64,000 nt of DNA from Arthrobacter roseus (lineage in GTDB: Bacteria > Actinomycetota > Actinomycetes > Actinomycetales > Micrococcaceae), in NCBI RefSeq assembly GCF_016907875.1, contig NZ_JAFBCU010000001.1, positions 1,302,001-1,366,000 on the forward strand, in the 5' to 3' direction. The notes under the pieces are model-generated. The model was not told the DNA's origin, did no database searches, and saw nothing but the letters and a program-made list of their open reading frames with translations. The translations under genes were made by a program, and so were the position numbers. This document shows positions 1 to 64,000 of the stretch, piece by piece; positions within the stretch are counted from its first letter, which is position 1; each line of letters begins with the position of its first letter.

Positions 1-147
1 GCGTCCGTACCTCCAGGAATTCGCTGTATCGCCGTCCGCTGCAAAAGTGGACAGGAACCGGCGCGGGCCAGCATCGGAGACCTCACGGTCGTTTCACTCG
101 GCGAACTCGATGATCTTGCTCTGGTTTTGCGGAAGGCGGCCGCATGA
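1..147 (+). CDS. DUF58 family protein, C-terminal end (partial)
   Basis: An open frame runs from the window edge to a TGA at 145-147 and gives 48 residues ending GDLTVVSLGELDDLALVLRKAAA. This resembles the C-terminal tail of DUF58 proteins, which normally lie directly before TgpA-type transglutaminases and after a MoxR AAA ATPase. The stop overlaps the ATG of the next gene (ATGA), so the two are translationally coupled. Only the tail is visible, so the family call rests on the tail and on gene order. A MoxR gene would be expected upstream, outside the window. Confidence 0.6.
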   Translation, partial: ASVPPGIRCIAVRCKSGQEPARASIGDLTVVSLGELDDLALVLRKAAA

Positions 148-2597
148 GTGCCACGCGCGCCCCGGAAAAGCAGACCAGCCGGCGTTCTGAGCGAACGGGC
201 AGGCGGCGCACCAGCAGTAGACAACAGCTGATCGACACCGGCGTGCTGATCCTCGCACTCAGCCTAGGTGTCCTTGGTTTTGGAACCGCCTTCGGTTCAG
301 ATGCGCGCTATCTGCTCGCCGGCATGGGCGGCGTCGTCATGGGGCTTGCCATCGCGTGGACTTCCGCCCGATTCCGGCTGGGTCTGTGGAGTACTGCTGG
401 CATCGTCTGTGGAACTTACCTGCTGCTGGGTAATGCTCTGGCAGCGCCGTCGGAATCATTCCTCGGCTTTCTGCCCACTCTGGAGTCTTTGCGGGTTCTC
501 ATCCTCGGTGTCGTCACCTCGTGGAAAGACATCTTGACCGTGGCCGCGCCCGTGGGCATATCGCGGGGGATGCTGATCGTGCCCTTCCTGAGCGCGCTGC
601 TGACCTCCGTCGTCGCCGGTCTCCTGGCGTGGAGGGTGCGCACCCCATACTGGGTGCTCCTGCCGGTCATCGCGCTGTTCGGTGCCAGCATCATTTTCGG
701 AACCAACCGCGCCAGTCTGCCCGAGCTTCGGGGCATCATGCTCATCGTGGCCATGCTCGCCTGGCTCGCCTACCGTCGCGACATCGCCAGAACGGACAAC
801 GGCACGCGCGTATCGGGGAATCCGGCATCCAGCGACGCCACGGCCACCCGAAGTGGAACGGTCCGCCGGCTCGGCTACGGTGCCGCGATGGTGGCCGGCG
901 CAACGGCCATCACCGTTCTGGCCGTCCCGCTCCTCACCTCCCATGGCCAACGGCAAGTGCTGCGCGACGTCGTCGTTCCTCCCGTTGAACTCTTTGACTA
1001 TCCCAGCCCGCTCATGGATTTCCGGCAGTACGTGAAGACCAACGAGGACAAGACGCTGTTCACCGTGGACGGTCTGCCAGAGGGCGAAAGAGTTCGCCTC
1101 GCCGCGCTGGACGCTTACAACGGCGTCGTCTACAACGTGAACCCCCAGGCGGCGGGCAATTTTGCGCGGGTCGGTGATGCTCAGCAGCTTGGGGCCTCCA
1201 ACCGCGCCACCGATGGCACCAGCGCCACACTGGACATCAACATTAAGGAGTACGACGGCGTGTGGCTACCTTCCGGTGGTCAGTTGGAGGGCATCGCCCT
1301 CAGCGGTCCGCGCGAAGGGTCCTTGGAAAAGGCCCTCTATTACAACGACGACGCTCGCACAGCCCTGTCCACGATCGGTTTGCAGGAGGGCGACAGCTAC
1401 CAGGTCAACGTGACTTTCCCTGATTTTCCGACGGACGAGCAGCTCGCTCAGTATGACTTCGCGGGCTTGAACCTTCCGCGGGTGGAGAGCGAGCCACCGA
1501 TCATTGCCAGCCGTGCCACGGAGTACGTTGGTGCTGCCTCCAAGCCTATTGAGCGGGTGCGCCGGCTGCAGCAGGTGCTACATTCGCAGGGGTATTTCAG
1601 CAACGGTAAGGACGGCGAGCCGCCCTCGCTTCCCGGACACGGTGCCAAACGTATGACCACCCTGCTCGATGCCGAACAGATGGTGGGCGATGACGAACAG
1701 TACGCCGTCGCCATGGCTCTGATGGCCCGAAAACTGAATATTCCTGCTCGCGTGGTGATGGGCTTCTATCCAGATTGGGACGACGTGAAGAACCCTGGCG
1801 GCACCATTGCCATCAAGGGTAAGGACGTCCACGCGTGGGTTGAAGTTGCCTTCGATGACGCGGGCTGGATTCCCTTTGACCCGACGCCGGATGAGGACAA
1901 CGAGCCGATCCCGCCGCAGCAGCAACCGAAGTCCACGCCCAAACCCCAGGTTCTGCAGCCGCCACCGCCGCCTCAGGAACCGGCCGAATTGCCGCCGGAC
2001 TCGGCTCCCGAGCCACAGGACGCCGACAAGAACGACAAGGATTTCTGGGCCATCTGGGGTCCTCTGGTGCGGCTGATCGGTATTGCCATGATCCCTGTGG
2101 GGATTATTCTGATCCCGCTGCTGCTGATCCTTTTGCTCAAAACCCGACGTCGCAAGAGGCGTTCTCGGGAGGGCATGCCGTCCCAGCGTGTGGGAGGCGG
2201 TTGGAAGGAAGTTCTCAGTTTCGCCACGGACATGGGCGCCAGCGTTAATACGAAGGCCACCCGCCGGGAGAGCGCACGGAACCTCAAGGAATCCTTCCCT
2301 GCCAGTTCTGTCGTCACCACCAGATTGGCTCACCGCGCGGACGCGGGGATCTTTGGTGCGAGTGAGCCCTCCGAGGCCGAAGTCCAAGAGTTCTGGCAGC
2401 ACGTTGAATCATCCCTGGACGAGATGAGCGGTACGGTCGGATTCTGGAAGCGTCAGCGTGCCAGGTATTCTCCGCGTTCGCTGTTTCAAGACGCCCGGAA
2501 CAGGACGGTCCGCGGACGACGGCCAACGTCGGCGCGTCGTCGTGACCGGTCGGCCAGGGGCGACGCCGGGAAGCCAACTGGGGAGGATGAACAGTGA
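144..2597 (+). CDS. TgpA-type membrane transglutaminase-like protein (DUF3488 plus transglutaminase domain), probably inactive
   Basis: The 817-residue protein has about seven membrane helices in residues 25-265, a large extracytoplasmic part, a helix near 640-665 and a basic cytoplasmic tail. The transglutaminase-like core lies at about 460-585: the His motif KDVHAWVEV and the Asp motif FDPTP are present, but the usual GDCEQ nucleophile motif reads GDDEQ, so Asp517 replaces the catalytic Cys. A Pro/Gln-rich linker (about 590-620) leads to the last helix. The family (DUF58/MoxR/TgpA) is often found with envelope and export loci. Here it heads the kinase/FHA/EssC-like operon and overlaps its neighbours by 4 bp on both sides. 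With the Cys missing, a binding or scaffold role outside the membrane is more likely than catalysis. The family call is firm; the loss of activity is inferred from one residue. Confidence 0.88.
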   Translation: MSATRAPEKQTSRRSERTGRRRTSSRQQLIDTGVLILALSLGVLGFGTAFGSDARYLLAGMGGVVMGLAIAWTSARFRLGLWSTAGIVCGTYLLLGNALAAPSESFLGFLPTLESLRVLILGVVTSWKDILTVAAPVGISRGMLIVPFLSALLTSVVAGLLAWRVRTPYWVLLPVIALFGASIIFGTNRASLPELRGIMLIVAMLAWLAYRRDIARTDNGTRVSGNPASSDATATRSGTVRRLGYGAAMVAGATAITVLAVPLLTSHGQRQVLRDVVVPPVELFDYPSPLMDFRQYVKTNEDKTLFTVDGLPEGERVRLAALDAYNGVVYNVNPQAAGNFARVGDAQQLGASNRATDGTSATLDINIKEYDGVWLPSGGQLEGIALSGPREGSLEKALYYNDDARTALSTIGLQEGDSYQVNVTFPDFPTDEQLAQYDFAGLNLPRVESEPPIIASRATEYVGAASKPIERVRRLQQVLHSQGYFSNGKDGEPPSLPGHGAKRMTTLLDAEQMVGDDEQYAVAMALMARKLNIPARVVMGFYPDWDDVKNPGGTIAIKGKDVHAWVEVAFDDAGWIPFDPTPDEDNEPIPPQQQPKSTPKPQVLQPPPPPQEPAELPPDSAPEPQDADKNDKDFWAIWGPLVRLIGIAMIPVGIILIPLLLILLLKTRRRKRRSREGMPSQRVGGGWKEVLSFATDMGASVNTKATRRESARNLKESFPASSVVTTRLAHRADAGIFGASEPSEAEVQEFWQHVESSLDEMSGTVGFWKRQRARYSPRSLFQDARNRTVRGRRPTSARRRDRSARGDAGKPTGEDEQ

Positions 2598-3883
2598 CGC
2601 TGGAGGTCGAATGCCCGCGGTGCCGTACTACAGTGGCTGCAAAGGCACCCTATTGTGTAGCATGCGGTGCACAGCTCCCACGGCGAGGAAACGCTGATGT
2701 GATTCCCCATGATCAGGAAGGCGATGCGCGGATGAACCACATGCTGGGCAACGCTTCGGCGGGTAAGCGTCTGCTGGCCAAGATCCTGGATTCAGTGCCA
2801 CCAACGGTGATCATGGTGATCTTCATGGGCATCGGCGTTTCGTCGATTTCCACCACTCAGACCTCCGCGGCGTATGCCACGGTTGATCTGACGTTATTTC
2901 TGGTCATGTCCGGTCTGACCAGCCTTCTGGTTCTGGGGTACTGGATCTGGATGTGGGGATGGGAAGCAAAAGCCGGAAAGACTCTCGGCAACCTGATCAT
3001 GGGCATCAAAACGGCTAACGAAAAGGGCCTGCCCGCAGGCTGGGGCTCCATTTTTGTTCGCAATCTCATCATTGGGCTCAGCGGAGTTGTTCCGGTGGTC
3101 GGATTTACTCTGATCATGATCTCCAATCTCTGGGATCCCAACAACAAACGGCAGGGCTGGCACGACCGCATCGCCCGCACACTCGTTTTCGACGTCCGCA
3201 ACGGCAGAGACCCGCTCACCACTGGGGGAGCAGAAGGACCAGCTTCCTTTGCGCCGGTTCAGCCAACTTCACCACCGCTGCAGCACGTGGGCTCACCCAT
3301 TGCAGGCGCTGTTCACGAGCCGAGGAGGACCTCCGCCGTCACCGAAAGCGTGACAACGCCGGACCCAGCGTCACTCACCACGGACCCAGAACCACCGTCA
3401 GACGGGGCTGGCAAACACCATGGGACGCCGTCGACTTCCGTGATCAGCAGTGTGCCAGGATTCGGCCCGCCGCCGGAGCCCCAGCCCACAGCGGAGGCTC
3501 ATCCCGACGACGACGTCGATGCCACGCGCGTATCCTCGAAAAGACCGGCTCCAAGTGCCCTCGTGCTCGTGTTCGATGATGGAGATGATGTCGAAGTGGC
3601 AGCCGAGGCGCTTATCGGCCGCAATCCATCGAATCAAGGCGGGGAAAGTGTCGGGCAACTCATTGCCGTGGCTGATCAGGGGCGGTCAGTCTCCAAGACG
3701 CACGTACATCTTCGACGTGAGGGGAGCGGAGTCTGGGTGACAGACCGCAATTCCACCAACGGTACGTCCATTAGCGGTACCGACGGCATCCGTAATCAAG
3801 TCCCTGGAGGGGAGACGCTCATGGCTGAAGTAGGATCCACAGTGCACTTTGGTGACCGCAGTTTTGTGGTGGGCCCCCGATGA
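2594..3883 (+). CDS. RDD membrane protein with N-terminal zinc ribbon and C-terminal FHA domain
   Basis: The 429-residue protein begins at a GTG that overlaps the previous stop (GTGA). Cys7, Cys10, Cys21 and Cys24 form a zinc-ribbon pattern. Residues about 55-195 form an RDD membrane domain with three hydrophobic helices. A low-complexity Pro/Thr/Ser linker with the threonine motif DATRVSSKR follows, and an FHA domain fills about 330-427 (IGRNPS, then SKTHVHLR and DRNSTNGT, the phosphothreonine-binding and Asn-Gly motifs). FHA domains bind phosphothreonine peptides, so this is a membrane-tethered reader for the kinase encoded at 6269. The phosphatase gene follows with a 4-bp overlap. The role inside an export complex is inferred from context. 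Confidence 0.88.
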   Translation: MTLEVECPRCRTTVAAKAPYCVACGAQLPRRGNADVIPHDQEGDARMNHMLGNASAGKRLLAKILDSVPPTVIMVIFMGIGVSSISTTQTSAAYATVDLTLFLVMSGLTSLLVLGYWIWMWGWEAKAGKTLGNLIMGIKTANEKGLPAGWGSIFVRNLIIGLSGVVPVVGFTLIMISNLWDPNNKRQGWHDRIARTLVFDVRNGRDPLTTGGAEGPASFAPVQPTSPPLQHVGSPIAGAVHEPRRTSAVTESVTTPDPASLTTDPEPPSDGAGKHHGTPSTSVISSVPGFGPPPEPQPTAEAHPDDDVDATRVSSKRPAPSALVLVFDDGDDVEVAAEALIGRNPSNQGGESVGQLIAVADQGRSVSKTHVHLRREGSGVWVTDRNSTNGTSISGTDGIRNQVPGGETLMAEVGSTVHFGDRSFVVGPR

Positions 3884-4776
3884 GTACTGACGTGAGTGTT
3901 TCCAAACGCCGGGTGCCATCGCTGACTTATGGCTACGGTACGGACCGGGGGCTGAAGCGGGAACTGAACGAGGATTCGCTGATCGCCTCGGATCCGGTCT
4001 TTGCTGTTGCGGACGGCATGGGCGGTCATGAGGCAGGCGAGGTCGCGAGCGGAATCTGCGTACGTACGCTCGGGGACAGCCCGGTGGTGGGGACACGGTG
4101 TCCGCAGTTCTCGGCAGCGGACATCCATGACCTACTGCAGCTTGCCGATCAGCGCATCCGTGAGGCAACGGGAGGCCGCGCAGGCACCACGGTGTCCGGT
4201 GTCATGCTTGTCGAGGAATCTGAGAGTCCGTACTGGCTTTTCTTCAACGTCGGTGATTCTCGGACCTACCGGCTCAGCCAAGGTGTCTTTGAGCAGGTCA
4301 CGGTGGATCACTCGGAAGTCCAGGAGCTGGTGGACATCGGACGAATCACGGAGGCTGAGGCGCAGATCCACCCGAGGAGACACGTGGTCACCCGCGCGCT
4401 GGGTACGGGGAGCGAGACGGAGCCGGACTTCTGGCTGATGCCCGTTGAGGAAGGCGACCGCATCATGGTCTGCTCGGATGGGCTCACCGGTGAGGTCAGC
4501 GCTGAACATATTCGGGACCTGCTGAGCAATATCGGCGACCCACAGATGACCACGGACTCGCTGATTGACGCCGCGCTTCGTTCTGGTGCACGCGATAATG
4601 TGAGTGTCATTGTCATTGACGCCTCTGGGATTGACCGGGATCCTGCGATCACGGCCAGAACGGATGATGACTCAGAGGACACTATCCCGAGAAGGCCTTC
4701 GACGCCGAAGGTTTCCTCCGCGGATCAGCCCACGGAGTCCGGTACCGCGTCCAATGACGCCGGAGACCGCCGATGA
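3880..4776 (+). CDS. PP2C-family serine/threonine protein phosphatase
   Basis: The 298-residue protein carries the PP2C metal-binding motifs in order: NEDS near residue 28, DGMGGHEAG near 46, GDSRTYRL near 126, SDGLTGE near 201 and RDNVSVIVI near 240. After the catalytic domain (about residues 10-250) a short acidic, Ser/Thr-rich tail contains EDTIPRRPS, which resembles the threonine motifs in neighbouring proteins. It has no membrane helix, unlike PstP of mycobacteria, so it should be cytoplasmic. It presumably reverses phosphorylation by the kinase in the same operon. Start and stop overlap the neighbouring genes by 4 bp. Confidence 0.92.
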   Translation: MSTDVSVSKRRVPSLTYGYGTDRGLKRELNEDSLIASDPVFAVADGMGGHEAGEVASGICVRTLGDSPVVGTRCPQFSAADIHDLLQLADQRIREATGGRAGTTVSGVMLVEESESPYWLFFNVGDSRTYRLSQGVFEQVTVDHSEVQELVDIGRITEAEAQIHPRRHVVTRALGTGSETEPDFWLMPVEEGDRIMVCSDGLTGEVSAEHIRDLLSNIGDPQMTTDSLIDAALRSGARDNVSVIVIDASGIDRDPAITARTDDDSEDTIPRRPSTPKVSSADQPTESGTASNDAGDRR

Positions 4777-6272
4777 GCCTGCTCTCCTATGCTTCCGGGC
4801 CGTGGTACTGCCTGGTCCGCACGGAGACGGTGGTCTTGCTTCCACCCGAGACCGGCCGTGACATGGTGAATACGGTGTGGGAGGCGCTCGCTCATGGTTC
4901 AGGGGTGGAGCGCGTCCTCTCTGTTCTGTCTGGTGATTTCAGCAATGGTTGGTCTGCTGTGCCGCCCTTCGCCGTCGTCTCCTATACCGGCGGGCTCCAC
5001 GTCCTACTCAGGGGCGCAGTGCAACTCACTGCTAACGCCGGGACCATTCAGGCGAATGTCTCGGGCCAGGGCGTCTCGACCTGGAGTGAGCGGGTTCTCG
5101 ACCCTCAGGACAGCTGGACGTTGCACCTACCTGGTGCGGCGTCGTCCACCGGGGAAGAACCGTTGCCGCTCGTGGCAGGGGTCGTGATGGCTTCAGCGGT
5201 CATGGCTGTGTCAGACGCCGACGCCGACGCCGACGCCGAGGCTGATGCCGACGCCGACGCCGGTGAAGAAACGATTCATCCGGGTCTCTTTACAGCCGCG
5301 CCCGCCGAAGAGCCGGCAGAGGTTTCCGACGAAGAGCCAGCAGAGGTTTCCAATGCGGTGGAGAACACCTCCGGTTATGACCATCTGTGGGACCAGACGG
5401 TCATGCGCCGCGTCGAGGATGCTGCTGTGCGTCCCGAAGATGAAAACGAAACCGAAGACGACGACGTGGAGCCGGCGGGGGAGCGCACCGACTCGGAGGA
5501 CAACGGCGCTGTGGAACCAGAACCGGATCTCGTTGCGGGCGCACCGGCTGCTTCGGTAGCACCGGCAATTGCGGCGCCGGTTGCAGGCCTGTCCACCGGT
5601 CTCATCGACTCCGTACCGTGGGCGCGCCGCCCTGAAAGCACGCCGCAGGAGTCACCTTCGTCCCGTCCCCCGAAGGACACTGGGGCTGTGCCGACGTCGG
5701 ACCTGCTGGGTGATCACGACGGCGAAACTGTTATGAAAAGGGACCTCCCCACAGACCAGGGCGACGACGCATCTGGGCACTCTGCGGAGCAGAAAGAATC
5801 TCGGCCGGCCACCGGGCCCACCGTTCTGGCACGCCTATGCCCGGCCGGACATGCGAACGCACCCACCGTTTCGATCTGCAGCATATGCGGGCGGACGGTA
5901 GACGGTGACACCAGCCAGGTCAGGCGTCCAAGCCTGGGACGGATGCGGGCATCCACGGGTGAGGTCTACGAGCTGGATTCCTCCTTGATCGTGGGCCGTC
6001 AACCATCGGTTTCCCGTGTTCAGGGCAGCGTGATGCCTCGTCTGGTTCAGGTCACCAGCGAATCGGGGGACATCTCACGCTCCCATGTGGAAATCCGTCT
6101 TGAGGGTTGGCACGTCATGCTGTGCGATCTGCGTGCCACCAACGGCACCGTCCTCATCCGGTCGGGTCAGCCGCCACGGCGTCTGGGTGAAGGGGAGATG
6201 GCGATTTTGCTCGACGGCGACGTCGCTCAGCTAGGCCAAGACGTTTCGCTGCGGTTTGAGGATCTTCGATGA
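4773..6272 (+). CDS. FHA-domain protein with acidic repeat linker and zinc ribbon
   Basis: The 499-residue protein has an N-terminal globular part (about 1-125) that I do not recognise, then a long acidic, Ala/Glu/Asp-rich linker including eight Asp/Glu-Ala dipeptides in tandem. A Cys/His ribbon follows at about 350-375 (LCPAGH, then CSICG), and an FHA domain lies at about 395-498 (VGRQPS, SRSHVEIRLEG, ATNGT). Two threonine motifs in the linker, DQTVMRR and GETVMKR, look like kinase sites that an FHA domain could read. There is no membrane helix. It probably acts as a soluble adaptor between kinase, phosphatase and ATPase. ATGA overlaps on both sides tie it to the phosphatase and the kinase. 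Confidence 0.85.
   Translation: MSLLSYASGPWYCLVRTETVVLLPPETGRDMVNTVWEALAHGSGVERVLSVLSGDFSNGWSAVPPFAVVSYTGGLHVLLRGAVQLTANAGTIQANVSGQGVSTWSERVLDPQDSWTLHLPGAASSTGEEPLPLVAGVVMASAVMAVSDADADADAEADADADAGEETIHPGLFTAAPAEEPAEVSDEEPAEVSNAVENTSGYDHLWDQTVMRRVEDAAVRPEDENETEDDDVEPAGERTDSEDNGAVEPEPDLVAGAPAASVAPAIAAPVAGLSTGLIDSVPWARRPESTPQESPSSRPPKDTGAVPTSDLLGDHDGETVMKRDLPTDQGDDASGHSAEQKESRPATGPTVLARLCPAGHANAPTVSICSICGRTVDGDTSQVRRPSLGRMRASTGEVYELDSSLIVGRQPSVSRVQGSVMPRLVQVTSESGDISRSHVEIRLEGWHVMLCDLRATNGTVLIRSGQPPRRLGEGEMAILLDGDVAQLGQDVSLRFEDLR
5214..5261 (+). repeat. In-frame GACGCC hexanucleotide repeat, 8 units
   Basis: Eight consecutive 6-bp units code for (Asp/Glu-Ala)8 inside the linker of the FHA protein. 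Six are exact GACGCC; unit 5 is GAGGCT and unit 6 is GATGCC. Unit changes keep the frame, so length variation would only alter linker length. Confidence 0.85.
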
Positions 6273-7909
6273 GTCGAAAACGCTCAGCAGCACCGCCGCC
6301 GGGAATCCCAGGATTCCGCTATATCAGCTTGCTCGGATCCGGCGGTTTCGCAGATGTGTACCTGTATGAACAGGACCGTCCACGTCGTCGAGTAGCCGTC
6401 AAGGTACTGATCTCGGACCTGCGGACCGAGGGCGCGCGTAAAGCGTTTGAGTCCGAAGCAAACCTCATGGCGCAGCTATCCTCACACCCCTACATCGTGA
6501 CGATTTTCCAGGCTGACGTTACCGATGATGGGCACTCGTATCTGGCCATGGAGTATTGCTCCCGGCCCAGCCTGGACCTGCGGTATCGCAAGGCGCGGCT
6601 CAGCGTGGCTGAAGCCCTGACCGTCGGCATTCAGGTAGCCTCTGCCGTCGAATCAGCCCATCGTGCCGGCATCGTCCACCGGGATATCAAGCCTGCTAAT
6701 ATCCTGGTCACTGACTACAATCGGCCGGCCCTGACGGACTTCGGTATCTCTGGAACCACGGACTCGGCGGTGGACGAGGACCACGGAATGTCCATTCCCT
6801 GGTCTCCACCGGAGGCGTTTCGCGGCGGCGGTGCAAATGGCATCAGTATGGATGTCTGGGCACTGGGCGCCACTATCTACACCCTGTTGGCTGGACGGTC
6901 ACCCTTTGTGTTCCCCGGTATGGACAATTCTCAGCGCACCCTGGTGGACCGCATTGCGACCATGCCGCTGCAGAACACCGGCCGTGATGACGTTCCCCAG
7001 TCTTTTGAGTTGGCTCTGTCCACGGCCATGACAAAGTCACCGGATTCCCGGTATTCATCAGCGCACGCCTTTGCGCTGGCACTTCAACGTATCCAGTCGG
7101 AGTGTGGCATGTCCGTCACACCGTTCGAGGTGCTTGACGACGCTCCGTACCTGGAAGACCGCGACGACGACGACGAGGACATGACCCGGGTACGGCGCAT
7201 CACCTCTATTGACCCTGACTCGACAACGTTCGCCCCTACCTTTCCCAAAGCAAACTTCCCTGATCGAAGCGCCGCTCCTGCCCGCAACGAACCAACCGCG
7301 CAGGCACAGCCCACTGCGGAGAACACCGCATCCCGCCCAGGATCGGCTACACCAATACCAGAGGATGGCTGGTCCGAGCGGACCGTCATGCGCGGGGGCG
7401 ACGCCGAATCGGATTCGGTCCGGCTCGACACCACGATCAATCGTCCGGAAAGACAGGACGGGGTCGAAGAGGTCTCATCATCTGAGCGAAAGAAGCGCAA
7501 CCCAGCTCTGATCGCCGCGGCATCCGTTGCTGTGCTGGCCGCCGTCGTTGTTGGTGTCCTGGCCGTGGTCAATGGCCAGGGTGAGCCCACCCCGGAGGCA
7601 ACCACAGCTTTTGCTCAGGACCCTTCAGATCCGTTGGTCGGGCTCGAAGGTAACGTTCCACCCGTGGAAGAGCTTAAAGGGGCTATCCAGAAGAACGGTT
7701 CTGTATTGTTCACGTGGAAGAACCCCGACCCGCGCGATGGAGACATTTTTCGGTACCGCACGGTTTCAGTCACGGAGTCCGGGAAGTGGGTCAGAACGGA
7801 CAAACCGCGTGCGGAGGTGCGCCAGAGTCCCGAAGGACAAACGTGCGTCGAGGTACAGGTAACTCGCCGCGACGGCCCAGCTTCCGAACCGGCGCCACAG
7901 TGTCTCTAA
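6269..7909 (+). CDS. Membrane serine/threonine protein kinase (PknB-like catalytic domain)
   Basis: The 546-residue protein has a Hanks-type kinase domain at about 9-275: glycine loop LGSGGFADV, Lys45 in VAVKVL, catalytic HRDIKPANIL (Asp139) and DFG with Asp157. A cytoplasmic linker carries threonine motifs (DMTRVRR near 300, ERTVMRG near 370). A single membrane helix lies at about 413-433, followed by a 110-residue outer domain. That domain lacks PASTA features and looks instead like one beta-sandwich, perhaps FN3-like, with two Cys. It is encoded between two FHA genes and after a PP2C phosphatase, so it is the likely writer of the phosphothreonine marks in this locus. The start overlaps the previous stop (ATGA). 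Confidence 0.92.
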   Translation: MSRKRSAAPPPGIPGFRYISLLGSGGFADVYLYEQDRPRRRVAVKVLISDLRTEGARKAFESEANLMAQLSSHPYIVTIFQADVTDDGHSYLAMEYCSRPSLDLRYRKARLSVAEALTVGIQVASAVESAHRAGIVHRDIKPANILVTDYNRPALTDFGISGTTDSAVDEDHGMSIPWSPPEAFRGGGANGISMDVWALGATIYTLLAGRSPFVFPGMDNSQRTLVDRIATMPLQNTGRDDVPQSFELALSTAMTKSPDSRYSSAHAFALALQRIQSECGMSVTPFEVLDDAPYLEDRDDDDEDMTRVRRITSIDPDSTTFAPTFPKANFPDRSAAPARNEPTAQAQPTAENTASRPGSATPIPEDGWSERTVMRGGDAESDSVRLDTTINRPERQDGVEEVSSSERKKRNPALIAAASVAVLAAVVVGVLAVVNGQGEPTPEATTAFAQDPSDPLVGLEGNVPPVEELKGAIQKNGSVLFTWKNPDPRDGDIFRYRTVSVTESGKWVRTDKPRAEVRQSPEGQTCVEVQVTRRDGPASEPAPQCL

Positions 7910-7967
7910 AACGTGGTTCGGATCGACAGGCTGCAGCGCGCGGCCCGAAAGAAAGAAGGGGTAAGGC

Positions 7968-8672
7968 ATGGGGGAACTAGCCATTGACTACTGTGGGGAA
8001 TGGTACGAGCCACAGGAAGAGTCAGTCTTTGACATCGGGCGCGAGGGGGAGCTCGAGGTCGATGACAACCCATATTTACACCGCAAGTTCCTCCAGATTG
8101 AACGTCAGAACGGCATTTGGTGGCTGAGTAATGTCGGGTCGATGCTCTCCGCAACTGTTGCCGACGTCTCGGGCGGCATGCAGGCCTGGGTTGCCCCCGG
8201 TTCTCGGATTCCGCTGGTCTTCGGCCAGACACGTGTGGTTTTCACGGCCGGTCCCACGACGTATGAGTTTGACGTCCACTTGAAGACGCCGGCTTTCAGG
8301 CAGGACAGCCCGAACAAGGATGGCGGCGGCGAGACCACCATTGGGCCGGTCCAGTTCACCGATTCTCAGAAGGCGCTGATTGTGGCCTTGGCTGAACCCA
8401 TGTTGCAACGCGACGGCACCGGCTTCACCTCCATTCCGTCCTCCGCTGCGGCGGCGAAACGGCTGGGATGGGCCCTGACCCGGTTCAACCGCAAGTTAGA
8501 CAATGTGTGCGACAAACTGGACCGCGTCGGCGTCGCCGGACTGCGTGGCGGCGGGGGCAAGCTCGCCACCAACAGGCGAGCGCGTCTGGTGGAGCATGCG
8601 GTCACATCCCAGCTGATTACATCTGAAGACCTCCACCTGCTGGACACCATGAAGGGCGTCGACGAAGGATGA
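7968..8672 (+). CDS. FHA-like protein with C-terminal winged-helix-like region
   Basis: The 234-residue protein has a good ribosome site (GAAAGAAGGGG) before its ATG. Residues about 15-110 resemble a degenerate FHA fold (FDIGREGELEVDDNPYLHR, then NGIWWLSNVGS), keeping an Arg in the first loop but lacking the usual Ser-x-x-His. Residues about 125-230 are helical and basic and could be a winged helix, although it lies in an export operon. The stop overlaps the start of the EssC-like ATPase gene, so the two proteins are probably made in fixed ratio. I do not know a characterised relative; the FHA call is from pattern only. Confidence 0.6.
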   Translation: MGELAIDYCGEWYEPQEESVFDIGREGELEVDDNPYLHRKFLQIERQNGIWWLSNVGSMLSATVADVSGGMQAWVAPGSRIPLVFGQTRVVFTAGPTTYEFDVHLKTPAFRQDSPNKDGGGETTIGPVQFTDSQKALIVALAEPMLQRDGTGFTSIPSSAAAAKRLGWALTRFNRKLDNVCDKLDRVGVAGLRGGGGKLATNRRARLVEHAVTSQLITSEDLHLLDTMKGVDEG

Positions 8673-11600
8673 AAATTCGCCTCACGCTCCGCCGTGAGCC
8701 GCAGGAACCCAAAGATCTCGCCGTCACCGTTGACGGAATGGCGACTGTGGGAGACGTTGCGCACGAGCTGTACACCGCGGATCCGGGGCGAAGCTCAACA
8801 TCGGTTCCGGGAAGGCTGTCACTGAGCGTCGAGGAGGCGTACGTGGCAGGCGGCATGAAGGGCCGCACGCTCGACGCGGATATGAGTCTGTTTGATTCGG
8901 GCCTGCGCCCCGGGTCAACGGTAACTATCAGTCAGGTCAGCGACCAGTTCAACGTCCCCGGTCAGGACCGTGGCCCGGTGGTTGCCACGCTGCGCGTAGT
9001 CTCCGGCCCGGACGCTGGCAAGGAGTTTTCCTTGCCAGCTGGTTCGAGCTACCTCGGGCGGGACCGCAGCGCCGATATCCGCTTCCATGACCCCATGATG
9101 TCCAAGCGCCATGCCCGCATCAACATTGGCGAATCCATCGAGATCATCGACACCGGCTCTGCTAACGGTCTGCTCATGGGAGGCACGCGGATCAGCCGGG
9201 TTGCCCTGACCTCATCAGATGAAATCACCCTGGGCGACACCGTGATCAGCGTGGTCGCCCTGAGCCGGTCCGGCGCCTCCGCGAGTACCAACCCACTGGT
9301 GGAATTCAACCGTTCACCCCGTGTGATCCGCAACTTCCCACTTCGGGCCCGCCAGCTGCCCGAGGGTCCTAAACGACCGCAGAAGCAGAACTTCCCGCTG
9401 ATCATGATGTTTGTGCCGCTCCTCATGGGCGGTGTGATGTTCGCGGTGACGGGGAGTCTGTTCGCCATGATTTTCATGCTCATGATGCCCCTGATGTACA
9501 TCGGCATGTATATGGACCAGAAGCGGCAGGCAAAGATCGCGCTGCGCGAGGCCATTGAGCAGTTTGAGGGCGCCATGGAGTTCTTCACTCATGACATGGA
9601 GCGGTTGCAGAAAGTTGAACGCGCGGTCCGGCTGACTGAGGCACCGTCTGTGTCTGAAACTGTCGACGCGATCTATAAACTGGGACCTCTGTTGTGGACG
9701 CACCGGCCCGAGCACGAGGGGTTCCTCGGCGTCCGATTTGGTCTGGGCACTGCACTGTCACGAACCCCCATAGAGGCTGCCGCGAGCAACGACACCGTTC
9801 CCGAGTACATGGAGCGGCTACAGGCAGCAGCCGAGAGGTTCCGAATCATCCACGACGTGCCGATTGTTTCGCAGCTGCGCAGCTCCGGGGCCCTCGGTAT
9901 TGCCGGTCCCCGAGGAGCCGTCGACGATGTCGCTCGCGGTCTCGTGGTCCAACTCGTGGGTTTGCACTCGCCGGCCGAACTTGTCGTCACCTCGATGACA
10001 AGCGTGGAATCGCGCAAACGGTGGGACTGGCTACAGTGGCTCCCGCACGCTGGTTCCGTGCACAGCCCGATCGACGGCGACCACCTCGCTGCTGGTCCAG
10101 CAGCATCCGCCGCACTACTGTCGCGGCTGGAAGACCTCATCGAATCGCGGGGCCGCAGTATTGAATCTCGGGGCGTGCTCCGTGGCAAGGCTGGCCCTGA
10201 ATCCCCGCTCAAGATCCCTGCGCCGGTGTTGCCCTCAGTGCTGGTGATCGTCGAGGACGACGTCAGCGTGGACCGGCCGCGTCTAACTCGCATGACAGAG
10301 GTTGGGGCCGACGTCGGAATCCACGTGGTGTGGGTCGCAACGAGTGTTGCGTCGTTGCCGGCCTGCTGCCGCGATTTCATGAGTGTAGACGGCGAGAACG
10401 GAACAACCACCGGACAGGTTCGCATCGGTGAACTGACCTATCCGGTCAGCTGCGAAAGCGTAGACGCGGACGTGGCCGCGCAGCTGGCACGCATGCTGGC
10501 GCCGGTTACAGACATCGGACATCCTGTTGCGGACGATTCGGACCTTCCCCGGGCGGTGTCCTACGTGACCCTTGCCGGGCACGACATCATCGAAACAACC
10601 TCCCATGTGGCGGATCGCTGGCACGAGAACAACTCGGTGGCGGCAACAGCGGTTGCCAACCGGAAACATCAGGGTTCCCTCAGGGCACTGGTGGGCTCGC
10701 GCGGTGTGGAACCGATGTATCTGGACCTCAAATTGGAAGGCCCACACGCGTTGGTCGGCGGGACCACGGGCGCCGGTAAATCCGAGTTTCTGCAATCGTG
10801 GGTGCTGGGGATGGCCGCCGCCTACAGCCCGGACCGTCTGACCTTTCTCTTTGTGGATTACAAGGGCGGTGCCGCGTTTGCCGACTGCGTACAGCTCCCG
10901 CATACCGTAGGACTCGTGACGGACCTGTCCCCGCACCTGGTTCGTCGCGCTCTGACGTCCCTGCGCGCGGAACTTCACTACCGGGAACATCTGCTCAACC
11001 GTAAAAAAGCCAAAGACCTGCTCGCCATGGAACGTGAAGCGGATCCTGAGACCCCGCCCTCGCTGGTCATCGTGGTCGATGAGTTCGCCGCTCTGGCCAA
11101 TGAAGTCCCCGAATTTGTGGACGGCGTGGTTGACGTTGCTGCCCGTGGACGTTCTCTGGGACTGCATCTGATCCTCGCCACTCAGCGCCCCTCCGGAGTT
11201 ATCAAGGACAACCTGCGGGCCAACACCAACATGCGCATTGCCCTACGTATGGCCGACGCCGATGATTCCGAGGACATCCTCGGGGACAAGATGGCTGCCT
11301 ACTTCAGCCCGGGGATACCCGGCCGCGGCGCGGCAAAGACGGGACCGGGTCGCATCCAGGGGTTTCAGACCGGCTACGCCGGTGGTTGGACCACCAAGAC
11401 GCCACCGCGGCCGCGAATTGACGTGGTCGAAATGAACTTCGGATCCGGTCAACAGTGGGAACCGCAGGTGATGGCAGCTTCTGACGATGAGCCGGGAGGC
11501 CCCAACGACATTGCCCGGATCGTGGACAACGTGTCCATGGCCGCCGTCGAACTCGGGATTAGGAAGCCAAGGAAACCGTGGTTGGAAGAGCTGGCGGACA

Positions 11601-13102
11601 CCTACGATCTCGCGAAACTGCCTAATCCACGGACTGACGAAAAACTCTTGCTCGGTGTTGTCGACGACCCGGCGCATCAGGACCAGCCAACGGTCTACTA
11701 CGAGCCGGACGCGCAGGGAAACATGGCCGTCGTCGGCGCTTCGGGTTCGGGTAAATCCGCTGTCCTGCGCACCGTCGCGGTTGCCGCCGCGGCTACCGTA
11801 CGGGGTGGGCCAATCGAGATCTACGGCATCGACTGCGCCTCCAACGGCCTGCAAATGCTCGAGGAACTTCCACACGTTGGTGCGATCCTGAATGGGGACG
11901 ACGACGAGCGGATCGGAAGGCTGCTGCGGCACATCAAGGGCATTATCGACGAGCGTGCCGATACCTTTGCCCAGGTCAAGGCATCCACGATCGGCGAGTA
12001 TCGCCAGGCCGCTGGCAGACCGGACGAGCCGCGCATCCTGATTCTCGTGGACGGGCTCGGGGCGTTCCGGGAAAAGTACGAGTTCCGCAGTGGTATGAAC
12101 CACATGGACGTGCTGCAGCAGATCGCCACCGATGGCCGGCCTATGGGCGTCCATATTGTTGCTGCCGGTGACAGGCCCAACGCCATCCCGGCGTCGTTGT
12201 CCGCCACCATTCAGTGTCGTGTGGTGCTGCGCATGGCCAAGCCGGATGACTACATGATGATGGATCAGCCCGACGACGTCCTAAACAGTTCATCACCGCC
12301 CGGACGAGCGTTGTTGGGCAAGCAGGAAATGCAGATGGCCATCCTCGGCGGTAACGCCAACCTCGCGGTCCAGGCCCGGGAAGTGCACAAATTACGGGAT
12401 GCGATGATCCGTCGAGGCGTTCCGGAAGCAGCTGGCGTTCTCAGTCTCCCAGAGTCGGTGAACGTGGACGTACTGCCCGTGGGGAAGCCAGGCCACCCAG
12501 TCATTGGTGTGGACGATTACAACCTTGAACCGGCTTCCGTTGCCGCTACTGGTGCGTTTATGCTCACAGGGCCTCCCGGCTCGGGACGAACCGTTGCCCT
12601 CGTCACCATGGCCGCCGCGCTCAAGGCCTGTTCGCCTGGAACTAAGCGAATCTATCTGGGTTCGCGTAAATCGGGTATTGCGTCACTGCCGGTCTGGGAT
12701 GAGGCCTATGCGGGCACAGACGCGGTGGAGGAAGCATTGGAGCGAATCAAGAAGTACACGGAATTAGCGCCCGACGGCGCCGCCTACTTCATTGAGGGCC
12801 TCACCGAATTCACTGACACCGGCGCAGAAATGGACCTCAACTCTCTGGTGAGTCAGGCGGTCAAAGCGAACCAGTGGATTGTTGGCGAGGCCGAGACCTC
12901 CACGTGGTCGAGCGCTTGGACTCTTGCGGGTGCCTTCAAATCAGGTAGGCGTGGGCTCATGCTCAACCCGGGGGAGCTGGACTCGGACACGCTGCTCAAC
13001 ACGTCCGTGGGCAGGGTCAACCCACTCTTTGTCCCGGGCCGCGGTTACCTCATTGGCCGGGGAAAGGCCGTCAAACTGCAGGTCGCAACCACGTCTGTTT
13101 GA
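8669..13102 (+). CDS. FtsK/SpoIIIE-type secretion ATPase, EssC/EccC-like, with FHA domain
   Basis: The 1477-residue protein matches EssC (about 1480) in length and order. Residues 1-85 look ubiquitin-like (YukD/EsaB-like), 110-190 form an FHA domain (YLGRDRSADIRF, SKRHARIN, SANG), and two membrane helices lie at about 241-290. Three FtsK-type ATPase modules follow. Module 1 has a full Walker A (GGTTGAGKS, Lys704) and Walker B (VIVVDEF, Asp804). Module 2 has GASGSGKS (Lys1029). Module 3 has GPPGSGRT, with Arg1307 in place of the Walker lysine. EssC/EccC ATPases drive export of WXG100 proteins, and a WXG100 gene follows directly. The FHA domain links the motor to the kinase upstream. Confidence 0.93.
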   Translation: MKIRLTLRREPQEPKDLAVTVDGMATVGDVAHELYTADPGRSSTSVPGRLSLSVEEAYVAGGMKGRTLDADMSLFDSGLRPGSTVTISQVSDQFNVPGQDRGPVVATLRVVSGPDAGKEFSLPAGSSYLGRDRSADIRFHDPMMSKRHARINIGESIEIIDTGSANGLLMGGTRISRVALTSSDEITLGDTVISVVALSRSGASASTNPLVEFNRSPRVIRNFPLRARQLPEGPKRPQKQNFPLIMMFVPLLMGGVMFAVTGSLFAMIFMLMMPLMYIGMYMDQKRQAKIALREAIEQFEGAMEFFTHDMERLQKVERAVRLTEAPSVSETVDAIYKLGPLLWTHRPEHEGFLGVRFGLGTALSRTPIEAAASNDTVPEYMERLQAAAERFRIIHDVPIVSQLRSSGALGIAGPRGAVDDVARGLVVQLVGLHSPAELVVTSMTSVESRKRWDWLQWLPHAGSVHSPIDGDHLAAGPAASAALLSRLEDLIESRGRSIESRGVLRGKAGPESPLKIPAPVLPSVLVIVEDDVSVDRPRLTRMTEVGADVGIHVVWVATSVASLPACCRDFMSVDGENGTTTGQVRIGELTYPVSCESVDADVAAQLARMLAPVTDIGHPVADDSDLPRAVSYVTLAGHDIIETTSHVADRWHENNSVAATAVANRKHQGSLRALVGSRGVEPMYLDLKLEGPHALVGGTTGAGKSEFLQSWVLGMAAAYSPDRLTFLFVDYKGGAAFADCVQLPHTVGLVTDLSPHLVRRALTSLRAELHYREHLLNRKKAKDLLAMEREADPETPPSLVIVVDEFAALANEVPEFVDGVVDVAARGRSLGLHLILATQRPSGVIKDNLRANTNMRIALRMADADDSEDILGDKMAAYFSPGIPGRGAAKTGPGRIQGFQTGYAGGWTTKTPPRPRIDVVEMNFGSGQQWEPQVMAASDDEPGGPNDIARIVDNVSMAAVELGIRKPRKPWLEELADTYDLAKLPNPRTDEKLLLGVVDDPAHQDQPTVYYEPDAQGNMAVVGASGSGKSAVLRTVAVAAAATVRGGPIEIYGIDCASNGLQMLEELPHVGAILNGDDDERIGRLLRHIKGIIDERADTFAQVKASTIGEYRQAAGRPDEPRILILVDGLGAFREKYEFRSGMNHMDVLQQIATDGRPMGVHIVAAGDRPNAIPASLSATIQCRVVLRMAKPDDYMMMDQPDDVLNSSSPPGRALLGKQEMQMAILGGNANLAVQAREVHKLRDAMIRRGVPEAAGVLSLPESVNVDVLPVGKPGHPVIGVDDYNLEPASVAATGAFMLTGPPGSGRTVALVTMAAALKACSPGTKRIYLGSRKSGIASLPVWDEAYAGTDAVEEALERIKKYTELAPDGAAYFIEGLTEFTDTGAEMDLNSLVSQAVKANQWIVGEAETSTWSSAWTLAGAFKSGRRGLMLNPGELDSDTLLNTSVGRVNPLFVPGRGYLIGRGKAVKLQVATTSV

Positions 13103-13243
13103 GGCGTCGCACCATGGCCAGTTCTGCATGGGTGGCCCTGCATGGGTAGGGCTGCCCATCGACGGAACGGCCCAGCAGGGATAGATTTTTATTAGAAGCG
13201 CGGTTGGAAATGCTAACCGGCAGTCCGAAAGGCGGCGATAGAT

Positions 13244-13513
13244 ATGGCTAACATCACTCACGGTAATAACCCGGAACAGATGGCTCAGCTGAGCCAGCAG
13301 CTCAACAAGGGCGAGCAGGACATCAACTCCCTGGTCAAGACCCTCACGAGCCAGCTGAACCAGACCGCTTGGGAAGGCCCTGACGCCAAGAACTTCCGTA
13401 GCGACTGGGAAGGTCACCGCAGCTCGTTGACGCAGATCGCCAACAAACTCAGTGAAGTTTCCAAGATCGTCATGAAGAACAAGCAGCAGCAGGAACAGAC
13501 TTCCGGCGCCTAG
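13244..13513 (+). CDS. WXG100 (ESAT-6-like) secreted protein
   Basis: The 89-residue protein has the length, helix-turn-helix layout and central Trp-x-Gly motif (Trp43-Glu44-Gly45) of WXG100 proteins, which are substrates and structural partners of type VII secretion. No C-terminal YxxxD/E signal is visible. It is the only WXG100 gene in the window, so a homodimer, as in Firmicutes EsxA, is more likely than a CFP-10/ESAT-6 pair. A 141-bp leader separates it from the ATPase gene. The leader contains an AT-rich stretch at 13184-13195 and a small inverted repeat CGGTT/AACCG at 13201-13219, so it may have its own promoter. The ribosome site is GAAAGG. A terminator follows. Confidence 0.95.
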   Translation: MANITHGNNPEQMAQLSQQLNKGEQDINSLVKTLTSQLNQTAWEGPDAKNFRSDWEGHRSSLTQIANKLSEVSKIVMKNKQQQEQTSGA

Positions 13514-13531
13514 TCTCGGGTTTTACCGGAG

Positions 13532-13562
13532 AAAGGGCTCGCAGCATGGCTGCGGGCCCTTT
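13532..13562 (+). terminator. Strong intrinsic terminator after the WXG100 gene
   Basis: A 14-bp stem (AAAGGGCTCGCAGC paired with GCTGCGGGCCCTTT, one G-U pair) with a 3-base loop is followed by a T-rich stretch. It lies between convergent genes and may serve both strands, since the stem begins with AAA and ends with TTT. Confidence 0.9.
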
Positions 13563-13568
13563 CTACTT

Positions 13569-14108
13569 TTAAGGACGTAGCTGCGAGTACATATACATGT
13601 CCTGCCGCTTCCCACCGACGTCTTGCCAACTGTGCAACAGCCCTTCCCGGAGAAAGCCGCAAGTCTCGGCTGCCCGCCACGACCCTTCATTCCATGGCTC
13701 GACGTACAGCTCCAACCGATGCACACCTGCCTGGTCCAGTGCCCAATTGGTCAGTCCGCTCAGGGCATGCGTGACAGCGCCCTTGCGACGTTGGCTGGGC
13801 GCAACCCAGTAGCCAATGTTTGCCCGCCCTTGATCAAGGTCCTTCAGCCACAGGCCAATCTGTCCGATGGCCTTGTCGGAAACTGCTTCGGCTATGGCGA
13901 ATGAATAACCTGACCCGTCAGTGAGCCGCTGGTGCTGCCGCTTGATGAAAGCCAGTGCTTCCGCTTCAGAGCCGTTGGTGGGGACTGAGGTGATCAATGG
14001 AATCAGCGGGTCGCTGGATACTTCCTGAATAAGCGGGATATCGAATGAAGTAAACGATCGCAGCCGATAGGATCCGGCATCTATTTCGGGGAGGTCCAGA
14101 GTTCTCAC
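13569..14108 (-). CDS. GNAT family N-acetyltransferase, RimJ/RimL type
   Basis: The 179-residue protein begins MRTLDLPEIDAGSYRLRSF, typical of the RimJ/RimL group, and contains the acetyl-CoA-binding region near IGYWVAPSQRRKGAVTHAL and the LELYVEPWNEGSWRAAE motif. Such enzymes acetylate amino groups of proteins or small molecules; the substrate cannot be told. It converges on the WXG100 terminator and is not linked to that operon. It appears complete. Confidence 0.88.
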   Translation of the reverse strand: MRTLDLPEIDAGSYRLRSFTSFDIPLIQEVSSDPLIPLITSVPTNGSEAEALAFIKRQHQRLTDGSGYSFAIAEAVSDKAIGQIGLWLKDLDQGRANIGYWVAPSQRRKGAVTHALSGLTNWALDQAGVHRLELYVEPWNEGSWRAAETCGFLREGLLHSWQDVGGKRQDMYMYSQLRP

Positions 14109-14117
14109 ATTTCGACA

Positions 14118-14327
14118 CTACAAGAAGAAGTAGCCGTCACAACGTCGTGTTCGCGCCACCCCGCGGATCTGTGGTTCGCTAGGCAGGCTGATGGGCGCAC
14201 AGAGTTGGATGTCACAGTGCGTGCCGTTGCCTGCCTCTCGATCGACAAATTGAGGAATCAGCGCCAGGTACATAATGGCTGCCTTCGTATTCAGCAGGTT
14301 CGTCACGAGCCCTCGGGCGCCATAAAA
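14118..14327 (-). pseudogene. LysE/RhtB exporter fragment
   Basis: After a stop at 14330 the reading frame gives GLVTNLLNTKAAIMYLALIPQFVD, which matches the conserved mid-protein motif of LysE/RhtB amino-acid exporters (usually NLLNPKAALFYLA then PQFVD). The recognisable homology is only about 27 residues and the following 35 residues do not fit the family. Neither the N-terminal half nor the C-terminal helices are found nearby, so this is a deletion remnant. Confidence 0.6.
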
Positions 14328-14383
14328 TCAGTCATGTGCAAATCGTAGCTGGCAGCACCGACAGCCACCGCGGTTCACATCGT

Positions 14384-15306
14384 TTACCGCTCACTATCGG
14401 GGTTTCCTCCACGCCCAGATTCTTTCAGTGGCGTCCATCCCGACGGCAGCGCTGTTCCCATGTCACTACGCGCGGTGTCGGCCTCAGCAGACCAGCCCTG
14501 GACGACGCCGGTGTGAGTGAAGCCACCGCGGGCGATGCGAAAACCAACATCGGGATGGCTCATGCCGGGGGCGCCGCCGCGTCGGGTGGACGCTCGGACG
14601 CTCCATACAGGGTCCGCGTATCCTCCACCACGGAATACTCGATAATCGCCATATCGGGCGGGGTCCAAGAAATCCCAGCACCATTCCCACACATTTCCGA
14701 GAGTGTCGTAGAGGCCAAATGGATTCGCCACCTTCGAGCCCACCTCCTGTGCACGGTCCACCTCATCCAGTGCCGTCCACGCCACCTGGTTGAGCGGGCC
14801 GTAATGCGGGCCAGAGACCCCAGCACGACACGCATATTCCCACTCGGCCTCTGTGGGCAGTCGATAACCGGATGAAGAGTGCGCCACGTCACCTGACTCT
14901 CCTCGAGAGTGTAGGCGGGCGACAGCCCATCGTTCTGCGACGCCGCATTGCAGAACTGGATCGCTTCTAACCAGCTAATGTCCCCTGCTGGGCGTCGTGA
15001 ATCACACCCCTCACGGTCAACAACGCTTGCATAGTGCGCCTCAGTGACAGGGATGACACATAGCTCGAATGGATTGAGCTCCACTGTCCACCGGCGACGA
15101 CGACGAGCGTCATGCATCTCGACACAGCCAGCGGGAAGGGGTTGAAGGTCGAAGAGGGCCACCCGACCATTCTGCCATCGTGCCCTTCCCTGGGCAGGCA
15201 CGACAACGTGTCCTGGCACAGTGCAGGCTCGCGTTCGGTCGTTTGCTGCCCTGTATGCTCTGACTCGGAACTTCCAATCGATGAAGTTTGAAAATGGGCT
15301 TGCCAT
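14384..15306 (-). pseudogene. SUMF1/formylglycine-generating-enzyme-like protein, frameshifted
   Basis: Two overlapping frames together make one protein. The N-terminal part (from an ATG at 15306, or a GTG at 15162 that fits homology better) reads WTVELNPFELCVIPVTEAHY, then DISWLEAIQFCNAAS and AYTLEESQVTW. The C-terminal part in the second frame continues SSGYRLPTEAEWEYACRAG, GNVWEWCWDFLD, FRGGGY and GFRIARGG, all hallmarks of the family. The switch is needed near 14880-14892. Proteins of this family either oxidise a sulfatase Cys to formylglycine or use the fold for other roles. No sulfatase gene is near. It may be a true pseudogene or a base-call error. Confidence 0.75.
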
Positions 15307-15362
15307 CCTGCAGTAGATGCAGAGCTTTTTGGAGCCATTAGGCGTGTTCGGGGGATACCTTC

Positions 15363-16265
15363 TTGATTCGCGTTGCGGGCTTGAAAAAGACTTATCAAAA
15401 CATCACGGCGGTTGACAGTCTCTCCATGGAGATCCCTACAGGTAGTGTCTTCGCCTTTCTTGGCACCAATGGCGCAGGAAAAAGCACCACGATTTCCTGC
15501 ATGACTACAAATCTTCCCTTTGACGAGGGATCTATAGTCATCAACGGGAACACCGTCAGAACAGACGATGAGAGGATTCGTCGAGACATCGGCGTCGTCT
15601 TTCAGCAGTCCGTTCTGGATCCGTTGGCCACGCCCATCGAAAATCTTCGAATGCGGGCTGGCCTTTATGGCCTGGGGAACAGCACCGAGTCGCGAATTCG
15701 GGTGCTCACCGACCTAGTGGATCTGGGGGACTTCTCCGGTCGTCGTTACGGTTTGCTCTCCGGGGGACAAAAACGCCGGGTCGACATTGCCCGAGCACTC
15801 CTTCACAGCCCCTCCGTCCTGTTTCTGGACGAACCCACTGCAGGACTTGACCCGCAGAGCCGTGAGCAGGTGTGGGCCGCCATCGATACTCTGAGGGAGG
15901 AGCAGGGCCTCACCGTCTTCCTCACCACGCACTACATGCAGGAAACGGAAAACGCGGATGAAGTCGTCATTATCGACAAGGGTCGGCAGGTAGCGACCGG
16001 GACTCCTTCCGAGCTTCGGGCACGTTACAGCAGGAGTGTTCTGACCATCAAGACCGAAGCGCACGAACGCCTTGCACGAACCCTAACCAACCTAGGACTT
16101 AGTTTCGCAGCGAAAACTGATGTCTTCGAAATCGGCGTCGCCAGTACCGCCGACGCACTCAACGTCATCGATGCCCACCGCGAGTACATGTGCGACTTCG
16201 AATTACGACACGGGACCATGGATGATGTTTTCTTGGCGCTGACTTCAGATGGAAAGTCGACATGA
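15363..16265 (+). CDS. ABC transporter ATP-binding protein (drug/antibiotic export type)
   Basis: The 300-residue protein has Walker A GTNGAGKST, signature LSGGQKRR and Walker B VLFLDEPTAGLDP, plus a C-terminal regulatory extension as in DrrA-type exporters. The start is a TTG with a weak ribosome site. Its stop overlaps the permease ATG, so the two form a half-transporter pair that would assemble as two plus two subunits in the membrane. The substrate is unknown; this class often exports drugs, lipids or peptides. Confidence 0.92.
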   Translation: MIRVAGLKKTYQNITAVDSLSMEIPTGSVFAFLGTNGAGKSTTISCMTTNLPFDEGSIVINGNTVRTDDERIRRDIGVVFQQSVLDPLATPIENLRMRAGLYGLGNSTESRIRVLTDLVDLGDFSGRRYGLLSGGQKRRVDIARALLHSPSVLFLDEPTAGLDPQSREQVWAAIDTLREEQGLTVFLTTHYMQETENADEVVIIDKGRQVATGTPSELRARYSRSVLTIKTEAHERLARTLTNLGLSFAAKTDVFEIGVASTADALNVIDAHREYMCDFELRHGTMDDVFLALTSDGKST

Positions 16266-17140
16266 GGATAATTAGGCTTTTAGTGGCAAGAAATCTTACT
16301 CTGTTCTTTCGGGACAGAATGGGATTTTTTCTGTCCCTACTCTCTCCGATCATTCTTTTCGCCCTGTATGCCCTCTTCCTGGGCAATCTGCAGATCGAGA
16401 ATCTTCAGGATAATTTTCCCGCGGCAAGCTCAGACGATATTCAAGGATTCGTCGACTCGTGGGTGTTGGCTGGGATCATCATGATCACGACCCTCACAAC
16501 CGGCCTGTCCGCGCTAAACGTGTTCGTGGAGGACCGAACGTCCGGCCGCTTCAAGGACTTTTTGGTCTCTCCGGTGCGGCGAGGGCATCTTGTTGGCGGA
16601 TATCTTCTGTCGAGCTTTGTCATAGCAGTGCTCGTGAGCACAGTCATTCTCATCGTCGGACAGGTTTACTTGATCGTTGCGGGCCACCTTCCCGCTGCAT
16701 GGGCTGACCTGTTCAAGAGTTTTGGCTATATCTGTCTGCTCTCCGCGTCCTTTTCAGCGATTAGTTCGTTCACCGTGACCTTCATCAAAAGTTCAGGGGC
16801 TTTCTCCTCTCTTGGAACGATCGTCGGAACGATTATTGGTTTCTTGGCAGGGGCCTACATCCCTCTGGGGACCCTCCCGATCACGGTGACGAATGCCATC
16901 AATGTGCTGCCGTTTTCGCAGGCAGCCATGCTTGTCAGGGGTCCGCTAACCGAGCAGAGCATCAGCACTTTAGCCGACGGAGAAAGTCAGGCGGTTTCGG
17001 CCATGGATAAGTTCTACGGAGTGGATATCTCCGTGGCTGATTTCGCTATAACTGTGCCGATGGCAATAGCTGCGATGGTAGTGGTTCTCATCGTCTTCGC
17101 TGCCTTGGGAATGCTCCGGATCCGCACCCACATCCGGTAG
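16262..17140 (+). CDS. ABC-2 type transporter permease
   Basis: The 292-residue protein has six hydrophobic segments and the ABC-2 layout: an N-terminal helix after RDRMGFFLSLLSP, a loop containing EDRTSGRFKDFLVSPV, and a last helix ending GMLRIRTHIR. It overlaps the ATPase gene by 4 bp and is its membrane partner. It ends back to back with the AraC gene on the other strand, with no spacer. Confidence 0.9.
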   Translation: MRIIRLLVARNLTLFFRDRMGFFLSLLSPIILFALYALFLGNLQIENLQDNFPAASSDDIQGFVDSWVLAGIIMITTLTTGLSALNVFVEDRTSGRFKDFLVSPVRRGHLVGGYLLSSFVIAVLVSTVILIVGQVYLIVAGHLPAAWADLFKSFGYICLLSASFSAISSFTVTFIKSSGAFSSLGTIVGTIIGFLAGAYIPLGTLPITVTNAINVLPFSQAAMLVRGPLTEQSISTLADGESQAVSAMDKFYGVDISVADFAITVPMAIAAMVVVLIVFAALGMLRIRTHIR

Positions 17141-18079
17141 TCAATTTTTTCTCTGCGGCTGCCGTTGGCGCCATTCGGTTGGCGTCATCCCCACGTTTCG
17201 TTTGAAGGCGTTGCTGAAAGCGAAAGCATCGTGGTAGCCCACGCGGCGAGCGGTTGTCGTCACCGTGGAACCTGGCGTCAAGAGGAGATCACCAGCGAGC
17301 GTCATTCGCCATCGGGTGAGGTAGGCCATTGGAGGCTCGCCTACACCTTCGCGGAATCGCGCGGCTAGTGATGCCCGTGAAATGTGAAGGCGCTCGGCCA
17401 GCGCTTTCACTGTCCATGACGCAGCTGGTTCCGCGTGCAGGTGCTCGAGTGCCTGCACGATCAATGGGTCGGAGCAGGTGAGCCAGGTGGCTTCGTGTGT
17501 GCTCTGAGAGTCGTTCAGCCAGTGTCGGACGCTACTGATGACGAGCATGTCGAGTAGACGATCGATCATGACTTGGGCTGCGGGGTCGCCTTTTGATACT
17601 TCGCGCGTGAGCAGATCCACCAAGCCGATGTCGGTGTGCTGGCTCGGTACGTTTATGGTGCGTGGCAGCGCGCGGGAGACCAGGCCGCCTATTTCGTCAG
17701 GTCGTTCGTAGATAGCGACGAGGAGTGATGTGTCTCCTTTGGAGGCGTTGCCCCATCGACGAATTCCGCGACGAAATTCGTCCCGGAGATCGCGTCCATC
17801 CAGGCTCGTACAGCACTGCCCGGCATCGATCCGGATCGATGGAGCACTACCCGCTGCGTCCGAAACCAGGTACGGCTCTGGCCCACGCACCACAGTCAAG
17901 TCACCCGCTTCCAGCAGGTGGCCGTCCACTCGGGCTTGCCCGTGGGTGACGGCGAGTACCGTCAGGGCTGCGCCGTCGGCCACGTCCAGGCCCCAGGGCG
18001 ACGCCATTTCGAGCGCCACCGCAAATGCTCGCGTCGCGCGAGGCCCATCCAGAAAGTGCGTTATCGGATCCACCCTCAA
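17141..18079 (-). CDS. AraC-family transcriptional regulator with cupin N-terminal domain
   Basis: The 312-residue protein has an N-terminal cupin-like ligand-binding domain (about 20-190) and a C-terminal double helix-turn-helix (about 205-308) with LHISRASLAARFREG and AFSNAFKRNVGMTPTEWR. It is divergent from the SDR/DUF1772 pair at 18155, with 75 bp between start codons. That arrangement is typical of an AraC regulator controlling a small oxidoreductase operon. The inducer is not evident. Confidence 0.9.
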   Translation of the reverse strand: MRVDPITHFLDGPRATRAFAVALEMASPWGLDVADGAALTVLAVTHGQARVDGHLLEAGDLTVVRGPEPYLVSDAAGSAPSIRIDAGQCCTSLDGRDLRDEFRRGIRRWGNASKGDTSLLVAIYERPDEIGGLVSRALPRTINVPSQHTDIGLVDLLTREVSKGDPAAQVMIDRLLDMLVISSVRHWLNDSQSTHEATWLTCSDPLIVQALEHLHAEPAASWTVKALAERLHISRASLAARFREGVGEPPMAYLTRWRMTLAGDLLLTPGSTVTTTARRVGYHDAFAFSNAFKRNVGMTPTEWRQRQPQRKN

Positions 18080-18154
18080 CAGCTTAGAGCTTCACAAAGG
18101 CAATGTGGCGTTCTACCTATTCTCCGTCTCATGCCGCTCGGGTGTACTTGACTC

Positions 18155-18961
18155 ATGACTTACCTCATTATTGGAGGCGCCGGCCGCACAGGCTCCCGTG
18201 TCCTTGATCGCCTGACAACTGCTACCTTGCCTGTCCGTTCGGCGTCACGCCGCACGGGTTTCGACTGGGACGACGACGAGACGTGGGGTGGCACTTTTCG
18301 TGATGTCACCGCCGCGTATGTTTGCTTCACCCCAGACCTGGCGTTCCCAGGGGTGCCAGAGAAGTTGGCAGCACTCGGACGGTTGGCTGCCGCCAGCGGT
18401 GTGGAGCGACTTGTTCTACTTTCGGGGCGAGGCGAGGAAGGTGCGCGCGCCAGTGAAGCAGCGCTTCGCGAAGGTGGGGTGCCAACTAACGTGCTGAGAT
18501 GCTCGTGGTTCCAGCAGAACTTCTCCGAACACTTTCTCGCAGGTCCGGTTCAGCGCGGGTGCCTACGCCTACCTGCCCCCGACGTCCCCGAAGCTTTCGT
18601 CGACCTCGACGACGTCGCGGACGCGGCCTTCGTTGCCTTGACACGAGGTGGGCCTGGCAACGCAACCTACGAGCTTTCTGGGCCTGAGCTTCTTTCTTTT
18701 GCCGACGCTGCAGCGATTTTGAGCGAAGCCCGCGGAGTCCCCGCGAGATTCGAAGCCGTCGATGTCTCCACTTTCGTGGAAGATCTGGCCACTGACGGAA
18801 TACCGGCGGAGGAAGCCGAACCCCTTGCACACCTTTTTACCGACATCTTGGACGGCCGTAATGCACATCTAGTGCATGGGGTTGAGCAGTTATTAGCACG
18901 GCCAGCTTCATCCTTGAGCTCATATGCACGACGAGCCGCCGCAGCAGGGGCCTGGTCGTGA
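18155..18961 (+). CDS. NAD(P)-binding NmrA-like atypical SDR
   Basis: The 268-residue protein starts MTYLIIGGAGRTGSRV, a Rossmann dinucleotide motif (GxxGxxG) at the N-terminus, and has the NmrA/NAD(P)H-binding layout with FVDLDDVADAAFVAL in the second half. Such proteins reduce quinones or sense NADP. The next gene overlaps it by 4 bp, and the AraC regulator is divergent. A role in detoxification or secondary metabolism is plausible but not shown. Confidence 0.87.
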   Translation: MTYLIIGGAGRTGSRVLDRLTTATLPVRSASRRTGFDWDDDETWGGTFRDVTAAYVCFTPDLAFPGVPEKLAALGRLAAASGVERLVLLSGRGEEGARASEAALREGGVPTNVLRCSWFQQNFSEHFLAGPVQRGCLRLPAPDVPEAFVDLDDVADAAFVALTRGGPGNATYELSGPELLSFADAAAILSEARGVPARFEAVDVSTFVEDLATDGIPAEEAEPLAHLFTDILDGRNAHLVHGVEQLLARPASSLSSYARRAAAAGAWS

Positions 18962-19377
18962 TTTTCACCATCGCGATCGTAGGCGCTGGACTGCTCGCCG
19001 GTGTCTACGCATCTTTTTCAGTAATGGTGATGCCAGCACTCAGTCGTCTTAGCGACCGAGAAGCGACAACCGCAATGGCGGGGATAAATCGAGCAGCAGA
19101 ACGAGGACCCTTCCTAGCGCTGTTTACGTTGACTGCACTCGCGGCGGTAGGACTCGTCATCGAGGCTGCTCCACGAGGAGATGCTCGCGAACTCATCGCG
19201 GCTGGAGCATCTCTTGCAAGTACAGCAGTGACCGTCCTGGTGAATGTGCCCCTGAACCGCCAGCTCGACCGCGTGGGCCAGAGCTCTTGGCCCACTTACC
19301 GACGCCGGTGGACAGTTTGGAACACCGTTCGCGCAGGGATGGCCACCGCCGCAGTCATCGTCGCTGTCGCATTCTAA
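18958..19377 (+). CDS. DUF1772 (anthrone oxygenase-like) membrane protein
   Basis: The 139-residue protein starts at a GTG overlapping the previous stop (GTGA). It has four hydrophobic segments, PALSRLSDREA in the first loop and NVPLNRQLDRV before the last helix, which fit DUF1772. Relatives include anthrone oxygenases, but most bacterial members are uncharacterised. It is coupled to the NmrA-like gene, as is common for this family. Confidence 0.85.
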   Translation: MIFTIAIVGAGLLAGVYASFSVMVMPALSRLSDREATTAMAGINRAAERGPFLALFTLTALAAVGLVIEAAPRGDARELIAAGASLASTAVTVLVNVPLNRQLDRVGQSSWPTYRRRWTVWNTVRAGMATAAVIVAVAF

Positions 19378-19419
19378 TGGAGTAGATTCGCAACATCCAT
19401 CGCGAGATAAGCTTCAAAT

Positions 19420-20277
19420 ATGCCGCGAACCGTCAAAGAGAATGTCGAAGCTGCGGAGTTGGCGGTATTCGCGCGCAAGGAGCTTTCTTTGGGTGCGGCG
19501 GCAGAGGCGGGTTTGACGGGCAGATTCGAATCAATCCGCACGGGAGGGTTGCGGGCAAGCATCGCAACCGCCGATCACTATGGTTTCCTCAACACCATTG
19601 AAGGCGTCACCGATCAATCAGCCGAAGCTCTGCCGGATGTGCTCAGAAGGTTTCCGGACTCGCACGAGCCAGTCATCATCGCAACGTTTCCATCTCGGAA
19701 CCTCGTTGAGTGGCTGCTTGACGAGGGTTACGAACAGGCCCCCGTTCGGCCTATTGCCTACCTATGCTCGGGTGCTGACTTCAACGCTGTGGAATTAAGC
19801 GCTGAGCAGTGGCAGATACGTGAAGTCTCAACCGAAACGGACGCTGCAGTCTTTAGGGATCTAATCGACGCCGGTTACGGAGCGTCAAGGGAAGTGGGTG
19901 CATTGATCCGGACGGAGCACGCCCTTCCGGCCATTCGTGGTTTTATCGCCTCGCGCAATGGGCAACCCCTGGCTGCGGCTGCCATGTCCCTGCACGCCGT
20001 GGGAGCCGTACTTGGCGGCGCTGCCACGCTCCCGGAAGCGCGAGGCGCGGGAGCACAGACTGCACTCCTTACGCATCGGCTCCGATTAGCGGAAGATATG
20101 GGCATGCCGTTGTCCACGGCAACCGCAGCTCCCGGAACGCCGAGCATTCGGAACCTGGCACAACTAGGCCTGACCGTCGTCGAACGAACAGCCTGGCGTT
20201 GCAGCCGTGCGATAAGGGTGCCGCCGGACGAGCGTGAAGCTTCGGTCACGGGGCGTCAATCGCATCGGCCGGGTTGA
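19420..20277 (+). CDS. GNAT family N-acetyltransferase (two-domain)
   Basis: The 285-residue protein has a C-terminal GNAT core (about 130-265), with GGAATLPEARGAGAQTALL as the acetyl-CoA loop and RNLAQLGLTVVER at the end, preceded by a second GNAT-like half. The length fits two-domain GNATs. Its last 32 bases overlap the 3' end of the WYL regulator gene on the opposite strand. The ribosome site is weak. The substrate is unknown. Confidence 0.82.
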   Translation: MPRTVKENVEAAELAVFARKELSLGAAAEAGLTGRFESIRTGGLRASIATADHYGFLNTIEGVTDQSAEALPDVLRRFPDSHEPVIIATFPSRNLVEWLLDEGYEQAPVRPIAYLCSGADFNAVELSAEQWQIREVSTETDAAVFRDLIDAGYGASREVGALIRTEHALPAIRGFIASRNGQPLAAAAMSLHAVGAVLGGAATLPEARGAGAQTALLTHRLRLAEDMGMPLSTATAAPGTPSIRNLAQLGLTVVERTAWRCSRAIRVPPDEREASVTGRQSHRPG

Positions 20278-21234
20278 TGATTGCTGCCTCGAGAAGTCTG
20301 TGACCTGATTCCTTCATCTTGAGGCGCATTGCTTCCGGCGAGCGAATGAAGAATGGAATATCCGCAGCCAGTAAATACACAGCCACCGTTTCGTAGGTAT
20401 CCGCTCCTGTGTGAACGACGCAAGAGTGCTCATCCAGAGGCTCAACGTAGACTGCGTCGATCGGAAACCGTTGCGCCACGTCGGAAGCCGGCGCCTTGAA
20501 GACCGCTTCAACGCGGTATGCGTATGGTGCGGTGGCAATGCTGTTGGCTGTGTATTGGGCCATGTCGATTCCGGGAGGCTGACGAGGCACAAAGTGCCTC
20601 GTCGTCGGTGAGTAGGTGCCGATACGGTCAATGCGTAGAGTCTGCCATTCACCGGCGTCTTGATTCCAGGCCACGAGGTACCAGAGGTAGTCATTCTGAA
20701 TGACCTGGTGAGGCTCCAATATCTGAGCAGGTTGCGTGTGGCCATGTGCCGACTCAGTGATTTTGACTTGAAGTCGCAGGCGACAGTACTTCGCGAGGTC
20801 TCGTATGGTCCGGGCCGACGTCGTCGGAATGGCGGACTGGTACGAGGCGACGTAGTTGTTGATGTCGTCCACCGCAGCCTTGTGCCTAGCGGGGAGCAGC
20901 CGGGAGAGTTTTTGGGCGAGCAACTCACGGTCAACTGACGATGGTTGCATCGACATAGCCGCCGACGACGACAATCCTGCCAAAAGTGCCACAACTTCGG
21001 CCTCGGTTGGCAGCAGCGGCGCTACCCTTCTGCCGGGACCAAGCTGGTATCCGCCGTGTGGGCCGGGGACGGATTCGATTCCGAAGCCGCTCTCTCTCTC
21101 AACGCGGAAATGAGCCTTCGAATGCTGCGGTCATTGACCCCTAGGCGATCCGCGAGTTCGCGTGAGCCAACCGGAACAGTGGTGCGTTGGAGTACCTCGA
21201 GCAGCTCAAAACTTCGCGCCAAGTATTCAGTCAC
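20246..21234 (-). pseudogene. WYL-domain transcriptional regulator, frameshifted in a CT repeat
   Basis: The N-terminal HTH starts at a GTG at 21234 (MTEYLARSFELLEVLQ, SRELADRLGVNDRSIRRLISAL). The frame is lost in a CT run at 21090-21100. Two bases out of frame the protein resumes (GFGIESVPGPHGGYQLG, then LLPTEAEVVALLAG) and continues through a WYL domain and C-terminal extension to 20246. Removing one CT unit would restore a single protein of about 330 residues. WYL regulators usually repress a divergent gene; here that is the oxidoreductase at 21327. It may be off by slippage, a pseudogene, or a base-call error in the repeat. Confidence 0.82.
21090..21100. repeat. CT dinucleotide tract at a frameshift
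   Basis: Eleven bases of alternating C and T, (CT)5C, lie in the coding part of the WYL regulator just after its HTH. Loss of one unit would reopen the frame. Dinucleotide tracts of this kind are prone to slippage. Confidence 0.85.
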
Positions 21235-21326
21235 GACCTCACTCTAGTAATAGACCCGGACGATCCGCCGCCGCATCTGTTGTTAACGTGGCGATACTGC
21301 CACCCCGATCTCGTAATGAGGAACAC

Positions 21327-22328
21327 ATGAAAGCAACACAAATATGCCTTGCCAGCCGCCCGACCGAGCAGGTCAGGCTTGATCATTTTCAAGTAGATGA
21401 TGTTGAGCTGCCTGCGCTCACCGATGGGACGGTGCTGGTCAAGAACACGGCCATGCAGCTGACATCGGTCATGGCCGATCTGATACGCGGCGAGGAGCTC
21501 CCCATGCCCCCTTACTCCGTTGGGCAGCCGCTGTGGGGCGCGGCAGTCGGCGTCGTTGAGCAAAGCAAAAGTCCTCGGTTCGCCCCAGGTGACGCGGTTC
21601 AAAGCATGAATGGATGGAGGACTCGCTTCGTGGCTCAGGCCGACGAGCTGTTTCCCGTCTCGACCAGTCACTTCCCGGGCCCGGAGGTGTTGCTCTGTCA
21701 GGGCCCGACTGCCTATCACGGGATGGTCGATATCGCAGGGGTCGGACCGGGGGATACGGTGTTCGTTACCGGGGCTGCTGGCGGTGTTGGTTCACTTGCC
21801 GGCCAGATTGCGCGCAAGCGTGGAGCCCATCGGGTTGTGGGGACGGCGGGCTCCGATGAGAAAGTCGCATGGCTCGTTGATGAGCTGGGTTTCGATGCAG
21901 CCTTCAACTACAAAACCCCCGGCATCGAGGAGTGGCTCACGGACCAGTTCCCTACGGGGTTCAGCGTCTTCTTCGACACCGTAGGTGGTGCGCAGTTTGA
22001 GATGGCGGTCCGTCATGCCGGCCAGAATGCGCGATTCGCCCTTTGCGGCACGCTCTCCGAGCAATTCGCCAAAAATGGGGCGGATCAACGGCCCCGATTC
22101 GACATCATGACGGGGATTCGCAAGCAACTGCAGATTCTTCCGTTCAGCACGTACCACACGCCAGAACAGATACACGCGTGGTCCCTGCATTACGCACAGT
22201 GGTTAGCCGAGGGCGATTTTCATTTTCCCCACACAACCATTGAGGGTGGGTTGTCCGCTGCTCGGGAAGCCCTCATCTCACTCATGCAGAGTAAGTACCG
22301 CGGAAATGTGATCGTCGAACTCAGCTAA
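21327..22328 (+). CDS. NADP-dependent medium-chain oxidoreductase (MDR, leukotriene B4 dehydrogenase/curcumin reductase-like)
   Basis: With the ATG at 21327 (ribosome site GAGGA) the protein has 333 residues. An upstream in-frame start would give 388 residues but would overlap the regulator gene and add non-homologous sequence. It has the MDR layout without zinc: VGPGDTVFVTGAAGGVGSLAGQIA is the nucleotide-binding loop (AAxGGVG) and FNYKTPGIEEWL follows. The family reduces enone double bonds with NADPH. It is divergent from the broken WYL regulator and so may be expressed without repression. Confidence 0.87.
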   Translation: MKATQICLASRPTEQVRLDHFQVDDVELPALTDGTVLVKNTAMQLTSVMADLIRGEELPMPPYSVGQPLWGAAVGVVEQSKSPRFAPGDAVQSMNGWRTRFVAQADELFPVSTSHFPGPEVLLCQGPTAYHGMVDIAGVGPGDTVFVTGAAGGVGSLAGQIARKRGAHRVVGTAGSDEKVAWLVDELGFDAAFNYKTPGIEEWLTDQFPTGFSVFFDTVGGAQFEMAVRHAGQNARFALCGTLSEQFAKNGADQRPRFDIMTGIRKQLQILPFSTYHTPEQIHAWSLHYAQWLAEGDFHFPHTTIEGGLSAAREALISLMQSKYRGNVIVELS

Positions 22329-22422
22329 ATCAGTATTGACCACTACGTCGCCACACACCACAACGGGGGATGAGAAGCGCACTGATGCGTCGAGCGCAGC
22401 AAGAGCAAGCCCGTAGGGTGTA

Positions 22423-23466
22423 GTGATGACGGCACGTATAGATAAGGCCCGACGTCTCTCCGACGTGCTCGCTGGGCTCGATGATGCCGGCGTGCGGAGG
22501 CTCATCGATGCTGCTGAGCCGATGGGCGTAGGCATTGGGGGAACGACCAAGACAGCCCGCATCGATGAAACGACTGTCTTTGTGAAACTGCTTCCACTGA
22601 CAAGCATCGAAGAGGCGAATCTAACCGCCACTGCTAGTCGAGTCCAGCTTCCCTTTACCTCCCACTATGGGATCGGAAGCCCTACCCACGCAGTCGGGCG
22701 AGAATTGGCGGCACATCAGGTGACCTCCGAGTGGGTTCAGATGGGAGCGGTGGATTTCTTCCCGCTTCTGCTCGGGTGGCGAGTCGTCGATCTGAAGTGT
22801 GAGGCAGACCTTAGCGAGTTCGACGGCGATGCTTCTCCACTCCAGTGGGGTGCATATTGGCCTCAGGTTCAGAGCAAACTCGCGGCGATGAGGGACGCGT
22901 CGAAAAGCATGGTGTTTTTCCTTGAGTACGTGCCCGAAACGCTGGGCGCATGGGTGCGCAGGAGTGTAGCTGGTGGCACTGGGGCAATCGTCTTCCCTGA
23001 TGTGGTCGATCAGCTCCTTGAAGCCACAGCATGGATGAACAGCCAAGGGTTTCAGCACTTCGATGTACATCCGGGGAACATCCTCCTACGAGAGGGCAGA
23101 CTGCTCTTCACGGACTTTGGCCTGGCGCTTCATCGCGAGTTCGACCTCACTCCGGAGGAAGAAGTATCCATGCTCACCCATGATGGCTTCGACCGTGATA
23201 CTGCCCTGATGCATCTGTTCCACTGGACGCTGTTCGAACTCGGCTATACCTCCGGTCCGCAGCGCCTGGCACTGTTGCGTGCTGCCGCCGCTGACCCTGT
23301 TACACCAGCGCTGGATCCAGTTCGTGTGGTACTTGGCCGGGGTGCTGACCTGATTGCTCAACATGCGAATGTCGCTGTCTATATAACCGAGATGTTCGGC
23401 GCCCTCATGCAGGATGCGTCCGCTACGCGGTACGACAGCTCTGGCTACAGGAACATTCAGCGATAA
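22423..23466 (+). CDS. Protein-kinase-fold protein of unknown role
   Basis: The 347-residue protein keeps key kinase-fold residues: a Lys in FVKLLP (about 47), the catalytic loop HFDVHPGNILL, and TDFGLAL as the DFG motif. The HxDxxxxN spacing resembles aminoglycoside phosphotransferases and small-molecule kinases more than Hanks kinases. GTG (22423) and ATG (22426) are adjacent possible starts. It is not in an operon. The substrate is unknown and could be a small molecule or protein. Confidence 0.65.
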   Translation: MMTARIDKARRLSDVLAGLDDAGVRRLIDAAEPMGVGIGGTTKTARIDETTVFVKLLPLTSIEEANLTATASRVQLPFTSHYGIGSPTHAVGRELAAHQVTSEWVQMGAVDFFPLLLGWRVVDLKCEADLSEFDGDASPLQWGAYWPQVQSKLAAMRDASKSMVFFLEYVPETLGAWVRRSVAGGTGAIVFPDVVDQLLEATAWMNSQGFQHFDVHPGNILLREGRLLFTDFGLALHREFDLTPEEEVSMLTHDGFDRDTALMHLFHWTLFELGYTSGPQRLALLRAAAADPVTPALDPVRVVLGRGADLIAQHANVAVYITEMFGALMQDASATRYDSSGYRNIQR

Positions 23467-23543
23467 CTACGTAACTGGTTGTGATGTGGTTCTATCAGTT
23501 GCGGTGAATTCGGACAGCGGCGAGTGCCACTAGCGTTGTCGAA

Positions 23544-24125
23544 ATGAACGAACGTTGGGATATGGAACAGGCAATCCTCCAAGGGCGAGCGATGCACCTA
23601 CGCGACCAGCTTGGAATCGACGAGGAGCTTCGTCGCCTGGGCGAGCCAATGTTGACCGGCAGCGCCGCGTTGCATGTAATGGTGGCGCGCGACATAGACG
23701 TGATAATTGCGGTACCTCGGCTCGACGCGGAAACGCGGGGCGCCGTCGTAGCCATCGGGGCAAGGCTCTCCGTACGCCCTGATGTACGCGAAGTCATCTT
23801 CCGCAACGACACAGGGAAATGGAACACCGAGCCGACATATCCCGACGGCCTGTATCTGCGCCTTGAGTGCACCGATGAGCGGGGCGAGCTCTGGACAATG
23901 GATCTATGGTTCGTCGATGAACCCGCGCGGCAGCCGGATATTCAACATCTTGAGAGCATCGGAGCGTGGATCACTCCCGTAACGCAAGCCCATATTTTGG
24001 CCATCAAGAGGGCGACTCTCGGAATCCGGGACGATGGATCGCGGCTCCCGAGCTATGACGTGTATAAAGCCGTTCTCGATGAGGGTATCCGTACCCCGGA
24101 GGAGTTCGCTCGGAGAGTCCGTTGA
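23544..24125 (+). CDS. Nucleotidyltransferase-fold protein
   Basis: The 193-residue protein has LTGSAALHVMVARDIDVIIAV, which resembles the nucleotidyltransferase GS...DxD motif, and a later acidic strand TMDLWFVDE. The C-terminal part is helical. Members range from antibiotic adenylyltransferases to antitoxin-type AbiEii proteins. No partner toxin gene is adjacent, and the next gene is a GNAT. The fold call is moderate; the function is unknown. Confidence 0.6.
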   Translation: MNERWDMEQAILQGRAMHLRDQLGIDEELRRLGEPMLTGSAALHVMVARDIDVIIAVPRLDAETRGAVVAIGARLSVRPDVREVIFRNDTGKWNTEPTYPDGLYLRLECTDERGELWTMDLWFVDEPARQPDIQHLESIGAWITPVTQAHILAIKRATLGIRDDGSRLPSYDVYKAVLDEGIRTPEEFARRVR

Positions 24126-24175
24126 GCAGGTCTCCTCCCGGCTCCTGAGGTATCCCGAATCGCTAGTGTTGTCTC

Positions 24176-24670
24176 ATGCCTGAACTGATTGCCCCGACGC
24201 CCACGCTTCAGGAAGCTTGGCTCCAGGCACACGAAGAATGGGGAGTCGGCAATCACGAAGATGGTTTCGGGCTGTCGTCAGCCGACGACGTCAACACGTC
24301 GGCCGGGTTCGACGCCTGGATCAGACGGTTAATGAATGAATCGGCCCAGTGCACTTATCGCTGGATTGTGGAGAACGGCGAAGTACATGGAGGGATTGCG
24401 CTACGACATGGTTATACCGACTTCATCAAGGTCGCCGGTCATATCGGGTATGGCATCAAACCTTCCGCGCGAAGGCGAGGCTTTGCGTCGTGGGCACTCG
24501 AAAAAATGTTGACTGCCGCGAATAATCTTGGCATGAAGCGAGTTCTCCTCGTATGCGAAGTCGATAATCGAGCTTCCGCCGGGATGATAGAAAGCCGAGG
24601 TGGAGTACTAGAGAACGAGTCTGGCACACCGAATCCGAAGGTCAGAAGGTACTGGATCGAGCTCGCATAG
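24176..24670 (+). CDS. GNAT family N-acetyltransferase
   Basis: The 164-residue protein contains VAGHIGYGIKPSARRRGFASWALEKML, the acetyl-CoA pyrophosphate loop, and VLLVCEVDNRASAGMIESRGG, the typical last strands of GNATs. It is similar to YjdF/YoaA-like single-domain enzymes. The ATG is preceded only by a weak ribosome site. It looks complete, and its substrate is not evident. Confidence 0.88.
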   Translation: MPELIAPTPTLQEAWLQAHEEWGVGNHEDGFGLSSADDVNTSAGFDAWIRRLMNESAQCTYRWIVENGEVHGGIALRHGYTDFIKVAGHIGYGIKPSARRRGFASWALEKMLTAANNLGMKRVLLVCEVDNRASAGMIESRGGVLENESGTPNPKVRRYWIELA

Positions 24671-24774
24671 CTTTATCACAACGGTCCCCTTGCGGCACGA
24701 GGGCATGGCGCCCGCGGATGCCGTCCCGCAGGAAGAGCGACTCACGACTCGACATCAAGCGATAGGCTAAGCCG

Positions 24775-25238
24775 ATGCCTACCCGGCCAGAATCCAAGCC
24801 CCGTCGTCCCGATGTGACCGAAACCGAACTTGTAGGCGGCATCGAAAAACGCAGGCCCAACGTCGTGGAGTATGACTCAAATTGCCATCCATTTTTGACC
24901 TACAGCTGGTTCGCATTGAACGAGCATTGGGCAACGAAGCTTTATCAATTGAACATGCCGGATCGACGTCGGTCCCAGGGCTGGCGGCAAAACCCATTAT
25001 TGACATTCTCGCGACGGTCGCAGACATCACCGCAGAGGAAGATTATCTCAATCCCCTTCTGAAAGCTGGATATGAGCTACGAGACGAACCCGCGGACAGA
25101 GAGCTCTATGCTCGGACCAAACGTGAACTCCTAACCCATGACTGGACTGATATGAATGCCTACGCTGCGGCCAAGACCGAAGTGATCGAAGGCATGCTCT
25201 CACGCGCCGGCGCCGCTCTTTTCCGGGCAACGACCTAG
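24775..25238 (+). pseudogene. GrpB/Dephospho-CoA-kinase-like (UPF0157) protein with two lesions
   Basis: The first frame reads PDVTETELVGGIEKRRPNVVEYDSN, the start of a GrpB-family protein. Near 24882 one G seems to be missing: adding a base after AATTG would give the expected NWPSIFDL and join the second frame, which continues with IEHAGSTSVPGLAAKPIIDI. About 35 residues of the conserved HVH region are then absent, because YELRDEPADR runs directly into the C-terminal helix (RELLTHDWTDMNAYAAAK). One frameshift plus one in-frame deletion argue against simple sequencing error. Confidence 0.8.
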
Positions 25239-25279
25239 CCCGTCGAATGCGGTGCGCGGGTTAGTCTCGGTAGGCGCTC

Positions 25280-25870
25280 TCACGACTCCCTAAACCCCTG
25301 CGCTATATCCTCGACCTGTTCACTGTACGACTTCCACCAAGTCGAGTCTCCTGGTGCCATGTTGTCGTTGCCATTTCGCAGTCCAGCGGTCCCATCGATG
25401 AGCTCGCGGACTATATCGGCATGTCCGGTATGCCTATGAGTTTCAGCGATCACGTGTATCAGGATCTGGTGCAGTGTGACCTCTTTACGGGCATCGCTCC
25501 ACCACGGCACGTGACCAGCGGAGTCCAATGACAGCGCCTTGATGGTGGCGTCGGAATGCGCCCAGATGCGGCGATATAGGTCCACGACCCAGTCACGGGA
25601 TTGATCACGAGTTGCCCACATGTCAGAGTTCGTGTCGGCATCGTCATCTGTCCAAGGCAGCAGCTCATCGAACGGTCGTCCGAAAGTCTCGCCGAAATAT
25701 CCAGCTTCGACGCCAGCCAAGTGCTTAATCAAACCGAGCAAATTGGTGCCAGTTTGAACTAGGGGACGCCGGAGGTCATACTCCGAAAGCCCTTCGAGCT
25801 TCCACAATGCATCCTCCCGGCCACTCTGTAGGTATCGATGAAGGTCTGCCTTCGGATTGGAGTCGATCAT
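25280..25870 (-). CDS. DinB-family (DUF664) putative metal-dependent hydrolase/transferase
   Basis: The open frame extends upstream, but the ATG at 25870, with GGAAAG before it, gives the usual size (196 residues) and begins MIDSNPKADLHRYLQSGRED. DinB four-helix-bundle metal ligands are seen as LIKHLAGVEAGYF (first His), HQILIHVIAETHRHTGHADIVRE (His cluster). Family members include thiol-dependent transferases (bacillithiol and mycothiol types). It is a single gene in a zone of broken genes but looks intact. Confidence 0.83.
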   Translation of the reverse strand: MIDSNPKADLHRYLQSGREDALWKLEGLSEYDLRRPLVQTGTNLLGLIKHLAGVEAGYFGETFGRPFDELLPWTDDDADTNSDMWATRDQSRDWVVDLYRRIWAHSDATIKALSLDSAGHVPWWSDARKEVTLHQILIHVIAETHRHTGHADIVRELIDGTAGLRNGNDNMAPGDSTWWKSYSEQVEDIAQGFRES

Positions 25871-26086
25871 GTTGGACAGCTTTCCAGAGGCAACATGGCT
25901 GGCGCAAGACGCCTGACTGCTCGCCGCACGTCGAATGTGCGGAAGGAACATGGTTGCCGCAGGTGAGTTTCTGGTAGCCGCCGAAGGCGTTCCCAGACCT
26001 GGTGCGTGCACGGTCAGCAATGGTTGACAGGGTTGCAAGCTCAGCCGAAGCGTGAATGCATGGCTTCTTTCGAATCTCCCTATGGC

Positions 26087-26491
26087 ATGACCCTTTAACT
26101 CCAAGTAGGGAATGTTGAGCAGGCGCGCCGGTACTACAGTTCTCTTCTTGGGAGAGAGCCTCTGTTTGAGCCGCACGATGACTTTCTGGAATGGCCGGTG
26201 GTCGCGGGCTCGGAGGTCTGGATCCAAGCCGTTCGCGTGACAGGCGAAGTCCGGCCGCTTTTGAACCGGATCCGTTTCAGCGTCCGCGATGTCCGGGCAG
26301 CGCACGCTAGTCTCGTCGAGAACGACGTCGAGGTTACTTCCGTGACGTCCCTGCCTGGCGTAGTTGCTTTCGTTGATTTAGCTGACCCCTGGGGAAACCA
26401 GCTTGGATATTACGAAGACTTGGCTCCCTCCAGTGAGCAACCGATCGCCGGAGGCAGCGTTCACGACGAGTCCCTTTTCGTTACCGACTGA
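26087..26491 (+). pseudogene. VOC (glyoxalase/bleomycin-resistance) family protein with stop at codon 4
   Basis: From an ATG at 26087 the frame reads MTL, a TAA stop at 26096, then LQVGNVEQARRYYSSLLG and FRFSV-like strand RIRFSVRDVRAAHASL and DPWGNQLGYYE, a complete VOC protein of about 134 residues. A single base change (for example AAA to TAA) at codon 4 would explain it. A GTG at 26198 could start a shorter product, but it would lose the first beta-alpha-beta half. VOC proteins bind metal and act on small toxic molecules. Confidence 0.7.
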
Positions 26492-26567
26492 CCGCTCTAC
26501 GCCTGCCCTCGTTAAAGCTGCGTAGATGGTCTTTGTACCGGCGTAGTATCAAAACAGGGGGGGGCGC

Positions 26568-27407
26568 ATGGTACGGAGGCTGTTCGGTGAGATATCGCCA
26601 ATGACGCACCGGATCGCGTCAGAACGGATGATCCTGCAGCGGCATGTGCAGAACTTCGCGTCCAGACGGAGGACGGCTCTACGGCGGGCGCAGTCATCCC
26701 TTCCTGTTCTGGTGTCCAGCCACAACAGCCTCATTCGACGTCGTCTTGGCGCTGTGGATCCCGCGCTCCAAGACAACAAAGCCATCAGCCTCGGACTAAC
26801 CGCACCGAAGATCGACGGCATCCTTATCCGGCCTGGAGAAGTCTTCTCGTTCTGAGCCCTTGCCGGTCGCTGCTCGAAAAAGGAGGGATACCGCGAGGGC
26901 ATGACAATCAGCACCGGCGCACCGGCGCGCGGCATGGGTGGGGGCATGTGCCAGTTCACGAACCTGCTGCACTGGATGGTGCTGCACAGTCCACTCACCG
27001 TCGTCGAGCATCATCACCACAACGGTCTGGATCTCTTCCCAGACTTCAACCGTCAGATCCCTTGGGGCACCGGGACGTCCATCGTCTTCAATTATCTGGA
27101 TTATCAGGTAAAGAACTCCACCCCGTATACGTTTCAGTTCCGGGTTCACACCACGCACGAACACCTGTGTGGCGAATTACGGGTTGACGCGGAACTTCCG
27201 ACGAAGTTCCATATCAGCGAAGACGACGCCTATTTCTACGAGCGCGACGGCGACGTGTATCGCCACAATTGCATCTACAGGACGCAGCGGGATAAACGCA
27301 CCGGAAACGCTCTAGCCCGTGAGCTTCTGCTCGAGAACGAGGGCAAGGTCGCCTACGACCGCTCGCTGGTTACTGGAGATATCCTTTCTGAGCGACCAAG
27401 CCGATAA
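26568..27407 (+). pseudogene. VanW-family protein interrupted by a Trp-to-stop codon
   Basis: The frame encodes a 279-codon VanW protein. Upstream are PKIDGILIRPGEVFSF and downstream ALAGRCSKKEGYREGM, GGGMCQFTNLLHWM, FPDFNRQIPWGTG and NYLDYQVKN, all family motifs. Between them is a TGA at 26853-26855, exactly where the family has Trp (FSFW), so TGG to TGA is the likely change. VanW is found in some vancomycin-resistance clusters but is widespread, and its function is unknown. No van genes are near. The start ATG follows a run of G that can serve as ribosome site. Confidence 0.85.
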
Positions 27408-27724
27408 CCAGCCAGCAGGCGGCAGATATCCCAGCCGGTTCAAGCGACGCTAATGAGGCCAACCTAGACCCGGAGCGCAACCGCGCAAGGAGGTGGCCCC
27501 ACGATCGTGCTCGGAAAGCGCTTGATGAATATGCCCGACTCTGGGAAGCATCTCTAGCGCATCGCTCTAGTCCTGTGCTCTATGGGCGCATGATATGTGA
27601 AGACGGGAAGGGTGTAACTGCCTATTGGTCACTTCTGCTGTCGTCAGGGCAGGATTCCTTCGAGGTCAGGACCAGCGACGCAAATGTCAGTTACGAAGCG
27701 AAGATGGTCTACGAGAAGAAGTAG
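27392..27724 (+). pseudogene. Remnant open frame without a proper start
   Basis: A 110-codon open frame begins right after a stop and has no start codon until an ATG at 27590 (44 residues from there). Its translation (ERNRARRWPHDRARKALDEY, then LWEASLAHRSSPVLYGRMICE and DSFEVRTSDANVSYEAK) looks like real protein, but I do not recognise it. It overlaps the end of the VanW pseudogene. It is probably the 3' part of a gene that lost its 5' end. Confidence 0.35.
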
Positions 27725-27739
27725 CAGGATGGTAATTAG

Positions 27740-27991
27740 GTGCCCCGCTGTCGCTTTGAGCCAGCAAGGGACTTGTGGATTTTGTGACTTATCGAAAAGG
27801 CTGGAATCTATGGTCGCCGCGTTCAAGTCGGCAGCATCGCACCGATCGTTGTTCGCTCGCCACCACGCCCAGTCCTCAACGGAGAGGACACCGGAGCGAG
27901 CAAGCGTGTTGGCGGGACCAAAGGTACCCGGCATGATGCTCCTGGCGACATGTCGGGCCGTTTCCGCACCGATGTCGGTCTCCTCATCCTT
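27740..27991 (-). pseudogene. Fragment of a conserved actinobacterial hypothetical protein
   Basis: After an in-frame stop at 27992 the frame reads ETARHVARSIMPGTFGPANT, then LARSGVLSVEDWAWWRANND and FDKSQNPQVPCWLKATAGHL. It looks like the middle of a longer conserved protein I recall from actinobacteria but cannot name. Both ends are lost: the start is missing and the sequence after GHL turns hydrophobic and unlike the rest. This is an inference from coding-like sequence and memory of similar text. Confidence 0.4.
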
Positions 27992-28059
27992 TTAGAAGCG
28001 CCTCGTGAGTCGCTTGCCATAACCTTTGCATCACGCAATTCCAACTCGAAGGATGATCT

Positions 28060-28479
28060 ATGAGATCCGCCCGCAAGTACCGCCTCAGCAGGACCCAGTT
28101 CACACTCGCGGTCGTTGGCTTTATCGTCCTCAGCGCAGGGCTGTGGTGGGGCTGGTTCGCTTGGGATAACCAGTATGTTGTTGATCCGGTAACGGGTTCG
28201 TCCTCGGGGCCCTACGAGCTTTGGCAGGTTATTGGATGTGCTGCATCGTGGATCGTGCTCGGTTGGATCGGCAATAAGTTGCTGCAACCCTTGTTGGTCA
28301 TCATCATTATGCCGGCGGCATTCACTACGGCTTTTGCCATTACGGCGGCACGCATGGATGATTCCGGCCTCTGGCCAGTGGGTGCGATTCTGATGGCGCT
28401 CGGGACCCTCGCCGGGACAGCCGTGCTCGTGGCCATCCTGAATTGGCGCTTGGGCATGACTGGGAAGCGCACAAAGTAA
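28060..28479 (+). CDS. Hypothetical membrane protein, four helices
   Basis: The 139-residue protein has a basic start (MRSARKYRLSRTQ), then four hydrophobic segments at about 14-32, 52-68, 70-92 and 102-126, and a basic end GMTGKRTK. No catalytic motif is visible. The ATG follows an AAGGATG ribosome site. It appears intact although it sits between pseudogenes and the IS1380 element. The function is unknown. Confidence 0.65.
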   Translation: MRSARKYRLSRTQFTLAVVGFIVLSAGLWWGWFAWDNQYVVDPVTGSSSGPYELWQVIGCAASWIVLGWIGNKLLQPLLVIIIMPAAFTTAFAITAARMDDSGLWPVGAILMALGTLAGTAVLVAILNWRLGMTGKRTK

Positions 28480-28509
28480 ATTAGTTCTGTACTGCGTTGA
28501 CCACTCTAA

Positions 28510-28527
28510 CCTCGAAATTTCATGAGG
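28510..28527 (+). repeat. Left terminal inverted repeat of the IS1380 element
   Basis: CCTCGAAATTTCATGAGG pairs with the right end at 30195-30212 with one mismatch, and the adjacent CTAA pairs with TTAG at 30213-30216. Confidence 0.88.
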
Positions 28528-28558
28528 GTGTGTGCGCGTCGGCGTTTTAAAGCCTGAA

Positions 28559-28622
28559 GGGTGCTCCGACGTGGGAAAATGTAGTTACGACACAGCATTT
28601 TCTAGAGACATCAGGAGCACCC
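28559..28622 (+). promoter_or_regulatory. Inverted repeat that can hide the transposase ribosome site
   Basis: GGGTGCTCC (28559-28567) and GGAGCACCC (28614-28622) are perfect complements. The right arm contains most of the AGGAG ribosome site that serves the GTG at 28628. A transcript entering from outside would fold and hide this site, whereas one started inside the loop would not. This is a known way for insertion sequences to limit expression from neighbouring promoters; here it is inferred from sequence. Confidence 0.55.
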
Positions 28623-28627
28623 TGCAG

Positions 28628-30022
28628 GTGAACTACTTTACCGGTTTTTATCCCTCTGTCAGAGTTGATTCCGCCGGGGATGGCGTAGTGTCGCAGGGCG
28701 GCGGTGCGATCCTGACGTCGATGGCGAAGGGTTCTGGACTCGCGGCTGGCTTGTCGGAGGCTTTGGAGCCGTGGCGAAAACCGTTCGCTACCCATGAGCC
28801 GGGCAAGATCTTGACCGATCTGGCGCTCTCGTTGGCGACGGGCGGGGACTGCGTATCCGATGTTGACCGGCTCCGTAACCAGCCAGAGGTTTACGGTTTG
28901 GTGGCCTCGGATCCTACGATCAGCCGGCTATTCACCACGCTCTCGCAGGTGAAGTCGGCCAAGGCGTTGGCAGCGATCAACAGTGCCCGTGCCGCGGCGC
29001 GGGCCCATGTTTGGACTCAAGCCGGCAAGGACTCACCCCTGCACGGGGTCAGTGATGAGAACCCACTGGTCGTTGACCTTGATGCGTCATTGTTGAATTC
29101 CCACTCGGAGAAGGAAGACGCACGCCCTACCTGGAAGAAGGGCTTCGGATTTCACCCACTGATGTCCTTCATTGTTCACGGCCTCGACGGTACCGGGGAA
29201 CCTTTGGCGGTCCTGCTGCGGCCCGGCAATTCTGGATCCAACACTGTTTCCGAGCACATCCAAGTCGTGAAGGACTCCGTGAAGCAACTCCCGAAAGGGT
29301 ACCGCTCCGGGCGCAAGATCATGATCCGCACGGACTCTGCCGGTGGCACGCACGGCTTCCTGGACTGGCTGAGCGCCCGGCACCGTAACTTCTCCTACTC
29401 TGTCGGGTTCCCGATTCACGGCGCCGTCGCGGATGTGCTGCCGTTGGTTCCCAAGGAAGGCTGGAGTAAGGCCTACGACAGTGACGGGTTCGAACGCGAT
29501 GGTGCGTGGGTCGCCGATATCACCGGCATGCTGAACCTTTCGTCTTGGCCGGCCGGGATGCGGGTCATCGTCGGCAAAGAAGTCCCGCACGTGGGCGCGC
29601 AGTTGCGCATCACCGATATCGACGGGCACCGATACACAGCGATCGCCACCAACCAAAAAAAGGGGCAGCTCTCCGTGCTCGAGGTCCGCCACCGGCTCCG
29701 GGCCCGTTGTGAGGACAGGATCCGCAACGCCAAAGACACCGGCTTGGCGAACCTGCCCTTTCACGTCTTCGCTGGCAATGAGCTCTGGTGTCACGTGGTC
29801 ATGCTCGCAGCCGAGATCATGGCCTGGACCCAAATGGTTGCCCTCACAGGCACGAAGGCCAGGGTCTGGGAACCGAAGAAACTCCGGGCAAGACTATTTG
29901 AAATCGGCGGCCGAATCGCTATCCATGCCCGCCGGACAACCCTGCACCTAGCCGCTACAGCACCGGAGGTGCAACTGCTGCTCAAAGGGATGAAACGTGT
30001 CGCGGCACTGAGCCCGCCATAG
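28628..30022 (+). CDS. IS1380-family DDE transposase
   Basis: With the GTG at 28628 (AGGAG ten bases upstream) the protein has 464 residues. An earlier in-frame GTG at 28532 would add 32 unlikely residues that cross the inverted repeat. IS1380 features are LTDLALSLATGGDCVSDVDRL and LVVDLDASLL (first Asp of the DDE set), then IMIRTDSAGGTHGFLDWL (second Asp), and AGNELWCHVVMLAAEIMAW near the end. It is complete and has no frameshift. Confidence 0.93.
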   Translation: MNYFTGFYPSVRVDSAGDGVVSQGGGAILTSMAKGSGLAAGLSEALEPWRKPFATHEPGKILTDLALSLATGGDCVSDVDRLRNQPEVYGLVASDPTISRLFTTLSQVKSAKALAAINSARAAARAHVWTQAGKDSPLHGVSDENPLVVDLDASLLNSHSEKEDARPTWKKGFGFHPLMSFIVHGLDGTGEPLAVLLRPGNSGSNTVSEHIQVVKDSVKQLPKGYRSGRKIMIRTDSAGGTHGFLDWLSARHRNFSYSVGFPIHGAVADVLPLVPKEGWSKAYDSDGFERDGAWVADITGMLNLSSWPAGMRVIVGKEVPHVGAQLRITDIDGHRYTAIATNQKKGQLSVLEVRHRLRARCEDRIRNAKDTGLANLPFHVFAGNELWCHVVMLAAEIMAWTQMVALTGTKARVWEPKKLRARLFEIGGRIAIHARRTTLHLAATAPEVQLLLKGMKRVAALSPP

Positions 30023-30194
30023 CCGAAACGGCCACCTGACCGCACTCAACCAGAAAGCAAAAACAGCATCGCCGTGACCGGCGTGGAACCCGTCACCGAG
30101 AACCGCCACCAAGCTAGCGGACACAATGTCACACCCACATGCCACAATCAGAACACTCAGGCAGCCGGTCAGCCCTGACCCAGAAGAAACCCCG

Positions 30195-30212
30195 CCTCAT
30201 GAAAGTTCGAGG
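30195..30212 (-). repeat. Right terminal inverted repeat of the IS1380 element
   Basis: CCTCATGAAAGTTCGAGG is the inverse of the left end, with one mismatch. Confidence 0.88.
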
Positions 30213-30234
30213 TTAGTGCACCTCATTGTGGTGT

Positions 30235-31539
30235 CTAAATGTCGAGAACGCCGTTGAGAGCGGTGGAGTGGGGCGGGATATTGCCCGTGTTGAGGTCCTC
30301 ATCTAGCTGAACGGTGACGTGGGCCCAGGCACGTGGATGTCCTGCGTCATCGAACACTCGGTAGCTCCGGCGCAGGCGGAGGCTGGGTACAGTGCGGTGT
30401 TCGAACGACAGGACGATGACCGTCGCGGGCCAGGTCCCCTCTTCTGTGATTTTCACGTTCCGATAGTCGCTTTTCTTTCGGCGAAGTGTTGGGTGGTCTC
30501 TCGTCCATACGATGCTTGGGATCTCGAGGTCGTTGAATTGGGTGCGGAGCTTCCCGATAGCTATAGTGCGGGTCGCATCGGTCAAGTGCGCCAGAGGCCA
30601 CTCGGTGCTGTTGACTCCGTCTAGGTCGAGGCGGTCCTGCCACACCGCGATCGCGCTCCGCTGCCGCTCATATTCGTACTCGCACGCGTCCTCATCCTCG
30701 GGGATCACGGGTTGTGATGGGAGCTGTTCCGTCTCGACGGTGTCAGGTAGCCCGTTGCTAACATCGATGGTGACTTGGCGAGCTTCGTACAAGACGATCC
30801 AGCCGAGCCTTTGATCATCGAGGACCTGCCGTGGTCCAGTGGGGTAGTAGTGTAGCGTGAGCTGCGTTCCGTCGAGGTCCACTCGGTGTACGAGGTGATC
30901 GACGAGGATCACAGAGCGTCCGCCGTCGGCATGGATTTGTACGAGTTCGGTTGCAGGGGTTGGCAACGGCAGAGCGGGCTCAACCTCATCCATCTGATCG
31001 TCACCGGCGCCACCGGTTTCCGCGCCATCGTCATCAGTACTACGTCTATGGGCAGGAAAGTCGCCAGGCCAGAACGGCTCTGAAGTCATCCACTCCAAAT
31101 CGTCGGGATTCAGATGCTCGAAGTCGATGATTTCCGTGGATTTCTCAGGAGGATCCGGTGCTTCCATCCAGGTCGACGCGTCTCGCGGGTCACCAAGCCA
31201 CAAGCCGCCAGAATCGGCGCCTACAGGGCGGCGTGCGCTTAGATCGCAGGCCACGGTGACGCCGTGAGGTGTGACAAACACAGCTGATCGCTGAACCACG
31301 TCGTCGGGTTCTTCTGAGTCTTCGGTCTCGTAGATGACCCAAGCCCCCCTCGGCGCCGGCCAAAGGCTCGCATGGCCGATTGCACGCTCAGGCAGCGGAG
31401 CTGTGGGCCATACAGCCCACCTGACTGTCGAGTCGTCGTCGATTATCGCAGCGACTGGCCGGGTAGCATCCGGGACTATTGTGCTCGTGCCGACGACTAA
31501 GGCATCAAGGGGAATGAGCGGTTTCGTATGTTTCGACAC
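30235..31539 (-). CDS. Hypothetical protein, 434 residues
   Basis: The protein is soluble, acidic, rich in Trp and Asp, with no signal peptide or membrane helix. Its N-terminal half repeats short beta-strand-like phrases (AVWPTAPLP, GAWVIYE, GGLWLGD, RSVILVD), suggesting a beta-propeller-like or sandwich fold. The C-terminal part ends RRSYRVFDDAGHPRAWAHV, then LDEDLNTGNIPP. I do not recognise the family. It lies directly after the IS1380 right end, whose border is 23 bp from its stop codon, so its 3' flank was changed by the insertion. Confidence 0.65.
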   Translation of the reverse strand: MSKHTKPLIPLDALVVGTSTIVPDATRPVAAIIDDDSTVRWAVWPTAPLPERAIGHASLWPAPRGAWVIYETEDSEEPDDVVQRSAVFVTPHGVTVACDLSARRPVGADSGGLWLGDPRDASTWMEAPDPPEKSTEIIDFEHLNPDDLEWMTSEPFWPGDFPAHRRSTDDDGAETGGAGDDQMDEVEPALPLPTPATELVQIHADGGRSVILVDHLVHRVDLDGTQLTLHYYPTGPRQVLDDQRLGWIVLYEARQVTIDVSNGLPDTVETEQLPSQPVIPEDEDACEYEYERQRSAIAVWQDRLDLDGVNSTEWPLAHLTDATRTIAIGKLRTQFNDLEIPSIVWTRDHPTLRRKKSDYRNVKITEEGTWPATVIVLSFEHRTVPSLRLRRSYRVFDDAGHPRAWAHVTVQLDEDLNTGNIPPHSTALNGVLDI

Positions 31540-31788
31540 GGTCCTAGGCTACAACTACACCCGTCTGGATCCTCCACCCTTCACCATGTTGAATGTGGTG
31601 CCTCAAGACGGCTCTCAGTAGCCACTGCGCCCAGCCCCGAACAGGGACTCAACTCATTTCCATCGATCAAAGGCCCGATACCGGAACTCTTAGCGTCCGG
31701 TGTGGGATCGTTCTTCGCGCCATGCGAAAGCGCACAGGGTCCAGCGACGGATCGGCGAATTTAGACCATCGGTTTACGGGGCCCGCGG

Positions 31789-32313
31789 CTACGCTGTCGT
31801 CAACACTTTTTTCATGACTACGCGCGGCCAGGCATCCAAACCATGGGCACTTTCTACTTGCACCATCTGACGGATACCCTGCGACCACTGGTATTCGGGC
31901 ACCCGAACGAATCCTAAGCGGGTGTAGTAAGGGGCGTTCCACGGAACTTCTTCGAAGGTCGTTAACGTCATACCCTCGAGTCCTTGTGCCACAGCCCAGC
32001 GCGCCACTTCTTCGATGAGTAACCGGCCAAGTCCCTGGCGGGCATGCATTGGGTGGACGGTCACCTGCTCGATGTGGGCGTGTCGGTCAACGTCGTCAAC
32101 CAGAATGTAAGCTACCGATTCATTGCCCGAATCCGTAGCGACCCATGATCTGCCTTCTCGCTGGTACACGTCTAGGTCAGCCAAGTCTGGTGGCGAGTCG
32201 TTAGCGATGGCTGTCATGTTGATGGTTCGAAATGCTTCGCCTGCTGCGACTTCGATGTCCCGAATTCTAGGGAGGCCCTCTCCCCGCGCTTCCCTGATCA
32301 CACGACTAGTCAA
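31789..32313 (-). CDS. GNAT family N-acetyltransferase
   Basis: The 174-residue protein contains VTVHPMHARQGLGRLLIEEV, the acetyl-CoA loop (QGLGxx), and WNAPYYTRLGFVRVPEYQW, the usual C-terminal strand-helix. The start at 32313 uses a non-ATG frame opening, and MTSRVIREARGEGLPRIRDIE fits the family N-terminus. The substrate is unknown. Confidence 0.85.
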   Translation of the reverse strand: MTSRVIREARGEGLPRIRDIEVAAGEAFRTINMTAIANDSPPDLADLDVYQREGRSWVATDSGNESVAYILVDDVDRHAHIEQVTVHPMHARQGLGRLLIEEVARWAVAQGLEGMTLTTFEEVPWNAPYYTRLGFVRVPEYQWSQGIRQMVQVESAHGLDAWPRVVMKKVLTTA

Positions 32314-32401
32314 TCAGAGGCCACCCGCCAGGGACCGACAATTTACAAAGTGGCGTATGAAGCCGACGGCGCCGGAGTCGTCTGGCCATAGGCTGGGCGG
32401 C

Positions 32402-33067
32402 ATGGCAATCGTTCATAGAGCTACGTTGATTCCGTCGAAAATGAAACTCCTCGCACATTGGCTGCCCAATCAACCGTGGTTCAGGAAGAGCGGTCCAACA
32501 AACCTAGGGCGTGTCGGCTCCTTCCGTTTTGATGATCCAGACGGTGAGGTCGGCATCGAAACACTCATCCTTAAAAGTGAGAGCGCAGTTTTTCAGGTTC
32601 CGCTGACGTATAGAAGTTGCCCTCTTGAAGATGCCGACCCGTGTCTGATTGGCACTCTGGAGCACTCGTTCCTTGGAAAGAGATAGGTTTATGATGCCAC
32701 CGGTGACCCTGTATATGCGTCCGCGTTGGCCGCCGCCATCCTGACCGGCCAGCCACAGGCCCACCAATCCTTCGAGCGCGACGGGAGACTCGAAGCAATT
32801 CCTGAATCCGTTCACCTGCAGAGCATGGGAACGTCCGGGACTAGCATTCCCATCATTTGCTCGGTAGTTTCCGACAGCGACGACGGCGTCACAACCATCT
32901 GTGCAGGGGAACTTGACCTATCGGTTAGTCGGGCACTCAATCTCGTCAGAGAGCCTTCTGGGCAGAGGCTCTTGACTGCCACGTGGGATGGGCAGACCAT
33001 TCAGGTGCAATTCGCTTCTGTGGTCAGAGTCAGACATAGCGATGGTGCCTGCCCAAGAACTCACTAG
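32402..33067 (+). pseudogene. Maltokinase N-terminal cap-like protein interrupted by a Trp-to-stop codon
   Basis: From ATG 32402 the protein reads MAIVHRATLIPSKMKLLAHW and FRFDDPDGEVGIETL, then LIGTLEHSFLGKR, followed by a TAG at 32684-32686, then VYDATGDPVYASALAAAILT and TGTWDGQ-like LLTATWDGQTIQVQFASVVR. Related proteins have Trp between GKR and VYDA, so TGG to TAG is the likely change. Without it the protein would have 221 residues. The family resembles the N-terminal cap of maltokinases but lacks the kinase part; its function is unknown. Confidence 0.82.
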
Positions 33068-33353
33068 TTTGACTAGTTTGCTTGGGCCGGTGCATATTCG
33101 TCGAGATCAGGATGTCGGTCCTCGATTGGCCTTAACCCCTGTCCGCCATCCGGGGTCAAGGCCAGTTCCAATCGGGTTTTCATTGTTCTTGCCGTCTGAC
33201 CCAGACCCAGGATTCTGGCTCGAACTAGGCCAGGATTGGATATCGCGTGGGCCCTCGACCTTGGTTGGAATCTCGATCGCTATCTTCGGTATCTTGCCGT
33301 TCCTGCTGCGACGCCGGAAGCGCCAAGCGAAGGACGAGGATCTGAAGAGCTAA
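33042..33353 (+). CDS. Small putative membrane protein
   Basis: From ATG 33042 the frame gives 103 residues with one hydrophobic helix near the C-terminus (STLVGISIAIFGILPFLL) followed by RRRKRQ, a stop-transfer signal. The N-terminal part is Pro-rich and not recognisable. It overlaps the end of the maltokinase-cap pseudogene in another frame. It may be a remnant of a larger gene; support is limited. Confidence 0.35.
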   Translation: MVPAQELTSLTSLLGPVHIRRDQDVGPRLALTPVRHPGSRPVPIGFSLFLPSDPDPGFWLELGQDWISRGPSTLVGISIAIFGILPFLLRRRKRQAKDEDLKS

Positions 33354-33443
33354 AGATTAGGACTGACGACGGACTGTCAAAGCAAATCGCGAACGAAGCC
33401 GATCGGCCCTGGTGAAGGTTGTCGTGCTGAAAATTATTCTTGA

Positions 33444-34082
33444 TCAGATACTCTGCTCGCTGGCTTGGTCTGCTGTGTTCACAAGGAAGCGACCGGGTTG
33501 CCGAAATTCATGCATAAGCACCGCTATGGCAACGAAATTGAAGAAGACCAGGTAGGCCATTAGCCACCAGATGGAACTACTTTCCGGTAAAGCTTGAGCG
33601 ATGAAGGCCAGTTGTAGCGACGATATGATAACAAGCTGAGTAGCAGCGTTCTTTCTCTGTTGAACTGCAACGCCATGGGTGACTTCAAGGTGTTTCGCCT
33701 CGACCGGACTCTTGCCTGATATCTGTCTCCTCACCTGCTTTTGTTCGTGGCTTTCAAGCGGCATCAGGACACTTACGCTTCCTATGTTGGCTGCCGGAGC
33801 GACCTTTTTTGCGTTGTAGATCAGTCCGACAACAAGAACGCCCACGGCGGCAATGATCATCCCGAATCGCAGGTTCTGCAGATTCATCCAAGAGTGACCG
33901 AAAGCAAGCGCCCCCGCTGTCGCGCCAAGCGGAATGAGGACGACGATTCCGATCGGGAAGTAAAGCAAATAATAAACCTTCATTGCTGTGCCCAAGCCGT
34001 TGTCAGCTATACCTTGTGCCAATCGAGTTGCTTTACCCCACCGGTCGTTGGATTCCGCCATAAGGTCTTCGATTCCACTCAT
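33444..34082 (-). CDS. Hypothetical membrane protein
   Basis: The ATG at 34082 has a strong ribosome site (GGGGGAG), so it is preferred over the longer frame that begins at 34157. The 212-residue product has four hydrophobic helices at about 36-58, 70-90, 148-166 and 172-192, with a charged loop between the pairs (ESHEQKQVRRQISGKSPVEAKH shortened here to its key charged residues). It resembles no family known to me. It appears complete. Confidence 0.6.
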   Translation of the reverse strand: MSGIEDLMAESNDRWGKATRLAQGIADNGLGTAMKVYYLLYFPIGIVVLIPLGATAGALAFGHSWMNLQNLRFGMIIAAVGVLVVGLIYNAKKVAPAANIGSVSVLMPLESHEQKQVRRQISGKSPVEAKHLEVTHGVAVQQRKNAATQLVIISSLQLAFIAQALPESSSIWWLMAYLVFFNFVAIAVLMHEFRQPGRFLVNTADQASEQSI

Positions 34083-34332
34083 AGTCTGATCTCCCCCGGT
34101 CGAGTATTCACTGCACCGATACCCTACAGGTAGCGATCCGTTCCGTACCGATGCCAATACAACCGCCAGGGTATGTCCATCGCTGGCAGCCTGCGGAACG
34201 ATGGGCTAGCACTTCATACCTGCGGCCGAGCCCATCAAATAGGTGACCGGTGGGGGACTCCGCTGCGGGACGCTTATCTGGTGATGATCAATCTGCTGTT
34301 AGTAGAATCGACTGATGATTCCTTAAGATTGG

Positions 34333-34668
34333 GTGCCGTACCACCGAGATGACGATGGGGAGCTTCTTGGATACCTTGTGCCGGAGGGCAACGCGTACAG
34401 TCCTGTGTCTGTGTGCGGTTATCCATTCGATGATGCGGCAAGTGAAGACGACGCCGCTCAAGTTCTGGAAAACATTGGACTGAGCTACCTCGCAGATACT
34501 TGGCTGTTGTCCCTTGAGGAGCGGGACGAGCCGATTAATGTGCAGATTGTCGAGGCGAGCCCCAGGGTGTTGCGAGTGAAGAGCGTGGATTACGGGTGGG
34601 AGCAGGATTACGGCACGATGATCGATTTACCCGTTCTGGAGACAGGCAGACTCCGACGCCGACAGTAA
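34333..34668 (+). CDS. Conserved hypothetical protein, 111 residues
   Basis: The protein starts at a GTG and reads MPYHRDDDGELLGYLVPEG, then CGYPFDDAASEDDAAQVLE and GLSYLADTWLLSLEE. Similar short acidic proteins occur in many actinobacteria without known function. No membrane helix, signal or catalytic motif is visible. The ribosome site is poor. It looks intact. Confidence 0.55.
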   Translation: MPYHRDDDGELLGYLVPEGNAYSPVSVCGYPFDDAASEDDAAQVLENIGLSYLADTWLLSLEERDEPINVQIVEASPRVLRVKSVDYGWEQDYGTMIDLPVLETGRLRRRQ

Positions 34669-34777
34669 AGACTGACGCTACGTCAGGGTCAACCACCGGC
34701 TAAGGGGCACCATCGTTGGGCCAGCCAATATGGACGTGTACCGGCCTTGCACGCCCTCAATTTTGCGACAGTGACAA

Positions 34778-35161
34778 TCAGGGGACTGAAGACGCCTGAT
34801 AGGTGCGAATCTTCGTGATGGCCGCAGTCTTGGCGGTGTTTGCGAACCGAAGTACGTGACAGAAGTTTACGATGTGACCGTCGTCGTACCGGACTGCACA
34901 TTCGATACTCGCTTCCCTTCCGTGCGTAATCACCGAGACAACCCGAAGTTCGATAGCTGCGGAAGTTGATGCCGCATGTTCGAGAATCGCAGGAATGCCG
35001 TTGCACGGCACTTCTCCAAGAACGTTCCATTCCGCGTCGGCAGATAACAGCGATTCAAGTTCTGTGGCGTCAATGCTTGCCAGTGCGACGGCGAGGCGGC
35101 GGCTGATTTCGTGGCGAGGCGCATTGCCGCAGTTCTGTTCGGTAAGTACTCGGATTGCCAT
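34778..35161 (-). CDS. NTF2-like/SnoaL-like protein
   Basis: The 127-residue protein has the size and pattern of the NTF2-like cone fold: an N-terminal helix pair (ISRRLAVALASIDATELESLL), ADAEWNVLGEVPCNGIPAIL as the first strand and loop, and a C-terminal strand HIVNFCHVLRFANTAK. The fold is used by isomerases, cyclases and stand-alone binding proteins, so the function cannot be stated. The ATG lies at 35161. Confidence 0.65.
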   Translation of the reverse strand: MAIRVLTEQNCGNAPRHEISRRLAVALASIDATELESLLSADAEWNVLGEVPCNGIPAILEHAASTSAAIELRVVSVITHGREASIECAVRYDDGHIVNFCHVLRFANTAKTAAITKIRTYQASSVP

Positions 35162-35388
35162 AAGACTAGTGTTGACTGTCCGCGGGGGTGAATGTCAACA
35201 AGTCGCTCATCAGTACAAGCCGATCCTTGGTGATGCAATTAGGGAACTGTTCAGAGGCAACGGGCTGTAGATTCGCGGTAACAAATTTTGATCGCAAACC
35301 TCTGTGGCACCCCTACTCGTGTTCAGTGACGGATTGAACTACGAACCTGTGCTCTAGGGCACCGTTGAGGGCGAATCGTTGTCTGCTA

Positions 35389-35838
35389 CTAGCCGACAAC
35401 CGCGTACTCGCCATTCAGCTCCTCAGCTAGGCGTTCGATGTCCCACCCTGTCGGCTCGCCTGTCACCGCGCCAGTGACGTCCACAACCAACCAATTCTTG
35501 CCCCACACGAGATGAACTTCGCCCTGACTCGAATCCGCCCAGATCTTGTAGCTCTCCTGAAGAGACTTCTTATCCGGGTAAAGGTCTACCTGTACATTCT
35601 CGGAGCAGAGCCTCTGCTCAGACGTCAGTTGGCCGGTTTCCCCCATCGGTACGATCGGCTCGCCGACGGGATCGGCTTCACAGTCGAGAAATTGATCGAC
35701 GGCTTCGTAAACTCCGTCTATAGAACTGAATGCTGACAGGTTCTCGCTCCCCGGCTGATCCTGAGTGCTGCATCCTGTGAGCAAGACTGCTGCAAGGAGG
35801 ACGGCAACTGCCATCCCTCGCGAACGTCTATATTCCAT
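35389..35838 (-). CDS. Small secreted lipoprotein
   Basis: The ATG at 35838 follows a GTGGAAAG ribosome site and gives 149 residues. A basic start (MEYRRSRG), a hydrophobic core and LLTGC form a lipobox, with the lipid-bearing Cys at residue 22. The mature part is acidic and about 125 residues long. The phrase ENVQVDLYPDKKSLQESYKI and WGKNWLVVDVTG suggest a small sandwich fold. It should be anchored to the outer face of the membrane. No function is known. Confidence 0.78.
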   Translation of the reverse strand: MEYRRSRGMAVAVLLAAVLLTGCSTQDQPGSENLSAFSSIDGVYEAVDQFLDCEADPVGEPIVPMGETGQLTSEQRLCSENVQVDLYPDKKSLQESYKIWADSSQGEVHLVWGKNWLVVDVTGAVTGEPTGWDIERLAEELNGEYAVVG

Positions 35839-35933
35839 CGCTTTCCACCCCCATGTTGACCGTTGATGCCACTCTTCCATAGGCGCGTCCCTGATGTCGG
35901 TCTAAAACCGGACCCGCGTCGCAGCGGTTTCAA

Positions 35934-37028
35934 CTAAGAATTCGGAATTGTTGCGGGTTGCTCGGTCGGGATGTTTTGTACGCCCAGCCGGCGGATGGCC
36001 CATGGGCCGAGGATTGCTCCGGAGAGAATGATTGCCCCGGCTATCAGGCATGCTGCCTGCCAGGAACTGAACTCGTACAAAAGTCCTGCGGCAAAAGCAC
36101 CTATGGCGGCACCGACTAGCCCGGCGGCGGTGTATATGCCCATAGCCCCGCCCACCTGTTCGGGGGCCGCTTCCGTAATCACCGATTGCTCTATCGGCAT
36201 CAGCACCGCCCAAGCGACTCCGCATAGGATCCATAGCCCGGCGATCACCACCGGATTCGGTGCCAAGGCAAGTGATAGTGCGAAGACGCCGCTGAACACT
36301 GAGGCTGCGATCATCGCCTGGCGCCGGCCGATCCGCAGGACCGCTTTGTGCAGGAAGGGCGGGAGTACTCCCATGGCAATCGCCCCGGGTAGGAATACTT
36401 AGGCAGTTTGAATGACTCCAAGGCCGAATCCGCGTTGTAGATGCAGCAGAAGCAAGATGGCTACTGCCGATTCGGCCAACGCGGTGATCACAACGGTGAT
36501 AAGCATTGGCCGTAGCCGTAGCCGTAGCCGTAGCCGTAGCCGTAGCCGTAGCCGTAGCCGTAGCCGTAGCCGCAGCCGTAGCCGTAGCCGTAGCCGCAGC
36601 GCCAAGGCGCGGGAACGTTCGCCGCTCAACCCGGTTGCTTCCCGGCCGGATTCAGCATTGACTGCCCGTGGCGGGCTGATCAACAACGCAAGGGCGCCAA
36701 TGACGCAGGCTACCCCACACGCCAGAAACACAGTCGTGAAGAGGTCGGTTTGTGCCAGTAGAAGGAGGCCGACGACGAAGGCCACCCATGTGCCCGTCTC
36801 CTGCACCGACATCATGCGGGCGAAAACTCCGGAATCCGAGTCGAGGCGCTCGCTGATGATGGCACGAAGTGAAACCCAAAGCAGGGCTCCTCCCACACCT
36901 CCAAGTACAGCGGCCGCATAGGCGATAGCCATGGAGTCGGCAACCGGCCGTGCCAGAACTGACACGATCAGCCCAGCCGCTACTGCGGTGCCAACGTCAA
37001 AGGCCTCCCCGAGACATTGCTTCATCAT
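35934..37028 (-). pseudogene. MFS transporter with an in-frame stop and a Leu-Arg repeat insert
   Basis: One frame encodes most of an MFS transporter: helices with SLRAIISERLDSDSGVFARM early, a central loop, then MGVLPPFLHKAVLRIGRRQAM and GVAWAVLMPIEQSVITEAAP in the second half. A TAA at 36399-36401 cuts it between IQTA and VFLPGAIA. The N-terminus lacks the usual first one or two helices. In the loop between the two halves is a run of 15 Leu-Arg pairs from a hexanucleotide repeat. The stop and the missing start make a working transporter unlikely. Confidence 0.8.
36511..36600. repeat. Hexanucleotide tandem repeat CGTAGC, 15 units
   Basis: Fifteen 6-bp units: ten CGTAGC, one CGCAGC, three CGTAGC and one CGCAGC. 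On the minus strand it codes for Leu-Arg repeats inside the broken MFS gene; on the plus strand it reads Arg-Ser repeats. A repeat this regular changes length easily while keeping the frame. Confidence 0.95.
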
Positions 37029-37130
37029 AGGTCAGCGTCCACTGCCCCGAGCTAAGCTATTGAGGACGTGCGACGATGCGCCCCGACAGGCTCAGACGAA
37101 GGATGCCGAGAAATGAGAAGAGGCGGTCCG

Positions 37131-38006
37131 ATGGCTCAAGATCAGCAACCGGTCTCCACTGGTATCAACGAACCTGCGGCTTCGCGGATAGTTTCTGACG
37201 GTTCGACCGCCAGCGGGCCGGTGACTGTGCTGAAACTGACCGCTGCGATTTTGGTCTCCGCGGCCGGGTTTGCCCTCTTTGCTCTGCAAATGCCGATTCT
37301 GGGCTACAGCATGCTCGGCGCCGCGTTGGTGCTCGCCGGTATCGCGGACCGGGCTCTGCTGCGGGATCTGGCTCTCATCGCGTTTGGGGTCACGGTGATG
37401 AGCTTGGTGCCCATCACCACGGACATCGCGATGTCGCACATGTTAATTATGGGCACTGCGATGACGCTCGCCGTCGCAGTGCCGTACCTGGTCTCACGTT
37501 ATGGCTACGGTGACCACGCAATTCGGTTCCCAGTCCGTACAGGGCAGCGTTGGACGCGGTTGGAGAAGTGGTATCTGCCCGCCGTCGTCGTCATTGGCTA
37601 CCTTCTTCTGCCCGTCTACATGATCAATACTGGCGTCTATGAGAATTGGCCGGCAGTTTCCGAGCCCGACGGCGTCGCCCGACTTTTCTTGGGCACCAAC
37701 GTGCTGGGTATCTGGGACGAGCTGTTCTTCATTTGCACAACTTTCGCGCTGCTGCGCCGCCATTTTCCCGATTGGCTGGCCAATGTGCTGCAGGCCGTGC
37801 TTTTCACCTCGTTCTTGTGGGAGCTGGGCTTTCACAGCTGGGGTCCGGCCTTCATCTACCTTTTTGCTTTGGTGCAGGGCTACATCTTTAAACTCACCAA
37901 GTCGCTGTCCTACATTGTGTGTGTGCACCTCCTGTTCGACTTCGTCTTATTCCTGGTGCTGATTCATGCGCATAACCGATCTTGGCTAGACATTTTCATC
38001 TACTAG
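37131..38006 (+). CDS. CPBP-family intramembrane protease-like protein with altered motif
   Basis: The ATG at 37131 with AGAAGAGG before it is preferred over the ATG at 37113. The 291-residue protein has about eight membrane helices. Three CPBP-like motifs are visible: GIWDELFFICTTFALLRR (family EExxxR, here DELFF without the Arg in place), then ELGFHSWGPAF with His, and VHLLFDFVLF (family HxxxN, here Asp). The changed residues make protease activity doubtful. The GH15 gene follows 22 bp later and may be cotranscribed. Confidence 0.65.
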   Translation: MAQDQQPVSTGINEPAASRIVSDGSTASGPVTVLKLTAAILVSAAGFALFALQMPILGYSMLGAALVLAGIADRALLRDLALIAFGVTVMSLVPITTDIAMSHMLIMGTAMTLAVAVPYLVSRYGYGDHAIRFPVRTGQRWTRLEKWYLPAVVVIGYLLLPVYMINTGVYENWPAVSEPDGVARLFLGTNVLGIWDELFFICTTFALLRRHFPDWLANVLQAVLFTSFLWELGFHSWGPAFIYLFALVQGYIFKLTKSLSYIVCVHLLFDFVLFLVLIHAHNRSWLDIFIY

Positions 38007-38028
38007 GGAAACGACCGAGGGAGACAAG

Positions 38029-39819
38029 ATGGGTGAGCTCATGGACGATCAGGAACGTCGTAATGGTTATGTGGTGCTTCGGTCGTACGCTGCAATCGGC
38101 GACGGGCGCACAGTTGCGCTTGTTGCACTGGATGGTTCCATCGACTGGCTGCCCATCCCTGACCTCGACTCAACGCCTGTGTTCGCACGCTTGCTGGATG
38201 CAGCGGCAGGCGGTTCCATTGAACTCGCACCGGTGGACGCGTTCACGCTCACGCGCCGTTACCTGCCGCAGACCAACGTGCTGGAAACGACCTACACGAC
38301 TGCTGGAGGGGTCGCACGTGTGACGGATGCCCTTGTCACTGGTCTTGCAGGCGAGTTGCCCTGGGTAGAACTGGCTCGTCGAGTTGATGGCATTGCGGGC
38401 TCCGTGGAATTACGTTGGCAGGTTACTGCAGGCACATGCTTCGCCACGACCTCTCCGCGGGTGGAAATGACCACCCACGGCAAGATTATCCGGGCCGGTG
38501 AACTCATGCTCGCGGTGGAGGGCAGCAACCACGGACCAGCAGAAGGTGAGAGCAACCTCGCCGGCACTTTTACCGCGTCAGCGAACTCACACCACATGCT
38601 GGTCGTTGCGGGCACCAGAAACGAGCCGTTGCACTTGCCCATCCCGGATCTGACCGCCATCGGCCTCGGACGCACCATTGATACTTGGCGGCAATGGTCA
38701 ACGGACTTCAGCTACGACGGCCCCTGGGCAGAAGCAGTGCAGCGCAGCGCCCTTGCACTGAAACTTTTGATCCACAGTCGCAGTGGCGCGATAGCCGCCG
38801 CCGCAACAACGTCGTTGCCGGAGAACATGCAGGGTGGAAAGAACTGGGATTATCGGTTCGCGTGGGTGCGTGACCTCACGTTCACAGTTCATGCTCTGGT
38901 GCGCTTTGGTCTGCGCGAGGAAACCCATCAGGCCATCTCCTGGCTCATCCAAGCGATCCAAGAGAACGATTCGAAGGTGCATATTTTCTATCGTCTTGAT
39001 GGTTCAACTCCTGACGCGGAGGAGGCTCAGGATTTGCCGGGCTGGCGTGGAATCGGCCCAGTCGTCGTCGGCAATGACGCGAGGACGCAGCTTCAACTTG
39101 GGATTTTTGGCGACCTGATGAACGTCATGCGCGTCTATGTTGAAGCAGGTAACGTGCTCGACATGCACACGCGCAACATGCTGGCGGCAGTTGCGGATCA
39201 CGTGTGCGAGGTATGGCAAGAGTTTGACTCTGGCCTGTGGGAGCTACCTGATTTGCACCACTACACCGCTTCAAAAATGGGGTGCTGGCAGGCGCTGGAC
39301 AGCGCTCTGCGCCTCTGCGAGCTTGGCCAAATCAGCGGCGAACCGGCTCGTTGGAGTTCTGTCTGCGAGCGCATCAAAACATGGGTGGAGGAGAACTGTT
39401 GGTCTGAGGCAAGACAAAGCTATGTCACCCACCCTGGAAGTGATGAGCTGGACGCAGCCGTCCTGCTGCATGCCACTAGTGGTTTCGACCGTGGGCCGCG
39501 CATGTCGGCGACTATCGATGCTATTCGCATAGAGCTTGGCAGAGGCGCATTGCTATATCGATACACCGGCATGGAGGCGGAGGAGGGAGCGTTTGTCGCG
39601 TGCTCGTTCTGGATGGCGTCCGCTCTTGCCTGCGTCGGCAGGCACGACGAGGCGGTCGAGATGATGGACGAACTCATAGGTCTGGCGAATGACGTAGGGC
39701 TCTACTCGGAAATGATCGATCCGGCAGACCTCTCTTTTCTCGGCAACTTCCCACAGGGGCTGAGCCACCTTGCACTGGTTAACGCAGCAATCACAATCGA
39801 CGAGCTCGCGCCTCGGTGA
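38029..39819 (+). CDS. Glycoside hydrolase family 15 protein (glucoamylase/trehalase type)
   Basis: The 596-residue protein has the GH15 layout: an N-terminal beta-sandwich (SYAAIGDGRTVALVALDGSI, then WLPIPDLDS) and an (alpha/alpha)6 barrel from about 230. The barrel contains NWDYRFAWVRD and TGMEAEEGAFVACSFWMASA, where the Glu residues act in catalysis. There is no signal peptide, so it is cytoplasmic, as for bacterial trehalases of this family, and would release glucose from trehalose or short maltosides. The ribosome site is GAGGGAGA. It is probably cotranscribed with the CPBP gene. Confidence 0.9.
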   Translation: MGELMDDQERRNGYVVLRSYAAIGDGRTVALVALDGSIDWLPIPDLDSTPVFARLLDAAAGGSIELAPVDAFTLTRRYLPQTNVLETTYTTAGGVARVTDALVTGLAGELPWVELARRVDGIAGSVELRWQVTAGTCFATTSPRVEMTTHGKIIRAGELMLAVEGSNHGPAEGESNLAGTFTASANSHHMLVVAGTRNEPLHLPIPDLTAIGLGRTIDTWRQWSTDFSYDGPWAEAVQRSALALKLLIHSRSGAIAAAATTSLPENMQGGKNWDYRFAWVRDLTFTVHALVRFGLREETHQAISWLIQAIQENDSKVHIFYRLDGSTPDAEEAQDLPGWRGIGPVVVGNDARTQLQLGIFGDLMNVMRVYVEAGNVLDMHTRNMLAAVADHVCEVWQEFDSGLWELPDLHHYTASKMGCWQALDSALRLCELGQISGEPARWSSVCERIKTWVEENCWSEARQSYVTHPGSDELDAAVLLHATSGFDRGPRMSATIDAIRIELGRGALLYRYTGMEAEEGAFVACSFWMASALACVGRHDEAVEMMDELIGLANDVGLYSEMIDPADLSFLGNFPQGLSHLALVNAAITIDELAPR

Positions 39820-39883
39820 ATCTCACCCATCACAGCTGAAAATGTTTGGCAGCCGTCCAATGACCACTCCAAACCATTCGCGG

Positions 39884-39900
39884 CCGTGACGCCGTCACGG
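39884..39900. terminator. Short perfect hairpin after the GH15 gene
   Basis: CCGTGAC-GCC-GTCACGG forms a 7-bp stem with a 3-base loop between the GH15 and SDR genes. There is no T-run, so it could be a weak terminator or an operator. Confidence 0.4.
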
Positions 39901-39963
39901 AGATCTCTTACCGCGAGTAACAGGGTCTTCTAAACTTTGGACCTTCGCCATAGTGTGGATGGT

Positions 39964-40764
39964 ATGGATTTGGGAATTGAGGGTAGGAAAGCATTGGTCT
40001 CCGGCGCAGATTCTGGGATCGGGTGGCACACGGCCAGGCTGCTGCTGGATGAAGGTGCCACGGTCGTCATCAGCAGCCGGGACCAGGAGAAGTTGAACGA
40101 TGCGGCTGAGAAGCTGGAGGCGAAGCCTGGCCGGTTGCATGCTTTCGCAGCCGATATCACCAGTGTCGAATCACTTGCCGCCCTGCATGCGAGTGTCCAC
40201 AAAGCCGTCGGTGATATCGATATCCTGGTGCAATCGGCAGGCATTACCGGCGCCCAAGGTCTGTTCCACGAGATCAGCGATGAAGGGTGGACAAACACGA
40301 TCCTCGTGGATCTGATCGGTCCCGTTCGTCTGGTTCGGGAATTTCTGCCCGATCTTCGCACTGGTGGTTGGGGCCGGTTGGTTCTGATGACGTCGGAAGA
40401 CGCCGTACAACCCTATGATGACGAATTGCCATATTGTGCAGCAAAGGCTGGTGTGCTGGCGTTCGCCAAAGGTCTTTCCCGGACCTATGCCCTGGAGGGG
40501 CTGCTCGTGAACACAGTGTCTCCTGCTTTCATCCACACACCGATGACGGATGCGATGATGCAAAAAAGAGCCGATGAGCTCGGCGTCAGCATTCAGCAAG
40601 CGATCGAGAGCTTTTTGACCGAGAAGCGCCCGAACATCGAATTACGCCGCCGAGGGGAACCGGATGAAGTCGCCAATGTCATTGGGTTTCTCTGCTCTGA
40701 CCGCGCGAGTTTTGTCAACGGTTCAAATTACCGGGTCGACGCCGGTTCAGTAGCCACAATCTGA
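39964..40764 (+). CDS. Short-chain dehydrogenase/reductase (SDR)
   Basis: The ATG at 39964 gives 266 residues, MDLGIEGRKALVSGADSGIG, with the TGxxxGIG-type cofactor motif in the form SGADSGIG at residue 13-20. Later are VLVQSAGI (NAG-like), and YCAAKAGVLAFAKGL with the catalytic Tyr-x-x-x-Lys. Substrate and cofactor preference are unknown. The next SDR gene follows 11 bp later, so the two form an operon. Confidence 0.87.
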   Translation: MDLGIEGRKALVSGADSGIGWHTARLLLDEGATVVISSRDQEKLNDAAEKLEAKPGRLHAFAADITSVESLAALHASVHKAVGDIDILVQSAGITGAQGLFHEISDEGWTNTILVDLIGPVRLVREFLPDLRTGGWGRLVLMTSEDAVQPYDDELPYCAAKAGVLAFAKGLSRTYALEGLLVNTVSPAFIHTPMTDAMMQKRADELGVSIQQAIESFLTEKRPNIELRRRGEPDEVANVIGFLCSDRASFVNGSNYRVDAGSVATI

Positions 40765-40775
40765 GAGGAATCACG

Positions 40776-41672
40776 ATGACCCACGACCAGTATGCATTCA
40801 ATGACCCGAGAACCCGCTACCCATCAATCTCCCCGCCTGTGCAACAGCAGCAGGAACCAGGCATCCAGTCGAAGATGGACCCTGTACCCGATCTCGGCGA
40901 AACGACCTATCGTGGCTCGGGACGCCTGACCGGTCGTAAAGCGCTCATCACGGGAGGGGATTCCGGAATCGGTGGAGCGGTCGCCATCGCCTTCGCCCGA
41001 GAGGGCGCGGATGTGGCTATCTCCTACCTTCCTGAGGAAGAAGAGGATGCCCAGCATATCGTCTCGCAGATCGAGAACGCAGGCCGTAAGGCAGTCGCTT
41101 TTCCGGGTGATCTCAAGGACAAGGATTATTGCCTGGCTCTAGTTGACGCTGCCGTCAAGGGGCTCGAGGGCCTGGATATTGTCGTGAGCAACGCTGGCAA
41201 GCAAGTGTACGTCGAGAAGATTGAGGATCTCAGCGATGAGCAATTCGAAGAGACCTTCCAGACCAACGTCTTTGCCATGTTCTGGATCATTAAGGCCGCC
41301 GTCCCACACCTGAAACCAGGGTCCACGATTATCGCGACCGCGTCGCTGGAGGCTTACCACCAGTTGCCCTTCCTGCTCGATTATGCAACGACAAAAGGAG
41401 CGATCAATAACTTTTCGAAGGCTTTGGCCCAACAACTTGCGCCACGTGGTATCCGGGTGAACGCGGTCGCACCAGGGCCAACGTGGAGTGCGTTGCAGGT
41501 GACCCAAGGGTATCCACCAGATAAACTTCCCGAATTTGGGAAAGACGCCCCGCTTGGCCGCTCCGGACAGCCGGCGGAACTCGCTCCCGCCTATGTCTTT
41601 CTCGCTTCGGGTGAATCAAGTTTCGTTGTCGGAGAGACACTCAACGTGAACGGCGGCACTCCAACACCATAA
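40776..41672 (+). CDS. SDR family oxidoreductase, general-stress (YhdF/YhxC) type
   Basis: The 298-residue protein has the N-terminal extension with PVQQQQEPGIQSKMDPVPD that marks stress-type SDRs, then ALITGGDSGIGGAVAIAFAREG, VSNAGKQ, and YATTKGAINNFSKAL (Tyr-x-x-x-Lys). In Bacillus related genes belong to the general stress response; here such regulation is inferred only. It is coupled to the upstream SDR gene. Confidence 0.9.
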   Translation: MTHDQYAFNDPRTRYPSISPPVQQQQEPGIQSKMDPVPDLGETTYRGSGRLTGRKALITGGDSGIGGAVAIAFAREGADVAISYLPEEEEDAQHIVSQIENAGRKAVAFPGDLKDKDYCLALVDAAVKGLEGLDIVVSNAGKQVYVEKIEDLSDEQFEETFQTNVFAMFWIIKAAVPHLKPGSTIIATASLEAYHQLPFLLDYATTKGAINNFSKALAQQLAPRGIRVNAVAPGPTWSALQVTQGYPPDKLPEFGKDAPLGRSGQPAELAPAYVFLASGESSFVVGETLNVNGGTPTP

Positions 41673-41711
41673 CGAGGATGACTGACTCCGTGCGATGCTG
41701 AACAGCTCACG

Positions 41712-41870
41712 GTGGCTGAGCTCTCGTCGCGAGTGACGACGCTCTACGCCACGCTTGAACGACTGGAACAGGATGGGAGCGTTCGCCGAGTCGGCGAAGA
41801 AATCGTCGACGGAAGCGCACGCCGCTACTACGAATCTAGGGTTGGTCGGCGCTCTTTATCTGGTCAATGA
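41712..41870 (+). pseudogene. PadR-family regulator fragment
   Basis: The frame from a GTG at 41712 reads VAELSSRVTTLYATLERLEQ, then DGSVRRVGEEIVDGSARRYYE, matching the wing of PadR winged-helix repressors (family LYxxLxRLExxG, then RRYY). Only about 45 residues are left: the first helices are missing and after RRYYES the sequence diverges and stops. It is a relic between the SDR operon and the second insertion sequence. Confidence 0.6.
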
Positions 41871-41975
41871 CTCGACTTTCCAGACAAAGGACACAATCAA
41901 GCGTGTAAACCCTGTTACGCATCGTGGGAACCCTATATCCGGCAAGGCCTCGCCACTGTCTGAAGCGAGTTCAGG

Positions 41976-42269
41976 TCAGGGAGCCGTATGCATCCGCCGA
42001 CGCTCAATTGCCTCCACGAGTTTGTCCGGAGCGGATGATGAGACGAGTACCGCTGAACTGCCAGTAGTGATGCGCACTGATGGACCGCCAACCAAGTATC
42101 CGGTTGTGCTGTTCGGAAGTATGCGCAATCTCATCCTCTCAACGATTCCAGTCTCTTTCGCAGAAGCAACCTCAGAGATATCGCCGTAGGAAATCGTCGT
42201 CGAAAAGACGCCAGCAACCCTGATGCGAGCGCGGAACGTTGTACCGACAGACTCTTGGCGCACATCCAT
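41976..42269 (-). CDS. Short hypothetical protein with PH-like pattern
   Basis: The ATG at 42269 gives 97 residues rich in beta-strand patterns (FRARIRVAGVFSTTISYGDI, RMRLRILPNSTTGYLVGG, RITTGSSAVLVSS), then a C-terminal helix with DKLVEAIERR, as in bacterial PH-like domains. A TTG at 42305 could add 12 residues. It may be the C-terminal part of a once longer protein, since it sits between the PadR relic and an IS. Confidence 0.4.
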   Translation of the reverse strand: MDVRQESVGTTFRARIRVAGVFSTTISYGDISEVASAKETGIVERMRLRILPNSTTGYLVGGPSVRITTGSSAVLVSSSAPDKLVEAIERRRMHTAP

Positions 42270-42364
42270 GACTTCATCATCGGGAGCTGACTGGCGTTTG
42301 TCCAACTACGCGCGTTGACTCACAGAAGATGCCCGCGTAGCTGCTATCGAAGAATCATTCGAGA

Positions 42365-43648
42365 AGGTCCGCGTAGCGGTGTGTCTGCCGGGCCGGGAAC
42401 CGCCGTCCCGGGCCCTGTGAGCTATGGAGCTGACATTGAGCGAACGCAGGGTCTTTACGAAAGCAACCGCCACCCGCTACGGACGGTCGGATCGGGCGGG
42501 TAAGAAGATCATTCTGGATGAGTTATGCGCATCGACCGGCTGGCACCGCGATCACGCCCGCCGGGTATTGCGGCAGTCGCTGGTGCTCAGAGCCGTCAAA
42601 GCACGGCCACCGCGGCCACCGGTCTACGGGGATGCGGTCATCGACGCCTTACGGTTCTGCTGGGCGGTGCAGGGAACCGCCTGCGGTCGGTTGCTGGCGG
42701 CGGCGCTGCCGGACGTGGTGCCAAGGTCGCGCCGGCTCGGAGAGCTTGACGTTGATGATGCCACGGCGGCTGCGTTGCTGCGGATTTCCCCGGCCACGAT
42801 CGACCGGCGGCTCAAAGCCGACCGGGCGAAAATGGATCCGCGAGGCCGGTCCCATACCAAGCCCGGCACGCTTTTGAAGGACTCGATCCCGATGCGGACC
42901 TGGGCCGAATGGAACGATGCCGTGCCGGGATTTGTCGAGATTGACTTGGTCGGTCACGAAGGCGGAAATTCGAAGGGAGAGTTCTGTTTCACGCTGGACA
43001 TTACTGACATCGCCACCGGCTGGACCGAAACCCGCTCAGTGCGCAATAAGGCGCAGAAATGGGTCTTCGCAGCGATCAAAGACGCCACCGCCGCGTTCCC
43101 GTTTCCGATCCTCGGACTCGATTCTGACAACGGGAGCGAATTCATCAACTGGGAGCTGTTGCGCTGGTGCGAGCAGGAGAAACTGACCTTCACCAGGTCC
43201 CGGTCAGGGAACAAGAACGATGGCGCGCATTTGGAGCAGAAGAACTGGCACATCGTCCGCCAGACCGTAGGTTACCACCGCTATGATACCGCCGGGGAAC
43301 TGGACCTGCTGAACCGGATCTGGATGCTGCAGCGGCTGGCGACCAACCATTTCGCGCCCCAGCAGAAACTCATCTCGAAGGAACGCCACGGCTCGAAGCT
43401 CACCAAGAAGTACGACAAGCCCTCCACCCCGTACCAGCGCGTCCTCGCTGATAAAGGCACCGTTCTGAAGAAGACCAAAACGAAGCTGACACGGGAAAAC
43501 AAACCACTGAACCCGGCAGCGATTCAACGACAAATCCAAGCGCTCACAGCTGAACTTCTCACCCTGACCACCTCAAAAAGAGGACCAAAAACGCAACTAG
43601 CTATCCGGACAGAATCAAATGATTCCGCGAATCAACTCAGCCGGACCT
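42365..43648 (+). mobile_element. Insertion sequence with rve-type transposase, ends uncertain
   Basis: A single transposase gene with an integrase core fills the element. A short inverted repeat, AGGTCCG at 42365-42371 and CGGACCT at 43642-43648, may mark the ends, but the transposase stop codon (43651-43653) lies just beyond, so the true right end could be further out. No direct repeat was seen. It resembles the ISNCY-type group (ISDol1-like) in gene size, but that placement is a guess. Confidence 0.65.
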
Positions 43649-43653
43649 CTTGA
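42424..43653 (+). CDS. Transposase with integrase (rve/DDE) core
   Basis: The 409-residue protein has an N-terminal HTH region (SERRVFTKATATRYG, then GWHRDHARRVLRQSL), followed by an rve core with FVEIDLVGHEGG and CFTLDITDIATGW (first Asp), LGLDSDNGSEFIN (second Asp) and SRSGNKNDGAHLEQKNW (Glu). The reading frame is intact. A transposase of this kind inserts its own element using a DDE mechanism. Confidence 0.9.
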   Translation: MELTLSERRVFTKATATRYGRSDRAGKKIILDELCASTGWHRDHARRVLRQSLVLRAVKARPPRPPVYGDAVIDALRFCWAVQGTACGRLLAAALPDVVPRSRRLGELDVDDATAAALLRISPATIDRRLKADRAKMDPRGRSHTKPGTLLKDSIPMRTWAEWNDAVPGFVEIDLVGHEGGNSKGEFCFTLDITDIATGWTETRSVRNKAQKWVFAAIKDATAAFPFPILGLDSDNGSEFINWELLRWCEQEKLTFTRSRSGNKNDGAHLEQKNWHIVRQTVGYHRYDTAGELDLLNRIWMLQRLATNHFAPQQKLISKERHGSKLTKKYDKPSTPYQRVLADKGTVLKKTKTKLTRENKPLNPAAIQRQIQALTAELLTLTTSKRGPKTQLAIRTESNDSANQLSRTS

Positions 43654-43729
43654 CATGATTCCTCGGGACGACCCTGTTCAAACGTTGTCTCACGTGACGA
43701 TTAGCGGACTGTTGGGTCAGACTGTCCTC

Positions 43730-44266
43730 ATGGAGCGGACGCGTGTAAAGGATTGGCTGATCGGTGCTATTGGGATGCTCCTTGTCCTGGGGCTCGTGGT
43801 TGGAATTCTTTGGTGGGTGGTGAGTGACCCGGCTGGTAGGGGAGAGTCGGGGCCTGTCCCGCCGTCGCCGACGGTCGGTGCTGAGCGCCCGCATGACGTA
43901 GAGCCGCCAGCCACGCTTGGTAAGGACGAGGTATGGCTCGCCGACCTTGAGCTAGACGCGGGGACAGTCATGACTGAGAGCTCGACGCTCCGTGACGTCC
44001 GGTCGGTCGGGCAGGGCGTGTCCACGGGGCCGGACGGGCTGGTCGCTGCACAGCTCGTTGTGGATGCGACGGTACCGTTCGCGGTCGTTGCCGACGAGCT
44101 CGGTAATGGGACTGTAGTCAGCGACGCCGACGTCGTGCGTAAGCTCGTCACCATCGAGCACGACATCGAGGGGTTGCCAGAGGGTTTAGTGCTCCAGAGT
44201 GTCACTGTCCAGAGCGATGGCTTCCGTGCCAACTTCGTGGGTGAAAACGTCAAGATCGTCCCGTAA
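43730..44266 (+). CDS. DUF2993 (LmeA-like) membrane-anchored lipid-binding protein, short
   Basis: The ATG at 43730 gives 178 residues: a charged start (MERTRVKDW), one hydrophobic anchor (about 10-30), a Pro-rich linker, and a domain with LVAAQLVVDATVPFAVVADE, VTIEHDIEGLP and LVLQSVTVQSDGFRANFVGE. The latter resembles the C-terminal half of DUF2993/LmeA proteins that bind envelope lipids. It is shorter than usual (about 250). The IS lies immediately upstream and may have cut off the original promoter. It converges with the next gene with 2 bp between. Confidence 0.65.
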   Translation: MERTRVKDWLIGAIGMLLVLGLVVGILWWVVSDPAGRGESGPVPPSPTVGAERPHDVEPPATLGKDEVWLADLELDAGTVMTESSTLRDVRSVGQGVSTGPDGLVAAQLVVDATVPFAVVADELGNGTVVSDADVVRKLVTIEHDIEGLPEGLVLQSVTVQSDGFRANFVGENVKIVP

Positions 44267-44268
44267 CT

Positions 44269-44811
44269 TCATCCACCCGGACCGTTTACGTCGGTTTGAA
44301 TATCGCGGATGATCGACGCAAGGATGCCTGAGGTGAAAAGCCCAGGACCGAGTGGACCTGATGAATTTTCGCCAAGCAGCGGTAAGAGTCGAAGTGCGGA
44401 CCGGACACGCACAGTCATGTGTTCAAGTTGCCAGCACACTTCATCTCCTACCGCCGCGGGATCATCGTGAGCCGCCAGCCCAGCTGCTTTCGCAGCATAC
44501 GCAGCCGCGCCAAGAGCGTGTGCCCCCATATGAGCGACGGCAGCGGCTTGGGCGGCAGCCTCGGCAGCGGACACGGCTGCAGGAGAAGTCGCTGCTTGCG
44601 CGGCACGGACCGCTACAAAGCGCTGGCGGATCTCGTCTGCGGCTCCGCGCTCACCACGAGCAAAGCCCCGGGCCCGCTCAATGGCATCACGCGGTCGCCG
44701 ATCTGCCGGAGCCTCTGACTCGAACATGTGGACAACTCGCTCTGCGCAGTCCGCTGCCCAAGCTGCTACGGCACGGCGATCGGCCTCGTTCAATGCTTGC
44801 GGAGAAATCAT
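44269..44811 (-). CDS. Putative immunity-type protein (helical, Ala-rich)
   Basis: The ATG at 44811 gives 180 residues. The N-terminus has DRRAVAAWAADCAERVVHMFESEAP shortened here to AAWAADCAERVV and RPRDAIERARGFARGE, then long Ala-rich helices with AAVAHMGAHALGAAAYAAKAA. This pattern is known from proteins annotated as putative immunity proteins in polymorphic-toxin loci. No toxin gene is nearby, so it would be an orphan that protects against toxins of others. The call is from pattern and the activity is not shown. Confidence 0.65.
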   Translation of the reverse strand: MISPQALNEADRRAVAAWAADCAERVVHMFESEAPADRRPRDAIERARGFARGERGAADEIRQRFVAVRAAQAATSPAAVSAAEAAAQAAAVAHMGAHALGAAAYAAKAAGLAAHDDPAAVGDEVCWQLEHMTVRVRSALRLLPLLGENSSGPLGPGLFTSGILASIIRDIQTDVNGPGG

Positions 44812-44893
44812 GCCATCACCCTCCCATACCCGGTTCATGCACGGAATCATCATCTGTTGGCGCTGCGCGATGCTGTCCACCGGAGGAGACCAT

Positions 44894-45247
44894 CTAGAGC
44901 GGGCGACCGCTGAGGATGCAGAACTCGTTACCCTCGGGATCGAGCAAGACCACCCAGGGTTGCTCGCCCTGGCCAACGTCGCCTCGGCGTGCGCCCATCG
45001 CCAGCAGTCTTTCCACCTCGGCTTCTTGATCCTGAGGCCGAAAATCGGGATGTACCCGATTCTTTGCTGCCTTGACATCCTCGACCGGTGCGAAAATCAT
45101 CCCCGGCATCGAATCCGCCGTCGGGCGAATCTCGAATTCTTCATGGCTGTCGATAGTGACAACCCAGTCCAGGGCTTTAACCCACCAGCGTCCGAGGGCC
45201 TGAGGATTTCTCGAATCAACGACTACCTGTTCCCAATTAAGCGGCAT
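44894..45247 (-). CDS. VOC-family glyoxalase-like protein
   Basis: The 117-residue protein has one VOC half-pair of each type: NWEQVVVDSRNPQALGRWW at the start, GMIFAPVEDVKAAKNRVHPD in the middle, and WVVLLDPEGNEFCIL at the end, including the DPEGNEF motif. Members of this group bind small organic ligands or antibiotics. The substrate is unknown. It is separate from the downstream immunity-like gene by 82 bp on the same strand. Confidence 0.85.
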   Translation of the reverse strand: MPLNWEQVVVDSRNPQALGRWWVKALDWVVTIDSHEEFEIRPTADSMPGMIFAPVEDVKAAKNRVHPDFRPQDQEAEVERLLAMGARRGDVGQGEQPWVVLLDPEGNEFCILSGRPL

Positions 45248-45276
45248 CTCCTGATCGTAGTCCCCAGCGCCGGTTG

Positions 45277-45652
45277 CTAGTTGGCCTGGAAATTTCCCGT
45301 CTGCCGGTACAGCTCAAAGAGTCGAAGCACTTCCAGGGTTGGCTTGTGAGTGGGCGCCGGGACGGCGTCGAGGGGAAAGAATTCGATCTCCGCGACTTCG
45401 GAAGCTTCGGGCGTCACGGTTCCCTCCCAGACGGGGAGGTAGAAGCACATGGCGAAGGCGTGAGTCAGGTCTCCATTGGGATAGCGCAAAGTGTGCAGAT
45501 TCGGATCAGAGAGGCTTCCAAAAGGTACTAGAACGTTGGAACAATGCGTGTCCATCGGTGCGCAGGACAAGAACCTGGGCACCTGGCAAGAGTAGGAGGC
45601 GGGATCCAAGGTGCTGACGTAGCTGCCAAACGTACGATCCTACGTAACTCAT
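45277..45652 (-). pseudogene. Nudix hydrolase with the Nudix box deleted
   Basis: The ATG at 45652 opens MSYVGSYVWQLRQHLGSRLL and LPGAQVLVLRTDGHALFQR, a Nudix N-terminus, and the frame stops soon after at KPL. In another frame the C-terminal part resumes as GSLSDPNLHTLRYPNGDLTH and AFAMCFYLPVWEG, then EVAEIEFFPLDAVPAPTH. The GxxxxxExxxxxxxREUxEExGU catalytic box that should lie between is missing, so a deletion near 45510-45540 also changed the frame. The ATG overlaps the stop of the S66 peptidase gene, so both were once coupled. Confidence 0.8.
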
Positions 45653-46677
45653 AGGAGTGTTTGCTCGAGGAATTGGTCTTGCTCATTGAACACCAGATGC
45701 CCGAGGGCCCCGTTGACGATGGGTAGGCGCGGCGGAACGTGCCCGCATTCCACATTGCCGATGATGGGTACACCAAGCGTTCCCAGCGCATCGAGTACAG
45801 CCTCGGACTGCGTGAGCGTTGGAGAGTCGGGGGCTCCGGTGCGGCCAACAAGGATGGCTTTGGCGCCGTCAAAGAATCCTGCCAGGCGCATCCCGTGAAG
45901 GTGACGACAAATCATTGTTGCTTCGGCCCCAGAAGCTTCAATATAGACGATCAACGTTTCATCGGCGCTGCCACGGAGTCGCATGGTGTCAAGGTAGGGA
46001 GTTCCCGCGAGATTGGTCAGTGTCTCTATGCACCCACCGATCAAGCGACCGGTAACGTCCACTTCGTCTTGCCCCTGGTCGAGACGTTCCCACGTACCTT
46101 CGCCGTTCCACGAGTGTTGTGTAACGCCGGGTGTGGTTTCCCAAGGGTTCCAATCATTGACACGGTAAACGCCAGGTGAGGACTGTCGGAAGGATGATCC
46201 TGCAGGCATCGAAGCAATATCAATCCATGACATCAGCGACTCGGGCACCTTGTATGGGGTGTCCATCAGATTACTTCCGTGGATCGTCGCCATCCCTGTC
46301 CGGAGTGTGATGGGTGTGAGCAGCGTCGAAATATCGGAGTATCCGATGAACCACGTCGGTTCGGCGTTAGCCAGCGCATCGAAATCAAGATGCGGAATGA
46401 TGTCGATGGCCGTCGCGCCTCCCCACGGAGGAAGGACAGCTCGAATGTGGGGATCCAGCAGCATGCGCATGAGTTCCGCTGCGCGTTGTTCAACGGGTGC
46501 GCTGACGTGCCTCGCACCGTCCATGCATACACCAACTTCCACTTGGAAGCCGCGATCACGTAGTAGTTGTGTCGCAAAGTCCAGACGTCCTTGGTGTTTT
46601 TCACTGATACCGCTCGACGGCGATGTAACGCCCACGGTATCGCCGAGTGTTAACGGTCGGGGGTAGCGGATATCCAT
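45649..46677 (-). CDS. S66 peptidase, LD-carboxypeptidase/MccF-like
   Basis: With the ATG at 46677 the protein has 342 residues, the usual size, and begins MDIRYPRPLTLGDTVGVTSPSSG. S66 motifs are WFIGYSDISTLLTP (nucleophile Ser), IVYIEASGAEATM (Glu) and NVECGHVPPRLPI (His). The family contains LD-carboxypeptidases of murein recycling and MccF, which cleaves microcin C7-like nucleotide peptides and gives self-immunity. There is no microcin synthesis gene in the window, so either role is possible. It is divergent from ligA. Confidence 0.88.
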   Translation of the reverse strand: MDIRYPRPLTLGDTVGVTSPSSGISEKHQGRLDFATQLLRDRGFQVEVGVCMDGARHVSAPVEQRAAELMRMLLDPHIRAVLPPWGGATAIDIIPHLDFDALANAEPTWFIGYSDISTLLTPITLRTGMATIHGSNLMDTPYKVPESLMSWIDIASMPAGSSFRQSSPGVYRVNDWNPWETTPGVTQHSWNGEGTWERLDQGQDEVDVTGRLIGGCIETLTNLAGTPYLDTMRLRGSADETLIVYIEASGAEATMICRHLHGMRLAGFFDGAKAILVGRTGAPDSPTLTQSEAVLDALGTLGVPIIGNVECGHVPPRLPIVNGALGHLVFNEQDQFLEQTLL

Positions 46678-46803
46678 GAGTTCATACTCACATGGGTTCT
46701 CACTACCCACGAAAGCAGACTCCGACGTCGCGCAAGAATCAAAGTCCGGATCTCGTTCGCCCCAGGACGCCAACCTTAGGGACATAATGTCGACGGCATA
46801 TAG

Positions 46804-49041
<2,238 letters not shown>

Positions 49042-49105
49042 GCGTCCGCAGCCCCAGCCTCATCCACCATCAGCCGGTTCACAAGCAACACGGAAGGGCA
49101 CCACT

Positions 49106-49603
49106 ATGTCCCTGACTATCCGCCCGGCCCGCGACGGCGACTATGACACGATCGGTCGCATCACTGTGGAGGCCTACCTTCACGGTGGCTACTTCGAAAC
49201 CGCCGACCATCCCTACCTGCTGCAGATCCGAGACGCAGCGCATCGTGCTGAACACGCCCTCATCTGGGTAGCCGAACGCGGCAATCGCATCATCGCCTCC
49301 GTAACCCTGGCAAAGGCAGGGGAGCGCTACGCCGAGGTTGCCTATGAGGATGAACTTGAGTTTCGGATGCTCGTGGTGGATCCAGAAGTACAGCGCAGCG
49401 GGGCGGGCCGGGCACTGGTTGAGGCCATCTTGGGTCATGCCCGTGGACTCGAAGGTGTCAACGCCGTCAGCCTCTCCACGGGAAAGACCTGGGAGAGCGC
49501 TCACGCGCTGTACCGGGCGCTCAATTTCACCAGGGTCCCGGAACGTGACTGGAACGTCCCTGGCACCTCGATCGAGCTGGTCGTCTACCGCTACGCCGTC
49601 TAG
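49106..49603 (+). CDS. GNAT family N-acetyltransferase
   Basis: The 165-residue protein has MSLTIRPARDGDYDTIGRIT at the start, FRMLVVDPEVQRSGAGRALV as the acetyl-CoA loop, and WESAHALYRALNFTRVPERD at the end. It lies between ligA and gatC. Its substrate is unknown. The start is well supported by homology pattern. It could be transcribed with ligA, since 64 bp separate them and no terminator is visible. Confidence 0.88.
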   Translation: MSLTIRPARDGDYDTIGRITVEAYLHGGYFETADHPYLLQIRDAAHRAEHALIWVAERGNRIIASVTLAKAGERYAEVAYEDELEFRMLVVDPEVQRSGAGRALVEAILGHARGLEGVNAVSLSTGKTWESAHALYRALNFTRVPERDWNVPGTSIELVVYRYAV

Positions 49604-49680
49604 CTGCTCCTGCCTCCGGGAAAACGGGAGCGAAGCCGTAGACTGGATACCGAAACCCAAACCATCTGCAGGGGAGTTGT

Positions 49681-49977
49681 ATGTCTGCCATCGACCGTCA
49701 GGACGTCGCGCATCTGGCGCGGCTGGCCCATATTGAGATGAGTGCCGAAGAGCTGGAAAAAATGGCGGGGGAGCTCGGCGTCATCGTGGACGCCATCAAG
49801 TCCGTCAGCGAAGTTGCGGGCGAGGATATCCCGGCCACCTCACACCCCATTCCCCTGAATAACGTGTTCCGAGAAGACGTGGTGGGAGAAACCCTGACCG
49901 CAGAAGAGGCCCTCTCAGGAGCGCCCGATTCCGCCGACGGACGATTCAAGGTTCCCGCGATTCTGGATCAGGAGTAA
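49681..49977 (+). CDS. gatC: Aspartyl/glutamyl-tRNA amidotransferase subunit C
   Basis: The 98-residue protein, [20 protein letters not shown] at the start and [19 protein letters not shown] then FKVPAILD at the end, is a typical GatC. It wraps around and stabilises the GatA-GatB pair that amidates misacylated Glu-tRNA(Gln) or Asp-tRNA(Asn). The ribosome site is GCAGGGGAG. It is the first gene of gatCAB; gatA starts 4 bp after its stop. Confidence 0.96.
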
Positions 49978-49981
49978 ACGC

Positions 49982-51520
49982 ATGTCATCATCCAAACTCA
50001 CGCGGCACACCGCCGCGGTCCTCGCTGAAAAGCTCGCGGCTGGAGAAGTCACCGCAGTCGAAGTGACCCAGGCCCACCTGGACCGCATCGCAGCCGTCGA
50101 CGGTTCACTCAACGCCTTTCTGCACGTCAACACTGACGACGCGCTCGCCGTCGCCGCAGACGTTGACCGTGCCCGCGCCGCCGGGGAGGAACTGCACCCT
50201 CTGGCCGGTGTACCCATTGCTGTCAAGGACCTCATCGTCACCAAGGGCCAGCCCACCACCGCTGGGTCAAAGATGCTTGAAGGATGGATGAGCCCCTACG
50301 ACGCAACCGTGGTCCGCAAGATCCGCGCTGCTCGCATGCCCATCCTCGGCAAGACCAATCTGGACGAATTCGCGATGGGTTCCTCCACGGAACACTCCGC
50401 TTTTGGTCCCACCCGCAACCCCTGGGACCTGGACCGCATCCCGGGTGGATCAGGTGGAGGTTCCGCGGCCGCCGTCGCCGCTTTCGAAGCACCACTGGCA
50501 CTCGGCACTGATACCGGTGGCTCCATCCGCCAGCCTGGCGCTGTCACCGGAACCGTCGGCGTCAAGCCAACGTACGGCGGCGTCTCACGCTATGGCGCCA
50601 TCGCCATGGCGTCGTCGCTCGATCAGATCGGCCCTGTTTCAAGGTCTGTTCTGGACTCCGCGCTGCTACAGGAAGTCATCGGCGGCCATGATCCGGCCGA
50701 TTCAACCTCGCTCCAGGACCCAGTGGGAGAACTGGCTGAGGCAGCAAGGAACGGCAACGTCAACGGAATGAAGATTGGCGTTATCAAGGAACTACAGGGG
50801 GAGGGTTATCAGGAAGGTGTCCAGGCACGCTTCAACGAAACCCTGGACCTCCTGCGCGATGCCGGTGCGGAAATCGTGGAAGTATCCTGCCCCAGCTTCC
50901 AGTACGCCCTCGGCGCCTACTACCTGATCATGCCCTCGGAAGCGTCGTCGAACCTCGCCAAGTACGACGGCGTGCGGTTCGGCACGCGCGAACTGCCAGC
51001 AGATGGACCGCTCACCATTGAACGTGTCATGGCCGCGACCCGAGCAGCCGGGTTCGGTGAGGAAGTCAAGCGACGCATCATCCTGGGGACGTACGCCCTC
51101 AGCGCGGGCTACTACGACGCCTACTATGGCTCGGCGCAGAAGGTCCGCACTCTGATCCAGCGCGATTTCGATGCCGCCTTCGCTCAGGCAGACGTCCTCA
51201 TTTCGCCCACTTCGCCCAACACGGCGTTCAAGCTGGGAGAGAAGCTGGACGATCCTCTGGCCATGTACCTCAATGACATCGCCACTATTCCGGCAAACCT
51301 TGCCGGTATTCCGGGCATCACCGTTCCGGGTGGCCTGTCCGAGGGGCTGCCGGTCGGCATCCAGTTCCTGGCACCTGCCCGAGAAGACGCACGCCTTTAC
51401 CGCGCAGGAGCAGCGCTCGAAGCACTGCTCGAGAACACCTGGGGTGGGCCGCTGCTGAACCAGGCACCGCCGTTGCAGGAGCAGACTCCCGTCCAGACTT
51501 CCGGAGGTACACACTCATGA
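49982..51520 (+). CDS. gatA: Aspartyl/glutamyl-tRNA amidotransferase subunit A
   Basis: The 512-residue protein belongs to the amidase signature family. Its catalytic triad is Lys82 (in [10 protein letters not shown]), Ser157 (in [15 protein letters not shown]) and Ser181 (in [16 protein letters not shown]). It releases ammonia from glutamine, which is passed to the GatB active site. The length is about 15-25 residues over the family average. Its stop overlaps the gatB start (ATGA), which fixes equal expression of both subunits. Confidence 0.97.
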
Positions 51521-53019
51521 CAGAACTGGTCCCCTTCGAGAAGGCCATAGAACAGTATGATCCAGTGCTCGGCTTCGAAGTCCATGTGGAGTTGAACACC
51601 AAAACCAAGATGTTCTCGGCAGCGCCCAACGCTTTCGGTGATGATCCCAACACCAACGTGACGCCGGTATGTCTTGGACTTCCCGGCGTCCTGCCCGTGG
51701 TGAACGGGACCGCGGTCGAGTATTCGATCCTCATCGGGCTCGCGCTCGGGTGCAAGATTGCCGAGTCCTGCACCTTTGCCCGCAAGCAGTACTTCTATCC
51801 GGATACGCCGAAGAACTTTCAGACGTCCCAGTACGAGGACCCGATTGCCTACGACGGTTCCATCGACATCGAGCTGGAAGACGGAACAGTTTTCACAGTA
51901 GAGATCGAACGCGCCCACATGGAGGAAGACGCAGGCAAGCTCACGCACATGGGTGGCGCCAGCGGCCGCATCCAGGGCGCGGATTTCTCCCTCGTGGACT
52001 ACAACCGCTCCGGGGTTCCGCTAGTGGAGATCGTCACCAAACCCATTCAGGGCGTGGGAAACAGAGCTCCTGAACTGGCGAAGGCGTACGTCGCCGCTGT
52101 CCGCGAGATTGTGAAAAATCTCGGTGTCTCGGACGCACGGATGGAGCGCGGCAATGTGCGCTGCGACGCCAACGTGTCGCTGCGGCCTTACGGTCAGGAG
52201 AAGTTCGGAACGCGAACCGAGACCAAGAACGTCAACTCGCTGCGCGCCGTGGACCACGCGGTCCGGTCCGAAATCGAGCGGCAGGCCGGCCTCCTCAACG
52301 CAGGGCTGACCATTACTCAGGAAACCCGTCACTGGCACGAGGACACCCGGACCACCACATCCGGACGTCCCAAGTCCGACGCCGATGATTACCGGTACTT
52401 CCCAGAACCTGACCTGGTGCCCATGGTCACTACCACCGAGTGGATCGAGGAACTGCGCAGCCGTCTGCCGGAGCCTCCAGCCGAACACCGCAAGCGGTTG
52501 AAGTCCGAGTGGGGTTATTCGGATGCCGAGTTCCGCGACGTCGTCAACGCTGGCGTTCTTGAAGCCCTCGGTGAAACTATTGCCGCCGGTGTTTCACCGT
52601 CTGTGGCGCGTAAGTGGTGGATGGGCGAAATCTCCCGCCGTGCCAAGGTAGCCGACGTCGATCCCGTAGATGCTGGGGTGACTCCAGCAATGATCGTGGA
52701 GATCAACGCGCTCATCGAGGCGGGCAAGATCAACGACAAGCTCTCCCGCGAAGTTCTCGACGGCGTTCTTGCCGGCGAAGGCTCGCCCGCAGAGGTTGTC
52801 GAGCAGCGTGGACTGGCTGTCGTGTCCGACGACGGACCGCTCCTTGAAGCGATCGACGCCGCACTGGCAGCTCAGCCCGAGGTTGCTGACAAGATCCGTG
52901 GCGGCAAAGTTCAGGCCGTTGGGGCAATTGTGGGTGGTGTCATGAAGGCCACCCGTGGTCAGGCAGACGCCGGTCGCGTCCGGGAGCTGATCCTGGAGCG
53001 CCTCGACGTCAACGCCTAG
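51517..53019 (+). CDS. gatB: Aspartyl/glutamyl-tRNA amidotransferase subunit B
   Basis: The 500-residue protein has the GatB motifs [49 protein letters not shown] and [15 protein letters not shown], and the C-terminal YqeY-like tRNA-binding part ending [16 protein letters not shown]. It phosphorylates the carboxyl group of the mischarged amino acid and transfers ammonia to it. The set shows that this organism makes Gln-tRNA and perhaps Asn-tRNA by transamidation. Confidence 0.97.
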
Positions 53020-53099
53020 TCGGCCGACGTCGGCTCTTTACTACAGTTGGTGGATAACGGCCGCGGCATCCCGGGGCCCAGTGCGGAAGGAACACTGCA

Positions 53100-54146
53100 G
53101 TGAAAGCACTCTACAAATCCGGGGCACACCCCGGCTTCGAGTTGGTAGACCGTCCCACACCGCAACCCGGTTTCGGTGACGTGTTGATCAGAGTCATGAC
53201 CACCGGCATCTGTGGAACGGACCTTCACATCCAGTCCTGGGATTCATGGGCGCAGGGCATGATCGAGGCTCCACTGATTCCCGGGCACGAGTTCTACGGC
53301 GAAGTGTTGGAGCTCGGCGAGGGCGTGCACGATGTCAAAGTCGGTGACAGGGTCTCTGGCGAAGGGCATATTGTCTGCGGCACCTGCCGTAACTGCCGTG
53401 CCGGGCGCCGCCAGATGTGCATCCGCACAGTGTCGGTCGGAGTCCAGCGCGACGGCGCCTTCGCTGAATACGTGACCATCCCGGAAACAAATGTGTGGGT
53501 GCATCACGACGCTGGTATCACCCCCGAACTCGGTGCCATCTTCGATCCGTTCGGCAACGCTGTACATACGGCGTTGAGTTTTCCGTTGGTGGGCGAGGAC
53601 GTCCTCATCACCGGAGCCGGGCCAATTGGACTGATGGCGATCGCCGTCGCCCGCCACGCTGGTGCCCGCCACATTGCGATCACCGACGTATCGGCTCCTC
53701 GACTGGAACTCGCCAGAAGCCTCGGCGTGGATCTGGCCATCGACGTCTCGAAAACCAGAGTGCGCGAAGCGCAGCAGCACCTGGGCATGCTGGAAGGGTT
53801 CGACGTCGGCATGGAAATGTCCGGTCATCCCACCGCGCTGCCCGAGATGATCGAGAACATGAACCATGGCGGGCAGATTGCGATGCTCGGTCTGCCCAGT
53901 GATGACATCACCATTGACTGGGCCAAGGTCGTCACCCACATGCTCACCCTCAAGGGTATTTACGGCCGCGAAATGTATGAGACCTGGTACGCCATGAGCG
54001 CCATGCTGCAGTCGAACAAGGAGCTGCACCGGTCAATTTCCAGCATCATCACCGATAAGCTGCCCGCCACTCGGTGGGAAGAAGGGTTCGACGCCGCGCG
54101 TTCGGGCTCAGGCGGCAAAGTTGTCCTCGACTGGACTGAAATCTAA
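53100..54146 (+). CDS. tdh: L-threonine 3-dehydrogenase
   Basis: The 348-residue zinc-dependent MDR enzyme oxidises threonine to 2-amino-3-ketobutyrate with NAD. It has Cys38 in [11 protein letters not shown], His63-Glu64 in PGHEFYGEV, structural zinc Cys in [15 protein letters not shown], and [21 protein letters not shown] as the nucleotide loop. The start is GTG. It lies 9 bp before kbl, and the two steps make glycine and acetyl-CoA from threonine. The presence of Tdh-specific WDSWAQGM supports this over other polyol or alcohol dehydrogenases. Confidence 0.95.
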
Positions 54147-54155
54147 GGAGTTTCC

Positions 54156-55352
54156 ATGTACAGCAGCATGAAGGAACAGCTCAGTGCAGAGCTGGACGAC
54201 ATCAAATCTGCCGGCCTGTTCAAGCATGAACGCCGCATCGACTCACCGCAGTCCAACCGCATCACGGCTGGCGCGCTGGGGCAGGAGGGAAAGTCTGTCC
54301 TGAACTTCTGCGCCAACAATTACCTCGGCCTGGCGGACCACCCAGATATCATTGCGACGGCCAAGACAGCTCTGGATGAGCGCGGATTCGGCATGGCGTC
54401 GGTACGGTTCATCTGCGGCACGCAGGATCTGCACCTGGAGCTGGAGAAGCGAGTCTCGACGTTCCTGGGAACCGAGGACACCATCCTGTTCTCGTCCTGC
54501 TTTGATGCCAACGGCGGTGTTTTTGAGTCGCTGTTCACGGCCGAGGACGCCGTCATCTCTGACGCGCTGAACCACGCGTCCATCATTGATGGGATCCGTC
54601 TGTGCAAGGCCCGTCGCCTGCGGTACGCCAACCGCGACATGGCAGAACTTGAAGCACGGCTGCGGGAAGCATCAGATGCGCGTCGGCGGGTCATCGTCAC
54701 CGACGGAGTGTTCTCCATGGACGGTTTCCTCGCCCCGTTGGAGGCAATCTGCGATCTTGCCGAGAAATACGATGCCCTCGTCATGGTGGATGATTCCCAC
54801 GCCGTGGGCTTCATGGGAGACACCGGCGCTGGAACGCCGGAACATGCTGGGGTGTCGGACCGCATCGACATCTACACCGGAACCTTTGGTAAGGCCCTTG
54901 GCGGTGCATCGGGCGGCTACGTCGCCGGACATGCCGAGATCGTCGCCATGCTTCGGCAGCGTGCACGGCCGTACCTGTTCTCGAACTCCCTGGCACCGGC
55001 GATCGTCGCGGCAACGCTGAAGGCTCTGGACCTCGTGGAAAACAGCGCCGACCTCCGAGCCACGCTATTCGAGAATGCTGCCCTGTTCCGTCGTCGTATG
55101 GCAGAGGAAGGTTTTGACCTGCTCGACGGCGAACACGCCATCGTCCCGGTGATGTTCGGCGATGCCGCCCTTGCGGGGAAAATGGCGGACCAGATGCTCG
55201 AACGCGGCGTCTATGTCACCGCGTTCAGCTACCCGGTGGTGCCGAAGGAACAGGCCCGCATTCGGGTTCAGCTCTCCGCCGCGCACAACGCCGAGGATGT
55301 CGAAGCCTGCGTGCGAGCGTTCGTTGATTCACGGGCTGCTGTAGCCAACTGA
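54156..55352 (+). CDS. kbl: Glycine C-acetyltransferase (2-amino-3-ketobutyrate CoA ligase)
   Basis: The 398-residue PLP enzyme of the alpha-oxoamine synthase family begins [20 protein letters not shown] and has [31 protein letters not shown] and [18 protein letters not shown], where the Lys holds PLP. It splits 2-amino-3-ketobutyrate with CoA to glycine and acetyl-CoA. The ribosome site is AAGGAG. It pairs with tdh; the gene order tdh-kbl is common. Confidence 0.95.
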
Positions 55353-55381
55353 GGCCACGGGCGTAACTGTACGATGGCGTC

Positions 55382-56428
55382 ATGGCTATGAACTGTGATG
55401 TCCTCATTGTCGGTGGTGGGATTGCCGGGTTGTCGCTCGCGTCGGAGCTGGCGTCGTCTTGCAGCGTTGTGCTCGTGGAAGCGGAGCAGCGGCTTGGCTA
55501 TCACACGTCGTCACGTTCGGCCCGGCAGCTGATTCCCAGTTATGGTCCCGCGGTGGTGCAGAAACTGACCCGACGGACGCTGGAGCTCCTTGATGCCCAG
55601 CTTCCGGAGGTGCTGAAACCCCGCAGTTTCATGTTGGTCGGAACGCACGACGACGTCGCAGGGCGTTTCAGCGACGACATGGAGTGGCTCAGCCACGCTG
55701 AGGCGCTGGAACTCGGCCCGCAGCTGCGCGGTGAGAGTTTTGAAGCTGCCGGCATCGACCGTTCGGCGGTGGGGGTGGATACCGATGCGCTCCTTGAATA
55801 TCACCGTCGACGTGCGAGCGACGCTGGGGCGCAGATTTTCACCGGTGCTGGCGTCCACACTGCTCAGCAGCTGGGTGCCGGTTGGAGCATCGGCGCAGGC
55901 TCCCATGCGTTTGAGGCGAGAATAGTGGTGAATGCCGCTGGTGCTTGGGCGGACAGTCTGGCCGTCATTGCCGGTGTCGGAATTCAGGGCCTGCGTCCGT
56001 ATCGCAGGAGCGCCGCCGTCGTCCGTGCCGAGAACCTACCCGACGACGGCGCCCCCATGGTGGCGGCCGCGGATGAGAGCTTCTACTTCCGGCGTGAAGG
56101 TGACGATTTGCTGATTTCTCCGGCCGAGTCCGTCCCCAGTGTCCCTGAGGACGCGCAACCGAACGTGGCAGAGATTCAGGCGCTCATCACCAGGATCAAT
56201 GCCCTGACCACTCTGGGGATCACCACCGTACAGCGCGCCTGGACCGGTCTGCGGACTCAGAATGCTTCGGGCGTCCCCGTGGTCGGGTTCGATCCTGAGG
56301 CGCAGGGCTTCTTCTGGCTCGCAGGTCAGGGTGGTTATGGCTTCCAGACATCGTCGGGCATTGCCGAACTTGCCGCTGGCATCATCTCGGGAAACACAGA
56401 CGCGGTTCCTGAGCTGCAGCCTTCCTGA
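55382..56428 (+). CDS. FAD-dependent oxidoreductase of the DAO (glycine/D-amino-acid oxidase) family
   Basis: The 348-residue protein has an N-terminal FAD loop DVLIVGGGIAGLSLASELA and the DAO C-terminal motif VVGFDPEAQGFFWLAGQGGY with FQTSSGIAELAAGII. The middle reads TSSRSARQLIPSYGP, typical of the DadA/glycine-oxidase-like branch. It lies 29 bp after kbl and is probably in the same transcript, so it may act on glycine or another amino or 2-hydroxy acid. The exact substrate is unknown. It converges with hutH. Confidence 0.85.
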   Translation: MAMNCDVLIVGGGIAGLSLASELASSCSVVLVEAEQRLGYHTSSRSARQLIPSYGPAVVQKLTRRTLELLDAQLPEVLKPRSFMLVGTHDDVAGRFSDDMEWLSHAEALELGPQLRGESFEAAGIDRSAVGVDTDALLEYHRRRASDAGAQIFTGAGVHTAQQLGAGWSIGAGSHAFEARIVVNAAGAWADSLAVIAGVGIQGLRPYRRSAAVVRAENLPDDGAPMVAAADESFYFRREGDDLLISPAESVPSVPEDAQPNVAEIQALITRINALTTLGITTVQRAWTGLRTQNASGVPVVGFDPEAQGFFWLAGQGGYGFQTSSGIAELAAGIISGNTDAVPELQPS

Positions 56429-56479
56429 CCTCACCGCCACACCCCACCTCGCTCAGCCCCAAATGGGACATCTCTGCCT

Positions 56480-58042
56480 CTAGGCCACAGAGGATCTCAA
56501 TGCCGATTCCGCGGCAGTCAGCAGCGAACCGTTGTCCACCAGCACGCGGACGGCTTCGATCTCGGGCGCCAGGTAACGGTCCGTTGCCGGGCCCTCGACC
56601 ACCTTGCGGATCTCCCGCCGAACCGCGGTGATGGCAACGGCGCTCTGGGACGTTTCCACGCCGCCGTCGCGCATGTCCAGCGCACGGGCGTTGGTCAGCA
56701 GTTCGATGGCGAGTACCCGCGTCAGTCCGTCGATGGCCTTGCGCAGTTTCAGACCAGCCGACCAGCCCATGGACACGTGGTCCTCCTGCATGGCCGAGCT
56801 GGGGATGGAGTCCACGGACGCCGGGTTGGCCAGACGTTTCAGCTCGGAGACAATGCCGGCCTGGGTGTACTGAGCAATCATGTGGCCGGAGTCCACACCT
56901 GGATCGTCGGCGAGGAACGCGTTCAGGCCGTGGTTACGGGAGTGGTCCAGGAAACGGTCGGTGCGGCGTTCGCTCATGGAGGCCACATCGGCGACGGCGA
57001 TGGCCAGGAAGTCGAGGGCGTAACCCACTGGGGCGCCGTGGAAGTTGCCGTTGGATTCAACGCGGCCGTCCACCATGACCACGGGATTGTCGATGGCAGA
57101 ACCGAGTTCAATGCTCGCAACGGACTCCACGTGGGCCAGTGTTGAGCGGGCTGCCCCGTGGACCTGGGGCGCGCAGCGCAGCGAGTAGGCGTCCTGGACG
57201 CGGGTGAAGGCGTGGTCCCCAGTTTTTTGTGCTTCAATGAGCGGCGATCCGGCCAGAATATTGCGGATGTTAGCCGCTGAGGTGATCTGTCCCGGGTGGG
57301 GGCGCAGAGCGTGAATGTCCTGGGCGAAGACTGCATCCGTGCCGAGCAGCCCCTCAACGCTCATGGCGGCCGAGAGGTCTGCGGTGCGAAGAAGCTTGTG
57401 CAGGTCCGCGGAGGCCAGAATCAGCATCCCCAGCATGCCGTCAGTGCCGTTGATCAGCGCCAGGCCTTCCTTTTCGCGCAGTTCTACCGGCTCGAGACCG
57501 GCGGCGGCTAGGGCATCGGCGGCCGGGACCAGCTCTCCGGCAGAGTTGCGGACTTCGCCCTCGCCCATCATCGCCAACGCGCAATGCGAGAGGGGAGCAA
57601 GATCGCCTGAGCAGCCCAGGGAACCGTATTCGCCAACCACGGGAGTGATGCCCGCGTTGAGCATCGCGGCATAGGTCTGTGCCACGAGGGTCCGGATGCC
57701 GGTGCGGCCGGTTGCCATGGTGGAGAGGCGGTTGAGCATGAGGCCGCGGACCACTTCGCGATCCACCTCGGCCCCGGACGACGCCGCATGGCTGCGGATC
57801 AGTGAGCGCTGCAGTTGAGAGCGCAGTTCCACGGGAATGTGTTTGGTGGCCAGAGCGCCAAAGCCGGTGGACACACCGTAGTGCGGCTTGTCGTCATTGA
57901 CGAGCGCATCGATGGTGGCCCGCGAGTCTTCCATGGCCTTCAACGAGTCAGCGCTGAGTTCCAGCTGCGCTCCGTTACGGGCAATAGCAACGACCTCCTC
58001 GGGGGCTAGCGGGCCAGTGCCGACGGTAATTTTCTGTTCCAT
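56480..58042 (-). CDS. hutH: Histidine ammonia-lyase
   Basis: The 520-residue protein has the MIO-enzyme layout: Tyr55 in HYGVSTGFG, the cofactor triad in GSLGCSGDLAPLSH as Cys144-Ser145-Gly146 instead of the common Ala-Ser-Gly, and QDAYSLRCAPQVHGA downstream. It removes ammonia from histidine to give urocanate, the first step of histidine breakdown. The Cys-Ser-Gly form is also known in other actinobacterial lyases and should still cyclise. It is divergent from the IclR regulator at 58143, with 100 bp between start codons. Confidence 0.96.
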   Translation of the reverse strand: MEQKITVGTGPLAPEEVVAIARNGAQLELSADSLKAMEDSRATIDALVNDDKPHYGVSTGFGALATKHIPVELRSQLQRSLIRSHAASSGAEVDREVVRGLMLNRLSTMATGRTGIRTLVAQTYAAMLNAGITPVVGEYGSLGCSGDLAPLSHCALAMMGEGEVRNSAGELVPAADALAAAGLEPVELREKEGLALINGTDGMLGMLILASADLHKLLRTADLSAAMSVEGLLGTDAVFAQDIHALRPHPGQITSAANIRNILAGSPLIEAQKTGDHAFTRVQDAYSLRCAPQVHGAARSTLAHVESVASIELGSAIDNPVVMVDGRVESNGNFHGAPVGYALDFLAIAVADVASMSERRTDRFLDHSRNHGLNAFLADDPGVDSGHMIAQYTQAGIVSELKRLANPASVDSIPSSAMQEDHVSMGWSAGLKLRKAIDGLTRVLAIELLTNARALDMRDGGVETSQSAVAITAVRREIRKVVEGPATDRYLAPEIEAVRVLVDNGSLLTAAESALRSSVA

Positions 58043-58088
58043 GGAGACCTCGTTCTGTCGATGGTGTTGCCAAGTGGTGAAAAGCGCG

Positions 58089-58103
58089 TTTCAATAAGTG
58101 AAA
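58089..58103. promoter_or_regulatory. Candidate regulator operator between hutH and the IclR gene
   Basis: TTTCA-ATAAG-TGAAA is a perfect 5+5 inverted repeat with a 5-base spacer, inside the 100-bp gap between the divergent starts. Many IclR proteins bind such palindromes. It lies 46 bases from the hutH start and 40 from the regulator start, so it could control both. No other copy was seen in front of hutU or the M20 gene. Confidence 0.4.
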
Positions 58104-58142
58104 TACAAATCAACCCGGTATGCAAGACCGAAAGGCGTGGAT

Positions 58143-58820
58143 ATGGCCCAGGCTGCCTCACGGACAGACACGTCGACCCGCACTGTGGAACGCGCGCTGG
58201 CACTGCTCGGCGTCGTCTGTGACGGTGGCGCAGTCTCCCTGACGGATGCCTCCCGCGAAGCCGGTCTTTCCACCTCCACTGCGCTGAGACTGCTGCGCAC
58301 CATGGAAGCGTCCGGATTCGTTCGCAAGGACGACGACGGCTACCGGCCTGGAATGCGCATCGTCCAGCTAGGTGCCCTGGCGCTCAGTAACGAATCCCTC
58401 GTGCCACTGGCCGCAGAGTCGATGAAACGGCTCGTGGCACAAACCGGCGAGTCGGCGTACCTGAACGTACCGGCGTCGGGCGGTCCGGACTCAGGGCACG
58501 GGATTTACATTGCAGTTCAGGAGGGGACACATTCGGTCCGGCACACCAGCTGGGTGGGCCGGAGCATCGAACTCCGCGGCACCGCTGCTGGTCAAGTCCT
58601 CCATGGACAGACTCCGTCTGCCGGCTACGTGGTGGTCAGCAACGGTGTTGAACCGGACGTCACGGCGGTTGCAGCACCCGTTCTGGTGGGGGGCCAGGTG
58701 GTCGCAGCACTGAGCGTTGTGGCCCCCAGCTACCGGATTTCCGACGACGAAGCGCACCGTATCGGCGCACTGGTCGCAGCGGAGGCAGAAACCATTCTTT
58801 CCACCCGGCCGGCTGCCTGA
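58143..58820 (+). CDS. IclR-family transcriptional regulator of the hut genes
   Basis: The ATG at 58143 (ribosome site GAAAGG) gives 225 residues; a GTG at 58098 would run through the palindrome and is less likely. The N-terminal winged helix reads [20 protein letters not shown] and [21 protein letters not shown], and the C-terminal ligand domain includes [18 protein letters not shown] and [11 protein letters not shown]. The gene is divergent from hutH and upstream of hutU, so it most likely senses urocanate or histidine and controls the cluster. That role is inferred from position. Confidence 0.88.
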
Positions 58821-58870
58821 ACGGTCAGCGCCAGCATCGCTCACGACACATCATCGAACAAGGAGACACC

Positions 58871-60559
58871 TTGACTTTCACCCAGCACGATCCCTCCCGT
58901 AGCATCCGGGCAGCCCGGGGGACCAAACTCACTGCGAAGTCATGGCAGACCGAGGCACCCATGCGGATGCTCATGAACAACCTGGACCCGGAGGTCGCCG
59001 AGCGTCCCGAGGATCTGGTGGTCTACGGCGGGACAGGCCGAGCAGCGCGCAGCTGGGAGGCGTTCGACGCGATCGTCAAGACGCTGGAAACCCTCGCCGA
59101 CGACGAGACGCTGCTGGTGCAGTCCGGCAAGCCCGTCGGCGTGTTTCGGACCCACGAATGGGCACCGCGTGTCCTCATCGCCAACTCGAATCTGGTGGGG
59201 GACTGGGCCAACTGGCCGGAATTCCGCAAGCTCGAAGCTGAAGGCCTGATGATGTACGGGCAGATGACCGCCGGTTCGTGGATCTACATCGGTACGCAGG
59301 GCATCCTGCAGGGCACGTTTGAAACGTTCGCCGCCATTGCGCGCAAACTGTTCAACGACGAGAACGCAACCCTCGCCGGCACACTGACCTTGACCGGTGG
59401 TTGTGGCGGGATGGGTGGCGCCCAGCCGTTGGCCGTAACCCTCAACGGCGGAGCCGTGCTGATTGTCGACGTCGACGAGGCACGCCTCCGTCGTCGGGCC
59501 AGTAAGCGCTACCTGGATGAGGTCGAGACGGACCTCGACGCCGCCATCGCCAAGGTCAAGGCAGTCAAGAAGGAAAAGCGTGCGCTCTCAGTGGGGCTAG
59601 TGGGTAACGCCGCCGAGGTCTTTGAGGAGTTGCTCCGCCGGCATCGCGCAGGTGAGGTCACCTTCGATATCGTCACCGACCAGACATCCGCGCACGATCC
59701 GCTGAGCTACCTACCCACCGAGTTCGCCCTGGATCAGTGGGACGCCGAGGCGAAGGGTGATCCCGAGGGCTTCACCAAGAAAGCCCGCGAATCAATGGCA
59801 CGCCAGGTACAGGCCATGGTGGAGTTCCAGGACGCTGGAGCGGAGGTGTTCGACTACGGAAACTCCATCCGTGACGAGGCGCGCCACGGTGGCTACGCTC
59901 GAGCATTCGAGTTCCCCGGCTTCGTCCCGGCCTACATTCGCCCGCTGTTCTGCGAGGGTATGGGCCCTTTCCGCTGGGTTGCACTCTCCGGTGACCCCAA
60001 GGATATTGAGGTCACCGATCAGGCCATCAAGGAGCTCTTTCCGGAGAACAAGCACCTGCACCGCTGGATCAACGCGGCCGCAGAGCACGTGGAGTTCGAA
60101 GGCCTGCCTGCACGTATTTGCTGGCTCGGCTACGGCGACCGTGCCAAAGCCGGTGTGCTGTTCAACCAGTTGGTGGCCGACGGACAGGTCTCCGCGCCCC
60201 TCGTTATCGGACGCGACCACCTGGACTCCGGCTCCGTGGCCTCCCCGTATCGCGAGACCGAATCCATGGCGGACGGCTCGGACGCCATCGCCGACTGGCC
60301 CATGCTGAACGCCATGCTCAACACGGCCTCCGGAGCAACCTGGGTCTCGCTGCATCACGGTGGCGGCGTCGGCATCGGGCGCTCCATCCACGCCGGTCAG
60401 GTATCTGTGGCCGATGGCACGGACCTCGCCGCGCAGAAACTCGAACGGCTACTCACCAACGACCCGGGAACGGGCGTCATCCGCCACGTCGACGCCGGCT
60501 ATGAGCGGGCATCCGACGTCGCAGCCGAACGCGGCGTCCGTATCCCCATGACGGAGTAG
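58871..60559 (+). CDS. hutU: Urocanate hydratase
   Basis: The 562-residue protein, from a TTG start with GGAG upstream, has the urocanase pattern: [73 protein letters not shown] (NAD-binding) and [19 protein letters not shown] near the end. It adds water to urocanate using tightly bound NAD to make imidazolonepropionate, the second step. It follows the regulator by 50 bp and is in the expected size range. Confidence 0.96.
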
Positions 60560-60668
60560 CTGTGCCCCAGCCGCACCCTTCCGACGCGTCCGCAGTTGTG
60601 GTTGGAATAGGGCCAAGAACCGTGCTATTGCAACAATTTCTGCGTACGGGTCTCACAAAGGAGTAACT

Positions 60669-61943
60669 ATGAACACCGTGAACACGCTTCTGGCCGCGAT
60701 CCAGGGCACCGGCCGTGACGAGCGCCGCGGCGGCTACACGCGCCCCGTCTACTCGAGCGCCGAACTGGACCTCCGCGAGTGGTTCACCGCCGAGGCGCAG
60801 CAGCGCGGGCTCGGCGTTGAACAGGACCGCAACGGCATTCTCTGGGCCTGGTGGGACATGCCCGACGACGGCCGCCCCCGCGTGCAAGCACGTCGAGGCG
60901 CGCTCGTCACCGGTTCACACCTGGACTCCGTCCCGGGCGGCGGGGCGTTCGATGGTCCCCTCGGAGTTGCCAGCGCGCTCGCCGCAGTGGACGTCCTCCA
61001 GACCCGCGAGAAAGAGGGCAGCCTGCAGCGAAACCGGGCGCTCGCCGTCGCAGTGTTCCCAGAGGAGGAAGGGTCTCGGTTCGGCGTTGCCTGCCTGGGA
61101 TCACGGCTGCTGGCAGGAGCGATCGAACCGGCGAGGGCACTGTCTCTGCGTGACGCTGAGGGCAACACGTTCGCCGACGTCGCCCGCGCCAACGGGCTGA
61201 ACCCGGACCTCATGGGACGCGACGAGGCAACACTGGCCACGATCGGCGATTTCGTCGAACTCCACGTGGAGCAGGGCCGCGGCCTGAACACCAAGGAGTT
61301 CACCGACCATGCCGGACGTGGGCCAGCCGTCGCCGTCGCCGGTTCCATCCTCGGTCACGGCCGCTGGCGATTCAGTATTTCTGGACAAGGCAACCACGCC
61401 GGCACCACGCTGATGGCAGACCGCGCCGATCCCATGGTGGCCGCCGCCCAGCTGGTGCTTGCCGTGCGCAAGACCGCTGCCGCGAAAGTCGATGCCCGGG
61501 CCACCATTGGCCGGCTCGAACCGCTGCCGGGCGGCACCAACGTCATCGCTTCCAGCGTGGATCTGTGGATGGACGTCCGCCACCCCGACGACGCCGTCAC
61601 CGCAGCTCTGGTGGAGTCCATTCATGGGCAGTCTCAGAAGATCGCCGCCATGGAGGGCTGCACGGTCCGGTTGACCGAGGAATCGTACTCGGGCACGGTC
61701 CATTTCGACCCTGCCCTTCAGCGTTCTCTGGAACGGTCCACGGCCCGGACGGTTCCCCGTGCTCCGGTGCTGGCCACCGGTGCGGGGCACGATGCCGGTG
61801 TGTTGGCCGCCAGCGTCCCCACGGGAATGTTGTTTGTCCGGAACCCCTCCGGCATCAGCCACTCGCCCGAGGAGTATGTGGAGGACGATGACGCCCAGCT
61901 CGGCGTCGACGCCCTCGTTGACGCGCTGCAGGACCTGCTGTGA
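60669..61943 (+). CDS. M20-family amidohydrolase (allantoate amidohydrolase/N-carbamoylase-like) in the hut cluster
   Basis: The 424-residue protein has M20 metal motifs: TGSHLDSVPGGGAFDGPLG, FPEEEGSRFGVACLGSRL, ELHVEQGRGL, and GAGHDAGVLAASVPTGMLFV for the last ligand. It is annotated in related clusters as allantoate amidohydrolase or N-carbamoyl-amino-acid hydrolase, but allantoin genes are absent. Its place between hutU and hutF suggests that it hydrolyses N-formylglutamate, the product of HutF, in place of HutG. The next start overlaps its stop (GTGA). A 109-bp leader with AAAGGAG may hold its own promoter. Confidence 0.85.
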   Translation: MNTVNTLLAAIQGTGRDERRGGYTRPVYSSAELDLREWFTAEAQQRGLGVEQDRNGILWAWWDMPDDGRPRVQARRGALVTGSHLDSVPGGGAFDGPLGVASALAAVDVLQTREKEGSLQRNRALAVAVFPEEEGSRFGVACLGSRLLAGAIEPARALSLRDAEGNTFADVARANGLNPDLMGRDEATLATIGDFVELHVEQGRGLNTKEFTDHAGRGPAVAVAGSILGHGRWRFSISGQGNHAGTTLMADRADPMVAAAQLVLAVRKTAAAKVDARATIGRLEPLPGGTNVIASSVDLWMDVRHPDDAVTAALVESIHGQSQKIAAMEGCTVRLTEESYSGTVHFDPALQRSLERSTARTVPRAPVLATGAGHDAGVLAASVPTGMLFVRNPSGISHSPEEYVEDDDAQLGVDALVDALQDLL

Positions 61944-63352
61944 CGACTAGCGGTTCGGCGGGTGTGCATTTTTCTCTCTGGTGCGAGCAGGGCTGGGTTG
62001 ATGGGGCGGTCGTCGATAAGGTCCGTCTCACAGTGGACGACGCCGGACTAGTCACCACTGTTGAAACCGGGGTGGAGGCAGCCGATTCCGATACCCAACT
62101 GCACGGCGTGACGTTCCCCGCAGCGTCGAACGCCCACTCCCACGCCTTTCACCGGATTCTGCGCGGCCGGACGCACAACTTGGGCGTCGGTAGTTTCTGG
62201 ACCTGGCGTGAACAGATGTATCAGGCGGCCGGCGCCCTGACTCCTGAGCTGTATGAGGAACTGGCCACCGCCGTTTTTGCCGAGATGGTGGTGACCGGGT
62301 GGACCTCGGTTGCTGAGTTCCACTATGTTCACCACCGCCCGGACGGGACGCCGTACGACAACGAGCACGCCATGGAGCGCGCCCTCGCCCGGGCCGCCGT
62401 TGCCTCCGGGATCCGGCTGACGCTGCTGGACACCTGCTACCTGGCAGGCGGATTCGACACGCCTCTCAATGAGCAGCAGATCCGCTTCGGCGACGAAAAC
62501 GTCCACGCCTGGCTGGACCGTCTGACATCCCTGCGGGCAGCGTTCGCAGCCGAGTTCGATCCGGCGCAGGTCAGCGTCGGAGCTGCCCTGCATTCCGTAC
62601 GCGGCGTTCCGGAAGCGGACCTGGCAATGATCGGCAACGCCCTCCCACCGGAGATTCCCCTGCACATCCACCTTTCCGAACAGCCTGCCGAAAACGAAGC
62701 CTGCCTTCAATCGACCGGCCTCACCCCGACCATGCTGTTGAAGAAACATGGGCTCACCAGCCGGCGGTTGTCCGCGGTTCACGCCACCCACCTCACCGCT
62801 GAAGACATCCACACCCTCGGATCAGCCGGTGCCACCGTGGTCATGTGCCCCACCACCGAAGCGGACCTCGCAGACGGCATCGGCCCGGCCGCCCGCCTCC
62901 GCGCCGCGGGGGCAACCATCGCGCTCGGGACGGACCAGCACGCCGTCGTCGACCCCTGGCTCGAAATGCGGGCCCTCGAGTACGGCGAGCGCCTCAGCTC
63001 GGGGGAGCGAGGCCACTTCACGCCGGCGGATCTTCATCACGCAGCGTCCGACGCCGGTTCCCACGCACAATCCCGGCCCGCACCGGGGCTGGCGGTCGGG
63101 AAGGTCTGCGATCTGATGAGCGTGAACCCCTTGACCATCCGGACGGCGGGTTCGCAGCCTGCCCAGTTGGCCTTTTGTGCCACCGCCCAGGATGTCCATA
63201 CAGTCGTCGTCGGCGGCCGAATTCGGGCCCGCAACGGGCAGCATGCCACCCTCGGCGATCCGGCCGCGCTGCTTGCCCAGGCCGTCAACGCCGTCGACCA
63301 CTCCGTACACCGCACCGCCGTACACCGCTCCGCAACGGAAGGCCATCGATGA
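61940..63352 (+). CDS. hutF: Formimidoylglutamate deiminase
   Basis: The 470-residue amidohydrolase-superfamily protein begins at a GTG overlapping the previous stop. Zinc-site motifs are NAHSHAFHRILRGRTHN (His-x-His), then FHYVHH, LHIHLSEQPAENEAC and VHATHLTAED, and ALGTDQHAVVDPWLEMRAL (Asp). HutF turns N-formimidoylglutamate into N-formylglutamate and ammonia, so histidine goes down the five-step route. A Ser/Arg/His-rich tail follows. The gene overlaps hutI by 4 bp. Confidence 0.94.
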   Translation: MTTSGSAGVHFSLWCEQGWVDGAVVDKVRLTVDDAGLVTTVETGVEAADSDTQLHGVTFPAASNAHSHAFHRILRGRTHNLGVGSFWTWREQMYQAAGALTPELYEELATAVFAEMVVTGWTSVAEFHYVHHRPDGTPYDNEHAMERALARAAVASGIRLTLLDTCYLAGGFDTPLNEQQIRFGDENVHAWLDRLTSLRAAFAAEFDPAQVSVGAALHSVRGVPEADLAMIGNALPPEIPLHIHLSEQPAENEACLQSTGLTPTMLLKKHGLTSRRLSAVHATHLTAEDIHTLGSAGATVVMCPTTEADLADGIGPAARLRAAGATIALGTDQHAVVDPWLEMRALEYGERLSSGERGHFTPADLHHAASDAGSHAQSRPAPGLAVGKVCDLMSVNPLTIRTAGSQPAQLAFCATAQDVHTVVVGGRIRARNGQHATLGDPAALLAQAVNAVDHSVHRTAVHRSATEGHR

Positions 63353-64000
63353 CCAGTACGATCATCACCAACATTGCCGAACTGATGACCCAGGACCTGG
63401 AACACAACGTCCTGAACAACGCCGCCGTCGTCCTGGAGGGCGAACGTATTTCCTGGATCGGGCCCGCAGCGCAGGCACCGGCAACAGACGAGCAAGTCGA
63501 CGCCGGCGGCCGCGCAGTCCTGCCCGGCTGGGTTGATTCGCATACCCACCTGGTCTTCGCCGGCGACCGTACCGCCGAATTCGAGGCCCGCATGGCGGGG
63601 GAGTCCTACGCCGCAGGCGGAATCGCCGGCACCACTGAAGCAACCCGTGAGGCCTCGGACTACGACCTGACCCGGCTATTGCTGGGGCGCGTCGCCGAAG
63701 CAGCCTCCGGCGGAACCACCTACCTCGAAACGAAAACCGGGTACGGCCTGGATGTAGACCACGAAACCCGCAGCGCGCGCATCGCCGCCGGCGTCGTCGA
63801 TCAGGTGACGTACCTCGGAGCGCACCTGGTACCGGCAGGTATGGACGCCGAGGACTACACAGACCTGGTGTGCGGACCAATGCTCGACGCCGTCCGCCCC
63901 CACGTCCAGTGGGCCGATGTCTTCTGCGAACGAGGCGCCTTCACCGAAGAACAATCCCGACGGGTTCTCACGGCCTGCCGCGACGTCGGACTGGGCCTGC
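63349..64000 (+). CDS. hutI: Imidazolonepropionase (partial, cut by the window end)
   Basis: About 217 codons of the gene are in the window, starting at an ATG that overlaps the hutF stop. The protein has LPGWVDSHTHLVFAGDRTAE with the His-x-His metal site and substrate loop, GGIAGTTEATREASDYDLTRL, TTYLETKTGYGLDVDHE and QVTYLGAHLVPAGM. It opens the imidazolone ring to make formimidoylglutamate, the third step. The C-terminal half lies outside the window. Confidence 0.94.
   Translation, partial: MTSTIITNIAELMTQDLEHNVLNNAAVVLEGERISWIGPAAQAPATDEQVDAGGRAVLPGWVDSHTHLVFAGDRTAEFEARMAGESYAAGGIAGTTEATREASDYDLTRLLLGRVAEAASGGTTYLETKTGYGLDVDHETRSARIAAGVVDQVTYLGAHLVPAGMDAEDYTDLVCGPMLDAVRPHVQWADVFCERGAFTEEQSRRVLTACRDVGLGL

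Follow-up and report, generated by a model that had tools for sequence, protein, structure and literature searches.

A probable strand-slippage frameshift in a WYL regulator gene divergent from an oxidoreductase gene in Arthrobacter roseus

Characterised WYL regulators act in both signs: DriD and PafBC are activators, and BrxR and CapW are repressors. Most, not all, members of the HTH-WYL(-WCX) group carry the WCX domain. In Mycobacterium smegmatis, SiwR activates its neighbouring genes (PMC10693628). Switching by simple repeats is also known, through a CT repeat in oipA of Helicobacter pylori (PMC10564699) and through homopolymers in the actinobacterium Mycobacterium tuberculosis (PMC12817950, PMC11898584); both precedents speak for phase variation at the locus described below. 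NucS is reported to be unable to correct indels (PMC8228993). Among 12 of the 13 papers matched by a literature search, none names a phase-variable WYL regulator in its title or at the beginning of its abstract.

Here, we describe a WYL regulator gene of Arthrobacter roseus that is split at a short CT tract. The window is the whole stretch of DNA that was analysed, 64,000 nucleotides long, and its numbering is used for the features of the locus, which are the following:

21090 to 21100, no strand assigned: (CT)5C tract; the coding (minus) strand reads G(AG)5, with two extra bases relative to the orthologues.
21022 to 21234, minus strand: truncated HTH frame of 70 aa with a GTG start, in which the HTH helices are followed by about 20 out-of-frame residues up to the stop; the wing, WYL and C-terminal parts are missing.
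20246 to 21085, minus strand: WYL and C-terminal part in another frame, open to its stop; the first ATG, GTG or TTG is at 20992.
21235 to 21326, no strand assigned: intergenic region common to the divergent pair, holding a block of 24 bp that the orthologues share unchanged; candidate operator or promoter.
21327 to 22328, plus strand: divergent oxidoreductase, a medium-chain reductase with ADH_N_2 and ADH_zinc_N; frame intact.

The HTH part and the WYL part of a single minus-strand regulator lie in different frames, and the tract forms the junction between them. The original prediction had proposed this arrangement, and it is confirmed for the frames as well as for the tract, with Pfam matches in both parts: in the HTH frame (21022-21234), positions 1-41 of the 55 in the HTH_11 profile are matched, and the WYL domain of the window scores 38.5 bits, above the Pfam cut-off of 21.8. 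Upstream of GGC-TTC, the WYL frame stays open for 14 codons; its first possible start (ATG, GTG or TTG) is at 20992, and directly after the tract it reads GFGIESVPGPHGGYQLG, the very peptide that had been predicted. The orientation and the open frame of the divergent oxidoreductase from 21327 were also found as described. Scanning of both strands shows that the tract, CTCTCTCTCTC, is the sole match in the window; it is expected 0.03 times per window, and at least one copy occurs in 3 of 100 dinucleotide shuffles. The other runs of at least four dinucleotide units in the window are (GC)4 at 18443 and 63773 and (TG)5 at 37916, and (CT)5C, the site of the lesion, is the longest dinucleotide tract of all.

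A search of genome contigs returned 11 loci, one of them close, namely L004 from Arthrobacter sp. H35-MC1, whose identity with the WYL part is 79% and in which the regulator is one unbroken 340-aa frame from the HTH through to the C-terminus. Among 395 sampled genomes of the family, the orthologous regulator is found in the H35-MC1 genome (G169) and in G127 (locus L016), and in both it is intact and divergent from the orthologous oxidoreductase gene. L004 and L016 are ~99% identical and thus count as roughly one independent witness. When aligned with their DNA, the window is longer by two bases at the tract; columns 1-977 are otherwise free of gaps, and beyond them the C-terminal tails of the window and the orthologues diverge. 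At the junction, the orthologues carry AAAAGAGG, and the tract is absent. Judged by this alignment, the regulator gene of the window has a frame-breaking indel relative to its intact orthologues. The expectation that removal of one CT unit would give one continuous protein is borne out by these unbroken orthologues, which are shorter by two bases at the tract. Three residues separate the last Leu of the recognition helix from the Gly before the wing in all of the 40 homologous loci examined (39 counted by a pattern that allows 2-4 residues and that a frame-broken copy would escape, and L025 by eye), and the longest AG or CT run over 39 measured 36-base stretches of homologous loci is 7 nt (L007). 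In the one other genome of the genus that was covered (G001), both genes lack an orthologue-level match: the best WYL match is 28% identical, and no oxidoreductase match appears at E 1e-70.

The L004 regulator matches HTH_11 over its full length (1-55 of 55, above the cut-off), and its WYL domain reaches 44.7 bits against the cut-off of 21.8; its WCX match of 20.5 bits falls below the cut-off of 23.9, and that of the relative L047, at 35.9 bits, lies above it. The AlphaFold model of the orthologue (mean pLDDT 76, pTM 0.50), which served solely to place the break, places a helix at residues 35-48, followed by strands at 52-55 and 61-64. According to this model, the break would fall at about residues 46-48, at the end of the recognition helix; the stub would keep three helices and lose the wing and everything beyond it. 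In a Foldseek search with the orthologue model, the best matches are DriD and PafBC, followed by the weaker BrxR and CapW; TM-scores among the 30 matches listed are 0.24-0.39, normalised by query, and the matches thus give the fold class only. A phmmer search with the orthologue found no WYL structure at E 0.01. Considering that the activators DriD and PafBC lead the structural matches and that the repressors BrxR and CapW match less well, the term repressor in the original prediction was a guess. An obligatory repressor role was rejected, because WYL regulators of both signs match structurally.

We consider a recent, probably one-off slippage frameshift that disables the WYL regulator to be the best explanation, with a probability of about 0.66. 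In the mechanism we propose, an HTH-WYL regulator gene, the partner of a divergent NAD(P)H-dependent medium-chain oxidoreductase, would recently have been disabled when a short AG/CT tract, located where the DNA-recognition helix ends, grew by one dinucleotide unit. The loop would have arisen through strand slippage at replication, and the actinobacterial NucS, to judge from the literature, would leave such loops unrepaired. Slippage is the presumed natural cause of the two-base gain, because exactly one dinucleotide unit differs in a dinucleotide tract, and because NucS is present and a MutS_V match is absent. Indeed, the A. roseus genome gave a NucS match (the same search is positive in 7 of 14 control genomes) and no MutS_V match (positive in 11 of 14 control genomes). 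With NucS present and MutS without a match, slippage loops would escape mismatch repair. Of the earlier interpretation, the single protein, the one-unit difference in the tract and slippage as its natural cause stand; the reversible switch is not supported, and the repressor is unproven. The product would now be a 70-residue HTH stub without the wing and the WYL domain. The absence of the wing, WYL and C-terminal parts points to loss of regulator function, and the regulation of the oxidoreductase is thus probably lost as well, with expression going up or down according to the sign of the regulator. The tract would be a chance mutational hot spot and no evolved switch, and we infer the absence of a selected switch; back-slippage is physically possible, at a rate that is probably low. 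One point stands against the one-off event: a contingency locus, too, would carry its lesion in precisely this place, the longest dinucleotide tract that the window contains.

Against L004 and L016, dN/dS is 0.064 and 0.071 for the WYL part (275 codons) and 0.183 and 0.218 for the HTH part (40 codons), and against L004 it is 0.100 for the oxidoreductase (333 codons); dS is near saturation (pS ~0.7), which makes these ratios rough, such that they reveal long-run purifying selection and leave the break undatable. The WYL frame contains no further stop, and 99 of the 2511 possible single substitutions in the WYL part would create one. The break is probably recent, since the detached WYL part is open and has evolved under purifying selection. 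An open, constrained WYL part fits a switch and a sequencing error as well as a recent break. The higher dN/dS of the HTH part (0.18-0.22, 40 codons) could mean that constraint was relaxed before the break.

The other explanations need to be weighed against this frameshift. It is conceivable that the cells carry an orthologue-like length and an intact regulator, and that the two bases stem from assembly or sequencing; the rest of the gene looks functional, and a two-base length miscall in a dinucleotide tract is plausible. We regard such an error as unlikely, because the assembly consists of a single contig with 99.99% completeness and 0.63% contamination, because the window contains long open ORFs of, for example, 1477, 817 and 741 aa, and because base-calling errors are rarer in dinucleotide tracts than in homopolymers, although these are general points, not specific to the tract. 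Alternatively, the split gene may still be productive, either through slippage of the ribosome or during transcription on the AG repeat, which would restore some full-length regulator, or through separate re-initiation of the WYL part. The repeat would allow re-pairing after slippage, and a GTG lies at 20992, about 30 bases past the stop of the HTH frame; however, the orthologues have neither repeat nor split, and a start at 20992 would omit the first 31 WYL-frame residues after the tract and the entire HTH, which makes a productive split gene very improbable.

Reversible phase variation, in which slippage of the tract toggles the WYL regulator so that cells differ in oxidoreductase expression, gains from the difference of exactly one repeat unit in a gene that is otherwise intact and under purifying selection, and from the missing MutS match. 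Nevertheless, we hold it to be improbable. The tract is short (5.5 units) and is missing in the orthologues, with no AG or CT run above 7 nt in the 39 measured homologous loci; the gene is the regulator of one metabolic-type enzyme and of no surface structure, and one tract state is known for the locus. Furthermore, the genome holds two such tracts, near chance: 2 copies of (CT)5C in 3.08 Mb (the CT type alone was counted) against ~1.4 extrapolated from the window-shuffle mean, and an enrichment of the tract in the genome was thus rejected. The second copy is inside an open 421-aa ORF, transporter-like by eye, and the (TG)5 tract at 37916 is likewise inside an open frame; because the other tracts break no frame, nothing suggests that this genome switches genes via dinucleotide tracts. 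The claim of a classic slippage switch is therefore not upheld, the tract being short, not kept across orthologues and near chance in its genomic count. If tract lengths were to vary, the locus would be a phase-variable WYL regulator. The wider proposition, a MutS-less actinobacterium that switches a WYL regulator and a divergent oxidoreductase by slippage of a coding CT tract, and with it a WYL regulon under phase variation and a contingency locus of the dinucleotide type in the phylum, appears more doubtful still.

The split gene lies in a rare accessory unit. The oxidoreductase resembles the curcumin reductase CurA (197 of 440 bits) and leukotriene B4 dehydrogenase (129 of 580 bits), in both cases far below the cut-offs. 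Matches to it at E 1e-70 or better occur in 4 of 395 family genomes (its own, G127, G169 and G221), and among 396 genomes of the order, its own alone has a match at E 1e-80; the regulator is found at E 1e-40 or better in 2 of 23 genomes in the genus of G127. G221, too, has the oxidoreductase gene (56% identity) next to a divergent WYL gene, the latter more distant at 29% identity. Among plasmid records, the only matches are three weak ones from haloarchaea, and they cover just part of the oxidoreductase. At the DNA level, the window matches G127 and G169 over 20300-22332 at 74%, and the next gene, 22374-23479, matches a different part of G169 at 83%; since the pair and the next gene match separate parts of G169, the area is a mosaic of accessory genes. 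In the G127 oxidoreductase (L046), an internal TAG stands at the position of a Trp of the L004 protein; the frame is otherwise open and the regulator beside it is intact, so the pair is dispensable elsewhere too.

In the intergenic region, 73 of 104 columns are identical between the window and L004, including the 24-bp identical block, and a run as long as this block arises in 25 of 20,000 column shuffles. The block, GCCACGTTAACAACAGATGCGGCG on the regulator coding strand, contains GTTAAC and is surrounded by sequence of ~70% identity; it is a candidate operator or promoter. No sigma-70-like promoter was detected at 20900-21500, and the one terminator-like site there is within shuffle expectation. 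The window gave no tRNA and no Rfam match.

The decayed gene near the pair lies 3.5 kb off, on the plus strand at 24770-25238. It is a GrpB-family remnant that keeps profile positions 15-75 and 121-158 of 159, with ~45 lost, and its presumed start, judged by eye, is in another frame; this truncation and the out-of-frame start indicate that genes decay in this area. The following ORF (25280-26305, minus strand) has a mycothiol-S-transferase/DinB domain in its C-terminal half, and its listed start adds ~150 residues outside the domain. The ORF at 42424-43653 on the plus strand carries an integrase core (rve) domain and probably encodes an insertion-sequence transposase. From 13103 to 46815, a simple ORF picker finds few long ORFs, and the likely genes are separated by many gaps, with the window ends denser; this part looks like a variable accessory region. 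At 9472-9840 of L004, Arthrobacter sp. H35-MC1 has a long (CT/AG)n repeat, far longer than the (CT)5C tract, which encodes an SL dipeptide run.

As a frameshift of this kind, the locus would add one more regulator lost via a small repeat, here in a genome where NucS is present and MutS is not detectable; with a single lesion in a gene that otherwise looks functional, it makes a neat natural example. Among known regulators, it is closest to the HTH-WYL-WCX class of PafBC, SiwR and DriD, with which the orthologue shares the order HTH_11 and WYL; the C-terminal stretch that follows gives a weak WCX match, below the Pfam cut-off. SiwR, too, controls an adjacent gene unit (PMC10693628), and control of the oxidoreductase here is putative. 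Unlike in these three proteins, the gene in the window is split, and the sequence relation to them is distant. BrxR and CapW, the WYL repressors of defence systems, share the HTH-WYL fold as weaker Foldseek matches; their neighbours are anti-phage systems, whereas the partner here is an oxidoreductase. Among repeat-borne frameshifts, oipA of H. pylori is similar in that a CT tract in the 5' coding part shifts the frame by gain or loss of a unit; however, the oipA tract is recurrent, and its counts vary widely over hundreds of isolates (PMC10564699), whereas the orthologues here are tract-free and one state is known. The glpK and ESX-1 loci of M. tuberculosis are likewise actinobacterial frameshifts in simple repeats, in a phylum with NucS (PMC12817950, PMC11898584, PMC8228993), but they involve homopolymers, many independent events and demonstrated reversibility, whereas the A. 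roseus regulator shows one event in a dinucleotide tract.
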